Shown one piece after another: positions 1 through 64,000 of a stretch of DNA of 64,000 bases. The notes under the pieces are model-generated. The model saw only the letters and a list, made by a program, of their open reading frames with translations, searched no databases and was not told the origin of the DNA. Source of the DNA: Paracoccaceae bacterium (GTDB taxonomy: Bacteria; Pseudomonadota; Alphaproteobacteria; Rhodobacterales; Rhodobacteraceae); contig JAFIEO010000024.1 of the NCBI GenBank assembly GCA_020832445.1, forward strand, positions 62,001-126,000, in the 5' to 3' direction. How positions within the stretch are numbered: position 1 is the first letter of the stretch; every line of letters starts with the position of its first letter. A program made the translations under genes and the position numbers.

Positions 1-128
1 AGCACATTCAGCGCCACCCCGCGTTCGCGCGCGATGCGGCGGAATTCCCGCCAGAAGATATCTTCCAGCGACACGGATGTGCGATGCCCGCGCAATGTCA
101 GCGAATGTTTGACGGGCCGCCCGCTCAT
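1..128 (-). CDS. Ribbon-helix-helix domain protein, partial (3' end outside window)
   Basis: Reverse strand reads MSGRPVKHSLTLRGHRTSVSLEDIFWREFRRIARERGVALNV..., typical of the RHH_4-type small proteins; ATGA overlap with the upstream gene. Confidence 0.75.
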   Translation of the reverse strand, partial: MSGRPVKHSLTLRGHRTSVSLEDIFWREFRRIARERGVALNV

Positions 129-307
129 GTATCGGGGTCGCGCCTGTGCGCGTCAAGTTCGGCGCGTGCCTTGGCGGTGCGGGCGTCTTGCAAGCTGCGC
201 TCGGCCTTGCTGCGGCCATGTTTGGCGGCATTGGCATCCGCCAGTTGCCGCCCCTTGTTCCGGGCGGTCTGCTTGCGGGCGGTGCGAAGGTTGATGATCT
301 GGCTCAT
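125..307 (-). CDS. DUF4169 family small protein
   Basis: MSQIINLRTARKQTARNKGRQLADANAAKHGRSKAERSLQDARTAKARAELDAHRRDPDT; internal start of the 125..517 ORF; overlaps the downstream RHH gene by ATGA. Confidence 0.8.
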   Translation of the reverse strand: MSQIINLRTARKQTARNKGRQLADANAAKHGRSKAERSLQDARTAKARAELDAHRRDPDT

Positions 308-576
308 GGTTGCCAAGGTAGCGGTGCAGGCGCAGGGGGCGCAACAAGGAAAGTGGGGGGCGACCGAACACCACACATCAAGATGTGCCCGCGCCCGAAC
401 CGAGGGGTGGGCGAGAAGCGCCCGCCCCGTGGGGGTGGTTCGGGCGCTTCCCGTGCGTTGCACGGGCAAAAGTTGCCTTGTCGCCAAGTGATATTTCATA
501 GCGGGGTTGCGGCGCATTCAGGGGGCATTGCTGGCTAACGTGCCTGTCGGCTATGGCGCCCTTGCGCGAAACGTCA

Positions 577-596
577 GCGCGCCCTTTCGGGCGCGC
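577..596 (-). terminator. Stem-loop just downstream of fumC
   Basis: GCGCGCCC-TTTC-GGGCGCGC perfect inverted repeat 8 bp beyond the fumC stop; no clear U-tract. Confidence 0.45.
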
Positions 597-603
597 CAGA
601 CCG

Positions 604-1998
604 TCAGTCCTTGGGGCCGATCATATCCTCTGGCCGCACCACGCGGTCGAAGGTTTCGGCGTCCACAAATCCCAATGCGATGGCTTCTTCTTTCAATGTG
701 GTGCCGTTCTTATGCGCGGTCTTGGCCACTTTGGTGGCGTTGTCATAGCCGATGGTGGGGGCAAGTGCTGTGACCAGCATCAGCGATTCCTTCATCAGGC
801 GGTCGATGCGTTCCACATTCGCGCGGGTGCCCACGACCATATTGTCGGTGAAGCTGGAGGCCGCGTCGCCCAGAAGCTGCATGGATTGCAGCACATTATA
901 GCTCATCATCGGGTTATAGACGTTCAGCTCAAAGTGTCCCTGCGACCCTGCAAAGCCCACTGCTGCGTCATTGCCCATGACATGCGCGCACACCATTGTC
1001 AGTGCCTCGGCCTGTGTGGGGTTGACCTTGCCGGGCATGATGGAACTGCCCGGTTCATTTTCAGGCAGGATCAACTCCCCCAGTCCCGAACGCGGGCCAG
1101 ACCCCAGAAGCCGCATGTCATTGGCGATCTTGAACAGTGACCCCGCCACGGTTCTCAGCGCGCCTGAAAACATGACCATCGCATCATGCGCGGCCAGTGC
1201 CTCGAATTTATTGGGGGCGGTCACAAAAGGCAGGCCGGTGATTTTTGCGATATGGGTTGCGACATTCACATCCCAGCCCTTGCGGGTGTTCAACCCCGTG
1301 CCCACAGCCGTACCGCCCTGCGCCAGTTCATAGATATGGGGCAGGCACATTTCCACGCGCGCAATGCCCATTTTTACCTGATGGGCATAGCCGCCGAATT
1401 CCTGCCCCAGCGTCAGGGGCGTGGCGTCCTGGGTATGGGTGCGACCGATCTTGATGATATCCTTGAACTCGTCGGATTTCGCGGCGAGTGCTGCATGCAG
1501 CTTGTGCAGCCCCGGCAACAGCACATCGCGCGCCAGCATGCCGATGGCCACATGCATGGCGGTGGGAAAGGTGTCATTGCTGGACTGGCCCATATTGCAA
1601 TGATCATTGGGGTGAACAGGTTTTTTGGACCCCATTTCACCGCCCAGAATTTCAATCGCGCGGTTCGAGATCACCTCGTTTGCGTTCATGTTGGATTGGG
1701 TGCCTGACCCTGTTTGCCACACCACCAGCGGGAAATTGTCGTCAAACTTGCCTTCAAACACTTCCTGTGCGGCTGTCGTGATGGCGTCTGCCAGTTCCGC
1801 ATCCAGCGTGCCTTGTTCGCGGTTGACCAATGCGCAGGCCCATTTGACAGCGCCAAGCGCGCGGATGATGGGCACGGGCTGGCGTTCCCAACCTATGGGA
1901 AAGTTGATGATAGAACGCTGCGTCTGCGCGCCCCAATACTTGTCTGCGGGAACGTCAAGCGGGCCGAAACTGTCGGTTTCAGTGCGGGTGGTGGTCAT
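604..1998 (-). CDS. fumC: Class II fumarate hydratase
   Basis: 464 aa; [24 protein letters not shown] and [13 protein letters not shown] signature. Confidence 0.97.
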
Positions 1999-2135
1999 GG
2001 GCAGGCTCCATTGTCTTGGACAGGATTTGCCCAGTGCTTAGCGGCTTGGCGGGGGGAAATCAATCAGTATGCGATGGCATACTAAGCGTGCTGTGTTTGG
2101 TGCTATGGCCCGCGCGGGGAAGGGTGTGCTGTCTT

Positions 2136-2355
2136 TGGCCCTTTGCGGTCAGTGGGAAAGCCCCAAGGCGCGGAGCAAAGGGCGAAGCCCGCCGCGCCAT
2201 CGGCGGGCCGTCCCGCGGCCTGCCGATAACCTGATGGCAGGCCAAGCCTTTGAAGTCAGGATTGTGCAGCTTGCATAAACTGCATCCCGATAACGCCGGA
2301 TCGGCAGACCCCGGCCCACCGATAGCGCGGGCTTGGTTCCAATGCGAAGGGCAGC
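2136..2355. repeat. 220-bp dispersed intergenic element, copy A
   Basis: Aligns without gaps to 29611..29830; long identical blocks, e.g. CCGCGCCATCGGCGGGCCGTCCCGCGGCCTGCCGATAACCTGATGGCAGGCCAA. Confidence 0.9.
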
Positions 2356-2476
2356 TTCAGGCCATTCCTGCCGGGCTTTCGGGGTTCAGCTGCGATGATC
2401 TTGCCCGCGAATTTGTGCTGCGCGGACCTGTTTCCTGCTTTCCCGCGAAAATGCGCGCGCAGGGGCAGTCACCTGA

Positions 2477-2944
2477 TCACTTGCGAAACTTGTCTAGACT
2501 GACGACTTCGCCGCTTTTCTCCTCTGACGGGGCGTCTTCCATCATCGGGGCCTCGTCAAAGCTGTCGTCTTCGTCCTCGTCGTCTTCATCGCCCTGCAAT
2601 TCGAACCGCAGGCCGAATTCTACCGACGGGTCAACAAATGTCGAAATCGCATCGAAGGGAATATACAGCGGTTCGGGCGAATTGCCGAAATTCAGCGTGA
2701 TCGCAAACCCGTCAGGATCGACCACCAGATTGTCGAACCAGTTTTGCACCACAAGCGTGATTTCTTCGGGATAGCGGTCGCGCAGCCAGTCGGCCATCTG
2801 CATGTCAGGGTGGCCGGTATCAACGGTGATGAAGAAATGATGCGCGCCGGGCAGGCCGTTTTGCGCCACACCTTCCATCACGCTGCGGATCAGGCCGCGC
2901 ATGGCTTCGTGCATCAAATTGCCGTAATCTATGCCGCGTGTCAT
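2477..2944 (-). CDS. sspB: SspB family ClpXP adaptor-like protein
   Basis: MTRGIDYGNLMHEAMRGLIRSVMEGV...HHFFITVDTGHPDMQM, acidic tail ending SGEVVSLDKFRK. Confidence 0.88.
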   Translation of the reverse strand: MTRGIDYGNLMHEAMRGLIRSVMEGVAQNGLPGAHHFFITVDTGHPDMQMADWLRDRYPEEITLVVQNWFDNLVVDPDGFAITLNFGNSPEPLYIPFDAISTFVDPSVEFGLRFELQGDEDDEDEDDSFDEAPMMEDAPSEEKSGEVVSLDKFRK

Positions 2945-3129
2945 GTCTGGTTCAACCTTCGCATTTTGCCGTGCCCCATGTGACGTATTCCATGTGACAT
3001 GTCCCTTGCTTTTGCAGCATAAGCAAATCATCCCCGAATGAAAGAGGGGGGACGCGCTTTTTGCCACTTTTTGCCAGCCGCCTGCCAGTTGTGCAAACAA
3101 GCTGTCAAAGCTGGCTATATGTATGAAAA

Positions 3130-3440
3130 TGCAGGCTTCTGTTGCCAGGTGCCTGCGAACCCCGCCTTACGCGGCTAAGCGCAAGGGCTTAAGTTTCGGT
3201 TTGGTTACTGCTTACGCAGCAACTGCTACCGGAGCACGGTTGTCATTTGCAACTGTACGATTTGCACCGATAACGGTGGTGGCTCACCGAGACAAAGCTA
3301 ACCCCTTTAGACGTTCGTCGATCCTGTTTCGGCCCCATTGTCCCCAAATGAAGGATGAATGGTGGAGCCGCCGGGTACCGCCCCCGGGTCCGATCCGCTT
3401 ATTACGAGCGCGTTTATGTCCATAGTCCCTTGCGGAACAT
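3130..3440 (-). ncRNA. ssrA: Circularly permuted two-piece tmRNA (alphaproteobacterial type)
   Basis: Minus strand: T-arm/acceptor ...GGCGGTACCCGGCGGCTCCACCA (CCA at 3362-3360), then a 23-nt intervening segment, then coding-piece 5' end GGGGCCGAAACAGGATCGACGAACG (from 3336). GGGGCCG pairs with CGGCTCC. Tag frame 3250..3212 encodes ANDNRAPVAVAA*. Outer ends approximate. Confidence 0.95.
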
Positions 3441-3574
3441 CCCTAATGTAGGGGGCGACGGGGGCGGATGCAAGGGGCGTGACGCGATGCGTCGTGCGAT
3501 CATCGGTTCTGGATTGGCGCGCATGACGGGCGATTGCAACATTTCCTCAAGCAGTTCCCCGACTGCTGCATGGG

Positions 3575-4126
3575 TCACATCGCCGCAGCCGCGCGTGCGG
3601 CCTGATCATAGGCCCCTGACAACGTGCGCAGCATGGCCGCCATGCGGCTGATATCGGCAGGGTCATGGCCCATCTGACGGGCGGCGCGCACGACCAGCGC
3701 TTCGCGGATTTCGGCGTAGCGGGTGCACAGCGCCTGCCCCTCATCGGTGATGGCCACGGTTTTTTCCTTGCCTGCGCGCCCTGTTCTGACCAGCCCGTGC
3801 TGCACCAGTTTGCGGATGGCGTAATTGGCCAGATGCGTGTCCTCAATATTCAGCACAAGGCAGATATCGGCCAGCGTCTTGGTGCGGTCGCGGTGGTTGA
3901 CCAGATGCACGATCAGCACGTCCAGCGGTGACAAGCCGGGCATGCCTGCGGCGGTCATGCACCGCACCATCCAGCGATGAAAGGCATTATTGGCCATGGT
4001 CAGGGCAAATTCCAGTTCGGACAGCGCAGGCAGGGACGAATTCGCCAGATGCACCGAACTGACGATCGGCCCGATATCTGCGGGAAACCTGTCATGTTGC
4101 GGTGCGGTATCAGGGGGGCGCGTCAT
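3575..4126 (-). CDS. MarR-type winged-helix regulator
   Basis: 183 aa with winged-helix region LSPLDVLIVHLVNHRDRTKTLADICLVLNIEDTHLANYAIRKLVQHGLV; divergent from pxpBCA. Confidence 0.85.
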   Translation of the reverse strand: MTRPPDTAPQHDRFPADIGPIVSSVHLANSSLPALSELEFALTMANNAFHRWMVRCMTAAGMPGLSPLDVLIVHLVNHRDRTKTLADICLVLNIEDTHLANYAIRKLVQHGLVRTGRAGKEKTVAITDEGQALCTRYAEIREALVVRAARQMGHDPADISRMAAMLRTLSGAYDQAARAAAAM

Positions 4127-4164
4127 GGCATTACATCCTGTCAGGGGCGGAGCGGGAGAGATAG

Positions 4165-4192
4165 ATTGACAATTTGACGATAAATTGTCAAT
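4165..4192. promoter_or_regulatory. 28-bp palindromic operator candidate between marR-like gene and pxpB
   Basis: ATTGACAATTT-gacgat-AAATTGTCAAT, perfect 11-bp arms, in a divergent intergenic region. Confidence 0.75.
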
Positions 4193-4225
4193 GTAAATGC
4201 TGGCGAGTAAAGGAAAGGGGCTTGC

Positions 4226-4987
4226 GTGGCTGACATTACCGACATGGGCGATGCGGCAGCGGGCCTGCCGTCGATCAAGTCGATTGGTGTCGACGGGCTG
4301 CTGGTCAGCTTCGGGGTGCAGCTGAACGAGGCCGCAAACCGTGCGGCGCTGGCGTTTCGCGCCGCGATCGAGGCGGAGGACCTGACAGCGGTTGTGGAAA
4401 CGGCAACCTCGCTTACGTCAACCTATCTGCGCTTTGATCTGGACGGTGCGGATCATGCGCAGTTGCGTCGCAAACTTGCGGATATGCTTGCGCATCGCGA
4501 CTGGTATCAGGCCCCGTTGCCGCAAGGGCGCAGGCTATGGCATGTGCCAGCGGTGTTTGGCACCGATCTTGCGCCGCAGCTGGATGATGCCGCCGAACTG
4601 GCGGGCCTGTCGGCCAGCGACGCCATTGCCGCGATCTGTGCGGCCCCTTTGCGTGTGCAGACCATTGGTTTCGCGCCGGGCCAGCCTTATCTGGGCGAAT
4701 TGCCGCCCGAATGGGACATCCCGCGCCAGACCAACCTGACACCGCGCGTGCCCGAAGGGGCGCTGGCGGTGGCCATTCGACAGATGGTGCTGTTTTCCGT
4801 CAGCACGCCCACGGGCTGGCGCCATGTCGGCCAGACGGCGCTGCGCCTGTTCCGGCCGGACCAGCCCGACCCGTTTGTGCTGCGCCCCGGCGACGAGGTG
4901 CTGTTCAAGCCCGTCACGCGCGAAGACTATGAAAACATCCGCCAGTCGGATGACACCGGCGGTGCCGTGTCGGAGACGCTGGGCTGA
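4226..4987 (+). CDS. pxpB: 5-oxoprolinase subunit B (KipI / allophanate hydrolase subunit 1 family)
   Basis: IGFAPGQPYLGELPPEW and GWRHVGQTALRLFRPDQPDPFVLRPGDEVLF; GTG start; followed by pxpC and pxpA. Confidence 0.9.
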   Translation: MADITDMGDAAAGLPSIKSIGVDGLLVSFGVQLNEAANRAALAFRAAIEAEDLTAVVETATSLTSTYLRFDLDGADHAQLRRKLADMLAHRDWYQAPLPQGRRLWHVPAVFGTDLAPQLDDAAELAGLSASDAIAAICAAPLRVQTIGFAPGQPYLGELPPEWDIPRQTNLTPRVPEGALAVAIRQMVLFSVSTPTGWRHVGQTALRLFRPDQPDPFVLRPGDEVLFKPVTREDYENIRQSDDTGGAVSETLG

Positions 4988-6006
4988 TGGCAGGGATCAC
5001 GGTGCAACGCGCAGGGCCGGGGGTCACGCTTCAGGATCGTGGCCGCGCGGGATATCTGGCGCAGGGCCTGTCACGCGGCGGTGCGGCTGATCTGCTGGCA
5101 CTTGCAGAAGGGGCGGCATTGCTGGGGCAGGATGACAGTTTCGCGGCGATCGAAGTGGCGGGCAGTTTTGTGACCTTTCAGGTGTCAGACCCTGTGCGCA
5201 TTGCGCTGACGGGCGCACCGATGCGCGCGCACTGTGATGGGGCGGCGCTGGCATGGAATGCCAGCCACATGCTGCCCGCAGGGGCCACGCTGGATGTGGC
5301 GGGCAGTGCGGGCGGCTACAGCTATGTGCATATCGGCGGCGGGATTGATGCGGATGTGATGCTTGGCGCGCGCTCGGCCCATCTTGCGGCGGGGGTGGGG
5401 CGGATGCTGGCAGACGGGGACAGCCTGACGACCGGTCCTGACAATGGCACACGCGTGGGCCAGACATTCACGCCCTTGCCGCGCTTCGACGGCGGCACCT
5501 TGCGCTTGGTGCAAACCCCGCAAACGCGACTGTTTGCGCAGGCGGAACTTACGCGGTTCCAAGGCACCACCTTTCGCAAGGATGCGCGCGGCAACCGCAT
5601 GGGTCAGCGGCTGGTGTGTGACGGTGCGGGGTTTGGTCTGGATGCGGGGCTGAACATCCTGTCGGAAACCATTGTTCCGGGGGATGTGCAGATCACGGGT
5701 GACGGTGCGCCGTTTGTGCTGCTGGCTGAATGCCAGACAACGGGGGGGTATCCACGCATTGGCACGGTGCTGCCGTGCGATCTGCCGCGACTGGTGCAGG
5801 CCCCGCAGGGCGCTGCGCTGAAATTCGCCTTTGTCGATCTGGAACAGGCCGTGGCGCTGGAACGCGCAGAGGGGGCGCGCCGTGCCGGATTGCGCGGGGG
5901 CTTGCGCCCGATGATCCGCGACCCACATGACATGGCCGATCTTCTGGCCTATCAATTGATCAGCGGCGTTACGCGCGGCGACGATCTGGAAAGGGAAATG
6001 CCATGA
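4987..6006 (+). CDS. pxpC: 5-oxoprolinase subunit C (KipA / biotin-dependent carboxyltransferase-like)
   Basis: ITVQRAGPGVTLQDRGRAGYLAQGLSRGGAAD; ECQTTGGYPRIGTV. Confidence 0.9.
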   Translation: MAGITVQRAGPGVTLQDRGRAGYLAQGLSRGGAADLLALAEGAALLGQDDSFAAIEVAGSFVTFQVSDPVRIALTGAPMRAHCDGAALAWNASHMLPAGATLDVAGSAGGYSYVHIGGGIDADVMLGARSAHLAAGVGRMLADGDSLTTGPDNGTRVGQTFTPLPRFDGGTLRLVQTPQTRLFAQAELTRFQGTTFRKDARGNRMGQRLVCDGAGFGLDAGLNILSETIVPGDVQITGDGAPFVLLAECQTTGGYPRIGTVLPCDLPRLVQAPQGAALKFAFVDLEQAVALERAEGARRAGLRGGLRPMIRDPHDMADLLAYQLISGVTRGDDLEREMP

Positions 6007-6791
6007 TCACACGGATAGACCTGAACGCCGATATGGGTGAAAGTTTCGGCCCCTGGCCAATGGGGGCGGATGCAGACCTGCTGAAGGTGATCACATCGGC
6101 CAATATCGCATGCGGATTTCATGCGGGCGACCCTGATGTGATGGCACAGGCGATGGGGCTGGCGGTGGAAAACGGGGTGGGGATCGGTGCGCATCCGGGT
6201 TTGCCGGACCTGCAAGGTTTCGGGCGGCGGCGCATGCAGATCGCACCTGTTGAGGCGCGCAATCTGGTGGCCTATCAACTGGGTGCAGCGCAGGCCATGG
6301 CGCGTCAGGCAGGCGGGCAGGTGCGCCATCTGAAACTGCATGGTGCGCTGGCCAATATGGCCGCCGAGGATGAAGCCCTTGCGCGCGCCTGCTATGAAGG
6401 GGCCTTGGCCGTTGATCCGCAGATCATCCTGATGGTGATTTCCGGCACCGCACAGGCCGTTGCGGCCCGCGCCCTTGGCGCGTCCATGGCATCCGAGATT
6501 TTTGCCGACCGCGCCTATACCGAGCAGGGATTGTTGATGGATCGCGGGCTGCCCGGCGCGGTGATCCATGATCCAAAACAGGTTTGCGCGCGTATTCTGG
6601 CCATGTTGAAGGCAGGTGCGATTATCACGGCGCAGGGTACGCATTTGCCCGCACAGATCGACACGATCTGCCTGCATGGCGACACAGACGGTGCTGTGGC
6701 GCTGGCCCATGCCCTGCATACGGGCCTAAGGGCGGCGGGTATCAGCGTGCAACCGCTTGACAGTTCGCGCGCCGCGCCGCCGGACAGATGA
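6003..6791 (+). CDS. pxpA: 5-oxoprolinase subunit A (LamB/YcsF family)
   Basis: DLNADMGESFGPW...ANIACGFHAGDP; ATGA overlap with pxpC. Confidence 0.93.
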   Translation: MITRIDLNADMGESFGPWPMGADADLLKVITSANIACGFHAGDPDVMAQAMGLAVENGVGIGAHPGLPDLQGFGRRRMQIAPVEARNLVAYQLGAAQAMARQAGGQVRHLKLHGALANMAAEDEALARACYEGALAVDPQIILMVISGTAQAVAARALGASMASEIFADRAYTEQGLLMDRGLPGAVIHDPKQVCARILAMLKAGAIITAQGTHLPAQIDTICLHGDTDGAVALAHALHTGLRAAGISVQPLDSSRAAPPDR

Positions 6792-7390
6792 ATATTTCGA
6801 AACCGGCGCAAGGCATTTGCTAGTGCGGTGATACGTTCAGGGGCGTGCCGCAGCCATGGTGCGGGTTTGCGCCGTGAAAACCGAAATGCAAATTCGCCAT
6901 CGTGTCTGACATCTATACGTTGGGATTGTCTGCGCGACCCGACACCTTGCCTGCAACAAGGCGTATCCGGGCAAGGCCCGGCTTTCGCATGCCTGCTGCT
7001 AGTTGCCGGTGATGCGCATGGTATTTGATGGGAATGGTGCCGCGCGCGGACGATAATTTCCTGCGCAATGGGCCGGTTGTAAATGACAGGCGAATCAACG
7101 CGCCGTGATTCGCCGTGATTTCAGGTGATTTACGCTGGAATCCGCAAAATTCACCATTCGATCGGGTATTTCATTGTTGCCGATATGCAACGGTGGGGCA
7201 GTTGCGTAAAAATATTCCGAACTTTCTTCAGGTCTGTGAAGTGCTGAATGGGACGGCATGGGCATGCGGCATTTGGGGCGGTTCTTGGAATGTTCACGCA
7301 ACATGTAGTGATTTTTGGAATTCCATTACTGAATACAGTAGGATTTCCGCGTGGTCCAGCCGTGGACTGCCCGTATTTTCCAGTTGATTA

Positions 7391-7413
7391 CCATGCATTC
7401 CCATGTCATCCCT
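7391..7413. promoter_or_regulatory. Candidate MraZ-box array (10-bp phased repeats)
   Basis: Minus strand AGGGA-tgaca-TGGGA-atgca-TGGTA, resembling TGGGN boxes at 10-bp period upstream of mraZ. Confidence 0.35.
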
Positions 7414-7582
7414 TTGTGCAAGATAGACGGGCAGTAAAGGGGCAGCAAAGACCCCGATCGAGGCAGACAGTTTCATACAGGCACCCGCTTTATCTTGAAA
7501 CAAACAGATCCGGCGCGCACGCAGGCAGCATTTCCTCCCCCAAGGACGCAGCGCAAACCGGGCACCCAGCGATGGGACAGTC

Positions 7583-7627
7583 GGCGGATCGGGCAGTGGC
7601 AGCAGCTCGATCCGCCGTTTTAATTTT
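7583..7627 (+). terminator. Intrinsic terminator/attenuator in the mraZ leader
   Basis: GGCGGATCG ... CGATCCGCC followed by GTTTTAATTTT, 22 bp before the mraZ ATG. Confidence 0.75.
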
Positions 7628-7649
7628 CAGATCCCGCTGGACGGGGTCC

Positions 7650-8186
7650 ATGACAAAAAGGGACCGCCGGGCAGTGGCACGCAGGTTCAGAGGCTCCTTC
7701 CACCAAAAGGTGGACAGCAAGGGAAGGGTATCAATCCCGGCCTCGTTCCGTCGTGTTGTCGAAACCGGAGATCCCGACTGGACCGACGGCCTGCGTCCCA
7801 ATCTGGTGATCGTCTACGGCCTGGACGACCAGAACTGGCTGGATTGCTACACCGTCAATGCCATCGAGGATATCGAAGAACGCATCGACCAGATGCAACC
7901 CGGCAGCGATGACCGCGAAGCGCTGGAATTGCTGTTTCACGGGCTGGCGCAGGACATTCAGATTGACGAAGACGGCCGTATCGTGCTGCCGCAAAAGCTG
8001 CGCGACAAGATTGGCCTGGATGGTGATGAAAAGGCGCTGTTCATTGCGCTGGGTGACCGGTTCCAGATCTGGCGCGAAGACACGTTTGAAGCGACCAAGA
8101 CAGCGGCAACCCGCGCCTATATGGCCGATCAGGGGCCGCGCTTCAATCCGTTGACGAAATTGCCACCGCGCCCCAGTTCGACATGA
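7650..8186 (+). CDS. mraZ: MraZ transcriptional regulator
   Basis: [26 protein letters not shown]; first gene of dcw cluster; ATG at 7650 chosen over the longer ORF start. Confidence 0.93.
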
Positions 8187-9172
8187 CACCGCAGGACCAA
8201 GCCCCCCATATTCCGGTTCTGATACGCCCCATTCTGGCCCATCTGGCCCCTGTTTCAGGGGTCTGGCTGGACGGCACATTCGGGGCGGGCGGGTATGCCC
8301 GCGCGCTGCTGGATGCGGGCGCCGAACAGGTAATCGGCGTGGACCGTGACCCGCTGGCGCTGGACATGGCGCGCGACTGGGCGGGACGCTATGGTGACAG
8401 ACTGCGGCTGGTTCAGGGCAATTTTGCCCAGCTTGACCAGCATGCGGGCGGGCCTGTGGACGGAATTGTGCTGGATCTTGGCGTGTCGTCGATGCAGCTT
8501 GATCAGGCAGAACGCGGCTTTTCCTTCGGCAAGGATGGCCCGCTGGACATGCGTATGTCGCAATCGGGGCCAAGTGCCGCCGATCTGGTGAATACCGCAC
8601 CCGAAGCCGTCCTGGCCGATATCCTGTATCATTACGGCGAAGAACGTGCATCACGCCGGATTGCGCGCGCAATCGGTCGCGCGCGCGCTGAAAGTCCCGT
8701 CACAACAACGCTGCACCTGTCCGAAATTGTTTCAAGCTGCCTGCCGCGTCCGAAACCCGGCCAAAGCCACCCCGCCACCCGCAGCTTTCAGGCGCTTCGC
8801 ATTGCGGTGAACACCGAATTCGAATCCCTTGTGCAGGGGTTGGAGGCAGCGGAACGCGCGCTGCGTCCCGGCGGCAAACTGGCGGTTGTCAGTTTTCATT
8901 CGCTGGAAGACCGTATCGTGAAGCGCTTCTTGCATCTGCGTGCGGGGCAGGGCGGGCGTGCCAACAGATATGCGCCCGAAGCGCCGACAGATGCCCCGCG
9001 CTTCAGTCTGGTTGAAAAACGTGGGGTCAGTGCGGATGCCGATGAACTGGCGCAGAACCCGCGCGCGCGTTCTGCGCGGTTGCGCATGGCATTGCGCACC
9101 GATGCCCCCGCCGCAAAAGCCGACCGTGCCGCCCTTGGGTTGCCGGGACTTGCCCTTGATAATCTGGAATAG
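8183..9172 (+). CDS. rsmH: 16S rRNA (cytosine(1402)-N(4))-methyltransferase
   Basis: [35 protein letters not shown]...ARSARLRMA. Confidence 0.96.
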
Positions 9173-9178
9173 GACATC

Positions 9179-9553
9179 ATGCGAAGTTTTCTGTATTTCC
9201 TGACTGCTTTGGCCGTGATCGGCCTTGCCGCATGGGCCTACCGTGAAAACCACCTGACCCAGCAGGCCATGAATGAACGCCGCGCGCTAGAGCGCGAAGT
9301 TGCAAGCCTGAGCAATGCCATAACCATCCAACGCACTGAATGGGCCTATCTGAACCGCCCCGACAGGTTGCGTGAACTTGTGGATGTGAATTTCGCGCGT
9401 TTGCGGCTGGTGCCGATGACCGCAGACCATTTCGGCGAAATCGGACAGGTTGCCTATCCGCTGCCGGTGCTGCGCAGCGACTATTCCACCGCAGTCGAAG
9501 TGTTCGGTGATCTGCAATCCACCCCCCCCGCGCGACAGGAGGACACGCCATGA
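9179..9553 (+). CDS. ftsL: Cell division protein FtsL
   Basis: Small bitopic protein with N-terminal TM and coiled-coil, located between rsmH and ftsI. Confidence 0.9.
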   Translation: MRSFLYFLTALAVIGLAAWAYRENHLTQQAMNERRALEREVASLSNAITIQRTEWAYLNRPDRLRELVDVNFARLRLVPMTADHFGEIGQVAYPLPVLRSDYSTAVEVFGDLQSTPPARQEDTP

Positions 9554-11346
9554 TGCGCACCCCGCTGCGTCCGCTGGCGCGAGTGCTGAAAGCGCGCGAA
9601 ACCGGCGAAAACCCTGACTATATCGAACAGGAAAACCGCCGTCTGCGCCTTGAAAACATGCGCGACGCGGCCCGCAATCAAGCCGAGGGGCGCTTGTTGA
9701 CGCTGGCCTTGCTGTTCTTGTGTGGCTTTGTGCTGCTGGGCGCGCGCATGGGGCTGCTGGCCGCGACCGCACCGCTTGAAATGAGTGTGGGCCTGTCCGA
9801 GGATATTTCCAGCGCGCGCGCCGATATTCTTGACCGCGAAGGGCGCGTTCTTGCCACGAATCTGCCCACCCATGCGCTATATGCCGAAACCCGCCGTATG
9901 GTGGACCCGGTGCGCGCGGCCCGGGAACTGGCGCGTATTTTCCCCGACATTGATGCCGACCGCATGGCTGCACGGTTTACCGACCCGCAGCGCCGCTTCA
10001 TCTGGATACGCGCCCAGTTGTCGCCCGAACAGCAACAGGCCGTGCATGACATTGGCGAGCCGGGCTTGTTGTTTGGCCCGCGTGATATGCGCGTCTATCC
10101 AAATGGCCGCATTGCCGCTCATGTGCTTGGTGGGGCGCGCTATGGCCAGCAAGGCGTGCGCGCGGCGGAACTTCTGGGGGTTGCGGGAACAGAGTTGTAT
10201 TTTGACAGCCGCCTGCGCGACCCCGATATGGTAAAAGAACCGTTGCATTTGTCCCTTGATCTGACGGTTCAGGCCACAGTGACGGAAGTGCTGGAAGGCG
10301 GCATGCGCATGTTGAATGCCAAAGGCGCATCGGCGGTGTTGATGGATGTCTATACGGGCGAAGTGATCAGCCTTGTATCTCTGCCCGACTTTGACCCCAA
10401 CCAGCGCCCCGCCCCCCCGACCGAAGGCGAACCCGCAGACAGCCCGTTGTTCAACCGTGCGGTGCAGGGGTATTACGAACTTGGGTCGGTGATGAAAAGT
10501 TTTGCTGTGGCGCAGGGGCTGGATTCGGGCGCGGTCACACCCGACACTATGATCGACACGCGCGGCCCGCTGACATGGGGTCGGTTCCGCATCAATGACT
10601 TCCGCAACTATGGACCGGAATTGTCGGTCAGGGATGTGATGGTCAGATCGTCGAATATCGGCACCGCGCGCATCATGCAGGCCATCGGTGTCGAAGCGCA
10701 GCAGGACTTCTTGCGCAAGTTCGGGTTTCTGGACCCGGCCCAGATTGAACTGGCCGAAGCGGCGCGGTCGCGCCCGCTGTTGCCTGACCGCTGGTCGGAT
10801 TTGTCGGTGATGACCATTTCCTACGGGCACGGCATGTCCACAAGTCCGCTGGCGCTGGCCGCAGGCTATGCCAGTCTTGTCAATGGTGGCCGAAAGATCA
10901 CGCCCACATTGCAGCGTCAGGACAACGTGCAGGCGGGCGCGCAGATTATCTCGGCGCAGACATCGCAGCAGATGCGCCTGATGCTGCATCAGGTTGTTCA
11001 GCAAGGCACGGCATCATTCGCGCGCATCGCGGGCTATCCGGTGGGGGGCAAGACCGGATCGGCCGATAAACCGGGGCCACGCGGCGGCTACATGAAGGAT
11101 GCGGTTCTGGCGACATTTGCCAGCGTATTCCCATCGCATGACCCGCGCTATGTGCTGATCGTCACCCTTGATGAAGGGGCGGACACCACCGGACCCGAAC
11201 CGCGCCGCACGGCTGGCTGGACCGCAGTGCCCGTATCCGCCGAGATTACACGCCGCATTGCGCCCTTGCTGGATATGCGGCCCATTCGGCTGGAAGCCGC
11301 CAACGCGGCATTTGACGCAGCACTTCATTCGTCCGTCGGCCATTGA
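9550..11346 (+). CDS. ftsI: Peptidoglycan D,D-transpeptidase FtsI (PBP3)
   Basis: SVMK, SSN and KTGS transpeptidase motifs; N-terminal TM. Confidence 0.95.
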   Translation: MMRTPLRPLARVLKARETGENPDYIEQENRRLRLENMRDAARNQAEGRLLTLALLFLCGFVLLGARMGLLAATAPLEMSVGLSEDISSARADILDREGRVLATNLPTHALYAETRRMVDPVRAARELARIFPDIDADRMAARFTDPQRRFIWIRAQLSPEQQQAVHDIGEPGLLFGPRDMRVYPNGRIAAHVLGGARYGQQGVRAAELLGVAGTELYFDSRLRDPDMVKEPLHLSLDLTVQATVTEVLEGGMRMLNAKGASAVLMDVYTGEVISLVSLPDFDPNQRPAPPTEGEPADSPLFNRAVQGYYELGSVMKSFAVAQGLDSGAVTPDTMIDTRGPLTWGRFRINDFRNYGPELSVRDVMVRSSNIGTARIMQAIGVEAQQDFLRKFGFLDPAQIELAEAARSRPLLPDRWSDLSVMTISYGHGMSTSPLALAAGYASLVNGGRKITPTLQRQDNVQAGAQIISAQTSQQMRLMLHQVVQQGTASFARIAGYPVGGKTGSADKPGPRGGYMKDAVLATFASVFPSHDPRYVLIVTLDEGADTTGPEPRRTAGWTAVPVSAEITRRIAPLLDMRPIRLEAANAAFDAALHSSVGH

Positions 11347-11399
11347 ACAGCGGTTGCGTTTCGGGCTAACAGGCAGCACATCCACCCCGCAAGGAGCCA

Positions 11400-12893
11400 A
11401 TGCGCGTGACTGACCAGCCGCCCCCCCGCCCGCTTTCCGCGCTTGGCCTTAGCCCGACGCGCGGGGGAAACGTGTCTGTCACCGGGTTGGCGCTGGACAG
11501 TCGGCAGGTGCGCGAAGGGGCATTGTTCGCAGCCTTGCCCGGCAGTCGTGTGCATGGCGGCGAATTCATCACCTATGCGCTGCGCATGGGGGCAGGGGCA
11601 ATCCTGACCGACCGCGCAGGGGCCGAAATCGCGCAAGACGCGCTTGCCGCATCGGACGCGGCTTTGGTGCTGGCGGAAGACCCGCGCGCGGCCTTCGCGT
11701 CGGCCTGTGCCTTGTGGTTCAAAGCGCAGCCGGAATACATGGTTGCCGTGACTGGCACGAATGGCAAAACCTCGGTTGCCAGTTTTGCCCGCCAGATCTG
11801 GACATTCCTTGGCCATGACGCCGTCAATCTGGGCACGACAGGCGTCGAAGGGGCGTATTCCGCCCCGCTGGCCCATACCACGCCGGACCCCATTACGTTG
11901 CACCGGCTGCTGGCCGAAATGGCGCAGGCAGGTGTCACACATGCCGCGATGGAGGCCTCTTCGCACGGGTTGGACCAACGCCGCCTTGACGGGGTGCGCC
12001 TGCGCGCGGCTGCGTTCACCAATCTGTCGCAGGACCATCTGGATTATCACGCCACGATGGATGCCTATTTCGCCGCCAAGGCGCAGCTTTTCGACAGGCT
12101 TTTGCCCGATGACGGTGTGGCCGTCATCAATATGGATGACCCGCGTGGTGCCGATATTCTGGCCATCGCCGAAGCGCGCGGGCAGGGCACGCTGACCATC
12201 GGGCGCAACAGGGATGCAGATTTGTGCATTCTGGGCCAGCGTTTTGACGCGGCGGGCCAGACGTTGCGCTACAGTTATGCGGGCAAAATCTATCAGGAAT
12301 ACCTGCCGCTGATTGGCGGGTTTCAGGCTGAAAATGTGCTGGCCGCAGTCGGGCTGGTGCTGGCGTGCGGGGATGACCCTGATGATGTGGCGTTGCGCCT
12401 GTCGCTGCTGGACGGGGTGCGCGGACGTATGCAGCTTGCGGGAACGCGCGCCAATGGTGCCCCCGTGTTCGTTGATTATGCGCATACGCCCGCCGCGTTG
12501 GAAGTTGCGCTGAAAGCACTGCGCCCGCATGTCATGGGGCGGCTGCTTGTCGTATTCGGCGCAGGCGGGGATCGCGACAAGGGCAAGCGTCCGTTGATGG
12601 GACAGGCGGCCGCGAACCATGCCGATCTTGCCTATGTGACCGATGACAACCCCCGGTCCGAAGACCCTGCGCAGATCCGCCATGAGGTTTTGCAAGGATG
12701 CCCGGAGGGCCTTGAAGTGTCCGACCGCGCCGAGGCGATCTTGCGCGCGGTCGATGCGCTGCGACCGGGCGATGCGCTTCTGGTGGCGGGCAAGGGCCAT
12801 GAAACCGGCCAGATCGTTGGTGACACTGTCTACCCCTTTGATGATGTCGAACAGGCAAGCGTTGCCATCGCCGCATTGGAGGACCGCGCATGA
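11400..12893 (+). CDS. murE: UDP-MurNAc-L-Ala-D-Glu:meso-DAP ligase
   Basis: AVTGTNGKTSVASF; DDNPRSEDP; dcw context. Confidence 0.96.
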   Translation: MRVTDQPPPRPLSALGLSPTRGGNVSVTGLALDSRQVREGALFAALPGSRVHGGEFITYALRMGAGAILTDRAGAEIAQDALAASDAALVLAEDPRAAFASACALWFKAQPEYMVAVTGTNGKTSVASFARQIWTFLGHDAVNLGTTGVEGAYSAPLAHTTPDPITLHRLLAEMAQAGVTHAAMEASSHGLDQRRLDGVRLRAAAFTNLSQDHLDYHATMDAYFAAKAQLFDRLLPDDGVAVINMDDPRGADILAIAEARGQGTLTIGRNRDADLCILGQRFDAAGQTLRYSYAGKIYQEYLPLIGGFQAENVLAAVGLVLACGDDPDDVALRLSLLDGVRGRMQLAGTRANGAPVFVDYAHTPAALEVALKALRPHVMGRLLVVFGAGGDRDKGKRPLMGQAAANHADLAYVTDDNPRSEDPAQIRHEVLQGCPEGLEVSDRAEAILRAVDALRPGDALLVAGKGHETGQIVGDTVYPFDDVEQASVAIAALEDRA

Positions 12894-14329
12894 CCCTTTG
12901 GACAGCATCTGATGCCGCGCGCGCAACAGGCGGGCAAGCCAGCGCCGACTGGACTGCCAGCGGTATTTCGATTGACACGCGCAGCTTGCAGCCGGGGGAT
13001 TTGTTTGTCGCACTGAAAGCCGCACGGGACGGGCATGACTTTGTGGCGCAAGCCCTGCAACAAGGGGCGGCCGCGGCCATGGTGGACCATATTCCAGACG
13101 ATGTGCCGCATGATGCACCCCTGCTGGTCGTGCCCGATGTGATGGCCGCGCTGAGTGCACTTGGTGCGGCGGGGCGTGCGCGCAGCCGCGCCAAGGTGAT
13201 TGCCGTGACAGGGTCTGTGGGCAAAACCTCGACCAAGGAAATGCTGCGCGAAATGCTGTCCGCGATTGGCAAGACCCATGCGGCGGAAGCCAGCTTCAAC
13301 AACCATTGGGGGGTTCCGATAACCTTGGCGCGCCTTGCGCCCGATGCGGATTTCGCGGTCATTGAAATCGGCATGAACCAACCGGGCGAGATTGCACCGC
13401 TTGCGCAACTGGCCCGCCCGCATGTGGCAATGATTACCACAATCGCGCCGGCGCATCTGGAAGCGTTCGACAGCATTGACGGAATTGCGCAGGAAAAGGC
13501 CAGTATTTTCAAGTCTCTGGGGCGTGAAGGTCATGCAATATTCCCCTGTGACCTGCCGACAAGTCCGATTTTGCGGGATGCGGCGGCGCGGTCGGGCGCA
13601 ACTCTTTGGCCGTTCGGGTATGGCGCGGATGCTGTCACGCCCGAAGACATGACCCAGACCGAGGCCGCGCTGGTCTTGCGTGCCAATGTTGGCGGGATGC
13701 GCGTGTCCGTCAGGCTGGCCAATGCCGGTGCGCATTTCGGCATGAACGGGCTGGGCTGTCTGGCGGTGGCGCAGGCGCTGGGGCTTGATTTGGCGCGCGC
13801 AGCCCTTGGCCTTGGTCGTTGGCAGCCGCCTGCGGGGCGCGGATTGCGCCAGACCATCATGCTGGACACGGTCGAAGAACTGAGCTTCACATTGATCGAC
13901 GATGCCTTCAACGCCAATCCCGCATCGCTTGAAGCGGCGCTGGACATGCTGGCAAAAATTACACCGGCCCAGACCCAGACAGGCCGCCGCGGGCGGCGCA
14001 TTGCCATTTTGGGTGACATGCTGGAACTGGGCCCGCAGGAACATGCCCTGCACGAAGCCATCGCGCAGTATCCGGCCATCGCCAGTGTGGATCTGGTGCA
14101 TTGTGTCGGGCCGCGCATGGAAGCGCTGTCGCGGAAATTGCCATTACGCCAGCGTGGACGCCATGTGGCGAAAGCGCAGGATCTGGCCGCAATGGTTCAT
14201 ATGCTGGTCGCCCCCGGCGATATTGTTCTTGTAAAAGGGTCCAAGGCCAGCCGCGTTTCAGGTGTCGTGGATGCGCTACGCGCTTTGGCCGCACCCACGC
14301 ACGGCAATCGCGACCGCAAAAGAAGCTGA
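12890..14329 (+). CDS. murF: UDP-MurNAc-tripeptide:D-Ala-D-Ala ligase
   Basis: [33 protein letters not shown] overlap with murE. Confidence 0.96.
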
Positions 14330-14339
14330 AGGAAGCACC

Positions 14340-15425
14340 ATGTTTTACTTTTTAACCGAATTTGCAGGCACCGTGCCGGGATTCAACCTGTTCCGGTTTA
14401 TCACGGTGCGCGCAGGTGCGGCCTTCTTTACGGCGCTGATTTTCGGCTTTGTATTCGGCAAACCGCTGATCAATATGCTGAAGCGGCGGCAATCCAACGG
14501 ACAGCCCATTCGCGAAGACGGACCCGAAAGCCATTTGCTGACCAAGACCGGCACGCCCACAATGGGGGGGTTGCTGATCTTGTCGGCGCTGACGGTGTCA
14601 ACTCTGCTTTGGGCGCGGCTGGATAACCCTTATGTCTGGATCGTGCTGCTGGTGACCGTTGCATTTGGCGCAATCGGGTTTGCCGATGATCTGGCGAAAG
14701 TGTCCAAGGGCAACGTCAAGGGCGTGCCCGGGCGGGTGCGTTTGGGGCTTGGCATTCTGATCGGCCTGCTGGCCAGCGCGGCTGCGATGTATGTGCATCC
14801 CGACGATTTACAAGGCCAGTTGGCAGTCCCCGTGTTCAAGGAAGTGTTGTTGTCGATGGGGTGGTTCTTTATTCCCTTCGGGGCGTTTGTTATTGTGGGG
14901 GCGGCCAATTCGGTCAACCTGACAGACGGGCTGGACGGGCTTGCCATCATGCCGGTGATGATTGCCGCAACCACGCTGGGGGTGATTGCCTATGCGGTCG
15001 GTCGGGTGGATTTCACGGCCTATCTGGATGTGCATTATGTTCCCGGTGTGGGCGAATTGCTGGTCTTTACCGCCGCGCTGGCCGGCGGGGGGCTTGGGTT
15101 CTTGTGGTATAACGCCCCACCTGCTGCGGTGTTCATGGGCGATACCGGTTCGCTGTCGCTGGGTGGTGCGCTGGGGGCGATTGCCGTGTCGATCAAGCAT
15201 GAAATCGTTCTGGCAATTGTGGGCGGTATCTTTGTGGTCGAAACCCTGTCGGTTATCATTCAGGTTTTGTATTACAAGCGCACCGGCAAGCGGGTTTTCC
15301 TGATGGCGCCAATTCACCACCATTTCGAGAAGAAGGGCTGGGCCGAACCGCAGATTGTCATCCGGTTCTGGATTATCGCGCTTGTGCTGGCGCTGATCGG
15401 GCTGGCCACGCTGAAAGTGCGCTAG
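14340..15425 (+). CDS. mraY: Phospho-MurNAc-pentapeptide transferase
   Basis: [40 protein letters not shown]. Confidence 0.96.
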
Positions 15426-15443
15426 TGTGGGCCTTGGTCGGCA

Positions 15444-16418
15444 TCAGTCGCGCAACAGGTCGTAGTAGCGTTCCAGCCTGCTTTCGACTTGTGCAACCCA
15501 GTTGCCACGCGTGGATGTCAGGCTTGCATGATGCCCTGTCCAGTCGCTGGCCAGCGCGTCCAGTACATCGGGTGTGGTGGCAACCCGTTCAACCAGAACC
15601 CAGCGGTTCCATTCATAGGCAATGCTCCAGCCGGGTTCATCCACGCGGGCATCGGCCAGCCGGTAGTGAAAGGTTGGCCGCCCGCCCTTAAGCTGTGTGT
15701 CCGGCACGTCTGTCAGCAATTCGGGGCGCAGATGTTCCAGCGCGGGCAGCAGGTCCAGCCCGTATTGGCGTGACGGTGCGTGGCGCGCATAGGCAATCGC
15801 CAGATCATCGACACTCCAGTTTTCGCCCGCGACAAGCGCTTCAACCAGTGCATTGGGCCAGCGGTCCACAAACGGCATGATGTTGCGCGCCGGATCAATC
15901 GGGTCGGATGCGCGCAACCAGTCTTCCAGAAGCGCATAGGCGCGGGCAACAGCAACAAGGCCACTGCCATCGGGTGTGGGCAGTTCAGGGTTCAGATGCA
16001 GGCCAAAGCTATAGGCCAACGCGGCACGGCTGCCTTTTGCACCGGCTTTGCGCAGTGCACTGGTCAGATGCTCGGCATGGCGCAGGTCAGATTGCGCAAG
16101 CGGCGGCGTGACAATTTCCACGGGAACCAGATCCCCAAGCGCCTTGGCGGCAATGTCTTCGGCCCATTTGGTTTTCAGCGCGATGTCCAGCTCGATCTTT
16201 ACATCGCCGAACTGCCCGCCCTTTACCTGTATGTCGCGCGGCCCCTGCGCGCAGATTTCCCCACCCCAAAGCGCGCGCACCAGTTCTGCGGCATCATCTA
16301 CGCTAACCTCGGCGAATTCAATTTCCAGCCCGACGCGGCGCGGCGCCTGTGATGCGGCTGAATGTGCAGGCAGGGGCCAGAAATACTCGCGGGGCAGGGC
16401 GGTATGCAGCTTGTTCAT
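15444..16418 (-). CDS. Amidoligase family protein (ATP-grasp/GS-like amidoligase)
   Basis: RRVGLEIEFAEVSVDDAAELV...VEIVTPPL...SFGLHLNPE; resembles Pfam Amidoligase_2. Confidence 0.85.
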   Translation of the reverse strand: MNKLHTALPREYFWPLPAHSAASQAPRRVGLEIEFAEVSVDDAAELVRALWGGEICAQGPRDIQVKGGQFGDVKIELDIALKTKWAEDIAAKALGDLVPVEIVTPPLAQSDLRHAEHLTSALRKAGAKGSRAALAYSFGLHLNPELPTPDGSGLVAVARAYALLEDWLRASDPIDPARNIMPFVDRWPNALVEALVAGENWSVDDLAIAYARHAPSRQYGLDLLPALEHLRPELLTDVPDTQLKGGRPTFHYRLADARVDEPGWSIAYEWNRWVLVERVATTPDVLDALASDWTGHHASLTSTRGNWVAQVESRLERYYDLLRD

Positions 16419-16452
16419 AGGGTCGATCCGTAAAGTGCAAGTTCAAATAAGG

Positions 16453-16902
16453 TCAGTCGGCCAGTGCCTCTGGTCCGGTGGTGCCAATCAGGCGGTAAAC
16501 CCACGCGGTTTCGCCGTCTTCCAGTGTCATCAGATCACGGCGATATTTTCGCCCGGTGCGTTCATAGCGGTCAAGGCGTATCATTTCTTCGGGCGTTACC
16601 GTGAAAACCACGCCTTTTAACATGAAATCCTGCGTGGCGCGCAGGTCGCGGCGGTTGCGGTCCCAGCCGCGCAGGATCGCGGGTTCTGCGGGGGCAGCAC
16701 GCCCCAGCACGACCAGCCGCACCAACGGGTTGGTCAGTGTGGCAAACCCGAAAACGCGCGCGTTCTCATCTGGTGGCGGCGGGGCGCTGTCATCCAGACG
16801 GGGCAGATAGACAGGCGCGCGTGTGAGCAGAAACCACAATCCGGCCAATAGTGCTGCGATTATAACGATGGTGATAATCGGGCGACTAATCAGAAATGTC
16901 AT
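16453..16902 (-). CDS. Gamma-glutamylcyclotransferase-like protein with N-terminal TM anchor
   Basis: ITIVIIAALLAGLWFLLT TM helix, then VFGFATLTNPLVRLVVLGR...LKGVVFTVTPEEMIRLDRYER (AIG2/GGCT-like). Confidence 0.8.
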   Translation of the reverse strand: MTFLISRPIITIVIIAALLAGLWFLLTRAPVYLPRLDDSAPPPPDENARVFGFATLTNPLVRLVVLGRAAPAEPAILRGWDRNRRDLRATQDFMLKGVVFTVTPEEMIRLDRYERTGRKYRRDLMTLEDGETAWVYRLIGTTGPEALAD

Positions 16903-16942
16903 GCGACTTATGTATCTTCGTTTCCGGCCCTGTCAAAGCGCA

Positions 16943-17833
16943 TCACTGCAATTCTGCGCGTCGTTTGCGCAGAATTTCCAGAATATACAGCGCCATCGCG
17001 GCCCATATCATGGGAAAGGCAATCACGCGCGCCCCCTCGAACGGTTCACGGAAAATGAACACCGAAATCAGGAAAATCATTGTTGGAATCGAATATCCCG
17101 CAATGGCGATGGTCGACAGGCGCAACGCTTTCGCCCCGTTCGCATACAGCATCAGGGGGGCCGCAGTGACCAGCCCGCAGCCGACAAGCAGCGCCCAGTC
17201 AAACGCACTGGCCTGCGCGCTGAACGTCGTTCCCTGAAGTTGTGCCCAGACCATATACGCGATCGCGAAGGGCAACAGGATCAGCGCTTCCAGCGCAAAG
17301 CCCTGATTTGGGCCAATGGGCAGGGCGCGCTTGAAATACGCATAGCTGCCCCAACTGAACACGATCAGCAAAGTGCCAAGTGGCAGCGCGCCCGCATCAA
17401 CCGTCAGCACAACAACTGCGGCCACCGCCAGCCCGACAGCCCCCCATTGTCGCGCACTCAGTTTCTCGCCCAGCAGCGTTGCCCCCAGAAACACATTGAA
17501 AATGGGGTTTATATAGTAGCCAAGCGCGGCATCCATTGCCTGACCGGACTGTATAAGCCAGACATAGGTGCCCCAGTTGATGGAAATCAACGCCGCAGTG
17601 ACCAGCGCCATGCCCAGCATGCGCGGCGTGCGGATGGCCGTGCGCAGATCATCCGTGCGCCCCAGCAAAACAAGGGCCACCAGCGCAAAGGGCACGGCCC
17701 AGATGACGCGATGCGCGATTACTTCGACTGTCGGGACATGATCCAGCGCCTTGAAATAGAAGGGCAGCATGCCCCAGATCGCAAATGCAGCACCCGCGAA
17801 GGCAAAACCGCGCAGGCTGTCGTCACTGTTCAT
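16943..17833 (-). CDS. rarD: EamA family transporter RarD
   Basis: [36 protein letters not shown]; internal start overlapping the murD 3' end. Confidence 0.85.
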
Positions 17834-19244
17834 CCGGCGTGCCTTGCTCCGATACGCGCATGGTGACAGCATCGATAAAGGCCTGACCACGGCTTTCGAA
17901 ATCCGTGAACTGATCAAAACTGGCGGCGGCAGGCGCCAGCAGAACCACATCGCCCGATTGCGCGTCACTCATGGCGCGGGCAACGGCGCGGTCCATGGTT
18001 TCGCAGATTTCATGGGCCGTGTCGCCCAGTTGCAGGGCAAATTCGCGCGCTGAATGGCCGATCAGATAGGCCTTGGTCACATGTCCCAGATGTGGCGCAA
18101 GCGAGGTAATGCCGCCATCCTTGCCCAGTCCGCCCGCGATCCAGCGAATGCGATCAAACGCCTGTAGCGCCTGTGCCGCGCTTTCGGCATTTGTGGCCTT
18201 GCTGTCGTTGATGTAGCGCACGCCACCGGCTTCGGCGACAAGCTGGCTGCGATGGGGCAGGCCGCTGAAGGTATGCAGCGCATCTTCGATCATGCGCGGC
18301 GCAAGGCCAAGACTGCGCGCCACGGCATAGGCGGCGCAGGCATTCTGGTGGTTATGTGCCCCGGGCAGCCCCTTGACTGACCGCAGGTCAACTGATGCAA
18401 CCTGCTTTCCGCGCCTGTATTCGGCCAGAAACCCCTTGCGTGCAAACACGTTCCAGCCCGGTCCGGCCAGTTTCTGACCAGAGGAGATGCGGATCACCCG
18501 CATGTCTTCGGGGTTCTGCCCCAGTTGCCCTGCCAGAAACTGCCCCTCGAATTCGTCAACGCCGATCACGGCCCTGTCCGGCCCGCCTTCGGCAAACAGC
18601 CGGCGCTTGGCCGCAAAATAGCCGCCCATGCCGCCGTGACGGTCCAGATGGTCCGCTGACAGGTTGGTGAATACCGCGATGTCGGGGGTCAGGGCGCGGG
18701 CCAGTTCGGTCTGGTAGCTGGACAGTTCCAGAACCACCACTTCCCCGTTTTGCGGCGGGTCGATGGACAAGACGCCCTTGCCGATATTGCCCGCCATCTG
18801 TGTGGGGCGTCCGGCCTGTTCAAGAATGTGGTGCAACAGGGCGGTTGTCGTGGATTTGCCGTTTGACCCGGTGATGGCCACAACTTTGGGCGGCAATTCG
18901 AATTCCATGGTCTGCACTGTCGCAAAGCTGCGGAAAAACAGCCCGATGTCGTTATCAACGGGCACACCCGCTGAAATTGCGGCGGAAATGATGCGGTTGG
19001 GTGCCGGATAGAGATGCGCAATACCCGGGCTGACGATCAGCGCGGCCACGCTGGACCAGTCTGTTTTGGTCAGGTCATGCAGGGGTATGCCCTTGGCTTC
19101 GGCGGCAGCGCGGGTTTCCGGGCTTTCATCCCATGCCAGTGGAATGGCGTCACCTGCTGTAAGTGCTGCGCAGGTCGCCATACCCGACCGCCCCAGCCCC
19201 AACACGGCAACGCGCGCCCGTTTATATCCTTGGATCGGGATCAT
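17823..19244 (-). CDS. murD: UDP-N-acetylmuramoylalanine--D-glutamate ligase
   Basis: [49 protein letters not shown]. Confidence 0.96.
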
Positions 19245-19735
19245 GGTTGTGGCCCTTCCTTGCTGGCGCATGCGACGTCTTTTGCGTTTTGGGCCATGTG
19301 GGCGTGGCTTGCAAGGATAGCTTTGTGGCTGCGCATGATTAGCGCGTATGCCGCAACGTCCCGAATCACTTATGTGCGAATTTGGCTGGAAAACTTTTCA
19401 CTTGTTGCGTGCGCGGTGTTTGCGCTGACATGCCTTGCCCTGTGTTTCTGATGTCAGGAATGTGGCGAAATTGTGGTAACATATATGTGTGGAAAACAAT
19501 ATAAAAACAATGGTTTCCTGCGGTGCAGCGAAAATTTATTGACAATATTGACAGTCGTATTGTGAATAAATTTACAAAAAAATCCTTTAGTTAAAAAAAG
19601 TTACACAATCTTTGACGAATGCGTTATACAGGCGTCGGGGAAGGGCGTCGGCCATTGTGTCACGCCGGAAATTTATGGGGGGATCTGTCGCATATTTTGG
19701 CGATTTCAGCCCCCCCGGAGACTGGAGGAAGATTC

Positions 19736-21682
19736 ATGTCAAATGTCTATCCCGCTTCTGACGAGTTTGTGGCGAATGCGCATGCCGACGCAGCCAAGTA
19801 CGAGCAGATGTATGCTGCATCCATCAATGACCCGGACAGCTTCTGGGGCGAGCACGGCAAGCGTATTGACTGGATCAAGCCCTTTACCAAGGTCAAGAAC
19901 GCGACGTTCGAGTATGGCAATGTCGACATCAAGTGGTTTGAAGATGGCACGCTGAATGTGTCGGCCAATTGCATTGACCGCCATGTGCGCACGCGCGGCG
20001 ACCAGACGGCCATCATCTGGGAACCGGATGACCCCAAGACGCCTGCCCGGCACATCACCTATCGTGAATTGCTGGATCAGACCAGCCGCATGGCGAATGT
20101 GCTGAAAGATCTGGGTATCGGCAAGGGCGACCGCGTTGTGCTGTATCTGCCGATGATCCCGGAAGCGGCTTATGCGATGCTGGCTTGTGCGCGGATCGGG
20201 GCTGTTCATTCGATCGTGTTCGCAGGGTTTTCGCCGGATGCACTGGCAAACCGCATCAATGACTGTCAGGCCAAGGCCGTGATCACGGCTGACACCGCGC
20301 CGCGTGGCGGGCGCCGCACTGCGCTGAAATCCAACACCGACAAGGCGCTGTTTGACTGCTCTGACAAGGTGAAATGCCTTGTTGTCAAGCATACCGGCGA
20401 CCAGACGACCTGGGTTGATGGCCGCGATATCGACCTGAAGGCCGAAATGGCCACCGCCAGCCCTGATTGCCCCTGCACAGAAGTGGGCGCGGAAGACCCG
20501 CTGTTCATTCTTTATACATCAGGGTCGACAGGCCGGCCGAAAGGGGTTGTGCACAGCTCTGGCGGGTATCTGGTTTATGCGGCGATGACGCAGCAATACA
20601 CATTCGATTATCATGATGGCGATGTGTTCTGGTGCACCGCGGATGTCGGTTGGGTGACCGGCCACAGCTATATCATTTACGGGCCGCTGGCGAATGGCGC
20701 GATCACGCTGATGTTCGAAGGTGTGCCGACCTATCCCGATGCGGGCCGTTTCTGGGAAGTTTGTGCAAAGCACAAGGTCAACCAGTTCTACACCGCGCCG
20801 ACCGCCATTCGCGCGCTGATGGGGCAGGGGACCGAATGGGTTGAAAAGCACGATCTGTCGTCGTTGAAACTGCTTGGATCGGTGGGTGAACCTATCAACC
20901 CCGAAGCATGGAACTGGTATAACGAAAATGTCGGCAAGGGCCGTTGCCCGATTGTCGATACGTTCTGGCAGACCGAAACGGGCGGCCACATGATTACCGC
21001 GCTTCCCGGTGCCATTCCGGCCAAGCCCGGTTCGGCGACGAAGCCGTTTTTCGGTGTGGTGCCGGAAATTCTGGACCCTGCAACCGCCGAAGTTCAGACA
21101 GATACCGCAGCAGAAGGTGTGTTGTGCATCAAGGAAAGCTGGCCCGGTCAGATGCGGACCGTCTGGGGTGATCATGAGCGTTTCATGGAAACCTATTTCA
21201 GCCAGTATAAAGGCTATTACTTCACGGGTGACGGCTGCCGCCGCGATGCCGATGGCGATTACTGGATCACCGGACGTGTGGATGACGTGATCAACGTATC
21301 GGGCCACCGCATGGGCACCGCCGAGGTTGAATCCGCCCTTGTCGCACATGAAGCCGTGGCCGAAGCAGCAGTTGTCGGCTACCCGCATGATATCAAGGGG
21401 CAGGGGATCTATGCCTATGTGACCTTGATGAATAACATGGAACCCAGCGAAGAACTGCGCAAGGAACTGGTCAAATGGGTGCGTCAGGAAATCGGTCCCA
21501 TCGCCAGCCCTGATCTTATTCAATGGGCGCCGGGTCTGCCGAAGACCCGCTCTGGCAAGATTATGCGCCGTATTCTGCGCAAGATTGCCGAAGATGATTT
21601 TGGCGCTTTGGGCGACATCTCGACATTGGCCGATCCGTCGGTGGTCGATGAACTTATCGAAAACCGCATGAACCGGGCCTGA
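19736..21682 (+). CDS. acs: Acetate--CoA ligase
   Basis: [56 protein letters not shown]. Confidence 0.96.
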
Positions 21683-21699
21683 CAGGGATGAGGGACATA

Positions 21700-22368
21700 A
21701 TGACAAAATCCGCCGTTCTTATCTTGCTTGGCCCGCCGGGGGCAGGCAAGGGCACGCAGGCGCGCATGCTGGAAGAAAAATTCGGGCTGGTGCAGCTGTC
21801 TACCGGCGATTTGCTGCGCGCGGCAGTTGCTGCGGGCACGGATGCGGGAAATCAGGCCAAGGCTGTCATGGACGCCGGCGGGCTGGTCAGTGATGACATT
21901 GTGCTGGCGATCTTGCGCGACCGCATGGCGGAACCTGACACGGCCAAGGGGATAATCCTTGACGGCTTCCCCCGCACCGCCAAACAGGCCGAAGCACTGG
22001 ATGCGTTGCTTGGCGATCAGGGCATGACGCTGGGTGCGGCCATTTCGCTGGATGTGGATGATGCCGCAATGGTTGAACGCGTTTCAGGCCGTTACACCTG
22101 TGCAAATTGTGGCGAAGGGTATCACGACAGCTTCAAGAAACCGGCAGTTGCAGGGGTTTGCGACAAATGCGGCGCAACCGAATTCAAGCGGCGCGCTGAT
22201 GACAATGCCGAAACCGTGGGCGCACGACTTGCCGCCTATCACGACCAGACAGCACCGCTGATCACATATTACGAAGGGCAGGGCGCGCTGAAGCGTGTGG
22301 ATGCAATGGGTCAGATTGACCATGTTGCAACCGCGCTGGCGGCCGTTGTGCAGGACGTGACAGCGTAG
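21700..22368 (+). CDS. adk: Adenylate kinase, long form with Cys4 lid
   Basis: LLGPPGAGKGTQARML; lid YTCANCGEGYHDSF...CDKCG. Confidence 0.95.
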   Translation: MTKSAVLILLGPPGAGKGTQARMLEEKFGLVQLSTGDLLRAAVAAGTDAGNQAKAVMDAGGLVSDDIVLAILRDRMAEPDTAKGIILDGFPRTAKQAEALDALLGDQGMTLGAAISLDVDDAAMVERVSGRYTCANCGEGYHDSFKKPAVAGVCDKCGATEFKRRADDNAETVGARLAAYHDQTAPLITYYEGQGALKRVDAMGQIDHVATALAAVVQDVTA

Positions 22369-22539
22369 GTATCCGGGAAACCGGAATATGGACGGGCGCT
22401 TTAAAATGCCCGAATGCAGGCCTTAAGAAGCAATCGGGCCTGCAAACAGCGGACGTGTGCCTGACAGAGCACGCCCACTGCAAGAGAGGAAGCCAGCCCC
22501 ATTAGGGGGCGGCACTGGAGGAAACTGGGAGACGTCACA

Positions 22540-22794
22540 ATGTCAGACAAGTCGACAGACGCCTACTGGAAGGCCAACGTTCGCATCATCACCATCTGCA
22601 TGGTGATCTGGGCGCTTGTGTCCTTCGGGTTCGGCATCGTTCTACGCCCGCTTCTGGCGGGTATTCCGGTCGGGGGCACCGATTTGGGATTCTGGTTCGC
22701 ACAGCAAGGGTCAATGCTGACCTTCATCGCGCTGGTTTTTTATTACCGCGGGTACATGAACAAACTCGATCGCGAGTTTGGCGTGGAAGAGTAA
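22540..22794 (+). CDS. DUF4212 domain protein (putative symporter small subunit)
   Basis: 84 aa, two TM helices; immediately precedes a Na+/solute symporter. Confidence 0.9.
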   Translation: MSDKSTDAYWKANVRIITICMVIWALVSFGFGIVLRPLLAGIPVGGTDLGFWFAQQGSMLTFIALVFYYRGYMNKLDREFGVEE

Positions 22795-22807
22795 GGGCAG
22801 CTGAGAA

Positions 22808-24574
22808 ATGGATCAATTTGTAATCAACCTTATCTTCGTCGGCGGTTCTTTCGCGCTTTATATCGGGATTGCGATATGGGCGCGTGCTGGCTCGACAGCT
22901 GACTTCTACGCGGCGTCGCGCGGTGTGAACCCTATCGTCAACGGTGCTGCAACTGCCGCTGACTGGATGTCGGCGGCGTCCTTCATCTCTATGGCCGGTC
23001 TGATTGCGGCTGTCGGTTATGGCAACTCGACTTTCCTGATGGGCTGGACGGGCGGCTATGTGATTTTGGCGCTGCTTCTGGCGCCTTATTTGCGCAAGTT
23101 CGGCCGCTTCACTGTGCCTGACTTTATCGGGGACCGTTTCTACAGCCAGACCGCGCGTCTTGTTGCGGTGATCTCGCTTCTGGTTATGTCCATCACCTAT
23201 GTTATCGGCCAGATGACCGGTGCTGCGGTTGCGTTTTCGCGCTTTCTGGAAGTGGATGCAACGACAGGTTTGTTCATCGCATCTGCGGTTGTGTTCTGTT
23301 ATGCCGTTCTTGGCGGCATGAAGGGCATCACCTACACCCAGCTTGCACAATATGTCGTGCTGATCATCGCCTACACCATCCCGGCGGTCTTCATCTCGCT
23401 GCAACTGACGGGTAACCCGCTGCCTCAGTTGGGTCTGTTCTCTACGCATACTGCAACTGGACAGCCACTGCTGCAAACACTGAACGAAGTGTTGATGGAG
23501 TTGGGCTTCAACGACTATACCGGCAACCACGGATCAACCTTCAACATGGTGCTGTTCACCTTGTCGCTGATGATCGGTACTGCTGGTCTGCCGCACGTCA
23601 TCATCCGCTTCTTTACGGTTCCGAAAGTGGCAGATGCGCGGACGTCGGCAGGTTGGGCACTGGTGTTCATCGCGCTGCTGTACACGGTTGCTCCCGCAGT
23701 TGGTGCAATGGCACGCCTGAATATCATCACCACGCTGTATCCGGACGGGTTGCAGGGCGAACCGCTTGCCTTTGACAACAAGCCCGACTGGATGTTGAAC
23801 TGGGAACGCACAGGTCTGCTGCGTTTCGAGGACAAGAATGGCGATGGCCTGATCCAGTACTACAATGAAGCCAACCCGCCTGCCCGTGCGATCGAAGAGG
23901 GCTGGGAAGGCAACGAAATGGTGTTGTTTAACAACGATATCCTCGTTCTTGCCAACCCTGAAATTGCACAGCTTCCGGGTTGGGTGATTGGGCTGATCGC
24001 GGCTGGTGGTCATGCAGCGGCGCTATCCACCGCGGCTGGTCTGCTGCTGGCAATCTCGTCTGCTGTCAGCCACGATCTGATCAAGTCGATGATCAATCCG
24101 GGGATTTCGGAAAAAGGCGAACTGCTTGCCGCCCGGATCTCGATGGCGTTCGCGATTGCGCTTGCAACCTATCTGGGCCTCAACCCGCCGGGCTTTGCGG
24201 CGCAGGTGGTGGCACTTGCCTTTGGCTTGGCGGCGGCGTCGCTGTTCCCGGCCATCATGATGGGCATCTTCTCCAAGAAGATGAACTCTACTGGCGCGAT
24301 TGCAGGTATGATCGTGGGTCTTGGTTCCACGGTTCTGTATATCTTCACCTATCTGGGTTGGTTCTTCATCCCGGGCACCAATATGCTGCCCAACACGGCT
24401 GATAACTGGCTGTTCGGCATCTCGCCGCTAAGCTTCGGTGCAGTAGGTGCAATGCTGAACTTCATCGCGGCCTTTATTGTGATGAAGATCTCAGCGCCGG
24501 TCCCGAAAGAGATCGAAGAGTTGGTGGAATCGATCCGCGTGCCGAAAGGCGCAGGCGTGGCTGTCGATCACTGA
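22808..24574 (+). CDS. Sodium:solute symporter, acetate-type
   Basis: SSS-family TM pattern; DFYAASRGVNPIVNGAATAADWMSAASFISMAGLI; follows DUF4212 and acs. Confidence 0.9.
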   Translation: MDQFVINLIFVGGSFALYIGIAIWARAGSTADFYAASRGVNPIVNGAATAADWMSAASFISMAGLIAAVGYGNSTFLMGWTGGYVILALLLAPYLRKFGRFTVPDFIGDRFYSQTARLVAVISLLVMSITYVIGQMTGAAVAFSRFLEVDATTGLFIASAVVFCYAVLGGMKGITYTQLAQYVVLIIAYTIPAVFISLQLTGNPLPQLGLFSTHTATGQPLLQTLNEVLMELGFNDYTGNHGSTFNMVLFTLSLMIGTAGLPHVIIRFFTVPKVADARTSAGWALVFIALLYTVAPAVGAMARLNIITTLYPDGLQGEPLAFDNKPDWMLNWERTGLLRFEDKNGDGLIQYYNEANPPARAIEEGWEGNEMVLFNNDILVLANPEIAQLPGWVIGLIAAGGHAAALSTAAGLLLAISSAVSHDLIKSMINPGISEKGELLAARISMAFAIALATYLGLNPPGFAAQVVALAFGLAAASLFPAIMMGIFSKKMNSTGAIAGMIVGLGSTVLYIFTYLGWFFIPGTNMLPNTADNWLFGISPLSFGAVGAMLNFIAAFIVMKISAPVPKEIEELVESIRVPKGAGVAVDH

Positions 24575-24591
24575 TCTGACGCAAAGACATT

Positions 24592-24621
24592 GGCCTGTCC
24601 CCATGATACCGGGGGCAGGCC
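24592..24621 (+). other. Intercistronic stem-loop between symporter and CBS/DUF294 gene
   Basis: GGCCTGTCCCC-atgatacc-GGGGGCAGGCC, 11-bp stem with one G-U. Confidence 0.6.
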
Positions 24622-24658
24622 ATCCCAAACCCGGGCCGGTGCAATCAGGACAACGAAC

Positions 24659-26491
24659 ATGACCCAAAGTGCCCCAAAGGTTCTGGAATTCCTGCAATCC
24701 GTTCACCCCTATGATTCACTGCCGCAGGACGAACTGGCGCGTGTCGCCAGTTGCTTCGGCCGCAGCGAGGTGCCGGCAGGAACTGTCATTTATTCCGAGG
24801 GCGAGCCGGTTGACGGTGTCTATCTGGTCAAATCCGGCGCGATTGAGGTGACCGACACACACGGCGCGCTTGTATCCATTCTGGCACCGCGCAATTCATT
24901 CGGGGAACGCGGGCTGATGCGCGACGGGCGGGCGGTGACCACCGCAACCGCCACCGCAGACTCGGTTTTGTTATGCCTGCCAGCAAGTGATCTGCGCTAC
25001 CTGATCGCCAATTTCCCTGCATTTGAACGCTTTTTCAGCCGTGGCGTGCCATCAGGCGGCAAGCTGGGGCGACAGAATGATCTTGCGACGCTGAAGGTGT
25101 CGGACCTGATGGCGCGCAAACCCATCATTGCCACCCCGCAAATGAATGCGCAGGAAGCTGCGAAACTGATGCGCGACAATCGCATTTCCTGTGTCGCGGT
25201 GGTGGAAGGTGACAAGCTGGTCGGCATTGTGACCACGCGCGATTTGTCGGGCCGCGTTCTGGCGGAAGGGCGGTCTCTGGACACGCCGCTGGTTGACGTG
25301 ATGACACCCGACCCGATGGCGCTGTCGCCCAATTCGTTGGGGTCTGATATCCTGCATATGATGCTGGAGCACCGCATCGGGCATTTGCCTGTGGTGCGCG
25401 ACAACACGCTTGTCGGCATGATCACCCAGACAGACCTGACACGGTTTCAGGCGATCAGTTCCGCACAGTTGGTGCGCGATGCTGCTGTGGCCGAAAGCTA
25501 TGACGATCTGGCCCATGTGACCGAACGCATACCGCAATTGCTGTTGCAACTGGTGGGCGCGCATAACGCACATGATGTGATCACCCGCCTGATCACCGAT
25601 ATTGCCGATACTGTCACGCGGCGGCTGCTGAAACTGGCTGAAGAAAAGCTGGGACCGCCGCCCGTGCCATACCTGTGGGCCGCCTGCGGCAGTCAGGGCC
25701 GGCAAGAGCAGACAGGCGTCAGCGATCAGGACAATTGCATCATTATTGATGACAGTGTGACCCCCGATGACATGTCCTATTTCGCCGATCTGGCGCGGTA
25801 TGTGTCGGACGGATTAAGCGCTGCGGGGTATTTCTATTGCCCGGGTGACATGATGGCGACAAACCCGCGCTGGTGTCAGCCCGCAAAGGTGTGGCGGCGC
25901 TATTTTCAGGGCTGGATCAATACGCCGTCGCCGGAGGCACAAATGCTGGCTTCGGTCATGTTTGACCTGCGCCCGATCGGCGGACAGGTCAGCCTGTTTC
26001 GCGATTTGCAGGCAGAAACGCTGGAAGCGGCCAGCAAGAATTCCATCTTCGCCGTCCACATGATTTCGAATTCCATCAAGCATTCCCCGCCGCTTGGGTT
26101 GCTGCGCGGATTCGCCACAATCCGGTCGGGCGAGCATAAGAACCATGTCGATATGAAACTGGGCGGCGTTGTGCCGGTGACCGACCTTGCGCGGGTCTAT
26201 GCGTTGCGCGGGCGGATTACTGCGGTCAATACGCGCGCGCGGCTTCTGGCGGCCGAAGAGCAGGGGATCATCTCGGTTTCGGGGGCCCGTGACCTGATCG
26301 AAGCCTATGACCTGATTGCCGATCTGCGGCTGGAAAATCAGGCAACACTTATTCGTATGGGGCGCAAGCCTGACAATTTTCTTGCACCGTCCGACCTGTC
26401 GGACTTTGAACGCAGCCACTTGCGCGATGCATTCGTCGTGGTGCGCACAATGCAATCAGCCGTTGGCCAGATTGCCGGAACACTAGGCTAG
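24659..26491 (+). CDS. cNMP-binding / CBS / DUF294 nucleotidyltransferase-like protein
   Basis: cNMP-binding N-terminus, two CBS motifs, GSQGRQEQTGVSDQDNCIII nucleotidyltransferase-like motif. Confidence 0.9.
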   Translation: MTQSAPKVLEFLQSVHPYDSLPQDELARVASCFGRSEVPAGTVIYSEGEPVDGVYLVKSGAIEVTDTHGALVSILAPRNSFGERGLMRDGRAVTTATATADSVLLCLPASDLRYLIANFPAFERFFSRGVPSGGKLGRQNDLATLKVSDLMARKPIIATPQMNAQEAAKLMRDNRISCVAVVEGDKLVGIVTTRDLSGRVLAEGRSLDTPLVDVMTPDPMALSPNSLGSDILHMMLEHRIGHLPVVRDNTLVGMITQTDLTRFQAISSAQLVRDAAVAESYDDLAHVTERIPQLLLQLVGAHNAHDVITRLITDIADTVTRRLLKLAEEKLGPPPVPYLWAACGSQGRQEQTGVSDQDNCIIIDDSVTPDDMSYFADLARYVSDGLSAAGYFYCPGDMMATNPRWCQPAKVWRRYFQGWINTPSPEAQMLASVMFDLRPIGGQVSLFRDLQAETLEAASKNSIFAVHMISNSIKHSPPLGLLRGFATIRSGEHKNHVDMKLGGVVPVTDLARVYALRGRITAVNTRARLLAAEEQGIISVSGARDLIEAYDLIADLRLENQATLIRMGRKPDNFLAPSDLSDFERSHLRDAFVVVRTMQSAVGQIAGTLG

Positions 26492-26506
26492 AAGGACCAG
26501 CCCACT

Positions 26507-27079
26507 ATGATCATGGAGTTTCTGGCGGTTATTGTCGCAGGCTTTGGCGGCTTCGGCGTGGCGCATCTTCTGCACCGGCTTAGCAGACGTAACCTGCCTG
26601 ACTGGATTGTCCCTGTCGGGGCCGCCGCTGGCATGCTGTTCATGCTGGTCTGGCTTGAATACACATGGGCCGGACGGTTTGAAGCCGGCCTGCCGGACGA
26701 GGTTATCGTGGTCAGCAATAACGAGCACCGCATCTGGTATCGCCCCTGGACTTATATTGTGCCACTTAGCACGCGTATTACAGCGATTGACAACCGGGTC
26801 CGGCAAACCAATCGCAACAACCCCGATCTGGTGAAAACCGGAATTATACTTAAGGAACGCTGGGCGCTTACATTCGGGTTCCAGTCATTGTTTGACTGCG
26901 CCGCAGCGCGCCGTGCCGACCTGACCGAAGGCACACGGTTGAATGATGCAGGGATACCGGTGGACGCGGAATGGTATCAGCTGGCGTCCGATGATCCGTT
27001 TCTTATCGTCGCTTGTGGAGGAGGAGCCGCATATGGAGGACCGCGCGAAGAAGGTTCAGATTCTGGTGGTCGAGGATGA
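26507..27079 (+). CDS. Conserved hypothetical membrane protein
   Basis: 190 aa, two N-terminal TM segments; in operon orientation and overlaps the next gene. Confidence 0.65.
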   Translation: MIMEFLAVIVAGFGGFGVAHLLHRLSRRNLPDWIVPVGAAAGMLFMLVWLEYTWAGRFEAGLPDEVIVVSNNEHRIWYRPWTYIVPLSTRITAIDNRVRQTNRNNPDLVKTGIILKERWALTFGFQSLFDCAAARRADLTEGTRLNDAGIPVDAEWYQLASDDPFLIVACGGGAAYGGPREEGSDSGGRG

Positions 27080-27449
27080 GGACAACATCGCCATAGCGCT
27101 GGACTATCTGCTGACCCGTGAAGGGTATGCCCAGACCCGCCTTGCGACAGGGGCGGGCGCTGTGGACATGATCCGCGAGACCAAACCTGATCTGGTGTTG
27201 CTTGATGTCATGCTGCCCGAAGTGTCGGGCTATGATATTTGCCAGACAGTGCGCGCAGACCCTGATTGCGCCGATGTGCGCATTCTGATGATGACCGCAC
27301 GCGGGTCGGCCATGGAACGGCGCAAGGGCTTGGCCATGGGGGCGGATGGGTTCATCTCAAAACCGTTTGAACTGAAAGAGTTGCGCGAAGAAGTTCGCAA
27401 GATACTTGCGGGTGATTCCGCACATCCGCCGGATCGTACCGATGCTTGA
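27033..27449 (+). CDS. CheY-like response regulator
   Basis: ILVVEDEDNIAIALDYLL...PDLVLLDVMLPE...KPFELKEL; single receiver domain. Confidence 0.92.
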   Translation: MEDRAKKVQILVVEDEDNIAIALDYLLTREGYAQTRLATGAGAVDMIRETKPDLVLLDVMLPEVSGYDICQTVRADPDCADVRILMMTARGSAMERRKGLAMGADGFISKPFELKELREEVRKILAGDSAHPPDRTDA

Positions 27450-29532
27450 ACGCCTTGGTCTGCGTATCCGTGTTCTGCTGTTTTTCGCCCTGCTTGCGGT
27501 GGGGGCAGTCGTGGCGGTGGGTGTCGCCGGCTGGCTGGTTCTGTCGCGCAGCGACATCGCGTCTGATCTGCTGGCGCCTATGGCGCAGGCGGGTATTCTG
27601 GCGGGCTTCCTGATCCTGTTTCTGGTGACGGGTATCTGGTATCTGTTTGATATGAATGTCGCGCGTGCCATTGACGGGCTGGCCAATGCCATTCGCACCC
27701 GTGCACATGCGGATATTCATGACGATCTGGGGCATGACAAGGAACGCGCGCGCTATCTTGGTGATCTTGCGCCTGCGGCGGCGGAAATTTCACGTTCGCT
27801 TGCACAAACCCGTTCGGCGCTGGCGGAATCGGTGGCGCGCGAAACATCGCGGCTGTCGGGCGAAAAGGCGCGGCTGGAAAAACTGCTGGCGGATGTGCCG
27901 GTTGCAGTTCTGCTATGCACCGCCGACTATCAACTGGCATTCTATAACGGGCAGGCTGTCACCATTCTGGAAGCCGGGGGCGCGCCCGGACTGGACCGCA
28001 ATTTGCTGGATTACCTGCGCGAAGGGCCGGTGCGCCATGCCTATGAACGTCTGGCCAAGCTGAACGATCCCGAAGCGGCATCTGACCTGATTTGTGCAAC
28101 CACCAGCAGCGGGCGGCTGTTGTCGGGGCGGATGCGGGTGCTGCGACGGACCGAGCATACACAACGCCCCGGTTTCGTGCTGACCTTGCGCGATGTCACC
28201 GCCGATCTGGCCGCCCATGCCGCGCGCGAGGCGTTGTTGGCGGAAGTGTTTGACCGCGTGCGCAGGCCAGCGGCGAATTTGCAAACCGTCATTGGTGTTA
28301 TTTCCGAAGACAGTGAAATGGCGCAGGCGGCGGATCTGACTGCCGCCATGCTGTCCGAAGTGCAGGGGCTGACCACTGCCATCACTGAATTGGGCCAACG
28401 CTATGATGCGGGGCGCAATGACTGGCGCCCGCTTACGCAAATACGCTCCCCCGACCTGATGGACGGGGTGCGCGCGCAGTTTGAAACCCTGGGTCTGGAA
28501 TTGCACACAGACGGGCCGGAACTGATGCTGACCTGTGACGGGTTTGAACTGGCGCTGTTGCTGCGCTGGCTGGGGCACAGACTGGCGCAGGCAGGCCATG
28601 CCCGCAGCTTCCGGCTGGTTCTGAGCGAGGAGGACGGGCCGGGTGCCGTGCTGGATCTTGTCTGGCAAGGCCCGTCATTGCCAGTGGGCGTGTTCGATTC
28701 GTGGCTTGCAGAACGGCTGGACCCCGACACGCCCGACCTGACGGCGCGCGCTGTGCTGAATGCTCATGCGACAGAAGCCTGGACTGAAGCGCGCGGCGAT
28801 AGCGGGGGCGCTGTGCGCCTGCCCATTCCCAATGCGCGCCGCGCAACGACGCGGCCTGCACCGATCCAGCGCGAGGTTGTCTATGATTTCGAATTGCTGT
28901 CCAAGGCGCGCAATGCGGGCGTTCTGGAAAGCAAGCTGGAAGATCTGACCTATGTTGTGTTCGATACCGAAACCACCGGCCTGACACCGTCCAGCGACGA
29001 AATCGTGCAGATTGCGGCTGTGCGCGTGGTCAATGGCCGCCGCGTGAAGCGAGAGGTGTTTGACACATTGGTGGACCCCGCCCGCGCCATTCCGCCATCG
29101 TCGACCGAGGTGCATGGCATTACCGATGATATGGTCAAGGGTGCCCCCAGCATGACCGAGGCGGGCAAGCGCTTTCACGACTTCGCGCGCGGTGCGGTGC
29201 TGGTGGCCCACAATGCGCCGTTCGACATGGAATTTCTGCGCAGGCACGAAAAATCCATGGGTGTGCGGTTTGATCATCCGGTGCTGGACACGGTGCTGTT
29301 GTCGGCGGTGGTCTATGGCCAGCTGGAACAGCATTCGCTGGATGCGCTGACTGCGCGGCTGGGCATTACCATCCCGGAAGAAGCCCGCCACACCGCCATA
29401 GGCGACACTGTGGCCACGGCGGACGCTTTCCTGAAGCTTATGCCGATGCTGAAATCGCGCGGGCTGCTGACATTCGGGGATGTGCTGGGCGAAGTGCGCC
29501 GCCACGGGCGGTTGTTGAAAGACCTGAACTGA
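27442..29532 (+). CDS. Membrane sensor-like (TM-PAS-degenerate kinase) protein fused to DnaQ-type 3'-5' exonuclease
   Basis: Two N-terminal TMs, PAS-like VPVAVLLCTADYQLAFYNGQAV, H-box-like FDRVRRPAANLQ without His, C-terminal VVFDTETTGLTPSSDEIVQIAAVRV and HNAPFDMEFL. Confidence 0.88.
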   Translation: MLERLGLRIRVLLFFALLAVGAVVAVGVAGWLVLSRSDIASDLLAPMAQAGILAGFLILFLVTGIWYLFDMNVARAIDGLANAIRTRAHADIHDDLGHDKERARYLGDLAPAAAEISRSLAQTRSALAESVARETSRLSGEKARLEKLLADVPVAVLLCTADYQLAFYNGQAVTILEAGGAPGLDRNLLDYLREGPVRHAYERLAKLNDPEAASDLICATTSSGRLLSGRMRVLRRTEHTQRPGFVLTLRDVTADLAAHAAREALLAEVFDRVRRPAANLQTVIGVISEDSEMAQAADLTAAMLSEVQGLTTAITELGQRYDAGRNDWRPLTQIRSPDLMDGVRAQFETLGLELHTDGPELMLTCDGFELALLLRWLGHRLAQAGHARSFRLVLSEEDGPGAVLDLVWQGPSLPVGVFDSWLAERLDPDTPDLTARAVLNAHATEAWTEARGDSGGAVRLPIPNARRATTRPAPIQREVVYDFELLSKARNAGVLESKLEDLTYVVFDTETTGLTPSSDEIVQIAAVRVVNGRRVKREVFDTLVDPARAIPPSSTEVHGITDDMVKGAPSMTEAGKRFHDFARGAVLVAHNAPFDMEFLRRHEKSMGVRFDHPVLDTVLLSAVVYGQLEQHSLDALTARLGITIPEEARHTAIGDTVATADAFLKLMPMLKSRGLLTFGDVLGEVRRHGRLLKDLN

Positions 29533-29610
29533 GTTTGAGTTGGCGCTGTCGAGAGACGTCGCGGCTATGGCAGTGGCACGTCAGGCGGGGTCACAAGGCT
29601 GGGTTAATTC

Positions 29611-29830
29611 TGGCCTTTTGCAGACATCGGGAAAGCCCCAAGGCGCGGAGCCAAGGCCGAAGGCCGCCGCGCCATCGGCGGGCCGTCCCGCGGCCTGCCG
29701 ATAACCTGATGGCAGGCCAAGGCAATGATCTTGGGAGTATGCAGCTTGCATAAAGTGCATTCCTTGAATGTCGGATCGGCAGACCCCGGCCCACCGATAG
29801 CGCGGGCTTGGTCCCCGCGCGAAGGGCAGC
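29611..29830. repeat. 220-bp dispersed intergenic element, copy B
   Basis: Gap-free alignment to 2136..2355, same orientation; includes GGCCTGCC-gataacctgat-GGCAGGCC. Confidence 0.9.
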
Positions 29831-29888
29831 AAAAGGCCAGCATCACCCGCACACCGGATGCTTCAACCTGATGAGACCCCGCGCCAAC

Positions 29889-29922
29889 AAAAAAGGCAGC
29901 CCTTGTGATAGGGCTGCCTTTT
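29889..29922. terminator. Bidirectional intrinsic terminator downstream of etfA
   Basis: AAAAGGCAGCCC-TTGTGATA-GGGCTGCCTTTT, perfect 12-bp arms with A/T runs on both sides. Confidence 0.92.
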
Positions 29923-29942
29923 CCAATATCTCGTGCCGCTGC

Positions 29943-30869
29943 TTACAGCTTTTCGGTCAGTTCCGGCACCATGGTGAACAGATCGCCCACAAGCCCGTAA
30001 TCGGCCACCTGAAAAATCGGGGCTTCTTCGTCCTTGTTGATGGCGACGATCACCTTGCTGTCTTTCATACCCGCCAGGTGCTGGATCGCGCCGGAAATGC
30101 CCACTGCGATATACAGATCGGGGGCGACCACCTTGCCGGTCTGGCCCACTTGCCAGTCATTGGGCGCATAGCCGGAATCGACGGCCGCGCGCGATGCACC
30201 GACCGCTGCGCCCAGTTTGTCGGCCAGCCCTTCGATCAGCTTGAAATCGTCTTCGGACCCCACACCGCGCCCGCCGGATACAACCACCTTGGCCGATGTC
30301 AATTCGGGCCGGTCGCTGGCAGCAACCTTGTCTTCGACCCATTCCGACAGGGCAGGGTTGTCTGCGGCTGAAATGTTGTCAACACTTGCAGACCCGCCTT
30401 GAGCAGCCGCGTCAAAAGTGGATGTGCGGATTGTCAGAACCTTGGTCGCATCACCGGATTTGACGGTCTGGATCGCATTGCCTGCGTAAACCGGACGCTC
30501 GAATGTGTCTGCATCGACAATGCCCGACACATCAGACAGCACCATCACATCCAGCAACGCCGCAACGCGGGGCAGAATGTTTTTTGCATCGGTCGTCGCA
30601 GGGGCCACGATATGGCTGTAATCGCCCGCAAGGCTGACAATCAGCGCGGCGGTGGGTTCGGCCAGACGGTGGCCCAGACTTGCATCCTCGGCGCACAGAA
30701 CCTTGGCCACCCCGTCGATCTTCGCGGCACTTGCAGCGGCATCTGCCGCACTGGCGCCCGCACACAGGACCGTCACATCGCCCAGTTGCGCCGCAGCCGT
30801 CACCGCCTTGGAGGTTGCGTCCATGTTCAGCACACCATCGGTGACTTCGGCCAGAAGAAGAACTGCCAT
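29943..30869 (-). CDS. etfA: Electron transfer flavoprotein alpha subunit
   Basis: [68 protein letters not shown]. Confidence 0.97.
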
Positions 30870-31630
30870 CAGATTACCCCCGCTTCATCTTTCAGTTTCG
30901 CCAGCAATTCATCGACCGAGCCGACCTTGACGCCTGCGGACCGCGCGGCAGGTTCTGTCGTTTTCACGATTTCCAGACGCGGGCTGACATCTACGCCGTA
31001 ATCGGCGGGCGTCTTTTCATCCAGCGGCTTTTTCTTGGCCTTCATGATGTTGGGCAGCGATGCATAACGCGGTTCATTCAGGCGCAGGTCCACACTGATA
31101 ATCGCGGGCAGCTTGACCTTGATGGTCTGCAAGCCCCCGTCCACTTCGCGCGTTACTGTCGCGTGGTCCCCGTCAACCGACACTTCGGATGCGAAGGTTG
31201 CCTGTGCCCATCCGGTCAGCGCGCCCAGCATCTGGCCGGTTGCGTTCATGTCATTGTCGATGGCCTGTTTGCCGCACAGCACGATTTGCGGCTGTTCTTC
31301 ATCGATCACGGCTTTCAGCAGTTTTGCCACGGCCAGCGGTTCGATATCGGTATGCACATCATCGGCGGCATTGATCAGAATTGCGCGATCCGCCCCCATC
31401 GCCAATGCGGTGCGCAGCGTTTCCTGCGCCTGCTTCACACCGATGGAGACGGCCACGATTTCGGTCACAACGCCTTTTTCCTTCAGGCGGATCGCTTCTT
31501 CGACTGCGATTTCGTCAAACGGATTCATCGACATTTTGACATTCGCCAGATCGACTCCGCTGCCATCCGCTTTGACACGGACTTTCACGTTATAGTCGAT
31601 CACGCGCTTGACTGGCACCAGAACCTTCAT
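30869..31630 (-). CDS. etfB: Electron transfer flavoprotein beta subunit
   Basis: [20 protein letters not shown]...[21 protein letters not shown]. Confidence 0.97.
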
Positions 31631-31747
31631 TGGCGTGTATCTCCCTTTAGCAAAGCTTGTTCGTTTCTAACGACTTGCACTTGCAGAAAACAATGCAAAA
31701 ACGACATGATGGCAAACCCCGACGCCGCGTTACAGCATATGTCTGCG

Positions 31748-32320
31748 CTAACGGTTTGCGCCCGGAACCCAAAGGATGTCATCCGCACCGTTGTTATTGG
31801 CGATGCGTCCGGCAACGAACAACCAGTCCGACAGACGGTTCAGGTATTTCACGGCCGATTCGTTGACCCCTTCTATCGTGGACAGGGCAACGGTTTCGCG
31901 TTCCGCGCGCCGTGCCACGGTGCGGCACAGGTGGAAATGTGCCGCCAATGCCGAGCCACCGGGCAGAATGAAACTGCGCAATGGCGTCAGGTCTGCGTTC
32001 ATGGCATCAATTTCGCGTTCCAGCCGGTCCACCTGCGACGGGATCATGCGCAGCGGGGTATATTCGGCGTCCTTGTCGCGTTCCATGTCGGGGCGGCACA
32101 GGTCCGCACCCAGATCAAACAGATCGTTCTGAATGCGGGACAATGCGTTTACCAGATCACCACTGGCATGCAGCCGTGCCAGACCCAGCGTTGCGTTCAA
32201 CTCGTCTACAGTGCCATAGGCCGTGACACGTTGCGAATGCTTGGCCACGCGCGCACCGTTTCCCAGCGCGGTTTCGCCGGAATCGCCGGTGCGGGTGTAT
32301 ATCTTGTTCAGCACAACCAT
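31748..32320 (-). CDS. Cob(I)yrinic acid a,c-diamide adenosyltransferase, PduO type
   Basis: NKIYTRTGDSGETALGNGARVAKHSQRVTAYGTVDELNA; RTVARRAERE. Confidence 0.93.
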   Translation of the reverse strand: MVVLNKIYTRTGDSGETALGNGARVAKHSQRVTAYGTVDELNATLGLARLHASGDLVNALSRIQNDLFDLGADLCRPDMERDKDAEYTPLRMIPSQVDRLEREIDAMNADLTPLRSFILPGGSALAAHFHLCRTVARRAERETVALSTIEGVNESAVKYLNRLSDWLFVAGRIANNNGADDILWVPGANR

Positions 32321-32323
32321 TAA

Positions 32324-32533
32324 TCAGGCTCCTTTAGAACGGAAATAGGCAAAAGCGACAATCAGTACCACGGCCACGAATTGTGCATACAACCTGTAGC
32401 GCATCATCCTGTTGCCGTGTTTGCGGTTGAATTCGCCGCCTTTGGCAAACCCGCCGATTCCGATCAGCAGCACCACCAGAACCACCAGCGACGCGAATGC
32501 AGCGATCAGGAAAATTGGATCTTGCAGCAGCAT
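32324..32533 (-). CDS. Twin transmembrane helix small protein (HIG1-like)
   Basis: 69 aa with two TMs; GGFAKGGEFNRKHGNRMMRYRLYAQ. Confidence 0.85.
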   Translation of the reverse strand: MLLQDPIFLIAAFASLVVLVVLLIGIGGFAKGGEFNRKHGNRMMRYRLYAQFVAVVLIVAFAYFRSKGA

Positions 32534-32607
32534 GTCGGGAACTCCTTATCGATTTGGCTGCAACTTAATCGTCCCCGCGCCAATTGCGAGGGGAAAACCG
32601 ACCTTTG

Positions 32608-33432
32608 CTACATTTTGCCCAGAACGTAATCCAGCAGCCGCGTCGGCAAAACTCGGCGCAGTCCGCCCAGCACATAGGTGGGCGTGGTGACATAATAGCG
32701 CGGACGCGGGCGACGGCTTTCAACGGCGGCAATCAGGCGGCGTGTCACCGCATCGGGGGGCAGTTCAAAGAAATCGGGTTCCGATTTGTCATAAAGGCGT
32801 GCCAGCAGGGCGTCGCGATACTCCTGCGCGCGGGGGCTGTTTTCCCAGTCGATCCAGCGTTCAAAATGCGGAATGGAATTCTGGCGTATGCGCGATGTCA
32901 CTGGCCCCGGTTCAATAAGCACGACATGAATTCCGGTGCCCGCCAGTTCCAGACGCAGCACATCAGACAGCCCCTCCAGCGCGAATTTCGTGGCGACATA
33001 GGCCCCGCGCCATTTCAGCCCCGCCAGCCCCAGAACGGATGAATTCTGCACAATGCGCCCATGCCCCTGTGCGCGCATGACAGGCAGGACTGCGCGCGTC
33101 AGTTCGTGCCAGCCAAACAGGTTTGTTTCAAAGATGCTGCGCAGCGCGTCCGTAGGCAGATCTTCGGTCGCACCGGGTATCGCGAAAGCGCCGTTGTTAA
33201 ACACGGCGTCCAGTGTTCCGCCCGTGCGTTCAAGCGCATAGGCCACAGCTTCATGGATCGTTGCGGTGTCTGCGTAATCCAGCACAAAGCTGTCCAGCCC
33301 TTCGGCGCGCAACCTGTCGCAGTCTTGCGGTTTACGGCAGGTGGCAAACACCTGCCAGCCCCGTTTTGACAGGGCATGCGCTGCGTTATGGCCTATTCCT
33401 GATGAACAGCCCGTAATCAAGATAGATGGCAT
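32608..33432 (-). CDS. SDR family NAD(P)-dependent oxidoreductase
   Basis: ILITGCSSGIGHNAAHAL; NNGAFAIPG; YVATKFALEGLSDVL. Confidence 0.92.
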   Translation of the reverse strand: MPSILITGCSSGIGHNAAHALSKRGWQVFATCRKPQDCDRLRAEGLDSFVLDYADTATIHEAVAYALERTGGTLDAVFNNGAFAIPGATEDLPTDALRSIFETNLFGWHELTRAVLPVMRAQGHGRIVQNSSVLGLAGLKWRGAYVATKFALEGLSDVLRLELAGTGIHVVLIEPGPVTSRIRQNSIPHFERWIDWENSPRAQEYRDALLARLYDKSEPDFFELPPDAVTRRLIAAVESRRPRPRYYVTTPTYVLGGLRRVLPTRLLDYVLGKM

Positions 33433-33462
33433 TTTATCCCTTCGGCGCAGGGGCTGATGATG

Positions 33463-34872
33463 TCAGGATGCCCAGGATTCGCGTTTGCGATAGATGGTCG
33501 AAGGGGCAATGTCCAGTTCGCGCGCTGCCTTGGGCACTGATCCCGCATTACGCCTGATCGCAGAGGTGATCACCAACTCCTCGATCTCGGCCATGGTCAT
33601 GCCGCTTAGAACATCGGCGGGTGTCGCACCGGATGGCAGACCCGTTTGCGTGACTGCTGATGCCGCGTCGGCATAACTCAGAAGTTCCGGCGGCAGCATC
33701 TGCGGGGTCACGATCGGGCCATCATGCAGCACCACTGCAAGGCGCAGCACATTCACCAGTTCGCGCAGGTTTCCCCGCCACGGGGCCTTGCGGAAGATTG
33801 CAGTAGTGTCGCCGGACAGTCCGGTAAAGGTTTTGCCCTCTTCCTGCGCGATCTGGACCAGAAGATGACGCGCCAGAATATTCACATCCTCGCCCCGGTC
33901 GCGCAGGGGGGGGACATGCATGGGGATAACAAACAATCTGTAATACAGATCTTCGCGCAGCTTGCCGCTGCGCATTTCTTCTGCCGGGTCACGAGTGGCG
34001 GCACAGATGATGCGCACATCAATCCTGACCTGATCACCGCCCCCTGTTGGTGCCGCGGTCCCGTTTTGCAGAAAATGCAACAGCCTTGCCTGCACGGCAG
34101 GTGCCATGTCGTGAATGTTTTCCAGAAACAGCGTACCGGCATCTGCCTTGATCAAGGCACCGGCCCTTATGCCGGATGATGGCGCATTGCTGCGTTGGGC
34201 CTGCCCGAACAGTTCGGCTTCCTGCATCTCTCGCGGGATTGCGCTGCAATTAAAGGTGACAAAACGGTTCTTGGACCGCGCCGATTTCAGGTGCACGGCG
34301 CGCGCGCAAAGTTCCTTGCCGGTGCCACTTTCGCCCAGCACAAAAACCGGGGCCATGGATTTGGCAACCGCGCTGATCTTTTTGTGTAGCTGGTGCATCA
34401 CCTCGGACTGGCCAAGGAATGAAGAATCTATGGCGTCTGTGGTCTGTTCGCTGCTGGAAATATCAGCGGGCAAATCCCGTTGACTTTCGGCATGGGCGTT
34501 GGCCACTGCGCTTATCAGGCGGATGTCGCCCAATGGCTTGACCAGAAAGTCATGTGCGCCCGCACGCGTTGCTTCGACTGCGGCATTGACCGACCCGTTT
34601 GCAGTTATGACGATAATGCGTGTGCTTGGTTGCAGCGCCAGCATTTCGCGCATGACGACCATGCCATCTGAATCCGGTAACATAAGGTCAAGCAACACCA
34701 CGCCCGGTCGGGATTCGGCGAATTTTGACAATGCCTCCTGCCCGTTAGAGGCACAGATGGCATTGTACCCCGCTTTACGCAGAATGGTCCGGTAAAGCAT
34801 TTGCAGCGACGGCGTGTCTTCTACAAGCAGAAGCGAAGATATGGTTGACTGGCTACTCATGGTTACATTCAT
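33463..34872 (-). CDS. LuxO/NtrC-like response regulator, AAA+ and Fis HTH, lacking GAFTGA
   Basis: Receiver, LGESGTGKELCARAVH Walker A, GTLFLENI altered Walker B, C-terminal Fis HTH; no GAFTGA between ELFGQ and GTLFL. Confidence 0.9.
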   Translation of the reverse strand: MNVTMSSQSTISSLLLVEDTPSLQMLYRTILRKAGYNAICASNGQEALSKFAESRPGVVLLDLMLPDSDGMVVMREMLALQPSTRIIVITANGSVNAAVEATRAGAHDFLVKPLGDIRLISAVANAHAESQRDLPADISSSEQTTDAIDSSFLGQSEVMHQLHKKISAVAKSMAPVFVLGESGTGKELCARAVHLKSARSKNRFVTFNCSAIPREMQEAELFGQAQRSNAPSSGIRAGALIKADAGTLFLENIHDMAPAVQARLLHFLQNGTAAPTGGGDQVRIDVRIICAATRDPAEEMRSGKLREDLYYRLFVIPMHVPPLRDRGEDVNILARHLLVQIAQEEGKTFTGLSGDTTAIFRKAPWRGNLRELVNVLRLAVVLHDGPIVTPQMLPPELLSYADAASAVTQTGLPSGATPADVLSGMTMAEIEELVITSAIRRNAGSVPKAARELDIAPSTIYRKRESWAS

Positions 34873-35241
34873 CTACATATTCTCAATAAATTGCGTCAAG
34901 GCGGTTCGAACTCGGTCAGATTCGTCGATCACTTCGGGCAATGCGACGGCAAGGGCCGCACCGTCCTTATTTTGCGCCATTTTTTCCGCGCGCAAAGATA
35001 GTTCCGGCAAAGCGACCGCCCCAACAGTCAGTGCAAGGCCCTTCATCTCATGTGCAGTCATGTAGATTGCCTGAAAGTTAAGGTCTGCGCCGGAATCCGG
35101 GATGGGCAGGTACGCTTGCAGATCACTGTGCAACCGCGCGAAGTCCTGTGTCAGTTGTTCTGCCAAGGCAGCCGCGACATCGCTGCCACCTGTTTCCAGA
35201 AGGGCGAGAAATATCTTACGGTCGAGCGCTTCGGATGTCAT
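34873..35241 (-). CDS. Hpt domain protein
   Basis: AHEMKGLALTVGAVALPELSLRAE (Hpt motif); directly upstream of the response regulator gene. Confidence 0.85.
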   Translation of the reverse strand: MTSEALDRKIFLALLETGGSDVAAALAEQLTQDFARLHSDLQAYLPIPDSGADLNFQAIYMTAHEMKGLALTVGAVALPELSLRAEKMAQNKDGAALAVALPEVIDESDRVRTALTQFIENM

Positions 35242-35562
35242 AATGCTGCCCAAAAGATGTCATAATTTTGCCCAAATTCCCACGTAGTTTCAAATACGTC
35301 TATTTTAGCGCATACAATTGTTAGAGTATACCCATCAGATTGCAACCTTACGGAGAGCAGTTCTGGGAAATCCGGCAGGATTGATTATAATTCGAAAAAT
35401 ATGATCTGTCTGAGGGTCAATGTAGCGCCAGAAAATCAGAAATGCGCGAAGTCTTGATAAAAATACTCAAGATTACAGCGCTGCTTCTGGAGATTGACGT
35501 TCATAGGTGACAAAGGCACAGGCGGGGCCATGCGCGGTGGTCCGCCCGCGCATAGCGTTGTT

Positions 35563-37455
35563 TCAACCTTTCGGGTAGCCCAACCCCTGAAGCGCTTTTG
35601 CAATCTCTGGCAGTATGGCGGGGTCGTCAATCGTGGCTGGCATCTTGTAATCCTTGCCGTCTGCGATGCTGGCCATTGTCGCGCGCAATATCTTGCCAGA
35701 CCGCGTCTTGGGCAGGCGGTCTACCACCACCGCCAGCTTGAATGCGGCGACGGGGCCAATCCTGTCGCGCACCAGTTTCACACATTCCTGCGCAATCGCT
35801 GCATTGTCGCGTGTTGTGCCGGAATTCAGGCACAGGAAACCCAAGGGCAGCTGGCCTTTCAGGTCATCTGCTATACCGATCACGGCGCATTCTGCGACAT
35901 CAGGGTGGCTTGCAAGCACTTCTTCCATGCCGCCGGTTGACAGGCGGTGTCCGGCAACGTTGATCACGTCATCTGTGCGCGCCATGATATAGACATAGCC
36001 ATCCGCATCCACATATCCCGCATCCCCTGTTGCGTAATAGCCGGGAAACTGGTCCAGATAGCTTTTGCGAAAGCGGTCTTCGGCGTTCCACAATGTGGGC
36101 AGCGTGCCGGGGGGCAGGGGCAGCTTGATGGCAATGGCGCCCAATGTGTTCGCGCCGACCGGATTGCCACCTTCATCAAGCACATGAATGTCATAGCCGG
36201 GCATCGCGACCGCAGGCGATCCCAGCTTGACCGGCAGGGGTTCGACCCCCATCGGGTTTGCCGCAATCGGCCAGCCGGATTCGGTTTGCCACCAATGGTC
36301 AATGACAGGCACCTTCAACTGGTCTTGCGCCCATTCAATGGTGTCAGGGTCGGCGCGTTCGCCTGCCAGATAGACAGTTTTCAGGCACGACAGGTCATAT
36401 TTGCCCACAAACTCGCCTTTGGGATCTTCGCGTTTGACGGCGCGAAAGGCCGTAGGCGCGGTGAAGAAGCTTTTGACCTTATGCTCGGAAATTACCCGCC
36501 AGAAAGTGCCTGCATCGGGGGTGCCGATGGGTTTGCCTTCGAATACGATGGTGGTGTTGCCAGCGATCAGCGGCGCATAGCAGATATAGCTGTGTCCCAC
36601 GACCCAGCCCACATCGCTTGCTGCCCAGAACACATCGCCGGGGTCCACATCATAGATATTCTTCATCGTCCATTGCAGTGCCACAAGATGGCCCGCAGTC
36701 GGGCGCACCACCCCCTTGGGCTGGCCTGTCGTGCCGGACGTATACAGCACATAGGCGGGATGGTCCCCCTCGACCGGCACGCATTCAGCCGATGCAACAC
36801 CGTATTGAAACGCATGCCAGTCATAATCCCGGCCATCCGTCAGCTTGGCCACTTCCTGTTCGCGCTGGAAGATGACGCAGAAATCAGGCGTGTGTGATGC
36901 CAGTTCAATCGCGCCATCCAGCAGCGGTTTGTAATGAATAACGCGCCCCGGTTCCAGCCCGCAGGATGCGGCGATAATGCATTTGGGTTGCGCGTCATTG
37001 ATCCGTACGGCCAACTCATTTGCGGCAAACCCACCGAATACCACGGAATGAATCGCCCCCAGCCGCGCGCAGGCCAGCATTGCCTCCAGGGCTTCGGGGA
37101 TCATGGGCATGTAGATGATAACGCGGTCGCCCTTTTGCACGCCCTTTGCGCGCAGCGCCCCCGCGAGAGAGGCCACGCGGTCGCGCATTTCACGATATGT
37201 CAGTTCGCGTTTTGAATGGGTGACGGGGCTGTCATGGATAACGGCCACCTGTTCGCCGCGCCCTGCATCAACATGGCGGTCCAGCGCATTCCAGCAGGTA
37301 TTGACCAGCCCATCCTTGAACCATTCATACAAGGGGGCGTTGTCGTCGAACAATGCCTTGGACGGGGGGCGCACCCAGTCGATTTTCTGCGCTTGTTCCA
37401 TCCAGAACCCGTTGGGGTCCGAAATCGACCATTGGTGCAAATCGGCGTAACGCAT
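35563..37455 (-). CDS. prpE: Propionyl-CoA synthetase / acyl-CoA synthetase
   Basis: YVLYTSGTTGQPKGVVRPTAGHLVALQWTMKNIYD; WWQTESGWPIAANPMG. Confidence 0.92.
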   Translation of the reverse strand: MRYADLHQWSISDPNGFWMEQAQKIDWVRPPSKALFDDNAPLYEWFKDGLVNTCWNALDRHVDAGRGEQVAVIHDSPVTHSKRELTYREMRDRVASLAGALRAKGVQKGDRVIIYMPMIPEALEAMLACARLGAIHSVVFGGFAANELAVRINDAQPKCIIAASCGLEPGRVIHYKPLLDGAIELASHTPDFCVIFQREQEVAKLTDGRDYDWHAFQYGVASAECVPVEGDHPAYVLYTSGTTGQPKGVVRPTAGHLVALQWTMKNIYDVDPGDVFWAASDVGWVVGHSYICYAPLIAGNTTIVFEGKPIGTPDAGTFWRVISEHKVKSFFTAPTAFRAVKREDPKGEFVGKYDLSCLKTVYLAGERADPDTIEWAQDQLKVPVIDHWWQTESGWPIAANPMGVEPLPVKLGSPAVAMPGYDIHVLDEGGNPVGANTLGAIAIKLPLPPGTLPTLWNAEDRFRKSYLDQFPGYYATGDAGYVDADGYVYIMARTDDVINVAGHRLSTGGMEEVLASHPDVAECAVIGIADDLKGQLPLGFLCLNSGTTRDNAAIAQECVKLVRDRIGPVAAFKLAVVVDRLPKTRSGKILRATMASIADGKDYKMPATIDDPAILPEIAKALQGLGYPKG

Positions 37456-37657
37456 GACTGTCCCTCCCATGAACCTGAGCATTGCTCATCAGATAGACGA
37501 CAGCAGCGCGCGCGCGCAATCCTGTTAACGGGAACATCATGTGTGGAACGCAAAAATTTGCACATTTGCTTTGCAAATTTTTGCAAATTCACGAGATCCC
37601 CGCCCTTTTGCTGGGGCGGGGTGACGGGTTTGCAAATCTCTGGCCGGTATTGCGCCC

Positions 37658-39937
37658 TTAGCCGTAAATGGATACCGGCGTTCCGGCCAGCGCCGACATG
37701 TTCAACAGCCCGCGCGGGGTGATGGACGGGGTGACAATATGCGCAGTGTTGCCCATGCCCATAAGGATTGGGCCAACTTCCAGTGCATCGCCGCGCATCT
37801 TCAGAATATTGCGCACCCCGCTGGCGGCATCTGTATTGGCGAATATCAGCACATTGGCAGGTTCGGCAAAGCGTGCACTGGGCAGCATGCGTGCCCGTAG
37901 CGCGGGGTCCAGCGCCGCATCTACATGCATTTCGCCCTCATAGTCGAAATCCAGACCGGCCGCGTCCAGTATTTCAAGGGCTGCGCGCATGTTGCGCCCC
38001 GAGGGCGTGTCCAGATTGCCGAACTGGCTGTGCGAGCAAAGCGCAATCTTGGGGTCCAGCCCGAAGCGGCGCACATGGCGGGCGGCACCGATGGCAGTTT
38101 CGGCAATCTGCTGGGGCGTCGGGTTCGGGTGAACCTGCGTGTCGGCAATAAACAGGTTCCCTTCTTGCTGGATCATCAGACTTAGCGCGCCCACGGGGTG
38201 GCGGTCTTTGCTGCCCAGAATCTGGGTGACATAGTTCAAATGCCACAGGAACTGCCCGAATGTCCCGCAGATCAGACTGTCGGCATCGCCCCTGTGCACC
38301 ATGATTGCGCCGATGGCTGTGGTGTTCGTGCGCAAAATGGCACGCGCCAGATCGGGGGTGACCCCGCTGCGTTCCATCAAGCTGTGATAGCTTTGCCAGT
38401 AATCGCGGTAGCGCGGGTCATCTTGCGGGTTGACCAGTTCGAAATCGCGCCCCGGCTGGATGGACAGGCCCGCGCGTTCCAGCCGCATGTTCACCACCTC
38501 TGGCCGTCCGATCAGGATGGGCACTTCGGTGGTTTCTTCCAGCATGGCGGATGCGGCGCGCAAGACGCGCTCATCCTCGCCTTCGGCAAAGACGATGCGC
38601 CGCGACGCGGCGCGCGCGGCTTCAAATACAGGCCGCATGATCATGGCCGACCGGAACACCGATGCATCAAGTTTGGCCTTATAGGCGGTCAGGTCGTCCA
38701 GCGGGCGTTTGGCCACGCCTGATTCCATGGCCGCCTTGGCCACCGCGCTGGCCACAACGCCCATCAGGCGCGGATCAAACGGTTTCGGAATCAAATAGTC
38801 CGGCCCGAAGCTTAACTGTTCGCCCTTATAGGCGGCGGCGGCTTCGGCACTGGTGGTGGCGCGTGCAAGGGCGGCAATCCCTTCGACACAGCCGATCTGC
38901 ATGGCATCGTTGATTTCGGTTGCGCCCACATCCAGCGCACCGCGGAAAATGAACGGAAAGCACAACACGTTATTGACCTGATTGGGAAAATCCGACCGGC
39001 CAGTCGCAATAATCGCATCGGGGGCGACTTCGCGCACCTGATCGGGCAGGATTTCCGGTGTCGGGTTGGCCAGCGCGAAGATGATCGGGCGCCTGCCCAT
39101 GCGCGCGACATGTGCAGCAGTCAATGCGCCGGGACCGGACAGGCCCAGAAACAGATCCGCGCCGTCAATCACATCATCCAGTGTGCGCTTGTCGGTGGCT
39201 TGTGCAAAGGCGGATTTTTGCGGGTTCATATCCTGCTCTCGGCCTTTATGGACCAGCCCGTGAATGTCGCACAGCCATATATTTTCGCGCCGCACGCCCA
39301 GTTTCACCAGCATGTTCAGGCAGGCAATTCCGGCCGCGCCGCCCCCTGTGCTGACAATCTTGATATCCTCGAATGCCTTGCCCGCAACGCGCAGCGCATT
39401 TGTGGCCGCCGCCCCCACGACAATGGCCGTGCCGTGCTGGTCGTCATGGAACACCGGAATGCCCATGCGTTCACGGCAGATCCGTTCCACGATGAAGCAA
39501 TCCGGTGCCTTGATATCTTCCAGATTGATCGCGCCAAACGTGGGTTCCAGCGCGCAGACAATATCTGCCAGCCGTTCGGGGTCCGGCTCGTTCAGTTCAA
39601 TATCAAAACAGTCAATATTGGCGAATTTCTTGAACAGAACCGCCTTGCCCTCCATCACCGGCTTGGACGCCAGCGCCCCGATATTGCCAAGGCCCAGCAC
39701 AGCCGTGCCGTTGGTGACCACAGCCACCAGATTGCCGCGCGCGGTGTAGCGGGCCGCATCTTCGGGGTTTGCCTTGATTTCCAGGCAGGCTTCGGCCACG
39801 CCGGGGGAATAGGCGCGCGACAGGTCATACCCGTTGGCCAGCGGTTTGGTCGGACGCACTTCCAACTTACCGGGGCGCGGATATTCATGATAGATCAGGG
39901 CAGGATGACGGCTGTCATCCGATGGCAGGTCGGTCAT
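37658..39937 (-). CDS. maeB: NADP-dependent malic enzyme with C-terminal phosphotransacetylase domain
   Basis: [37 protein letters not shown], then a PTA-like C-terminal half. Confidence 0.95.
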
Positions 39938-40114
39938 GTTGGTCCCCCGAGTTTGATTTTGTTTAGTATTAAACCAAATTGCCGCAAGGGCAAGTTCTGC
40001 TTTCCCTCGGGTTCCGGTAGCGGTGCGCGCGCGGCGGGGTAACGCCCGCTTGCAATGCGCCGCGCCCCGACGCAAAATCGCGCCTCGGCATCATTCTGGA
40101 ATAATGGGGGGCAT

Positions 40115-40507
40115 ATGACGCTATTGCTGGAAGCACGCAGATTGCGCGACATGGCCTATGCACCCTATTCCGGTTTTCAGGTGGGCGCGGCGTTGCGCAG
40201 CACGGACGGTCGGGTTTTTGGCGGCTGCAATGTGGAAAATGCGGCCTATCCCGAAGGGTTATGTGCCGAAGCCGGTGCCATAGCCGCCATGGTCGCGGGT
40301 GGTGCGCGCGAAATTGCGGAAATCGTGGTGGTGGCCGACAGCCCCACGCCGGTGCCCCCCTGTGGCGGCTGCCGCCAGAAGATCGCTGAATTTGCCAGCG
40401 CGGATACGCATGTCACCATGGTCACCCTTTCGGGGCAGGAACGGACAATGACGCTGGCCGAATTGCTGCCCGGTGCCTTCGGGCCAAGCCATATGGACAA
40501 AGGCTGA
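40115..40507 (+). CDS. cdd: Cytidine deaminase
   Basis: APYSGFQVGAAL; CNVENAAYPEGLCAEAGAI; PPCGGCRQKI. Confidence 0.96.
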   Translation: MTLLLEARRLRDMAYAPYSGFQVGAALRSTDGRVFGGCNVENAAYPEGLCAEAGAIAAMVAGGAREIAEIVVVADSPTPVPPCGGCRQKIAEFASADTHVTMVTLSGQERTMTLAELLPGAFGPSHMDKG

Positions 40508-41709
40508 TGGCGCGCGCATTCCTTGTTGTGCTGGATTCCGTCGGGTGCGGCGGGGCACCTGATGCCGCCGATTTCGGGGACCACGGGGCCAATACACTTG
40601 GACATGTGATCGCGGCTTGTGCCAACGGGCGGGCAGAGGACGGGCGCAGCGGCCCGCTTCAGGTGCCGGTTATGGACGGGCTGGGGCTGGGGGCTGCGGT
40701 GCGGCTGGCGTCGGGTATGGCCACGCCGGGGCTGACCGCCACGCCGCACGGGATGTGGGGCGCCGCGACAGAGGTGTCGTTGGGCAAGGACACACCGTCC
40801 GGCCATTGGGAACTGGCAGGTGTGCCGGTGCCATGGGCATGGACGTATTTCCCACGGCAAGTGCCAGCCTTTCCGCCGGACCTTGTGGCGCAGATTTGCG
40901 CGCTTGCAGGCACTGACGGGATATTGGGCAATTGTCACGCGGCGGGAATACCAATTGTGCAGGAACTGGGGGACGCGCATCTGCGCACGGGCTGGCCCAT
41001 CTGCTATACATCCGCCGATTCCGTGGTGCAGATTGCAGCGCATGAAACGGGTTTCGGGTTGGACCGATTGCACAGGCTTTGTGCCGATCTGGCCCCTGCG
41101 TTGCATGCCATGCGCGTGGGGCGGGTGATTGCGCGGCCGTTTGTGGGAACGCAGGATGCAGGGTTTGTGCGAACCGGCAACAGGCGCGATTTTGCCATGC
41201 GCCCCCCCGCACCAACATTATGCGACTGGGTTCAGGACGCGGGCGGGCAGGTGCATGCCGTGGGTAAGATCGGCGACATATTTTCGGGACAGGGCATAAC
41301 GCAGAAATATAAGGGTGATGATGATGGTGCACTTTTCGAACATTTTTTGGGATTGCTGGTCAGTGCGGATGCAGGTTCCTTGACTTTTTGCAACTTTGTT
41401 GAATTTGATACGCTGTATGGCCATACGCGTGACGTTTCGGGCTATGCGCGTGCGCTGGAACGCTTCGACAAGGTGGCAGGGCAAGCATTGGCGCAAATGC
41501 GCGCGGGCGATATGCTGGTGATCACCGCCGATCACGGGAATGACCCGACTGCACCGGGCACTGACCATACGCGCGAACGCGTTCCGGTGCTGGTGGCGGG
41601 CTATGGTGCGCACCAGATCGGCCATTGTGCCTTTGCTGATGTCGCCGCCAGCATTGCCGCACATCTGGGTGTCCCCGCCAATGGCCCGGGACGGAGTTTT
41701 TTGCCATGA
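40507..41709 (+). CDS. deoB: Phosphopentomutase
   Basis: RAFLVVLDSVGCGGAPDAADFGDHGANTLGH; ADHGNDPTAPGTDHTRERVPVL. Confidence 0.97.
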   Translation: MARAFLVVLDSVGCGGAPDAADFGDHGANTLGHVIAACANGRAEDGRSGPLQVPVMDGLGLGAAVRLASGMATPGLTATPHGMWGAATEVSLGKDTPSGHWELAGVPVPWAWTYFPRQVPAFPPDLVAQICALAGTDGILGNCHAAGIPIVQELGDAHLRTGWPICYTSADSVVQIAAHETGFGLDRLHRLCADLAPALHAMRVGRVIARPFVGTQDAGFVRTGNRRDFAMRPPAPTLCDWVQDAGGQVHAVGKIGDIFSGQGITQKYKGDDDGALFEHFLGLLVSADAGSLTFCNFVEFDTLYGHTRDVSGYARALERFDKVAGQALAQMRAGDMLVITADHGNDPTAPGTDHTRERVPVLVAGYGAHQIGHCAFADVAASIAAHLGVPANGPGRSFLP

Positions 41710-42719
41710 TGCACCGTCACACGCTTGCCGCCCTTCCAAAGCTGGAACTGCATCTGCATCTGGAAGGGGCGGCACCGCCCGCCTTCATCCGCGAGCGTGC
41801 CAAGCGCAACCATGTCGACCTTTCAGGGGTGTTCGATGATCAGGGGCAATATCGCTGGCAGGGTTTTTCCAGCTTTCTGTCCGTCTATGATGCGGTTTGC
41901 ACGGCCCTGAAAACCCCGCAGGATTTTCACGACCTGACATTGGCTGTGCTGGAAAATTCCGCCAGTCATGGTGTCATCTACACCGAATGTTTTTTGTCGC
42001 CGGATTTCTGTGGTGGCGGGGATTTAAGTGCATGGTGCGACCATCTGGCCGCGATTGACGCTGCGGCACAGACTGCGCAGGCGCAATCCGGTATTGTCAT
42101 GCGTGCCATTGTGACCTGCATACGCCATAACGGCCCCGAACAGGCGCGCAGGATTGCCATCTGTGCGCAGGAAACAGCGGGCCAGTTCGTCACGGGTTTT
42201 GGGATGGCTGGCGATGAGGCGCAGTTTCGGCCCAAGGATTTCATCTGGTCCTTTGATGCCGCGCGCGAAGCGGGGCTGGGCCTGACTGCGCATGCAGGTG
42301 AATGGGCGGACCCGGATGCCATTCGCGCCACCTTGCAGGATTTGCGGGTGTCGCGCATTGGCCACGGCGTGCGCGCGATTGAAGATCCCGCAGTGCTTGA
42401 AACACTGGCCGAAACGGGTGTGGTGCTGGAAATCTGCCCCGGGTCCAATATCGCGCTGGGTCTTTATGCGAAATTGCCCGATCATCCGGTTGCCAAGTTG
42501 CGCGATGCGGGCGTAAAGGTCACGGTGTCCACAGATGACCCGCCGTTCTTTGGCACCAGCATGACGCAGGAATATAGCGGGCTTGCACAGTGCTTTGGCT
42601 GGGGCAGGGATGAGTTTGCCGACATCGCGCGCATTGCGCTTGATGCGGCTTTTATTGATGCGCCTGCGCGCGCAGTGCTACAAAACCGACTGGAGGAAGC
42701 ATGTCCCACCCTGACCTGA
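41706..42719 (+). CDS. add: Adenosine deaminase
   Basis: [46 protein letters not shown]. Confidence 0.95.
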
Positions 42720-43336
42720 CCATTATCGAGCACCCTCTGGTCGTGCATAAACTGTCGATGATGCGCGAAAAATCACTGTCCAGCCGTGATTTCCGCAGCC
42801 TGTTGCGCGAAATCAGCCAGTTTCTGGCCTATGAAGTCACGCGCGACCTGCCGCTGCGCCTGCAAACCATCACCACCCCCGTGACCGAGATGCAGGCCCC
42901 CGTGCTGGATTGCCCCGATCCGGTTCTGGTGTCCATTCTGCGGGCGGGCAACGGGCTGCTGGACGGCATGCTGGAAGTGCTGCCGACCGCGCGTGTGGGC
43001 TATATTGGCCTGTATCGCGACGAGGCGACGCTGCGTCCGGTGCAATATTACTGCAAACTGCCCCCAGAACTGGCGGGCAGGCGTATCATTGTTGTCGATC
43101 CCATGCTGGCAACGGGCCATTCTGCGGCGGCAGCGATTGACCTGATCAAGGCCGCAGGCGCCACGGATATTGTGTTTCAATGCCTGCTGGCCGCCCCCGA
43201 AGGTGTGGAATGTATGGCGCGCGCACACCCCGATGTGCGCATTGTCACGGCCGCGCTGGATGAATGCCTGAACGAGCACGGATATATCGTTCCGGGACTA
43301 GGGGATGCGGGTGACCGGATATTTGGCACATCATAA
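42701..43336 (+). CDS. upp: Uracil phosphoribosyltransferase
   Basis: [46 protein letters not shown]. Confidence 0.97.
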
Positions 43337-43412
43337 GCCACGCCACTGCCCGAATCGGGTTTACTTTCAAATCAGTTAAGGGGCATGCTTCTAGGGTTGA
43401 AGCGGGGGTTTC

Positions 43413-44231
43413 ATGTCTGTCAGATTATTTGCAATTACGACTGTTTTTTCCATTGCCCTGATTTCGGGTGCGGGTGCCCAGACAAATGGATCTGGGCCTG
43501 CCGAACTGCCGCCCGCAGGCTATGATGCGCGCGAATTTGTCGACAGCCGCGGTTGTGTCTTTTTGCGTTCCACATTCGGGGGGGCTGTCACATGGGTGCC
43601 GCGTTTCGGCGCGGACCGCCAGCCGGTTTGTGATGGCACGCCCAGCATTCGCGCAGAAGTGCGAAGCCCGTCTGTTCAGACAATACCGCAACCGTCAGGT
43701 TCCGTTGTCCGCCCTGCACCTGTTATGGGCGGGAAAGAACCTGTTCGCGCCACTGCAAGCGCGCGCCGGACAGCCCCGCGCCGCACTGGTCCGCGTCAGG
43801 CCGATGCGTCCGGCCGCCACCCTGATTGCCCGTTGAATGCACCCTTCGGTCAGGTTGTGCGCACCAGTGATGCGCGCCTGATGGTGCTGTGCGTGGGCCA
43901 CCCCGATCATTTTCCGCAAGGTTTGGGGCCGAATGCAGGCCATCATGGCCCCATAGCCCTGCCGTCAAACACCGTGATGCCAACAACTGCGCCAGTGCGG
44001 CAGGTTGCGCGCCAGCATGGCAGTCATGTGCAGGTTGGCAGTTTCAGGGTGCCGGACAACGCCACGCGCCTGCGCGCGCGGTTGCAGGCGCAGGGCCTGC
44101 CTGCGGGTATTCATGTGGCGCAGGGTTTGAATGTGGTGACAGTCGGCCCGTTTGCCGGGGCCGATCAGGCCCATCATGCAATGCAGGTCGTTCGCGGAAT
44201 GGGATTTCGGGACGCGTTTTTCCGCCGGTGA
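43413..44231 (+). CDS. SPOR domain-containing secreted/periplasmic protein
   Basis: N-terminal signal peptide; C-terminal QVGSFRVPDNATRLRARLQAQGLPAGI...VVTVGPFAGADQAHHAM. Confidence 0.8.
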   Translation: MSVRLFAITTVFSIALISGAGAQTNGSGPAELPPAGYDAREFVDSRGCVFLRSTFGGAVTWVPRFGADRQPVCDGTPSIRAEVRSPSVQTIPQPSGSVVRPAPVMGGKEPVRATASARRTAPRRTGPRQADASGRHPDCPLNAPFGQVVRTSDARLMVLCVGHPDHFPQGLGPNAGHHGPIALPSNTVMPTTAPVRQVARQHGSHVQVGSFRVPDNATRLRARLQAQGLPAGIHVAQGLNVVTVGPFAGADQAHHAMQVVRGMGFRDAFFRR

Positions 44232-44315
44232 TGCGTCTTGCACAAAGGTGCTGCGCGCTTTCGTGATGTGCGACGCCGCGTGATCAGGCGGCCCAAGGCA
44301 CGCGCAATGCGCCCG

Positions 44316-45218
44316 TCACGTCGCAGGCTTGCGCGCTGCGCCCCTGCTGCGGCTGACAATCAATCCTGAAATGATTATCCCCATTGCCAGCAGAATGCGT
44401 GGCGACAGATCCTCTGACAGGATCATGACGCCCAACAACACCGACCATACCGGCACATGGTAATTCACTTGCGCCAGAAAACTTGGTCCCGCGCTGCGGA
44501 TAATGCTGATTTTCAACAAGGTTGCCAAGCCAGTGGGCAAAAGCCCCAGGAAAAGCAATGCCAGCAACGGGCGCGGTTCGGGCAAGGCTGGAATGCCTTC
44601 TTGCCACAGTGCTGCGGGCAGCATGATGGCACTGGCCACCCAAAGTGCCAGCACGCCAAATGCCATCGGGTGAACATCTGGGCAGCGGCGCGTCACAATC
44701 GACCCGACCGCATAGCTTAATGCCGCCGCAAGGCACCCCAGCCGTGCCAGCGCTTCCAACTCGGACCCCGATACGGCCAGAACACCTGGGCCGATCAGGA
44801 CGCCAACCCCCAACAGACCCAGCATGAACCCGCCTGCTTTCGCGTTGTTTAGCCGTTCACCTGGAACCAGAAAATGTGCAAACCCCAGCACGAATAACGG
44901 GATGGCCGCCATGCTGATGCCGGCAAAACCCGATGTGACATGCTGTTGTGACCAGCTTAGCAAAAAGAACGGCAGCGCGCTTGAAAACACCCCCATCGCG
45001 GCCGCAAACCCCCAAACCTCCGGCCGTGACGGCAGCCTGACGCGCAAAACAAGCGCAACGCCTGTCAGTGTCAGTGCGCCGATCACAATACGGCCCGCAG
45101 CTACCCAAAGCGGCGCAAACCCTTCCAGTGCGATTGCAATTCCCAGAAAGGATGCACCCCAGATCAGGCCAAGCGTGATCAGCGATATCCAGTTTGACAA
45201 GGTCGGGGTGGTTGGCAT
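44316..45218 (-). CDS. EamA/DMT family transporter
   Basis: Ten-TM-like pattern; SLITLGLIWGASFLGIAIALEGFAPLWVAAGRI. Start uncertain. Confidence 0.85.
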   Translation of the reverse strand: MPTTPTLSNWISLITLGLIWGASFLGIAIALEGFAPLWVAAGRIVIGALTLTGVALVLRVRLPSRPEVWGFAAAMGVFSSALPFFLLSWSQQHVTSGFAGISMAAIPLFVLGFAHFLVPGERLNNAKAGGFMLGLLGVGVLIGPGVLAVSGSELEALARLGCLAAALSYAVGSIVTRRCPDVHPMAFGVLALWVASAIMLPAALWQEGIPALPEPRPLLALLFLGLLPTGLATLLKISIIRSAGPSFLAQVNYHVPVWSVLLGVMILSEDLSPRILLAMGIIISGLIVSRSRGAARKPAT

Positions 45219-45420
45219 GGAAGCGGCCCTTGGGTTGTGCGATGTCTTGAACATGTGCAGTAGTGCGATGGTGTTGGCGCGATGTCCAGCCACGATGTCA
45301 GGGAGGGGCTATAAGCTGTAACCACGACAGAGTCGCAAAATGGTCCGAATTCAGCCCTAGAAATCACGTTTTGTCAGGGTGTTCTCCGTCAGATCAGGCG
45401 CAGTCAAGGAATGGAATGGC

Positions 45421-45906
45421 ATGCGAATTTGCGGTAAACAGGAATGCGTTCGCGACCTTTGGGATTCCGAGTCCGGGGCAGTCACTGTAGACTGGGTCGT
45501 CCTCTCTGCGGCCGTGATCGGGCTGGGCGCGTTTTCTGTGGTCCAGATCGGTCAAGGCAGCACAGAGCTTGCCAATTCTATCCAAGGCAGTTTGCGGTTT
45601 GTCCTGTCCCAAGAGCCCGCAGAAGATGGGCCACGCTACAGTATTCAGCGCCTCTCGGATGCTCAGTTGGAGCAATGGACCACAACCTATGCCGACCAGA
45701 CAGATTCGCAGCTTCTTGCTTCGGTTCAGTTACGGCACGACCAGTTCATGTCGCATCTGGACGCGCAACAATGGTCGCAGGCCCTACAGCGTATAGATTA
45801 TTACCATATTATCGAGCAGGAACTGGCGACGCGTTCATTGCAGCGCCCGGATGACATGCCGGGGGCGCACGCGCTGTTTGACATGTATAACGACGCGCGC
45901 AGCTGA
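45421..45906 (+). CDS. Flp-pilin-like N-terminus protein of unknown function
   Basis: ESGAVTVDWVVLSAAVIGLGAFSVVQIG followed by a soluble domain of unknown function. Confidence 0.65.
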   Translation: MRICGKQECVRDLWDSESGAVTVDWVVLSAAVIGLGAFSVVQIGQGSTELANSIQGSLRFVLSQEPAEDGPRYSIQRLSDAQLEQWTTTYADQTDSQLLASVQLRHDQFMSHLDAQQWSQALQRIDYYHIIEQELATRSLQRPDDMPGAHALFDMYNDARS

Positions 45907-45979
45907 ATCTGACACGCCCCAGCACGAAGTTGAACACTCTGCCCCCACCCCAAAAAGGGCAGGGGCAGTGATGCGATGT

Positions 45980-47065
<1,086 letters not shown>

Positions 47066-47133
47066 TCATATCTCGCGTATATTTGCATAATATGGTAATT
47101 ATCATTCGCCAAATAGAATATAGTGTAATATCC

Positions 47134-47592
47134 ATGCGCATAGATGACAGTGACCGCCGCTTGCTGCGCCATCTGATGGCCGCCCCCGATACCAGCACCG
47201 CAGACTTGGCTGCGCGCGCGGGCATGACCGACGCCACCTGTTGGCGCAGGCTGGACAAGCTGCGCAACGCGGGCATTTTGCGTGGACAACAGGGCGTGAT
47301 CAACTGGCGCGCCCTTGGCTGGCAGGTCGAAGTCAGCTTGCGGATCACGCTGGACAAGACCAACCCGCGCGCCTTTGATGAATTTGTCGCGGCCGCCCGC
47401 CACGTGCCAGAGGTTCTCGAAATCCAGAGTTTTCTTGGCCGCGTCGATGTGCGCCTGAATGTCATTGCGCGTGACATGGCCCATTACCAGCAAATCTACC
47501 GCGACCGCATTCTGACCCTGCCGCATATTTCCGACCTGGAGGCGCTGATGCATCTGTCCGACATCAAATCCGAAGAAAGCCTGCCGATATGA
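47134..47592 (+). CDS. Lrp/AsnC family regulator (first of two)
   Basis: IDDSDRRLLRHLMAAPDTSTADLAARAGMTDATCWRRLDKLRNAGIL. Confidence 0.92.
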   Translation: MRIDDSDRRLLRHLMAAPDTSTADLAARAGMTDATCWRRLDKLRNAGILRGQQGVINWRALGWQVEVSLRITLDKTNPRAFDEFVAAARHVPEVLEIQSFLGRVDVRLNVIARDMAHYQQIYRDRILTLPHISDLEALMHLSDIKSEESLPI

Positions 47593-47664
47593 TCTTCATC
47601 TTGCCACAAATACTTTGGGGTGAGTGGGGCCGCAGACCCCTTTGCATGTATACGGCGCAGCACC

Positions 47665-48120
47665 ATGATTGATCTTGATGATACAGACCGCGCCTTGTTG
47701 CGCGCATTTGCCCAAGACAGCACCCAAAGTGCAGGTGCGCTGGGGCGCGCGCTGGGCCTTAGCCAGCCCGCCGCATGGCGCAGGCTGAAACGGTTGCGCG
47801 ATGCAGGCGCGATTGCGCGCCAGCGTGTGGATCTGGATGTCACGGCGCTGGGGTTCGGGGTGACGGTGTTTCTGGGCATCAGCCTTGCCTCCAAGGGGCG
47901 TGTCAGCCTCGCGGATTTTGAACGCGCAGTCGCGGCCATACCGGAAGTGCAGACTGTCCAGCATGTCCTTGGCCTTTATGACTACCGGCTGCGCGTGGTT
48001 GCGCGCGACCTGTCGGATTTTGAGCGTATCTTGCGCCGGCGCATCATGACGCTGCCGGGGATCGGCGCGGTGGATGCCAATGTGTTGCTTAGTGAAGAAC
48101 GGCTGCCCGGGCCATTGTAG
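47665..48120 (+). CDS. Lrp/AsnC family regulator (second of two)
   Basis: LDDTDRALLRAFAQDSTQSAGALGRALGLSQPAAWRRLKRLRDAGAI. Confidence 0.92.
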   Translation: MIDLDDTDRALLRAFAQDSTQSAGALGRALGLSQPAAWRRLKRLRDAGAIARQRVDLDVTALGFGVTVFLGISLASKGRVSLADFERAVAAIPEVQTVQHVLGLYDYRLRVVARDLSDFERILRRRIMTLPGIGAVDANVLLSEERLPGPL

Positions 48121-48159
48121 GGAATTGACCTTGGCGCGCGTATTGGGCAAGACCACTGC

Positions 48160-48498
48160 ATGCTGATTTACAAAATATTCCGCCGCCCCGAATGGGATGA
48201 CATGGTTGCACAGGGGCACACATCGGGTGCGCCCGTGGACCTGAAGGATGGCTATATTCACTTCTCTACCGCTGCTCAGGTGATGGAAACTGCGGCAAAG
48301 CATTTTGCGCAGGAAAGCGATCTGGTGTTGATTGCCGTCAATGAACAGGAACTGGGTGCAGACCTGAAATGGGAACCTTCGCGCGGGGGGGATCTGTTTC
48401 CGCATCTGTACCGGAAACTGCGCAGCACGGATGTGCTTTGGGACACATCCCTGCCACTTGGTGCGGCGGGGCATATTTTTCCGAAAGGGCTGGTATGA
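48160..48498 (+). CDS. DUF952 domain protein
   Basis: [15 protein letters not shown]...[22 protein letters not shown]...FPHLYRKL. Confidence 0.88.
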
Positions 48499-49553
48499 GC
48501 ATCCTTGAAAGCGCGGGGCTGACCCTGTTGCGCCAACTCGATCCTGAAGTGGCGCATGGGCTGGCGATCCGGGCATTGCAGGCCGGTGTCACGCCCATGC
48601 CGCGCCCCGTGGTGTCGCGCCTGCTGCAAACGCGGGTTGCAGGGCTGGATTTGCCCAATCCCGTTGGGCTTGCCGCCGGGTTTGACAAAAACGCCACCGC
48701 GCTGAAAGGGCTGTCCCGCGCAGGCTTCGGCTTTGTCGAGGTGGGCGCGGCCACACCCCGCCCGCAACAGGGCAATGCGCGCCCGCGCCTGTTCCGGCTG
48801 ACGCAGGACCGCGCGGTCATCAACCGGTTCGGGTTCAACAATGAAGGTGCGCAGGCCATCGCCGCGCGGCTGGGCACGCGGCCTGCGGGTATGGTTCTGG
48901 GGCTGAACCTTGGGGCGAACAAGGACAGCAGCGACCGCGCGGGCGATTTTGCGGCCGTGCTGCGCATGACGGGCGCGCATATCGATTTCGCCACTGTCAA
49001 TGTCTCGTCGCCCAATACCGAACGGCTGCGGGATTTGCAGGGCGCAGATGCATTGGCGGCCCTTCTGGCAGGCGTCATGGCGGCGCGCGCAGAATTGCCC
49101 CGCCCGATTCCAATTTTCCTGAAAATCGCACCGGACCTGTCAGGCGATGAACTGGGCGAAATCGTGCAAGTGGCGCTTGCGGCCAGACTTGACGGTATCA
49201 TTGCCACCAACACCACCTTGTCGCGCGACGGGCTGCGCAGTGCGCATGCGCATGAAGCGGGCGGATTGTCGGGCGCGCCATTGTTTGAAAAATCCACGCG
49301 CGTTCTGGCGCAGCTGTCGCAGATGACGGATGGCAAACTGCCGTTGGTAGGTGTGGGCGGTGTGTCCTCGGCGCAGCAGGCCTATGCGAAAATCAGGGCA
49401 GGGGCGTCTGTCGTGCAACTGTATTCGGCGCTTGTTTATGAAGGTCTGTCACTGGTGTCACGCATCAATCACGGCCTGATCCAATTGCTGGAACGCGACG
49501 GTTTCGCAAATGTGGCAGATGCTGTGGGCACGGATCGGGACAAATGGCTGTAA
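48495..49553 (+). CDS. pyrD: Quinone-dependent dihydroorotate dehydrogenase
   Basis: [58 protein letters not shown]. Confidence 0.97.
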
Positions 49554-49573
49554 ATTCATCTTGCCAAAAATAC

Positions 49574-50908
49574 TCAAAAATCTGTGTTCAAACGCCGCTC
49601 CAGCCTTGGATATAGCGCGGCCAGAAACATGCCACGCAGAATATTCAGCACCATCAAGGCCACCCAAAGCGCGTGATTGCCCCAGGCCGGCACGGCCCAC
49701 CAGATTATGACCGCATAGATTGCCACGGCCAGCACCACGCTGTTGCGCATTTCGCGCGTGCCGGTCGCGCCAATGAAAATACCGTCCAGCATATAGGCGC
49801 CCACCCCCAGCACACATAGCGCGACAACATAGGGCAGGAATATGCGCGCGGTTGCCTGAACGCTTGCATCCTTGGCCATCAGGTCAATCGCAAATGGACC
49901 CAGCGCCCAGAACCCCAGCGCCAGAACCAGCGCCGCGCCGATGGCCCATGCGGATGCGCGCAGGGCCGCCTGTCGCATGGCCACCACGGAACGCGCCCCT
50001 ACGGCATTGCCAACCAGCGCTTCTGCCGCAAAGGCGAACCCGTCCAGTGCGAATGCCGTGACCATCAGGAACTGCCACAACACCTGATTTGCGGCCAGTT
50101 CCACATCCCCGAACCCTGCCGACATGAACATGAACCCCGTTATTGCACCTTGCAATGCGATGGTGCGCACCATGATGTCGGAATTCACCGCCCACATACG
50201 CTTTAGCCGCACGCGGTCGAATACCCGTGCCCAGTCGCGCCATTGCGCGCCTGAAAACGCCGCACGACACAGGTATAGACCCAGCACCAGTGATGTGGCT
50301 TCCGCAATCAATGTGGCGATGGCCACACCCTGCACGCCCCAGCCAAGCCCCAGAACAAACCAAAGGTCCAGCGCGATATTCAGCCCGTTCATCCATAATT
50401 GCAAAATCAGCACGGACCGTGTGCGTTCCGTGCCGATCAGCCAGCCATTGACCGCATAAAGCGCGATTGTTGCAGGTGCGCCCCAGATACGGATTGCCAG
50501 ATAATCACGCGCCAGTGCCTCGACCGCATCGCTGGCAGGGGCAATGCGAAAGGCCGTCGCCATAATCAGCACCTGCGCCATAACCATGACCACACCGGCG
50601 GCCAGCCCAACCATAACACCGCGCGTCAGCACTGCGCCGCTTTCGGCCAGATCGCCCGCGCCGCTGGCCTGTGCGACCAATCCGGTCGTGCCCATACGCA
50701 GAAAGCCGAAAATCCAGTAGATTGACGCCAGAATAACGGCCCCCAGCCCCACCGCGCCAATGGGCGCCGCCGCCCCCATCTGGCCCACAACGCCAGTATC
50801 CACCGCGCCCAGCAATGGCACCGAGATATTGGCCAGAACAATGGGCACTGCAATGCGCAGAACCCGCCTGTTTGTCACAGGCTGTGGCGCGGTCACTGAT
50901 GGCTGCAT
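49574..50908 (-). CDS. MATE family efflux transporter
   Basis: Multi-TM; VLRIAVPIVLANISVPLLGAVDTGVVGQMG. Confidence 0.92.
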   Translation of the reverse strand: MQPSVTAPQPVTNRRVLRIAVPIVLANISVPLLGAVDTGVVGQMGAAAPIGAVGLGAVILASIYWIFGFLRMGTTGLVAQASGAGDLAESGAVLTRGVMVGLAAGVVMVMAQVLIMATAFRIAPASDAVEALARDYLAIRIWGAPATIALYAVNGWLIGTERTRSVLILQLWMNGLNIALDLWFVLGLGWGVQGVAIATLIAEATSLVLGLYLCRAAFSGAQWRDWARVFDRVRLKRMWAVNSDIMVRTIALQGAITGFMFMSAGFGDVELAANQVLWQFLMVTAFALDGFAFAAEALVGNAVGARSVVAMRQAALRASAWAIGAALVLALGFWALGPFAIDLMAKDASVQATARIFLPYVVALCVLGVGAYMLDGIFIGATGTREMRNSVVLAVAIYAVIIWWAVPAWGNHALWVALMVLNILRGMFLAALYPRLERRLNTDF

Positions 50909-50909
50909 G

Positions 50910-51428
50910 TCAGTCCCTGCCGGTCGGGGGCAGTGGGGGTTGTGGCATCAGGAAATGCCCGGTCGCCTGTGCGAACAGGCGCGCGCGGTTGTCTTGCCAT
51001 GCTTCGACATGGACGCTGGCATAGCGCCGCCCCGAACGGTTGACGCGCGCGCGCGCATAGGCGTCGCGTGGCAGACCCGTGCGCAGGTAGTCTATCGTAA
51101 AATCAATGGTCTTTGGCAAGCGCGGCATGTTCTGCGCCATGCTTTCCGCGCTTAGGCGGCCGGATTCCAGTTCTTCCCACAGCATCGCCCAGCTTAACTC
51201 CACAATGGCTGCCACTTCCAGAAACGACGCAATCACCCCGCCATGCAACGCAGGCAGGATGGGGTTGCCGATCAGGCTGTCGTCAAATGGCAGCACGGCG
51301 GTCAGTTCATCGCCGTGGCGTTCAAACTGAATGCCAAGGAATTGCGCATAGGGAATTGCCCCCACAAGCGTTTGCAGTGCGGTATCACGCCGGTATTTGA
51401 CCTGTTGGACGGGTTCGGGGTGTTTCAT
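50910..51428 (-). CDS. PaaI-family thioesterase
   Basis: GNPILPALHGGVIASFLEVAA hotdog motif. Confidence 0.85.
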   Translation of the reverse strand: MKHPEPVQQVKYRRDTALQTLVGAIPYAQFLGIQFERHGDELTAVLPFDDSLIGNPILPALHGGVIASFLEVAAIVELSWAMLWEELESGRLSAESMAQNMPRLPKTIDFTIDYLRTGLPRDAYARARVNRSGRRYASVHVEAWQDNRARLFAQATGHFLMPQPPLPPTGRD

Positions 51429-51850
51429 TCCGGCACCTTCTGTGCGCGATCAAATGTGAATGCGCCTGCGGCGGTGGCGACAGGGTTGTTTGTATCCTCG
51501 TCATGGGCGGTGGCGCGCACAAAGGCCACATTGCGCGTGACATGGTAGCAGATGGCGCGCGCTGTTATGCGCTGTCCGGGTGTTGCGGCGCGCATATAAT
51601 CGATGCGCAGATCAATGGTCGCAGTCGTTGTCGCACCAGGATAGGACATGACCGCCGCCCCCCCGCATGTGTCCATCAATGCCGAAACCGCCCCGCCATG
51701 AATGACACCTGTGGCAGGGTCGCCCACAAAGCGGGCATCCCAGTCCATGGAAATTCGCGCCTCGCCCGCGTCGATTGCTTCCAGCCGCATTCCCAGTGCG
51801 CGCGCAAAGGGCAAGGCCGAGATGAAACTTTGCGGATCTGATGATGACAT
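51425..51850 (-). CDS. PaaI-family thioesterase
   Basis: GDPATGVIHGGAVSALMDTCGGAAVMS; adjacent paralogue; ATGA overlap. Confidence 0.87.
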   Translation of the reverse strand: MSSSDPQSFISALPFARALGMRLEAIDAGEARISMDWDARFVGDPATGVIHGGAVSALMDTCGGAAVMSYPGATTTATIDLRIDYMRAATPGQRITARAICYHVTRNVAFVRATAHDEDTNNPVATAAGAFTFDRAQKVPE

Positions 51851-51979
51851 GGGAACCTCAAACGCTGATGGGAATTCTATCTGTGACCGATCTTGCGTAA
51901 ATGGCAAGGGGGGCGTGGGCAATTGCATCGGCGTCATGCAGCGCGTAGCATGGCGGTGTATTTCAGGGAGGCATGCAAA

Positions 51980-52360
51980 GTGACGGACACCAGACTCGGG
52001 TTCAAGCAAATGTGTGCGAAGTTCGATGTGACGCCGCGCACTTTGCGGTATTATGAATATATCGAACTGTTATGCCCCGAAAAAGAGGGGCGCAACCGGT
52101 TCTACACCCCGCGTGAAGTGGCCCGAATGACACTTATCATGCGCGGACGGCGGTTCGGATTCAGCCTGGAGGAAATTCGTCAATGGCTGGAAATATATGA
52201 AAAATCCGGGACTGAAACGCAGTTGGTTGCATGGCTGAAGATGGCTGACCGCCAGCTTGTTGCCTTGCAAGACCAGGCGGAAGATCTGCAACGCACAATC
52301 AGCGATCTGCAAAAGCTGCGCGAAGATGCGGCCAGGCTTCTGGATCGTGACAAGACGTGA
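51980..52360 (+). CDS. MerR family regulator
   Basis: FDVTPRTLRYYEYIELLCPEKEGRNRFYTPREVARM; GTG start. Confidence 0.88.
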   Translation: MTDTRLGFKQMCAKFDVTPRTLRYYEYIELLCPEKEGRNRFYTPREVARMTLIMRGRRFGFSLEEIRQWLEIYEKSGTETQLVAWLKMADRQLVALQDQAEDLQRTISDLQKLREDAARLLDRDKT

Positions 52361-52474
52361 CGTAACCTGATTTTCTGACGTTGCGTTTAACTTTACCTTC
52401 ACGTCAACTTACATATGTTCATCCACAAGACAGCGTGCCTCAGGGAGTCGCGCGGTGTCCGAAAGGAGGATGGC

Positions 52475-52873
52475 ATGTCGCAAGATGTCAAAACAATCAG
52501 GCAGATGTGTGATGCGTTCGGCGTAACACCACGCACACTTCGATTCTATGAATCGAAGGAACTGTTGTATCCTCGGCGTGATGGCCAGCACCGGCTGTTT
52601 ACCCGCCGCGATCAGGCGCGTCTGAAGTTGATCCTACGCGGCAAGCGTTTCGGGTTCAGCCTTGAAGATATCCGCCAGCTTCTGAACATGTATGAACGCG
52701 ATGACAGCGAACTGAAGCAGTTGCGCAAAACCTATGAAATCGCGCTGGAGCGTTTGGCCGATATGGAGCGCCAGCGCGACGAACTGACCGAAGCCATCAT
52801 TGATCTTAAAAAAGAGCTGTCATGGGGCGAAAGCGTTCTGCGCCAGACCGACAAACCCGAAGCCGCCGAGTGA
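52475..52873 (+). CDS. MerR family regulator
   Basis: [36 protein letters not shown]; precedes acyl-CoA dehydrogenase gene. Confidence 0.9.
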
Positions 52874-52931
52874 TTTGCAGCGCAGTCGCGCCCCATGCCC
52901 GCAGCACCGAATACACTATGGAGAGAACCGA

Positions 52932-54707
52932 ATGCCCAGCTATGCCGCGCCTACCAAGGATCTGAACTTCGTTCTGCACGATTTCCTGAAGATCAGTTCG
53001 TCCGAAATTCCCGGATATAACGACCTTGATCAAGAATTTACGTCTGCAATTCTGGACGAAGCCGCCAAGCTGGCAGAAGGTGCAATGGCACCGCTGAATT
53101 CAATCGGTGACCAGCAGGGGTGCCGGCTGGAAAACGGCGTGGTGCGCACGCCCGAAGGGTTCAAGGCCGCGTTCGAGCAGGTCAAGGCCGGCGGCTGGAA
53201 CGGACTGGACCTGCCCGAAGAATACGGCGGCCAGAACCTGCCGTATGTGTTGCAAACTGCGGTGGGCGAATTGTTTTCGGGTGCGAACATGGCGTTCAAC
53301 ATGTATCAGGGTCTGACGCATGGTGCCATTTCCGCGATTATCGCGCATGGGTCGGATGCACAAAAGGCGCTGTTCCTGCCAAAGATGATCAGCCTTGACT
53401 GGACCGGCACCATGAACCTGACAGAACCGCATTGCGGCACTGATCTGGGCTTGATCCGCACCAAGGCCGACCCGCAGGATGACGGCAGCTACAAGATTAC
53501 CGGGCAGAAGATATTCATCTCGGCGGGTGATCATGACATGGCGGAAAACATCATCCATCTGGTGCTGGCCAAGGCGCCGGGCGGCGGGGACGGAACCAAA
53601 GGAATTTCGCTGTTTATTGTGCCCAAAATCATGGTCAAGGATGATGGCAGCCTTGGTGCGCCCAATGCTGTTACCGTTGGCAAGATCGAAGAGAAGATGG
53701 GCATTCACGGCAATGCAACCTGTGTCATGAATTATGACGGTGCCACTGGCTATCTTGTGGGCGATCTGCACAAGGGGATGCGCGCCATGTTCACAATGAT
53801 GAACGAAGCGCGTCTGGGTGTAGGCCTGCAAGGCTATGCGCAGGCCGAAATCGCCTATCAGAATGCACTGGCCTATGCGATTGACAGGCTGCAAGGGCGT
53901 GACGTGACAGGCACCAAAAACCCTGATGGCCCTGCCGATCCCTTGATCGTGCACCCCGATGTGCGCCGCATGCTGATGGATCAGAAAAGTTTTGTCGAAG
54001 GGGCGCGGGCTTTTACCATCTGGGGGGCAAGCCAGATTGACCGCGCGCACCGCATGAATGACGCGCAGGCCGATGGTCTGATCTCGTTGCTGACGCCTGT
54101 GATCAAGGGCTTTCTGACCGACAAGGGCTTTGACATGTGCATTCAGGCCCAGCAGGTCTATGGCGGGCATGGCTATATCGAGGAATGGGGCGTGTCGCAA
54201 TATGCCCGTGATGCGCGGATCGCGATGATCTATGAAGGTGCAAACGGCATTCAGGCACTGGACCTTGTGGGCCGCAAACTGGCACAGGATGGCGGCAAAC
54301 ATGTGATGGCGTTCTTTGCGCTGGTCAAGGATTTTATCAAGGACTGCGACGGGGATGCCCGCCTTGAGGAATTTGTGACCCCGCTGAAATCCGCCTCCAA
54401 GGATTTGCAGGCGGCGGCGCTGTATTTCATGGAAAACGGCATGAAAAACCCCAATGATGCCTTGGCGGGGTCCAATGATTTCATGCATATGTTCGGGCAT
54501 GTCTGCCTTGGTCTGGCTTGGGCGCAAATGGCAAAAGCCGCGCTTTCCGCACTGGACAGTGGCGCAACGGATCAGGCATTTCTGAACGCGAAACTGACAA
54601 CGGGGCGTTATTACATGACGCGCCATTTGCCTGCGACAGCATTGCATCTTGCGCGCATTCGCAGCGGGTCCGATGCCATGATGGCACTTAGCCCCGAGCA
54701 GTTCTAG
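52932..54707 (+). CDS. Acyl-CoA dehydrogenase
   Basis: [60 protein letters not shown]. Confidence 0.95.
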
Positions 54708-54767
54708 GCCCGACACAAGGGGCGCCGCGTGCCATATGGCGCCCTGACTTTCGATGCTGGAGGTATC

Positions 54768-54980
54768 ATGCCCAAACGTTTTCGTCTGACCCGCCGGTTT
54801 AACATGGCAATGACCGAAGATGGCTACCGCCGGTTGCGCCGCTTCGCACAAGAAGCCGGTCTGGAAGAGGGCGAGGCGCTGTCGTTCCTGTTCGAGAATT
54901 TCGAGTCGGTGACGCATGCGGAAAATCTGGGCCACCGTTTGCGGATGTTCAATTCGGAACTTGAGGCGCGCAAGCGATGA
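54768..54980 (+). CDS. Small conserved protein, possibly RHH-like
   Basis: MPKRFRLTRRFNMAMTEDGYRRLRRFAQEAGLEEGEALSFLFENFESV; in beta-oxidation operon. Confidence 0.6.
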   Translation: MPKRFRLTRRFNMAMTEDGYRRLRRFAQEAGLEEGEALSFLFENFESVTHAENLGHRLRMFNSELEARKR

Positions 54981-55314
54981 CTTCTGGCGCCTTCGGCGAG
55001 AGTATTTTGAGGCAAGATGAAGTCGCAGATAGCTGGATGCGCCCCGTCCCTCCGCTTGTGGCATCATCAGAACGGGGCGTCTTCACCTTGCGCGGTCATC
55101 GGCTCTCCAGCCTGTACCGCATCTATGATGATGGCCTATCAAGGTTAACAAAAGGTGAGCAATGCAGGTATTCATCTTGCAAAAAATACTCAGAAAACAA
55201 GACAGCCCAGGTGTTATGCGGGTCGGATCGAGCATGACTGTCACCGATCTGGGGCTTTTCGTCTGGGTTGAATGAACAGAAACACAATGACGACAACAGA
55301 CTACGGAGGACCAC

Positions 55315-56526
55315 ATGAGCGACGCTTATATCTATGACACCATCCGCACGCCAAGGGGCAAGGGGCGTGCCGATGGCAGCCTGCATGAAGTGACGGCTGT
55401 GCGTCTGTCTGCCTTGGTTCTGAACCATCTGAAATCCCGCAATGATCTGGACACCCGCGCGATTGAGGATCTGATCTGGGGCAATGTCACCCAGGTGGGC
55501 GAACAGGGGGGCTGCCTTGCGCGCACGGCAATTCTTGCATCGGATTTCGACGAACAGGTGCCGGGGCTGGCGATAAACCGCTTTTGTGCATCCGGCATGG
55601 AAGCCGTGAATATTGCCGCAAATCAGGTGCGCGGCGGCGCGGGCATGGCCTATGTCGCAGGCGGGGTCGAGATGATGAGCCGCGTTGCCATGGGGTCTGA
55701 CGGGGCGGCGGTGGCCGTGGATCCGTCTGTCGCGATGGAGCGGCATTTTGTCCCGCAAGGCATTGCGGCCGATATCATCGCCACGCAATACGGGTTCACC
55801 CGCCAAATGGCTGACGAACTGGCCGTTGAAAGCCAGAAACGCGCAGCCAATGCGTGGCAGGACGGGCGTTTTTCGCGTTCGGTCGTGCCGGTCACGGATA
55901 TCAACGGCCTGACCATACTGGAGCGCGATGAATATATGCGCCCTGCAACGGATATGGACAGCCTGTCCGCGTTGAAACCCGCATTCAAGGATATGGGCGA
56001 GGTGATGCCGGGCTTCGACAAGATTGCCTTGATGAAATACCCGCATCTGGAACGGATTGAACATATTCATCATGCAGGCAATTCATCCGGCATTGTTGAC
56101 GGTGCGGCGGGCGTCTTGATCGGCAACAAGGAATTTGGCGAAAAATACGGGCTGAAGCCACGCGCACGCATTCGCGCCACGGCCAAAATCGGCACGGACC
56201 CGACCATCATGCTGACGGGCCCTGTGCCTGTGACCGAGAAAATCCTGCGCGATTCCGGCATGCAGATTTCCGACATTGACCTGTTCGAGGTGAACGAGGC
56301 GTTTGCCGCAGTTGTGCTGCGCTTCATGCAGGCATTTGACGTGGGCAGCGACTGCGTCAACGTCAACGGGGGGGCGATTGCGATGGGCCACCCATTGGGC
56401 GCAACAGGGGCCATGATCATCGGCACGCTGCTGGATGAATTGGAACGCACCGGCAAAGGCACGGGCCTTGCAACGCTGTGCGTTGCTTCCGGCATGGGTG
56501 CTGCCACGATCATCGAGCGCGTGTAA
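55315..56526 (+). CDS. fadA: Acetyl-CoA C-acyltransferase (thiolase)
   Basis: YDTIRTPRGKGRADGSLHEV; INRFCASGMEAVNIAA; NVNGGAIAMGHPLGATGAM. Confidence 0.94.
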   Translation: MSDAYIYDTIRTPRGKGRADGSLHEVTAVRLSALVLNHLKSRNDLDTRAIEDLIWGNVTQVGEQGGCLARTAILASDFDEQVPGLAINRFCASGMEAVNIAANQVRGGAGMAYVAGGVEMMSRVAMGSDGAAVAVDPSVAMERHFVPQGIAADIIATQYGFTRQMADELAVESQKRAANAWQDGRFSRSVVPVTDINGLTILERDEYMRPATDMDSLSALKPAFKDMGEVMPGFDKIALMKYPHLERIEHIHHAGNSSGIVDGAAGVLIGNKEFGEKYGLKPRARIRATAKIGTDPTIMLTGPVPVTEKILRDSGMQISDIDLFEVNEAFAAVVLRFMQAFDVGSDCVNVNGGAIAMGHPLGATGAMIIGTLLDELERTGKGTGLATLCVASGMGAATIIERV

Positions 56527-56540
56527 GGGAGGCAAGGAAC

Positions 56541-58736
56541 ATGACCGATTTTAACTATTCCGTAGATGCTGATGGCGTTGCGATCATCACATGGGACATT
56601 CAGGGCAAATCCATGAATGTGCTGTCGCTTGAGGGGTTGGCCGAACTTGAAGCGCATATCGACACTGCGGTTGCGGATGAGGCCGTGAAGGGCGTCATCA
56701 TCACCTCTGCCAAGGCGGATTTTGCAGGTGGCATGGATTTGAATGTCATTGCCAAAATGAAGGACATGGCGGGTGACCAGCCCGAAAAGGGCCTGTTTGA
56801 CGGGATTATGTCGCTGCATCGTTGCCTGCGCAAGATTGAACGCGCGGGCATGGACCCCAAGACCCTGAAGGGGGGCAAGCCGGTTGTAGCGGCCCTGCCG
56901 GGCACCGCGCTGGGCATTGGTCTGGAAATCCCGCTGGCCTGTCACCGTATCATCGCAGCGGATAATCCCAAGGCCAAGATCGGCCTGCCGGAAATCATGG
57001 TCGGCATCTTCCCCGGCGCGGGCGGCACCACGCGGCTGGCGCGCAAGCTGGGTGCGATGGGGGCGGCGCCCTTCTTGCTGGAAGGCAAATTGTCGGACCC
57101 GAAGAAGGCCAAATCGGCGGGCTTGATTGACGAAGTCGTCCCCGCAGGGGAGTTGATGGCGCGCGCGAAGGAATGGGTGCTGGGCGCAAAAGACACCGAT
57201 CTGGTCAAGCCATGGGACGCCAAGGGCTATAAGATGCCCGGCGGTGCGCCTTATCATCCGGCGGGGTTCATGACCTTTGTGGGCGCATCTGCCATGATCA
57301 ATGGCAAAACCCAAGGGGTCTATCCGGCGGCCAAGGCGCTTTTGTCGGCAGTATATGAAGGGGCGATGGTGCCTTTTGACGCCGCCTTGCGGATAGAGGC
57401 GCGCTGGTTCGTGCATGTGCTGATGAACCCCAGTTCCAGCGCGATGATCCGGTCGCTGTTCATCAACAAGGAAGCACTGGAGAAAGGCGCGAATCGTCCC
57501 AAGATCGAGGATGAGAAAGTCCGCAAACTGGGTGTCCTGGGCGCAGGCATGATGGGCGCAGGCATTGCCTATGTCGCCGCCAATGCCGGAATTGACGTGG
57601 TGTTGATCGATGCGCAGCAGGCTGCAGCGGACAAGGGCAAGGCCCATGCCGAGGGTATTCTTGACAAGGGCATGAAGCGCGGCAAGGTGAGTGAGGACAA
57701 GAAGGCCGAGGTGCTGGGGCGCATTGTCGCCACCACCGATTATGACGCGCTGAATGGCTGCGATCTGGTGATCGAGGCGGTGTTCGAGGACCCGAAGGTC
57801 AAGGCCGAGGTGACGGCCAGGGCCGAAGCCGTGCTGCCACAAGACGCGATTTTCGCCACCAACACATCGACCCTGCCGATTTCCGATCTGGCCAAGGCCA
57901 GCGCGCGGCGTGCCCAGTTCATCGGCATCCACTTCTTCAGTCCGGTGGACAAGATGCTGCTGGTGGAAATCATCAAGGGCCGTGAAACCGGCGACCGCGC
58001 TGTGGCCAAGGCGCTGGATTTCGTGCGCCAGATCCGCAAGACTCCGATTGTTGTGAATGACGCGCGGTTTTTCTATGCCAATCGCTGCATTATTCCCTAC
58101 CTGAACGAAGGTATGCGCATGGTGCGCGAAGGGGTGGCGCCCGCGCTGGTGGAAAATGCGGCCAAGCTGATGGGCATGCCGTTGGGACCGCTGCAACTGG
58201 TCGATGAAACATCGCTTGATCTGGGGGCCAAGATTGCCAAGGCCACGCGCGCGGCCATGGGCGAGGCTTATGCCGATGGGGATGTTGATGAGGTGGTGTT
58301 CTGGATGGTCGAACAGGGCCGTTTGGGCCGCAAATCCGCGGCCGGTTTCTACACCTATGATGACAAGGGCAAGCGGCAGGGGTTGTGGCAGGGCGTCGCT
58401 GACCAGTTCCCGCAATCGGGCGATCAGCCTGATGTCATTCAGGTGCAGCACCGCCTGATGTTCGCCCAGGCGCTGGAAGCAGTGCGCGCCCTTGAAGACG
58501 GCGTGCTGGAAGATATCCGCGAAGGGGATGTTGGCGCAATTCTGGGCTGGGGCTTTGCGCCATGGTCGGGCGGGCCGTTTTCATGGCTGGACATGCTGGG
58601 CGCGGAATTCGCAGTGTCCGTGTGCGACGATCTTGAAGCGCGCTTTGGCGCGCGCTTCAAGGCCCCTGATCTGCTGCGCCAGATGGCACAATCGGGGCGC
58701 AGTTTTTATGCAGGCCGCGCTTCAGCCGCTGCATGA
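56541..58736 (+). CDS. fadJ: Bifunctional enoyl-CoA hydratase / 3-hydroxyacyl-CoA dehydrogenase
   Basis: Crotonase region IGLPEIMVGIFPGAGGTTRLARKLG plus LGVLGAGMMGAGIAYVAANAGIDVVLID. Confidence 0.94.
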   Translation: MTDFNYSVDADGVAIITWDIQGKSMNVLSLEGLAELEAHIDTAVADEAVKGVIITSAKADFAGGMDLNVIAKMKDMAGDQPEKGLFDGIMSLHRCLRKIERAGMDPKTLKGGKPVVAALPGTALGIGLEIPLACHRIIAADNPKAKIGLPEIMVGIFPGAGGTTRLARKLGAMGAAPFLLEGKLSDPKKAKSAGLIDEVVPAGELMARAKEWVLGAKDTDLVKPWDAKGYKMPGGAPYHPAGFMTFVGASAMINGKTQGVYPAAKALLSAVYEGAMVPFDAALRIEARWFVHVLMNPSSSAMIRSLFINKEALEKGANRPKIEDEKVRKLGVLGAGMMGAGIAYVAANAGIDVVLIDAQQAAADKGKAHAEGILDKGMKRGKVSEDKKAEVLGRIVATTDYDALNGCDLVIEAVFEDPKVKAEVTARAEAVLPQDAIFATNTSTLPISDLAKASARRAQFIGIHFFSPVDKMLLVEIIKGRETGDRAVAKALDFVRQIRKTPIVVNDARFFYANRCIIPYLNEGMRMVREGVAPALVENAAKLMGMPLGPLQLVDETSLDLGAKIAKATRAAMGEAYADGDVDEVVFWMVEQGRLGRKSAAGFYTYDDKGKRQGLWQGVADQFPQSGDQPDVIQVQHRLMFAQALEAVRALEDGVLEDIREGDVGAILGWGFAPWSGGPFSWLDMLGAEFAVSVCDDLEARFGARFKAPDLLRQMAQSGRSFYAGRASAAA

Positions 58737-59428
58737 TTGTGCCAGGCAGCTTGCGCGGTGGATTCTGCGCAGGCTGCATCCTGTTTCAGGGCATTTGCGA
58801 CCCTTTGCAGTTGCGACAGGCTAAGGCGGGGGGTGTCCAGCGTGCCAATGGCGGCGGCTGCATGCAGGGGCGAAAAATCGCTTTCGGCGCGGGCACTGAC
58901 AAGGGCGGCACCGGCGCAGTGAATCACCTGTTCCGATGCAAAAGTCAGCATGTGAATGCTCAGATCACCCGTGATCGGCGCACGGTGAATGCCGCCATAC
59001 CCTTCCAGCATCAGCGCCTGAATCAGCACAAACGGTTCGCCAAAGTCGAATTCGGCCATGTCTGATTCAACGATAACTTCCTGACAGGGCAGCAGTGATA
59101 TTTGTTTGCGGTTGCCCAGAACACCTGCCGGAATCACCATCATGAATGCTTTATGGGCAGGCAGGCTGGCTTGCGCGATCGTGATCGTGTGATTGGCTTC
59201 GACCCGTTGCATGCCATTGTCGAATGTCAGAACCAGATCGCCGGCCAGAATGGTTTCCACACCACGCCAGCCCGAATCCGTACCGATCAGCGTGCCCGGC
59301 AACAACCCGTCTTCGCGCAGGGCGACATCATAAAGTCCGGCATCCTTGTGCATGGCCGCAGCGATTGCGGGGGCAAAAGCTGACAGACTGCCAATATGTG
59401 CAAGCGCATTGGTTCCTGAATTCAGCAT
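58706..59428 (-). CDS. Hint-domain-like protein with atypical catalytic residues
   Basis: LPGTLIGTDSGWRGVETILAGDLVLTFDNGMQRVEANHTITI; 3' end overlaps fadJ by 31 bp on the opposite strand. Confidence 0.75.
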   Translation of the reverse strand: MLNSGTNALAHIGSLSAFAPAIAAAMHKDAGLYDVALREDGLLPGTLIGTDSGWRGVETILAGDLVLTFDNGMQRVEANHTITIAQASLPAHKAFMMVIPAGVLGNRKQISLLPCQEVIVESDMAEFDFGEPFVLIQALMLEGYGGIHRAPITGDLSIHMLTFASEQVIHCAGAALVSARAESDFSPLHAAAAIGTLDTPRLSLSQLQRVANALKQDAACAESTAQAAWHNHAAAEARPA

Positions 59429-59486
59429 TTCGAATCCTCTTTCTGTGTCCGCACTGGTGATGGTGCATTCTGACCTCTGGTAAAGG

Positions 59487-59501
59487 TTAACCCGTGGTTA
59501 A
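59487..59501. promoter_or_regulatory. CtrA-box candidate TTAA-N7-TTAA
   Basis: TTAAcccgtggTTAA, 59 bp upstream of the Hint-protein start codon. Confidence 0.5.
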
Positions 59502-59626
59502 GGACAGAATCAGGGAAAGAACTGGACATTTTCAAGGCGTGGAATTTTATTTCAATTCAGTTGAATGTTCGATAATTTCATTCAAGGTGTGCAAGGGTTA
59601 CTTGCAATGCGTAGGTAGGAGGGGCG

Positions 59627-61252
59627 ATGGGCTGGCTTGCGGATGAAACCGGACTGGACCGAAACACAGCAAATCATGTGGCCCTGACCCCGTTGTCGCA
59701 TTTGCGGCGCGCGGCAGATGTGTTTGCGGGCCAGGATGCGCTGGTCTATGGAACGACCCGCCGGACATATGCGGAATATGCCCAACGGGTGACACGGCTT
59801 GCGTCCAGTCTGGTGGCACATGGCGTCGCATCAGGTGATGTGGTGGCAACGCTTTTGCCCAATATTCCCGCCCATGCCGAGGCGCATTTTGCCGTACCTG
59901 CCTGCGGGGCGGTGCTGAATGCCATCAACATACGGCTGGATGTGGATACGGTGGCGTATATTCTGGGCCATGGCGCGGCAAAACTTGTGTTGGTGGATAC
60001 CGCGTTGCTGGCGCTGGCCGAAGCTGCCTGCGCGGCGTTGGACAACCCGCCCGTGATTGTCGAGGTGGCCGACACCGAAGCGGGGTTCGCCCCGTCAGGA
60101 CGCCACATCGAGTATGAGGCATTTCTGGATGCAGGCGATCCGCAATTTTCATGGATCATGCCGCAGGATGAATGGGAAAGTATCGCGCTGAACTACACGT
60201 CAGGCACAACTGGTCGGCCCAAGGGCGTGGTCTATCACCATCGCGGCGCGTATCTGTCGACACTCAGCCAGCCGATTTCATGGCGCATGACCTTGTTCCC
60301 ACGGTATCTGACGATTGTGCCGATGTTTCATTGCAATGCATGGTGCCATCCGTGGATGATGCCCGCGCTGGGGGGCTGCATCATCTGCCTGCGGGATGTG
60401 ACGGCTGCGGGCATTTATCACGCGATCAGCGTTGAAAAGGCGACCCATTTCGGCGGCGCGCCCATTGTTTTGCAAACCATCATCACTGCGCGCCCCGAAG
60501 ACAGGTTGCCGTTTGATCATACTGTCGAAGTGTTCACCGCAGGGGCGCCGCCGCCTGCGGCCGTTCTGGCCGCGATTGAACCGCTGGGGTTTAATGTGAC
60601 GCAGGTTTACGGATTGACCGAAACTTATGGTCCCGCAACCGAATGTCTGTGGCATGACGGGTTCGACAGCTTGCGCGGCGATGACCGCGCAGATGTGAAG
60701 GCCCGCACCGGCGTTCTTATGCCCTTTATGGAAGATGTCAGCGTCATACAGCCCGACACCATGACGCCGGTTGCCCGTGACGGGGTTGCTTTGGGTGAAA
60801 TCGTGCATCGCGGCAATGGGGTGATGAAGGGGTATTACAAAAACCCGCAAGCCACCGCCGATGCCTTTCGCAATGGGTATTTCCATTCCGGCGATATCGC
60901 ATTCTGGCATGCGGATGGCTATATCAAGATCGCGGACCGCGCCAAGGACATCATTATTTCAGGTGGCGAGAATGTCAGCTCGGTCGAGGTGGAAGGCGTG
61001 TTGATGAAACATCCCGCAGTCGGGCTGGCCGCGGTTGTTGCCAAACCCGATGAAAAATGGGGCGAGGTTCCCTGCGCCTGCATCGAGGTAAAAGCAGATG
61101 CGCAGGTCAGCGAGCAGGACCTGATCACCTTTTGCCGCGAACGTCTGGCAGGGTTCAAGACACCCAAGCTGGTGGTTTTCATGGAGTTGCCGAAAACGGC
61201 AACCGGCAAGATACAGAAAGGCGATTTGCGCGAATATGTGCGTGCGTTGTGA
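59627..61252 (+). CDS. Acyl-CoA synthetase (AMP-binding, medium/long chain type)
   Basis: [73 protein letters not shown]. Confidence 0.93.
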   Translation: MGWLADETGLDRNTANHVALTPLSHLRRAADVFAGQDALVYGTTRRTYAEYAQRVTRLASSLVAHGVASGDVVATLLPNIPAHAEAHFAVPACGAVLNAINIRLDVDTVAYILGHGAAKLVLVDTALLALAEAACAALDNPPVIVEVADTEAGFAPSGRHIEYEAFLDAGDPQFSWIMPQDEWESIALNYTSGTTGRPKGVVYHHRGAYLSTLSQPISWRMTLFPRYLTIVPMFHCNAWCHPWMMPALGGCIICLRDVTAAGIYHAISVEKATHFGGAPIVLQTIITARPEDRLPFDHTVEVFTAGAPPPAAVLAAIEPLGFNVTQVYGLTETYGPATECLWHDGFDSLRGDDRADVKARTGVLMPFMEDVSVIQPDTMTPVARDGVALGEIVHRGNGVMKGYYKNPQATADAFRNGYFHSGDIAFWHADGYIKIADRAKDIIISGGENVSSVEVEGVLMKHPAVGLAAVVAKPDEKWGEVPCACIEVKADAQVSEQDLITFCRERLAGFKTPKLVVFMELPKTATGKIQKGDLREYVRAL

Positions 61253-61316
61253 CACGCTGGCCTTGTGTGCGAAGTTGCGTTAAGGTGCCCTCAAAACGGC
61301 AGAGCAGGCAAGCGGC

Positions 61317-62360
61317 ATGACGACCGCGCTTAAGAAATATCATAAGTTAGAAGGCATGGGCCTTTGGTCCGGCGGGGTCGAAGATCAGCGCCGCGAAGTT
61401 GTCGTGTCCTTCGGGGATGCGACACTTGTGATCATGGACAGCCGCAGCATGCATGTTCTGTCGCATTGGTCGCTGGCCGCGATAGAGCGGTTGAACCCCG
61501 GCCAGCGCCCCGCCTTGTTCAGCCCCGATGGCGATGCCAGCGAAGTGCTGGAACTGGATGAAGATCTGCTGATTGACGCGTTGAAAGAACTGCATGCGGC
61601 GCTGGCACCGCCACGCAGCATGTTTGACCGGCTGCGCTTGCCGATCATGGCAGGGTTCAGTCTTGTCATTCTGGGGATTGGTGCGTTTCTGATGCCGCCT
61701 GCATTGGTGGACCATACCGCATCGGTGGTGCCTATGGCCAAGCGCACCGAAATTGCAGATCGCCTGCTGGCCGATCTGGTGCAGACCGGCGCGGTTTCGT
61801 GCCAAAGCGGGCTTGGCACCAGTGCGTTGGGGGTGTTGCAGCGCCGCCTGTTTGACGCGCCTGCGCGGCTGGTCATCATGCGTGGCCTGCCACAGGACAC
61901 CCCGCGCATTCAGCATTTTCCCGGACGGCTGTTCGTGATGGATGCCCGCCTTCTGGATCAGGCCGAAAGTGTGGAGGCCCTTGCCGGTGCCTTCGCGGTG
62001 GCCGGTGTGCGCGCAGCCGCAGATGACCCGCTGCGCCCGCTATTGCGCCATGTCGGGGTGTTGAGCACGTTTCGTCTGCTGACTTCGGGGGAATTACGCG
62101 CCGGTGCCGCGCGCGGCTATGCGCGCTCGGTTCTGAGTGCGCCGCTGGCACCGCCGGATATGGAGGCGGTTCAGTTGCGCTTTGACCGGCTTGACTTGTC
62201 GCTTCGTGTGTTCACCGAAAACCCGGTGCCGCTGGACCCTGCCGCGCAACAGATCGCAGACGCCTTGCGCCCCGATATGGACACGCTGACCCAGCCCGCG
62301 CATGGGGCGCTGCTGAATGATGGCCAATGGGTAAGCCTGTTGAATATATGCGATGGCTGA
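61317..62360 (+). CDS. Membrane-anchored protein of unknown function, possibly degenerate M48-like
   Basis: 347 aa; TM LPIMAGFSLVILGIGAFLM; IQHFPGRLFVMDARLLDQAESVEALAGAFAVA without HExxH. Confidence 0.6.
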   Translation: MTTALKKYHKLEGMGLWSGGVEDQRREVVVSFGDATLVIMDSRSMHVLSHWSLAAIERLNPGQRPALFSPDGDASEVLELDEDLLIDALKELHAALAPPRSMFDRLRLPIMAGFSLVILGIGAFLMPPALVDHTASVVPMAKRTEIADRLLADLVQTGAVSCQSGLGTSALGVLQRRLFDAPARLVIMRGLPQDTPRIQHFPGRLFVMDARLLDQAESVEALAGAFAVAGVRAAADDPLRPLLRHVGVLSTFRLLTSGELRAGAARGYARSVLSAPLAPPDMEAVQLRFDRLDLSLRVFTENPVPLDPAAQQIADALRPDMDTLTQPAHGALLNDGQWVSLLNICDG

Positions 62361-62408
62361 CTGCGGTTCGCCCGCTTGGCAGATGGCGGTGATTTATCGC
62401 CGATTAAG

Positions 62409-62903
62409 TTAATCTGCGCGCCGCACCTGCCATGGTGTATCAAACCAGTGTTCTTGCAGGTTGGGTGTGTCCCCGATCCGGTCGATCACCGCAAACCTGC
62501 CGGGGTGGGCCAGGGGCGTCAGAACCCCGTGCCAGATGTTGCGGTGAAAATTTATACCCTGCGCCCCGTTCGTCACAAAGGCTTGCGGTGTGGCAGGACG
62601 CCCGCCATCATCTTGCGCGACGATCACAAGGAAGGTTTCGCAATGCATGGGAATAAAGGCCTGCGTGCCATCAGGGTGCCGCTCCATCATGTCAAGTTGA
62701 TAGGGCAGGGCGCGGGGCTGTGCGTCAAACAACGAAATTCCGGCCCGCCCGCCACTGCCGAAATCCAGTGCCGCGCGGTCATGGAAACGCCCGCACAGGC
62801 CCTGATTGATCAGTTTATCGGGCGCGCCCTGAATTTCAAGCACATCGCCGAACGGGGCGAATGCAGCTGCGTTTAGCAAGCGTATGGTTATATGTTGCGT
62901 CAT
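62409..62903 (-). CDS. allA: Ureidoglycolate lyase
   Basis: AAFAPFGDVLEIQGAPDKLINQG; NFHRNIWHGVLTPL. Confidence 0.92.
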   Translation of the reverse strand: MTQHITIRLLNAAAFAPFGDVLEIQGAPDKLINQGLCGRFHDRAALDFGSGGRAGISLFDAQPRALPYQLDMMERHPDGTQAFIPMHCETFLVIVAQDDGGRPATPQAFVTNGAQGINFHRNIWHGVLTPLAHPGRFAVIDRIGDTPNLQEHWFDTPWQVRRAD

Positions 62904-62933
62904 TTCAGGTGGCCGGACCAGATTTGAGTATTT

Positions 62934-64000
62934 TCAGCAAGATGAAGCCAGCATGTCGTTCAGGCGCAATTCTGCAATGCGTTCGACCTGCTGGCAGGCG
63001 GTTGCAAATTCGGTCGCAGTGTCATGCTGAATGCGTGTCTGGAACGCCGCAAGGATTGACGCCTTGGTATTGTCACGCACGGCGATGATGAAGGGAAAGC
63101 CGTGTTTTTCGACATAGGCGGTGTTCAGGTTCTGGAATGTTGCGCGTTCTTCGTCTGTCAGGGCGTCAAGCCCCGCGCTGGCTTGTTCGGTCGTAGACTC
63201 TGGCGTCAGGCGTTTGGCTGCGGCCAGTTTTCCCGCAAGGTCGGGATGGGCGCGCAGGACCTGTAGGCGTTCATCCTTGCCGGCCGCGCGGAAGGCGCGC
63301 GCGAAGGCATTGGCAAGCCCTGTCGCACTGTCATGCGCAGGCCCCAGTTCCAGCGCATGTGCACGTTCTGCAACCCAAGGCGAGTGTTCATAGATACCGC
63401 CAAAACGCGCCACGAAACCTGCGCGATCCAGTGTGCTGGGGCGGGTGCGGCGTTGGTGGGGGTGGATTGTGGCCCAGTGCTGCGCAATATCCATGCGTCG
63501 CGCGAACCACACGCCTTCATGTGCCTGCACATGGTCCAGAAAACGCATCAACCCCGCAATCTTGCCCGGCCGCCCGATCAGGCGGCAATGCAGCCCGATG
63601 GACAGCATTTTGGGCGCGCCTGCGTCCCCTTCGGCATAAAGCACATCGAAGGCATCTTTCAGATAGGATTCAAAATCGCTGCCTGTGACCCAGCCCGGTG
63701 CGGTTGCAAAGCGCATGTCATTGGCTTCCAGCGTGTAGGGCAGGATAAGCTGGTCGCGGTCGCCGAATTCCATCCAGTGCGGCAGATCATCATCATAGGT
63801 GTCTGAAATCCAGTCAAACTGGCCCAACTCCGCTGCCAGCCGCACGGTATTGACCGAACAGCGCCCCGTATACCAGCCGCGCGGGGGCGTGCCCACAGTT
63901 TCGGTGTGCAGGCGAATGGCGTCGTGGATGGCGGCGCGTTCCTGATCCTCGGACATGTCACGGTGCTCGACCCATTTCAGGCCATGGCTGGCAATTTCCC
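62934..64000 (-). CDS. Allantoinase PuuE-like / OHCU decarboxylase UraD fusion (5' part outside window)
   Basis: N-terminal EIASHGLKWVEHRDMSEDQERAAI...RGWYTGRCSVNTVRL (PuuE-like), C-terminal LRAHPDLAGKLAAAKRLTPESTTEQASAGLD (UraD-like); frame continues past window end. Confidence 0.9.
   Translation of the reverse strand, partial: EIASHGLKWVEHRDMSEDQERAAIHDAIRLHTETVGTPPRGWYTGRCSVNTVRLAAELGQFDWISDTYDDDLPHWMEFGDRDQLILPYTLEANDMRFATAPGWVTGSDFESYLKDAFDVLYAEGDAGAPKMLSIGLHCRLIGRPGKIAGLMRFLDHVQAHEGVWFARRMDIAQHWATIHPHQRRTRPSTLDRAGFVARFGGIYEHSPWVAERAHALELGPAHDSATGLANAFARAFRAAGKDERLQVLRAHPDLAGKLAAAKRLTPESTTEQASAGLDALTDEERATFQNLNTAYVEKHGFPFIIAVRDNTKASILAAFQTRIQHDTATEFATACQQVERIAELRLNDMLASSC

Follow-up and report, generated by a model that had tools for sequence, protein, structure and literature searches.

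The repeat found at two places in the window (the whole stretch of 64,000 nucleotides that was analysed, from a Roseinatronobacter genome) is, on balance, considered to be an old, family-wide, non-coding, MITE-like element of the Rhodobacteraceae, the spread of which would have needed one strand in folded form and which would now be decaying in tolerated sites at gene ends. Using a covariance model (R1) built on the conserved core, the repeat was matched in at least 172 genomes out of a set of 397 Rhodobacteraceae, in which almost every genome represents a different genus; this count is a lower bound, the best six candidates having been scored. The same approach gave no match in any of approximately 380 alphaproteobacteria outside the Rhodobacteraceae in a class-wide sample. 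Carriers identified by pattern scan include Roseovarius, Sulfitobacter, Salipiger, Leisingera, Loktanella, Shimia, Natronohydrobacter and others. The genome holding the window contains approximately 112 copies by the covariance model (E ≤ 1e-12) and at least 40 by BLASTN, and the chromosome of a sister species (G020) approximately 104 intact core copies. The family is thus not limited to the pair from which it was described in the initial annotation, and relatives carry it widely.

The family is apparently undescribed within the sources searched. For the window and eight relatives, neither gathering nor relaxed thresholds gave a credible match in Rfam 15, and no description of this repeat was found in the open-licence literature. 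No phage record matched the repeat, and a phage origin was rejected on that ground. Plasmid records contain it without annotation, and coordinates on plasmid NZ_CP121115.1 of Roseinatronobacter sp. S2 match those on the plasmid of the sister species. The repeat disrupts genome assembly: in the assembly holding the window, contigs C4, C15, C25, C67, C68, C74, C91 and C95 start, and C50 ends, at or inside a copy.

The two window copies are 229 bp each and 87% identical (Table 1). Over the 220 bp originally delimited they align in the same orientation without gaps, as had been reported by eye, at 87.3% identity (E = 5e-75). The right-hand edge had been drawn too early. In a flanked alignment, similarity among copies of the own genome stops approximately 28 bases outside the core on each side, at TGGCC and GGCCA, and the real unit is some nine bases longer, ending at 2364 and 29839. 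The earlier statement that terminal repeats were lacking does not hold for the extended unit, and arose because the boundary had been placed inside a terminal repeat. Copy 2 carries an 11 bp inverted repeat, TGGCCTTTTGC...GCAAAAGGCCA, at its outer ends and copy 1 a mismatched version; variant ends, TGGCCTGAAGC/GCTTCAGGCCA, occur in other copies, as do mixed pairs, of which copy 1 is an example. Similar ends are found in other genera, e.g. at locus L138. Terminal inverted repeats (TIRs) at the edge of conservation, as in a MITE, are therefore present, albeit degenerate and often mismatched within one copy; the two TIRs of one copy match each other slightly better than shuffled ends (29/1000).

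Table 1. Positions of the repeat copies, their structural parts and neighbouring genes in the window, and of short forms in the sister species
Feature	Position	Strand	Remarks
Copy 1, full unit	2136..2364	structured strand (-)	TIRs TGGCC (2136-2140) and GGCCA (2360-2364)
Copy 1, conserved core	2164..2336	(-)	covariance model R1, 157.1 bits, E 1.1e-29
P1 5' arm	2312..2329	(-)	18 nt, partner 2193-2210
P1 3' arm	2193..2210	(-)	18 nt
P1b 5' arm	2300..2310	(-)	11 nt, partner 2217-2227
P1b 3' arm	2217..2227	(-)	11 nt
Hairpin P3	2180..2190	(-)	GGGC-GAA-GCCC on + strand
Apical domain between P1b arms	2228..2299	(-)	conserved GCA.TTTATG motif (CATAAA on + strand)
Copy 2, full unit	29611..29839	(-)	ends TGGCCTTTTGC (29611-29621) and GCAAAAGGCCA (29829-29839)
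Copy 2, conserved core	29639..29811	(-)	covariance model R1, 166.4 bits, E 1.6e-31
sspB, neighbour of copy 1 on stop codon side	2477..3100	(-)	PF04386
fumC, neighbour of copy 1 on start codon side	604..1998	(-)	PF00206 and PF10415
Gene left of copy 2, convergent	27406..29532	(+)	exonuclease per initial annotation; stop at 29532
etfA-like gene right of copy 2, convergent	29943..30869	(-)	name from initial annotation; stop at 29943
Short forms, sister species	G020:C1:979845-979921, 1394189-1394265, 2257632-2257707, 2745625-2745702, 2981938-2982014		
Short form, sister species	G020:C3:156128-156204		between convergent genes

Target-site duplications showed no excess over shuffles in 35 copies (k = 3-9); old copies could have lost them. 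An autonomous partner sharing these ends was not detected, all 33 matches to an IUPAC pattern of the TIRs in the own genome being located at copies of the element. Core lengths are spread evenly over the remainders modulo 3 and no reading frame is open in all sequences, from which it follows that the element is not coding.

The core of approximately 174 nt is near-constant in length, ranging from 167 to 178 nt across 26 diverse sequences and from 171 to 176 nt across a second set of 29. On the minus strand it folds into a long-range helix of 18 bp (P1) with an 11 bp helix (P1b) stacked on top, plus a small hairpin (P3), the stem of which alternates between GGGC/GCCC and GGCC/GGCC among copies. 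In the 26-sequence alignment 95.0% of cells were paired and 13 of the 33 pairs had changed on both sides, values that none of 500 shuffles reached by any measure, and a shift of one to three columns in the partner destroyed the pairing. The covariation across genomes that the initial annotation had proposed looking for was found again in the second set, in which each sequence derives from another genome: 96.3% of cells were paired and 18 of 33 pairs covaried (0 of 500 shuffles). Although 28 of these 29 sequences were not used in model building they were found with the model, so that a certain bias in favour of its structure may be present, and the cells of such counts are not independent of one another. 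Two alternative local hairpins, H1 and H2, which the mutual resemblance of the four arms permits, also covary, with 90-91% of cells paired versus 95-96%. They were rejected as the main structure, having fewer paired cells and competing at columns where the long-range partner (P1b) fits better. The perfect 8 bp hairpin GGCCTGCC/GGCAGGCC highlighted in the initial annotation is present in both window copies, but is specific to the lineage and not kept between genera, and was discarded as the conserved structure.

Substitution patterns indicate which strand is folded. When P1 and P1b are read on the minus strand, G-U cells outnumber A-C cells by 49:3 in the first set and 48:3 in the second (binomial p = 2e-11, with relatedness ignored). 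For all pairs of the structure in 104 own copies the ratio is 229:20, or approximately 56:16 after subtraction of three columns in which G-U is common. G-U so far above A-C identifies a single, folded strand, the minus, as the selected form, be it RNA or ssDNA. It is in this sense only that the 'structured RNA' of the initial annotation stands, since covarying pairs on one strand are expected of a structured RNA and of a folded ssDNA alike. By folding energy the minus strand has no advantage, being the more stable in only 13 of 29 sequences; as minimum free energies do not discriminate, the strand assignment rests on the substitutions.

Comparison with the sister species indicates that resident copies are long established. 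For 39 own copies both flanks lie on the examined parts of the sister chromosome; 33 of the orthologous sites hold an element of the same size and the other six a shortened or rearranged one, with no clean empty site among the 39. In four other species of the genus the sspB-fumC gap is short and without the element. The 33 shared sites fall into two identity groups, one of 18 sites (0.90-0.99) and one of 15, including window copy 1 (0.78-0.86), whereas flanks are 0.92-0.95 identical. Elements of the latter group are about as different as unrelated copies despite their closer flanks, suggesting that the resident was replaced by another copy, for which ectopic gene conversion is the simplest route. 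Where orthologous pairs are conserved, the elements were no more conserved than their flanks. Substitutions in the stems of the high-identity group comprised 13 between WC and GU, 6 between WC and AC and 22 between WC and mismatch, which is close to the expectation under drift and suggests weak constraint on resident copies.

Copy 1 occupies the sspB-fumC gap, the genes on either side of which are both encoded on the minus strand, and copy 2 lies between a convergent pair, the exonuclease gene (+) and the etfA-like gene (-). The position beside the 3' ends of coding sequences claimed for both copies is correct for the sspB side and for copy 2, but the other flank of copy 1 is the start side of fumC. 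A permuted alphaproteobacterial tmRNA gene adjoins sspB (window 3128-3477, minus strand; Rfam RF01849, 305 bits). An inverted repeat at window 29885-29922 (AAAAAAGGCAGCCCTTGTGATAGGGCTGCCTTTT), which bears A and T tracts and separates copy 2 from the etfA-like gene, is probably the terminator of that gene, in which case copy 2 lies downstream of the terminator.

All own copies lie outside the called genes, which were predicted by a codon-usage script trained on the window rather than by a published gene finder. Own copies flanked by called genes on either side number 98. Of these, 78 have convergent neighbours, 18 co-directional ones (11 sense, 7 antisense) and two divergent ones; convergent pairs thus receive approximately 80% of copies while representing approximately 15% of adjacent gene pairs. 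Within 1.2 Mb of the sister species 39 of 51 copies were convergent, and the element occupied 39 of 160 convergent gaps, approximately one quarter, compared with 12 occupied among the 918 remaining gene pairs (Fisher p = 2e-24). The bias is weaker yet clear in other genera (31/48 and 37/68), and four of five annotated plasmid contexts, one short form counted, are convergent, with one counter-example. At co-directional sites of all sets 36 copies were sense and 34 antisense (p = 0.9). No replication-strand bias was observed (51:40, p = 0.29), which lends no support to lagging-strand ssDNA transposition. Intrinsic terminators flanking or inside the element are rare, a hairpin with a T-tract being present in 7-9 of 98 copies.

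Such placement might reflect a role for the host, in which transcription of the upstream gene would extend through the element, and the element, folded at the 3' end of the mRNA, would act as a terminator, insulator or stabiliser, either halting read-through into the converging neighbour or shielding the transcript from it. The convergent bias in both Roseinatronobacter genomes, the occupancy of convergent gaps, the persistence of the bias in other genera, the scarcity of intrinsic terminators at these sites and the conserved pairing of one strand are all in keeping with a gene-end RNA. This role predicts a sense bias at co-directional sites, where the two orientations were near equal, and is at odds with the weak constraint on resident copies and with elements of conserved orthologous pairs being conserved no better than their flanks. 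The small number of copies with a T-tract hairpin argues that the element is not an intrinsic terminator, and the convergent bias is also expected of an inserted element that must avoid promoters. A gene-end RNA is regarded as rather unlikely.

A smaller chance is given to a multi-copy gene for an autonomous non-coding RNA, driven by a promoter of its own, for which dispersal would be secondary. The conserved single-strand structure, the near-constant core of the 29 sequences, the conserved unpaired TTTAT and GCCAAATCCG-like motifs and an orientation independent of neighbouring genes would suit such a gene. More than 100 copies at differing sites would not, nor would the failure to match over half of the sampled family genomes, even with the matched number a lower bound; and no promoter-like site was found near either window copy by a scan that covers alphaproteobacterial promoters poorly. 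Function as a DNA-level site, e.g. a gyrase-binding or supercoil-buffering repeat, would explain the preference for convergent gaps, where positive supercoils build up, as has been argued for REPs (PMC1525189), but a double-stranded function predicts equal G-U and A-C, contrary to the 48:3 of the second set, and is very improbable.

Known mobilisers were sought in carrier genomes. The RAYT/Y1 transposase (PF01797) was absent from the own genome (99.99% complete) and from three copy-rich relatives (G017, G018 and G028), with positive controls, and the sister species gave one sub-threshold match; reverse transcriptase (PF00078) was absent from the own genome and eight other carriers and present in 4 of 13. 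As the own genome has neither gene, both were rejected as mobilisers. A REP/BIME-type element moved by a RAYT (TnpA_REP, Y1 transposase) is scarcely credible, for although the repeat is palindromic, intergenic, abundant and biased to convergent gaps as REPs are (PMC1525189, PMC3733652), its unit of approximately 230 bp compares with 20-40 bp, no GTAG/CGTC tag was noticed by eye and the RAYT gene is missing. The initial annotation had suggested a REP/MITE-like repeat or a structured RNA; a dispersed, intergenic, structured family was indeed found, here and in many other genera, and of the first pair MITE-like is the better half, given the TIRs, the many copies and the lack of a conserved frame, while a strict REP fails on size, tag and transposase.

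The MITE-like reading would account for most of these observations as follows. Past spread may have proceeded via a trans-acting recombinase or transposase requiring the folded single strand, and spread that depended on a folded strand would keep the pairing of one strand across genera while leaving orientation to transcription random. Copies landing where promoters would be hit would have been lost, with those at gene ends left. In Roseinatronobacter the copies would by now be largely immobile and subject to near-neutral drift, internal deletion and mutual overwriting by ectopic gene conversion. The MITE-like reading is supported by the TIRs, copy number, covariation, the G-U excess on the minus strand, lack of sense bias, old shared sites, weak resident constraint, the empty sspB-fumC gaps and the lack of coding capacity. 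Against it stand the absence of a target-site duplication, of an autonomous partner and of a mobiliser from the searches above, a TIR self-match barely above shuffles, folding energies that give the minus strand no advantage, and the fact that no insertion was caught in the act. The more exacting proposal of a selfish element distributed across one bacterial family and filtered into convergent gaps, the spread of which depended on machinery other than a RAYT/Y1 transposase or reverse transcriptase recognising its folded single strand, is advanced tentatively and thought doubtful as a whole. The element offers a clean test of whether the conserved folding of bacterial repeats serves the host or their own spread, and allows one to ask if occupancy of convergent gaps alters transcription.

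Several known families share features with the repeat. NEMIS/Correia, ERIC and RUP elements (PMC2229807) are likewise small, non-coding and intergenic, with TIRs and transcripts that would fold into long paired structures. The Rhodobacteraceae repeat is larger, G+C-rich and ends in TGGCC rather than TA; it further differs in that no target duplication or cognate IS was found, in covariation over many genera and in its strong convergent bias. REPs favour gaps between convergent genes or gene ends, a preference for which tolerance and function have each been put forward as the explanation (PMC1525189, PMC3733652). REP, BIME and REPIN elements resemble the repeat in high copy number, palindromes, preference for convergent and tandem gaps and G-T pairs in stems (PMC3733652), but are tagged 20-40 bp units moved by RAYT, as opposed to approximately 230 bp in a genome without RAYT. 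The bcr1-bcr18 repeats of the Bacillus cereus group are also dispersed and MITE-like; some of them have a conserved RNA structure and UTRs are a frequent location (PMC3446304), bcr1 measuring 147-167 bp (PMC2267715). They are confined to that group, whereas the present repeat spans an alphaproteobacterial family, and a relation in sequence would not be expected. RIME and related repeats of Sinorhizobium and Brucella are alphaproteobacterial intergenic mosaic repeats with palindromes. Their hosts are Rhizobiales rather than Rhodobacteraceae, and the likeness, in being intergenic and palindromic, is by description only.

Variant forms of the element were also encountered. Short forms of approximately 77 bp in the sister species (Table 1) and at locus L060 fit both ends of the core model without the middle; that at L060 retains P1 and P3 and has lost P1b and the apical domain. 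Elements with an extra hairpin (GTCATGCCGAAGGCATGCGTCCCGCATGAC) inside the core occur at L053:1349-1546 and L057:1501-1599. A second, unrelated dispersed palindrome (GCGAAATCAATAAGTTAGAGCAT and partners) is located at element ends at own loci L180 and L021, and also at L018 and L023. At two orthologous sites the own genome differs from the sister species in this palindrome, which thus looks separately mobile.
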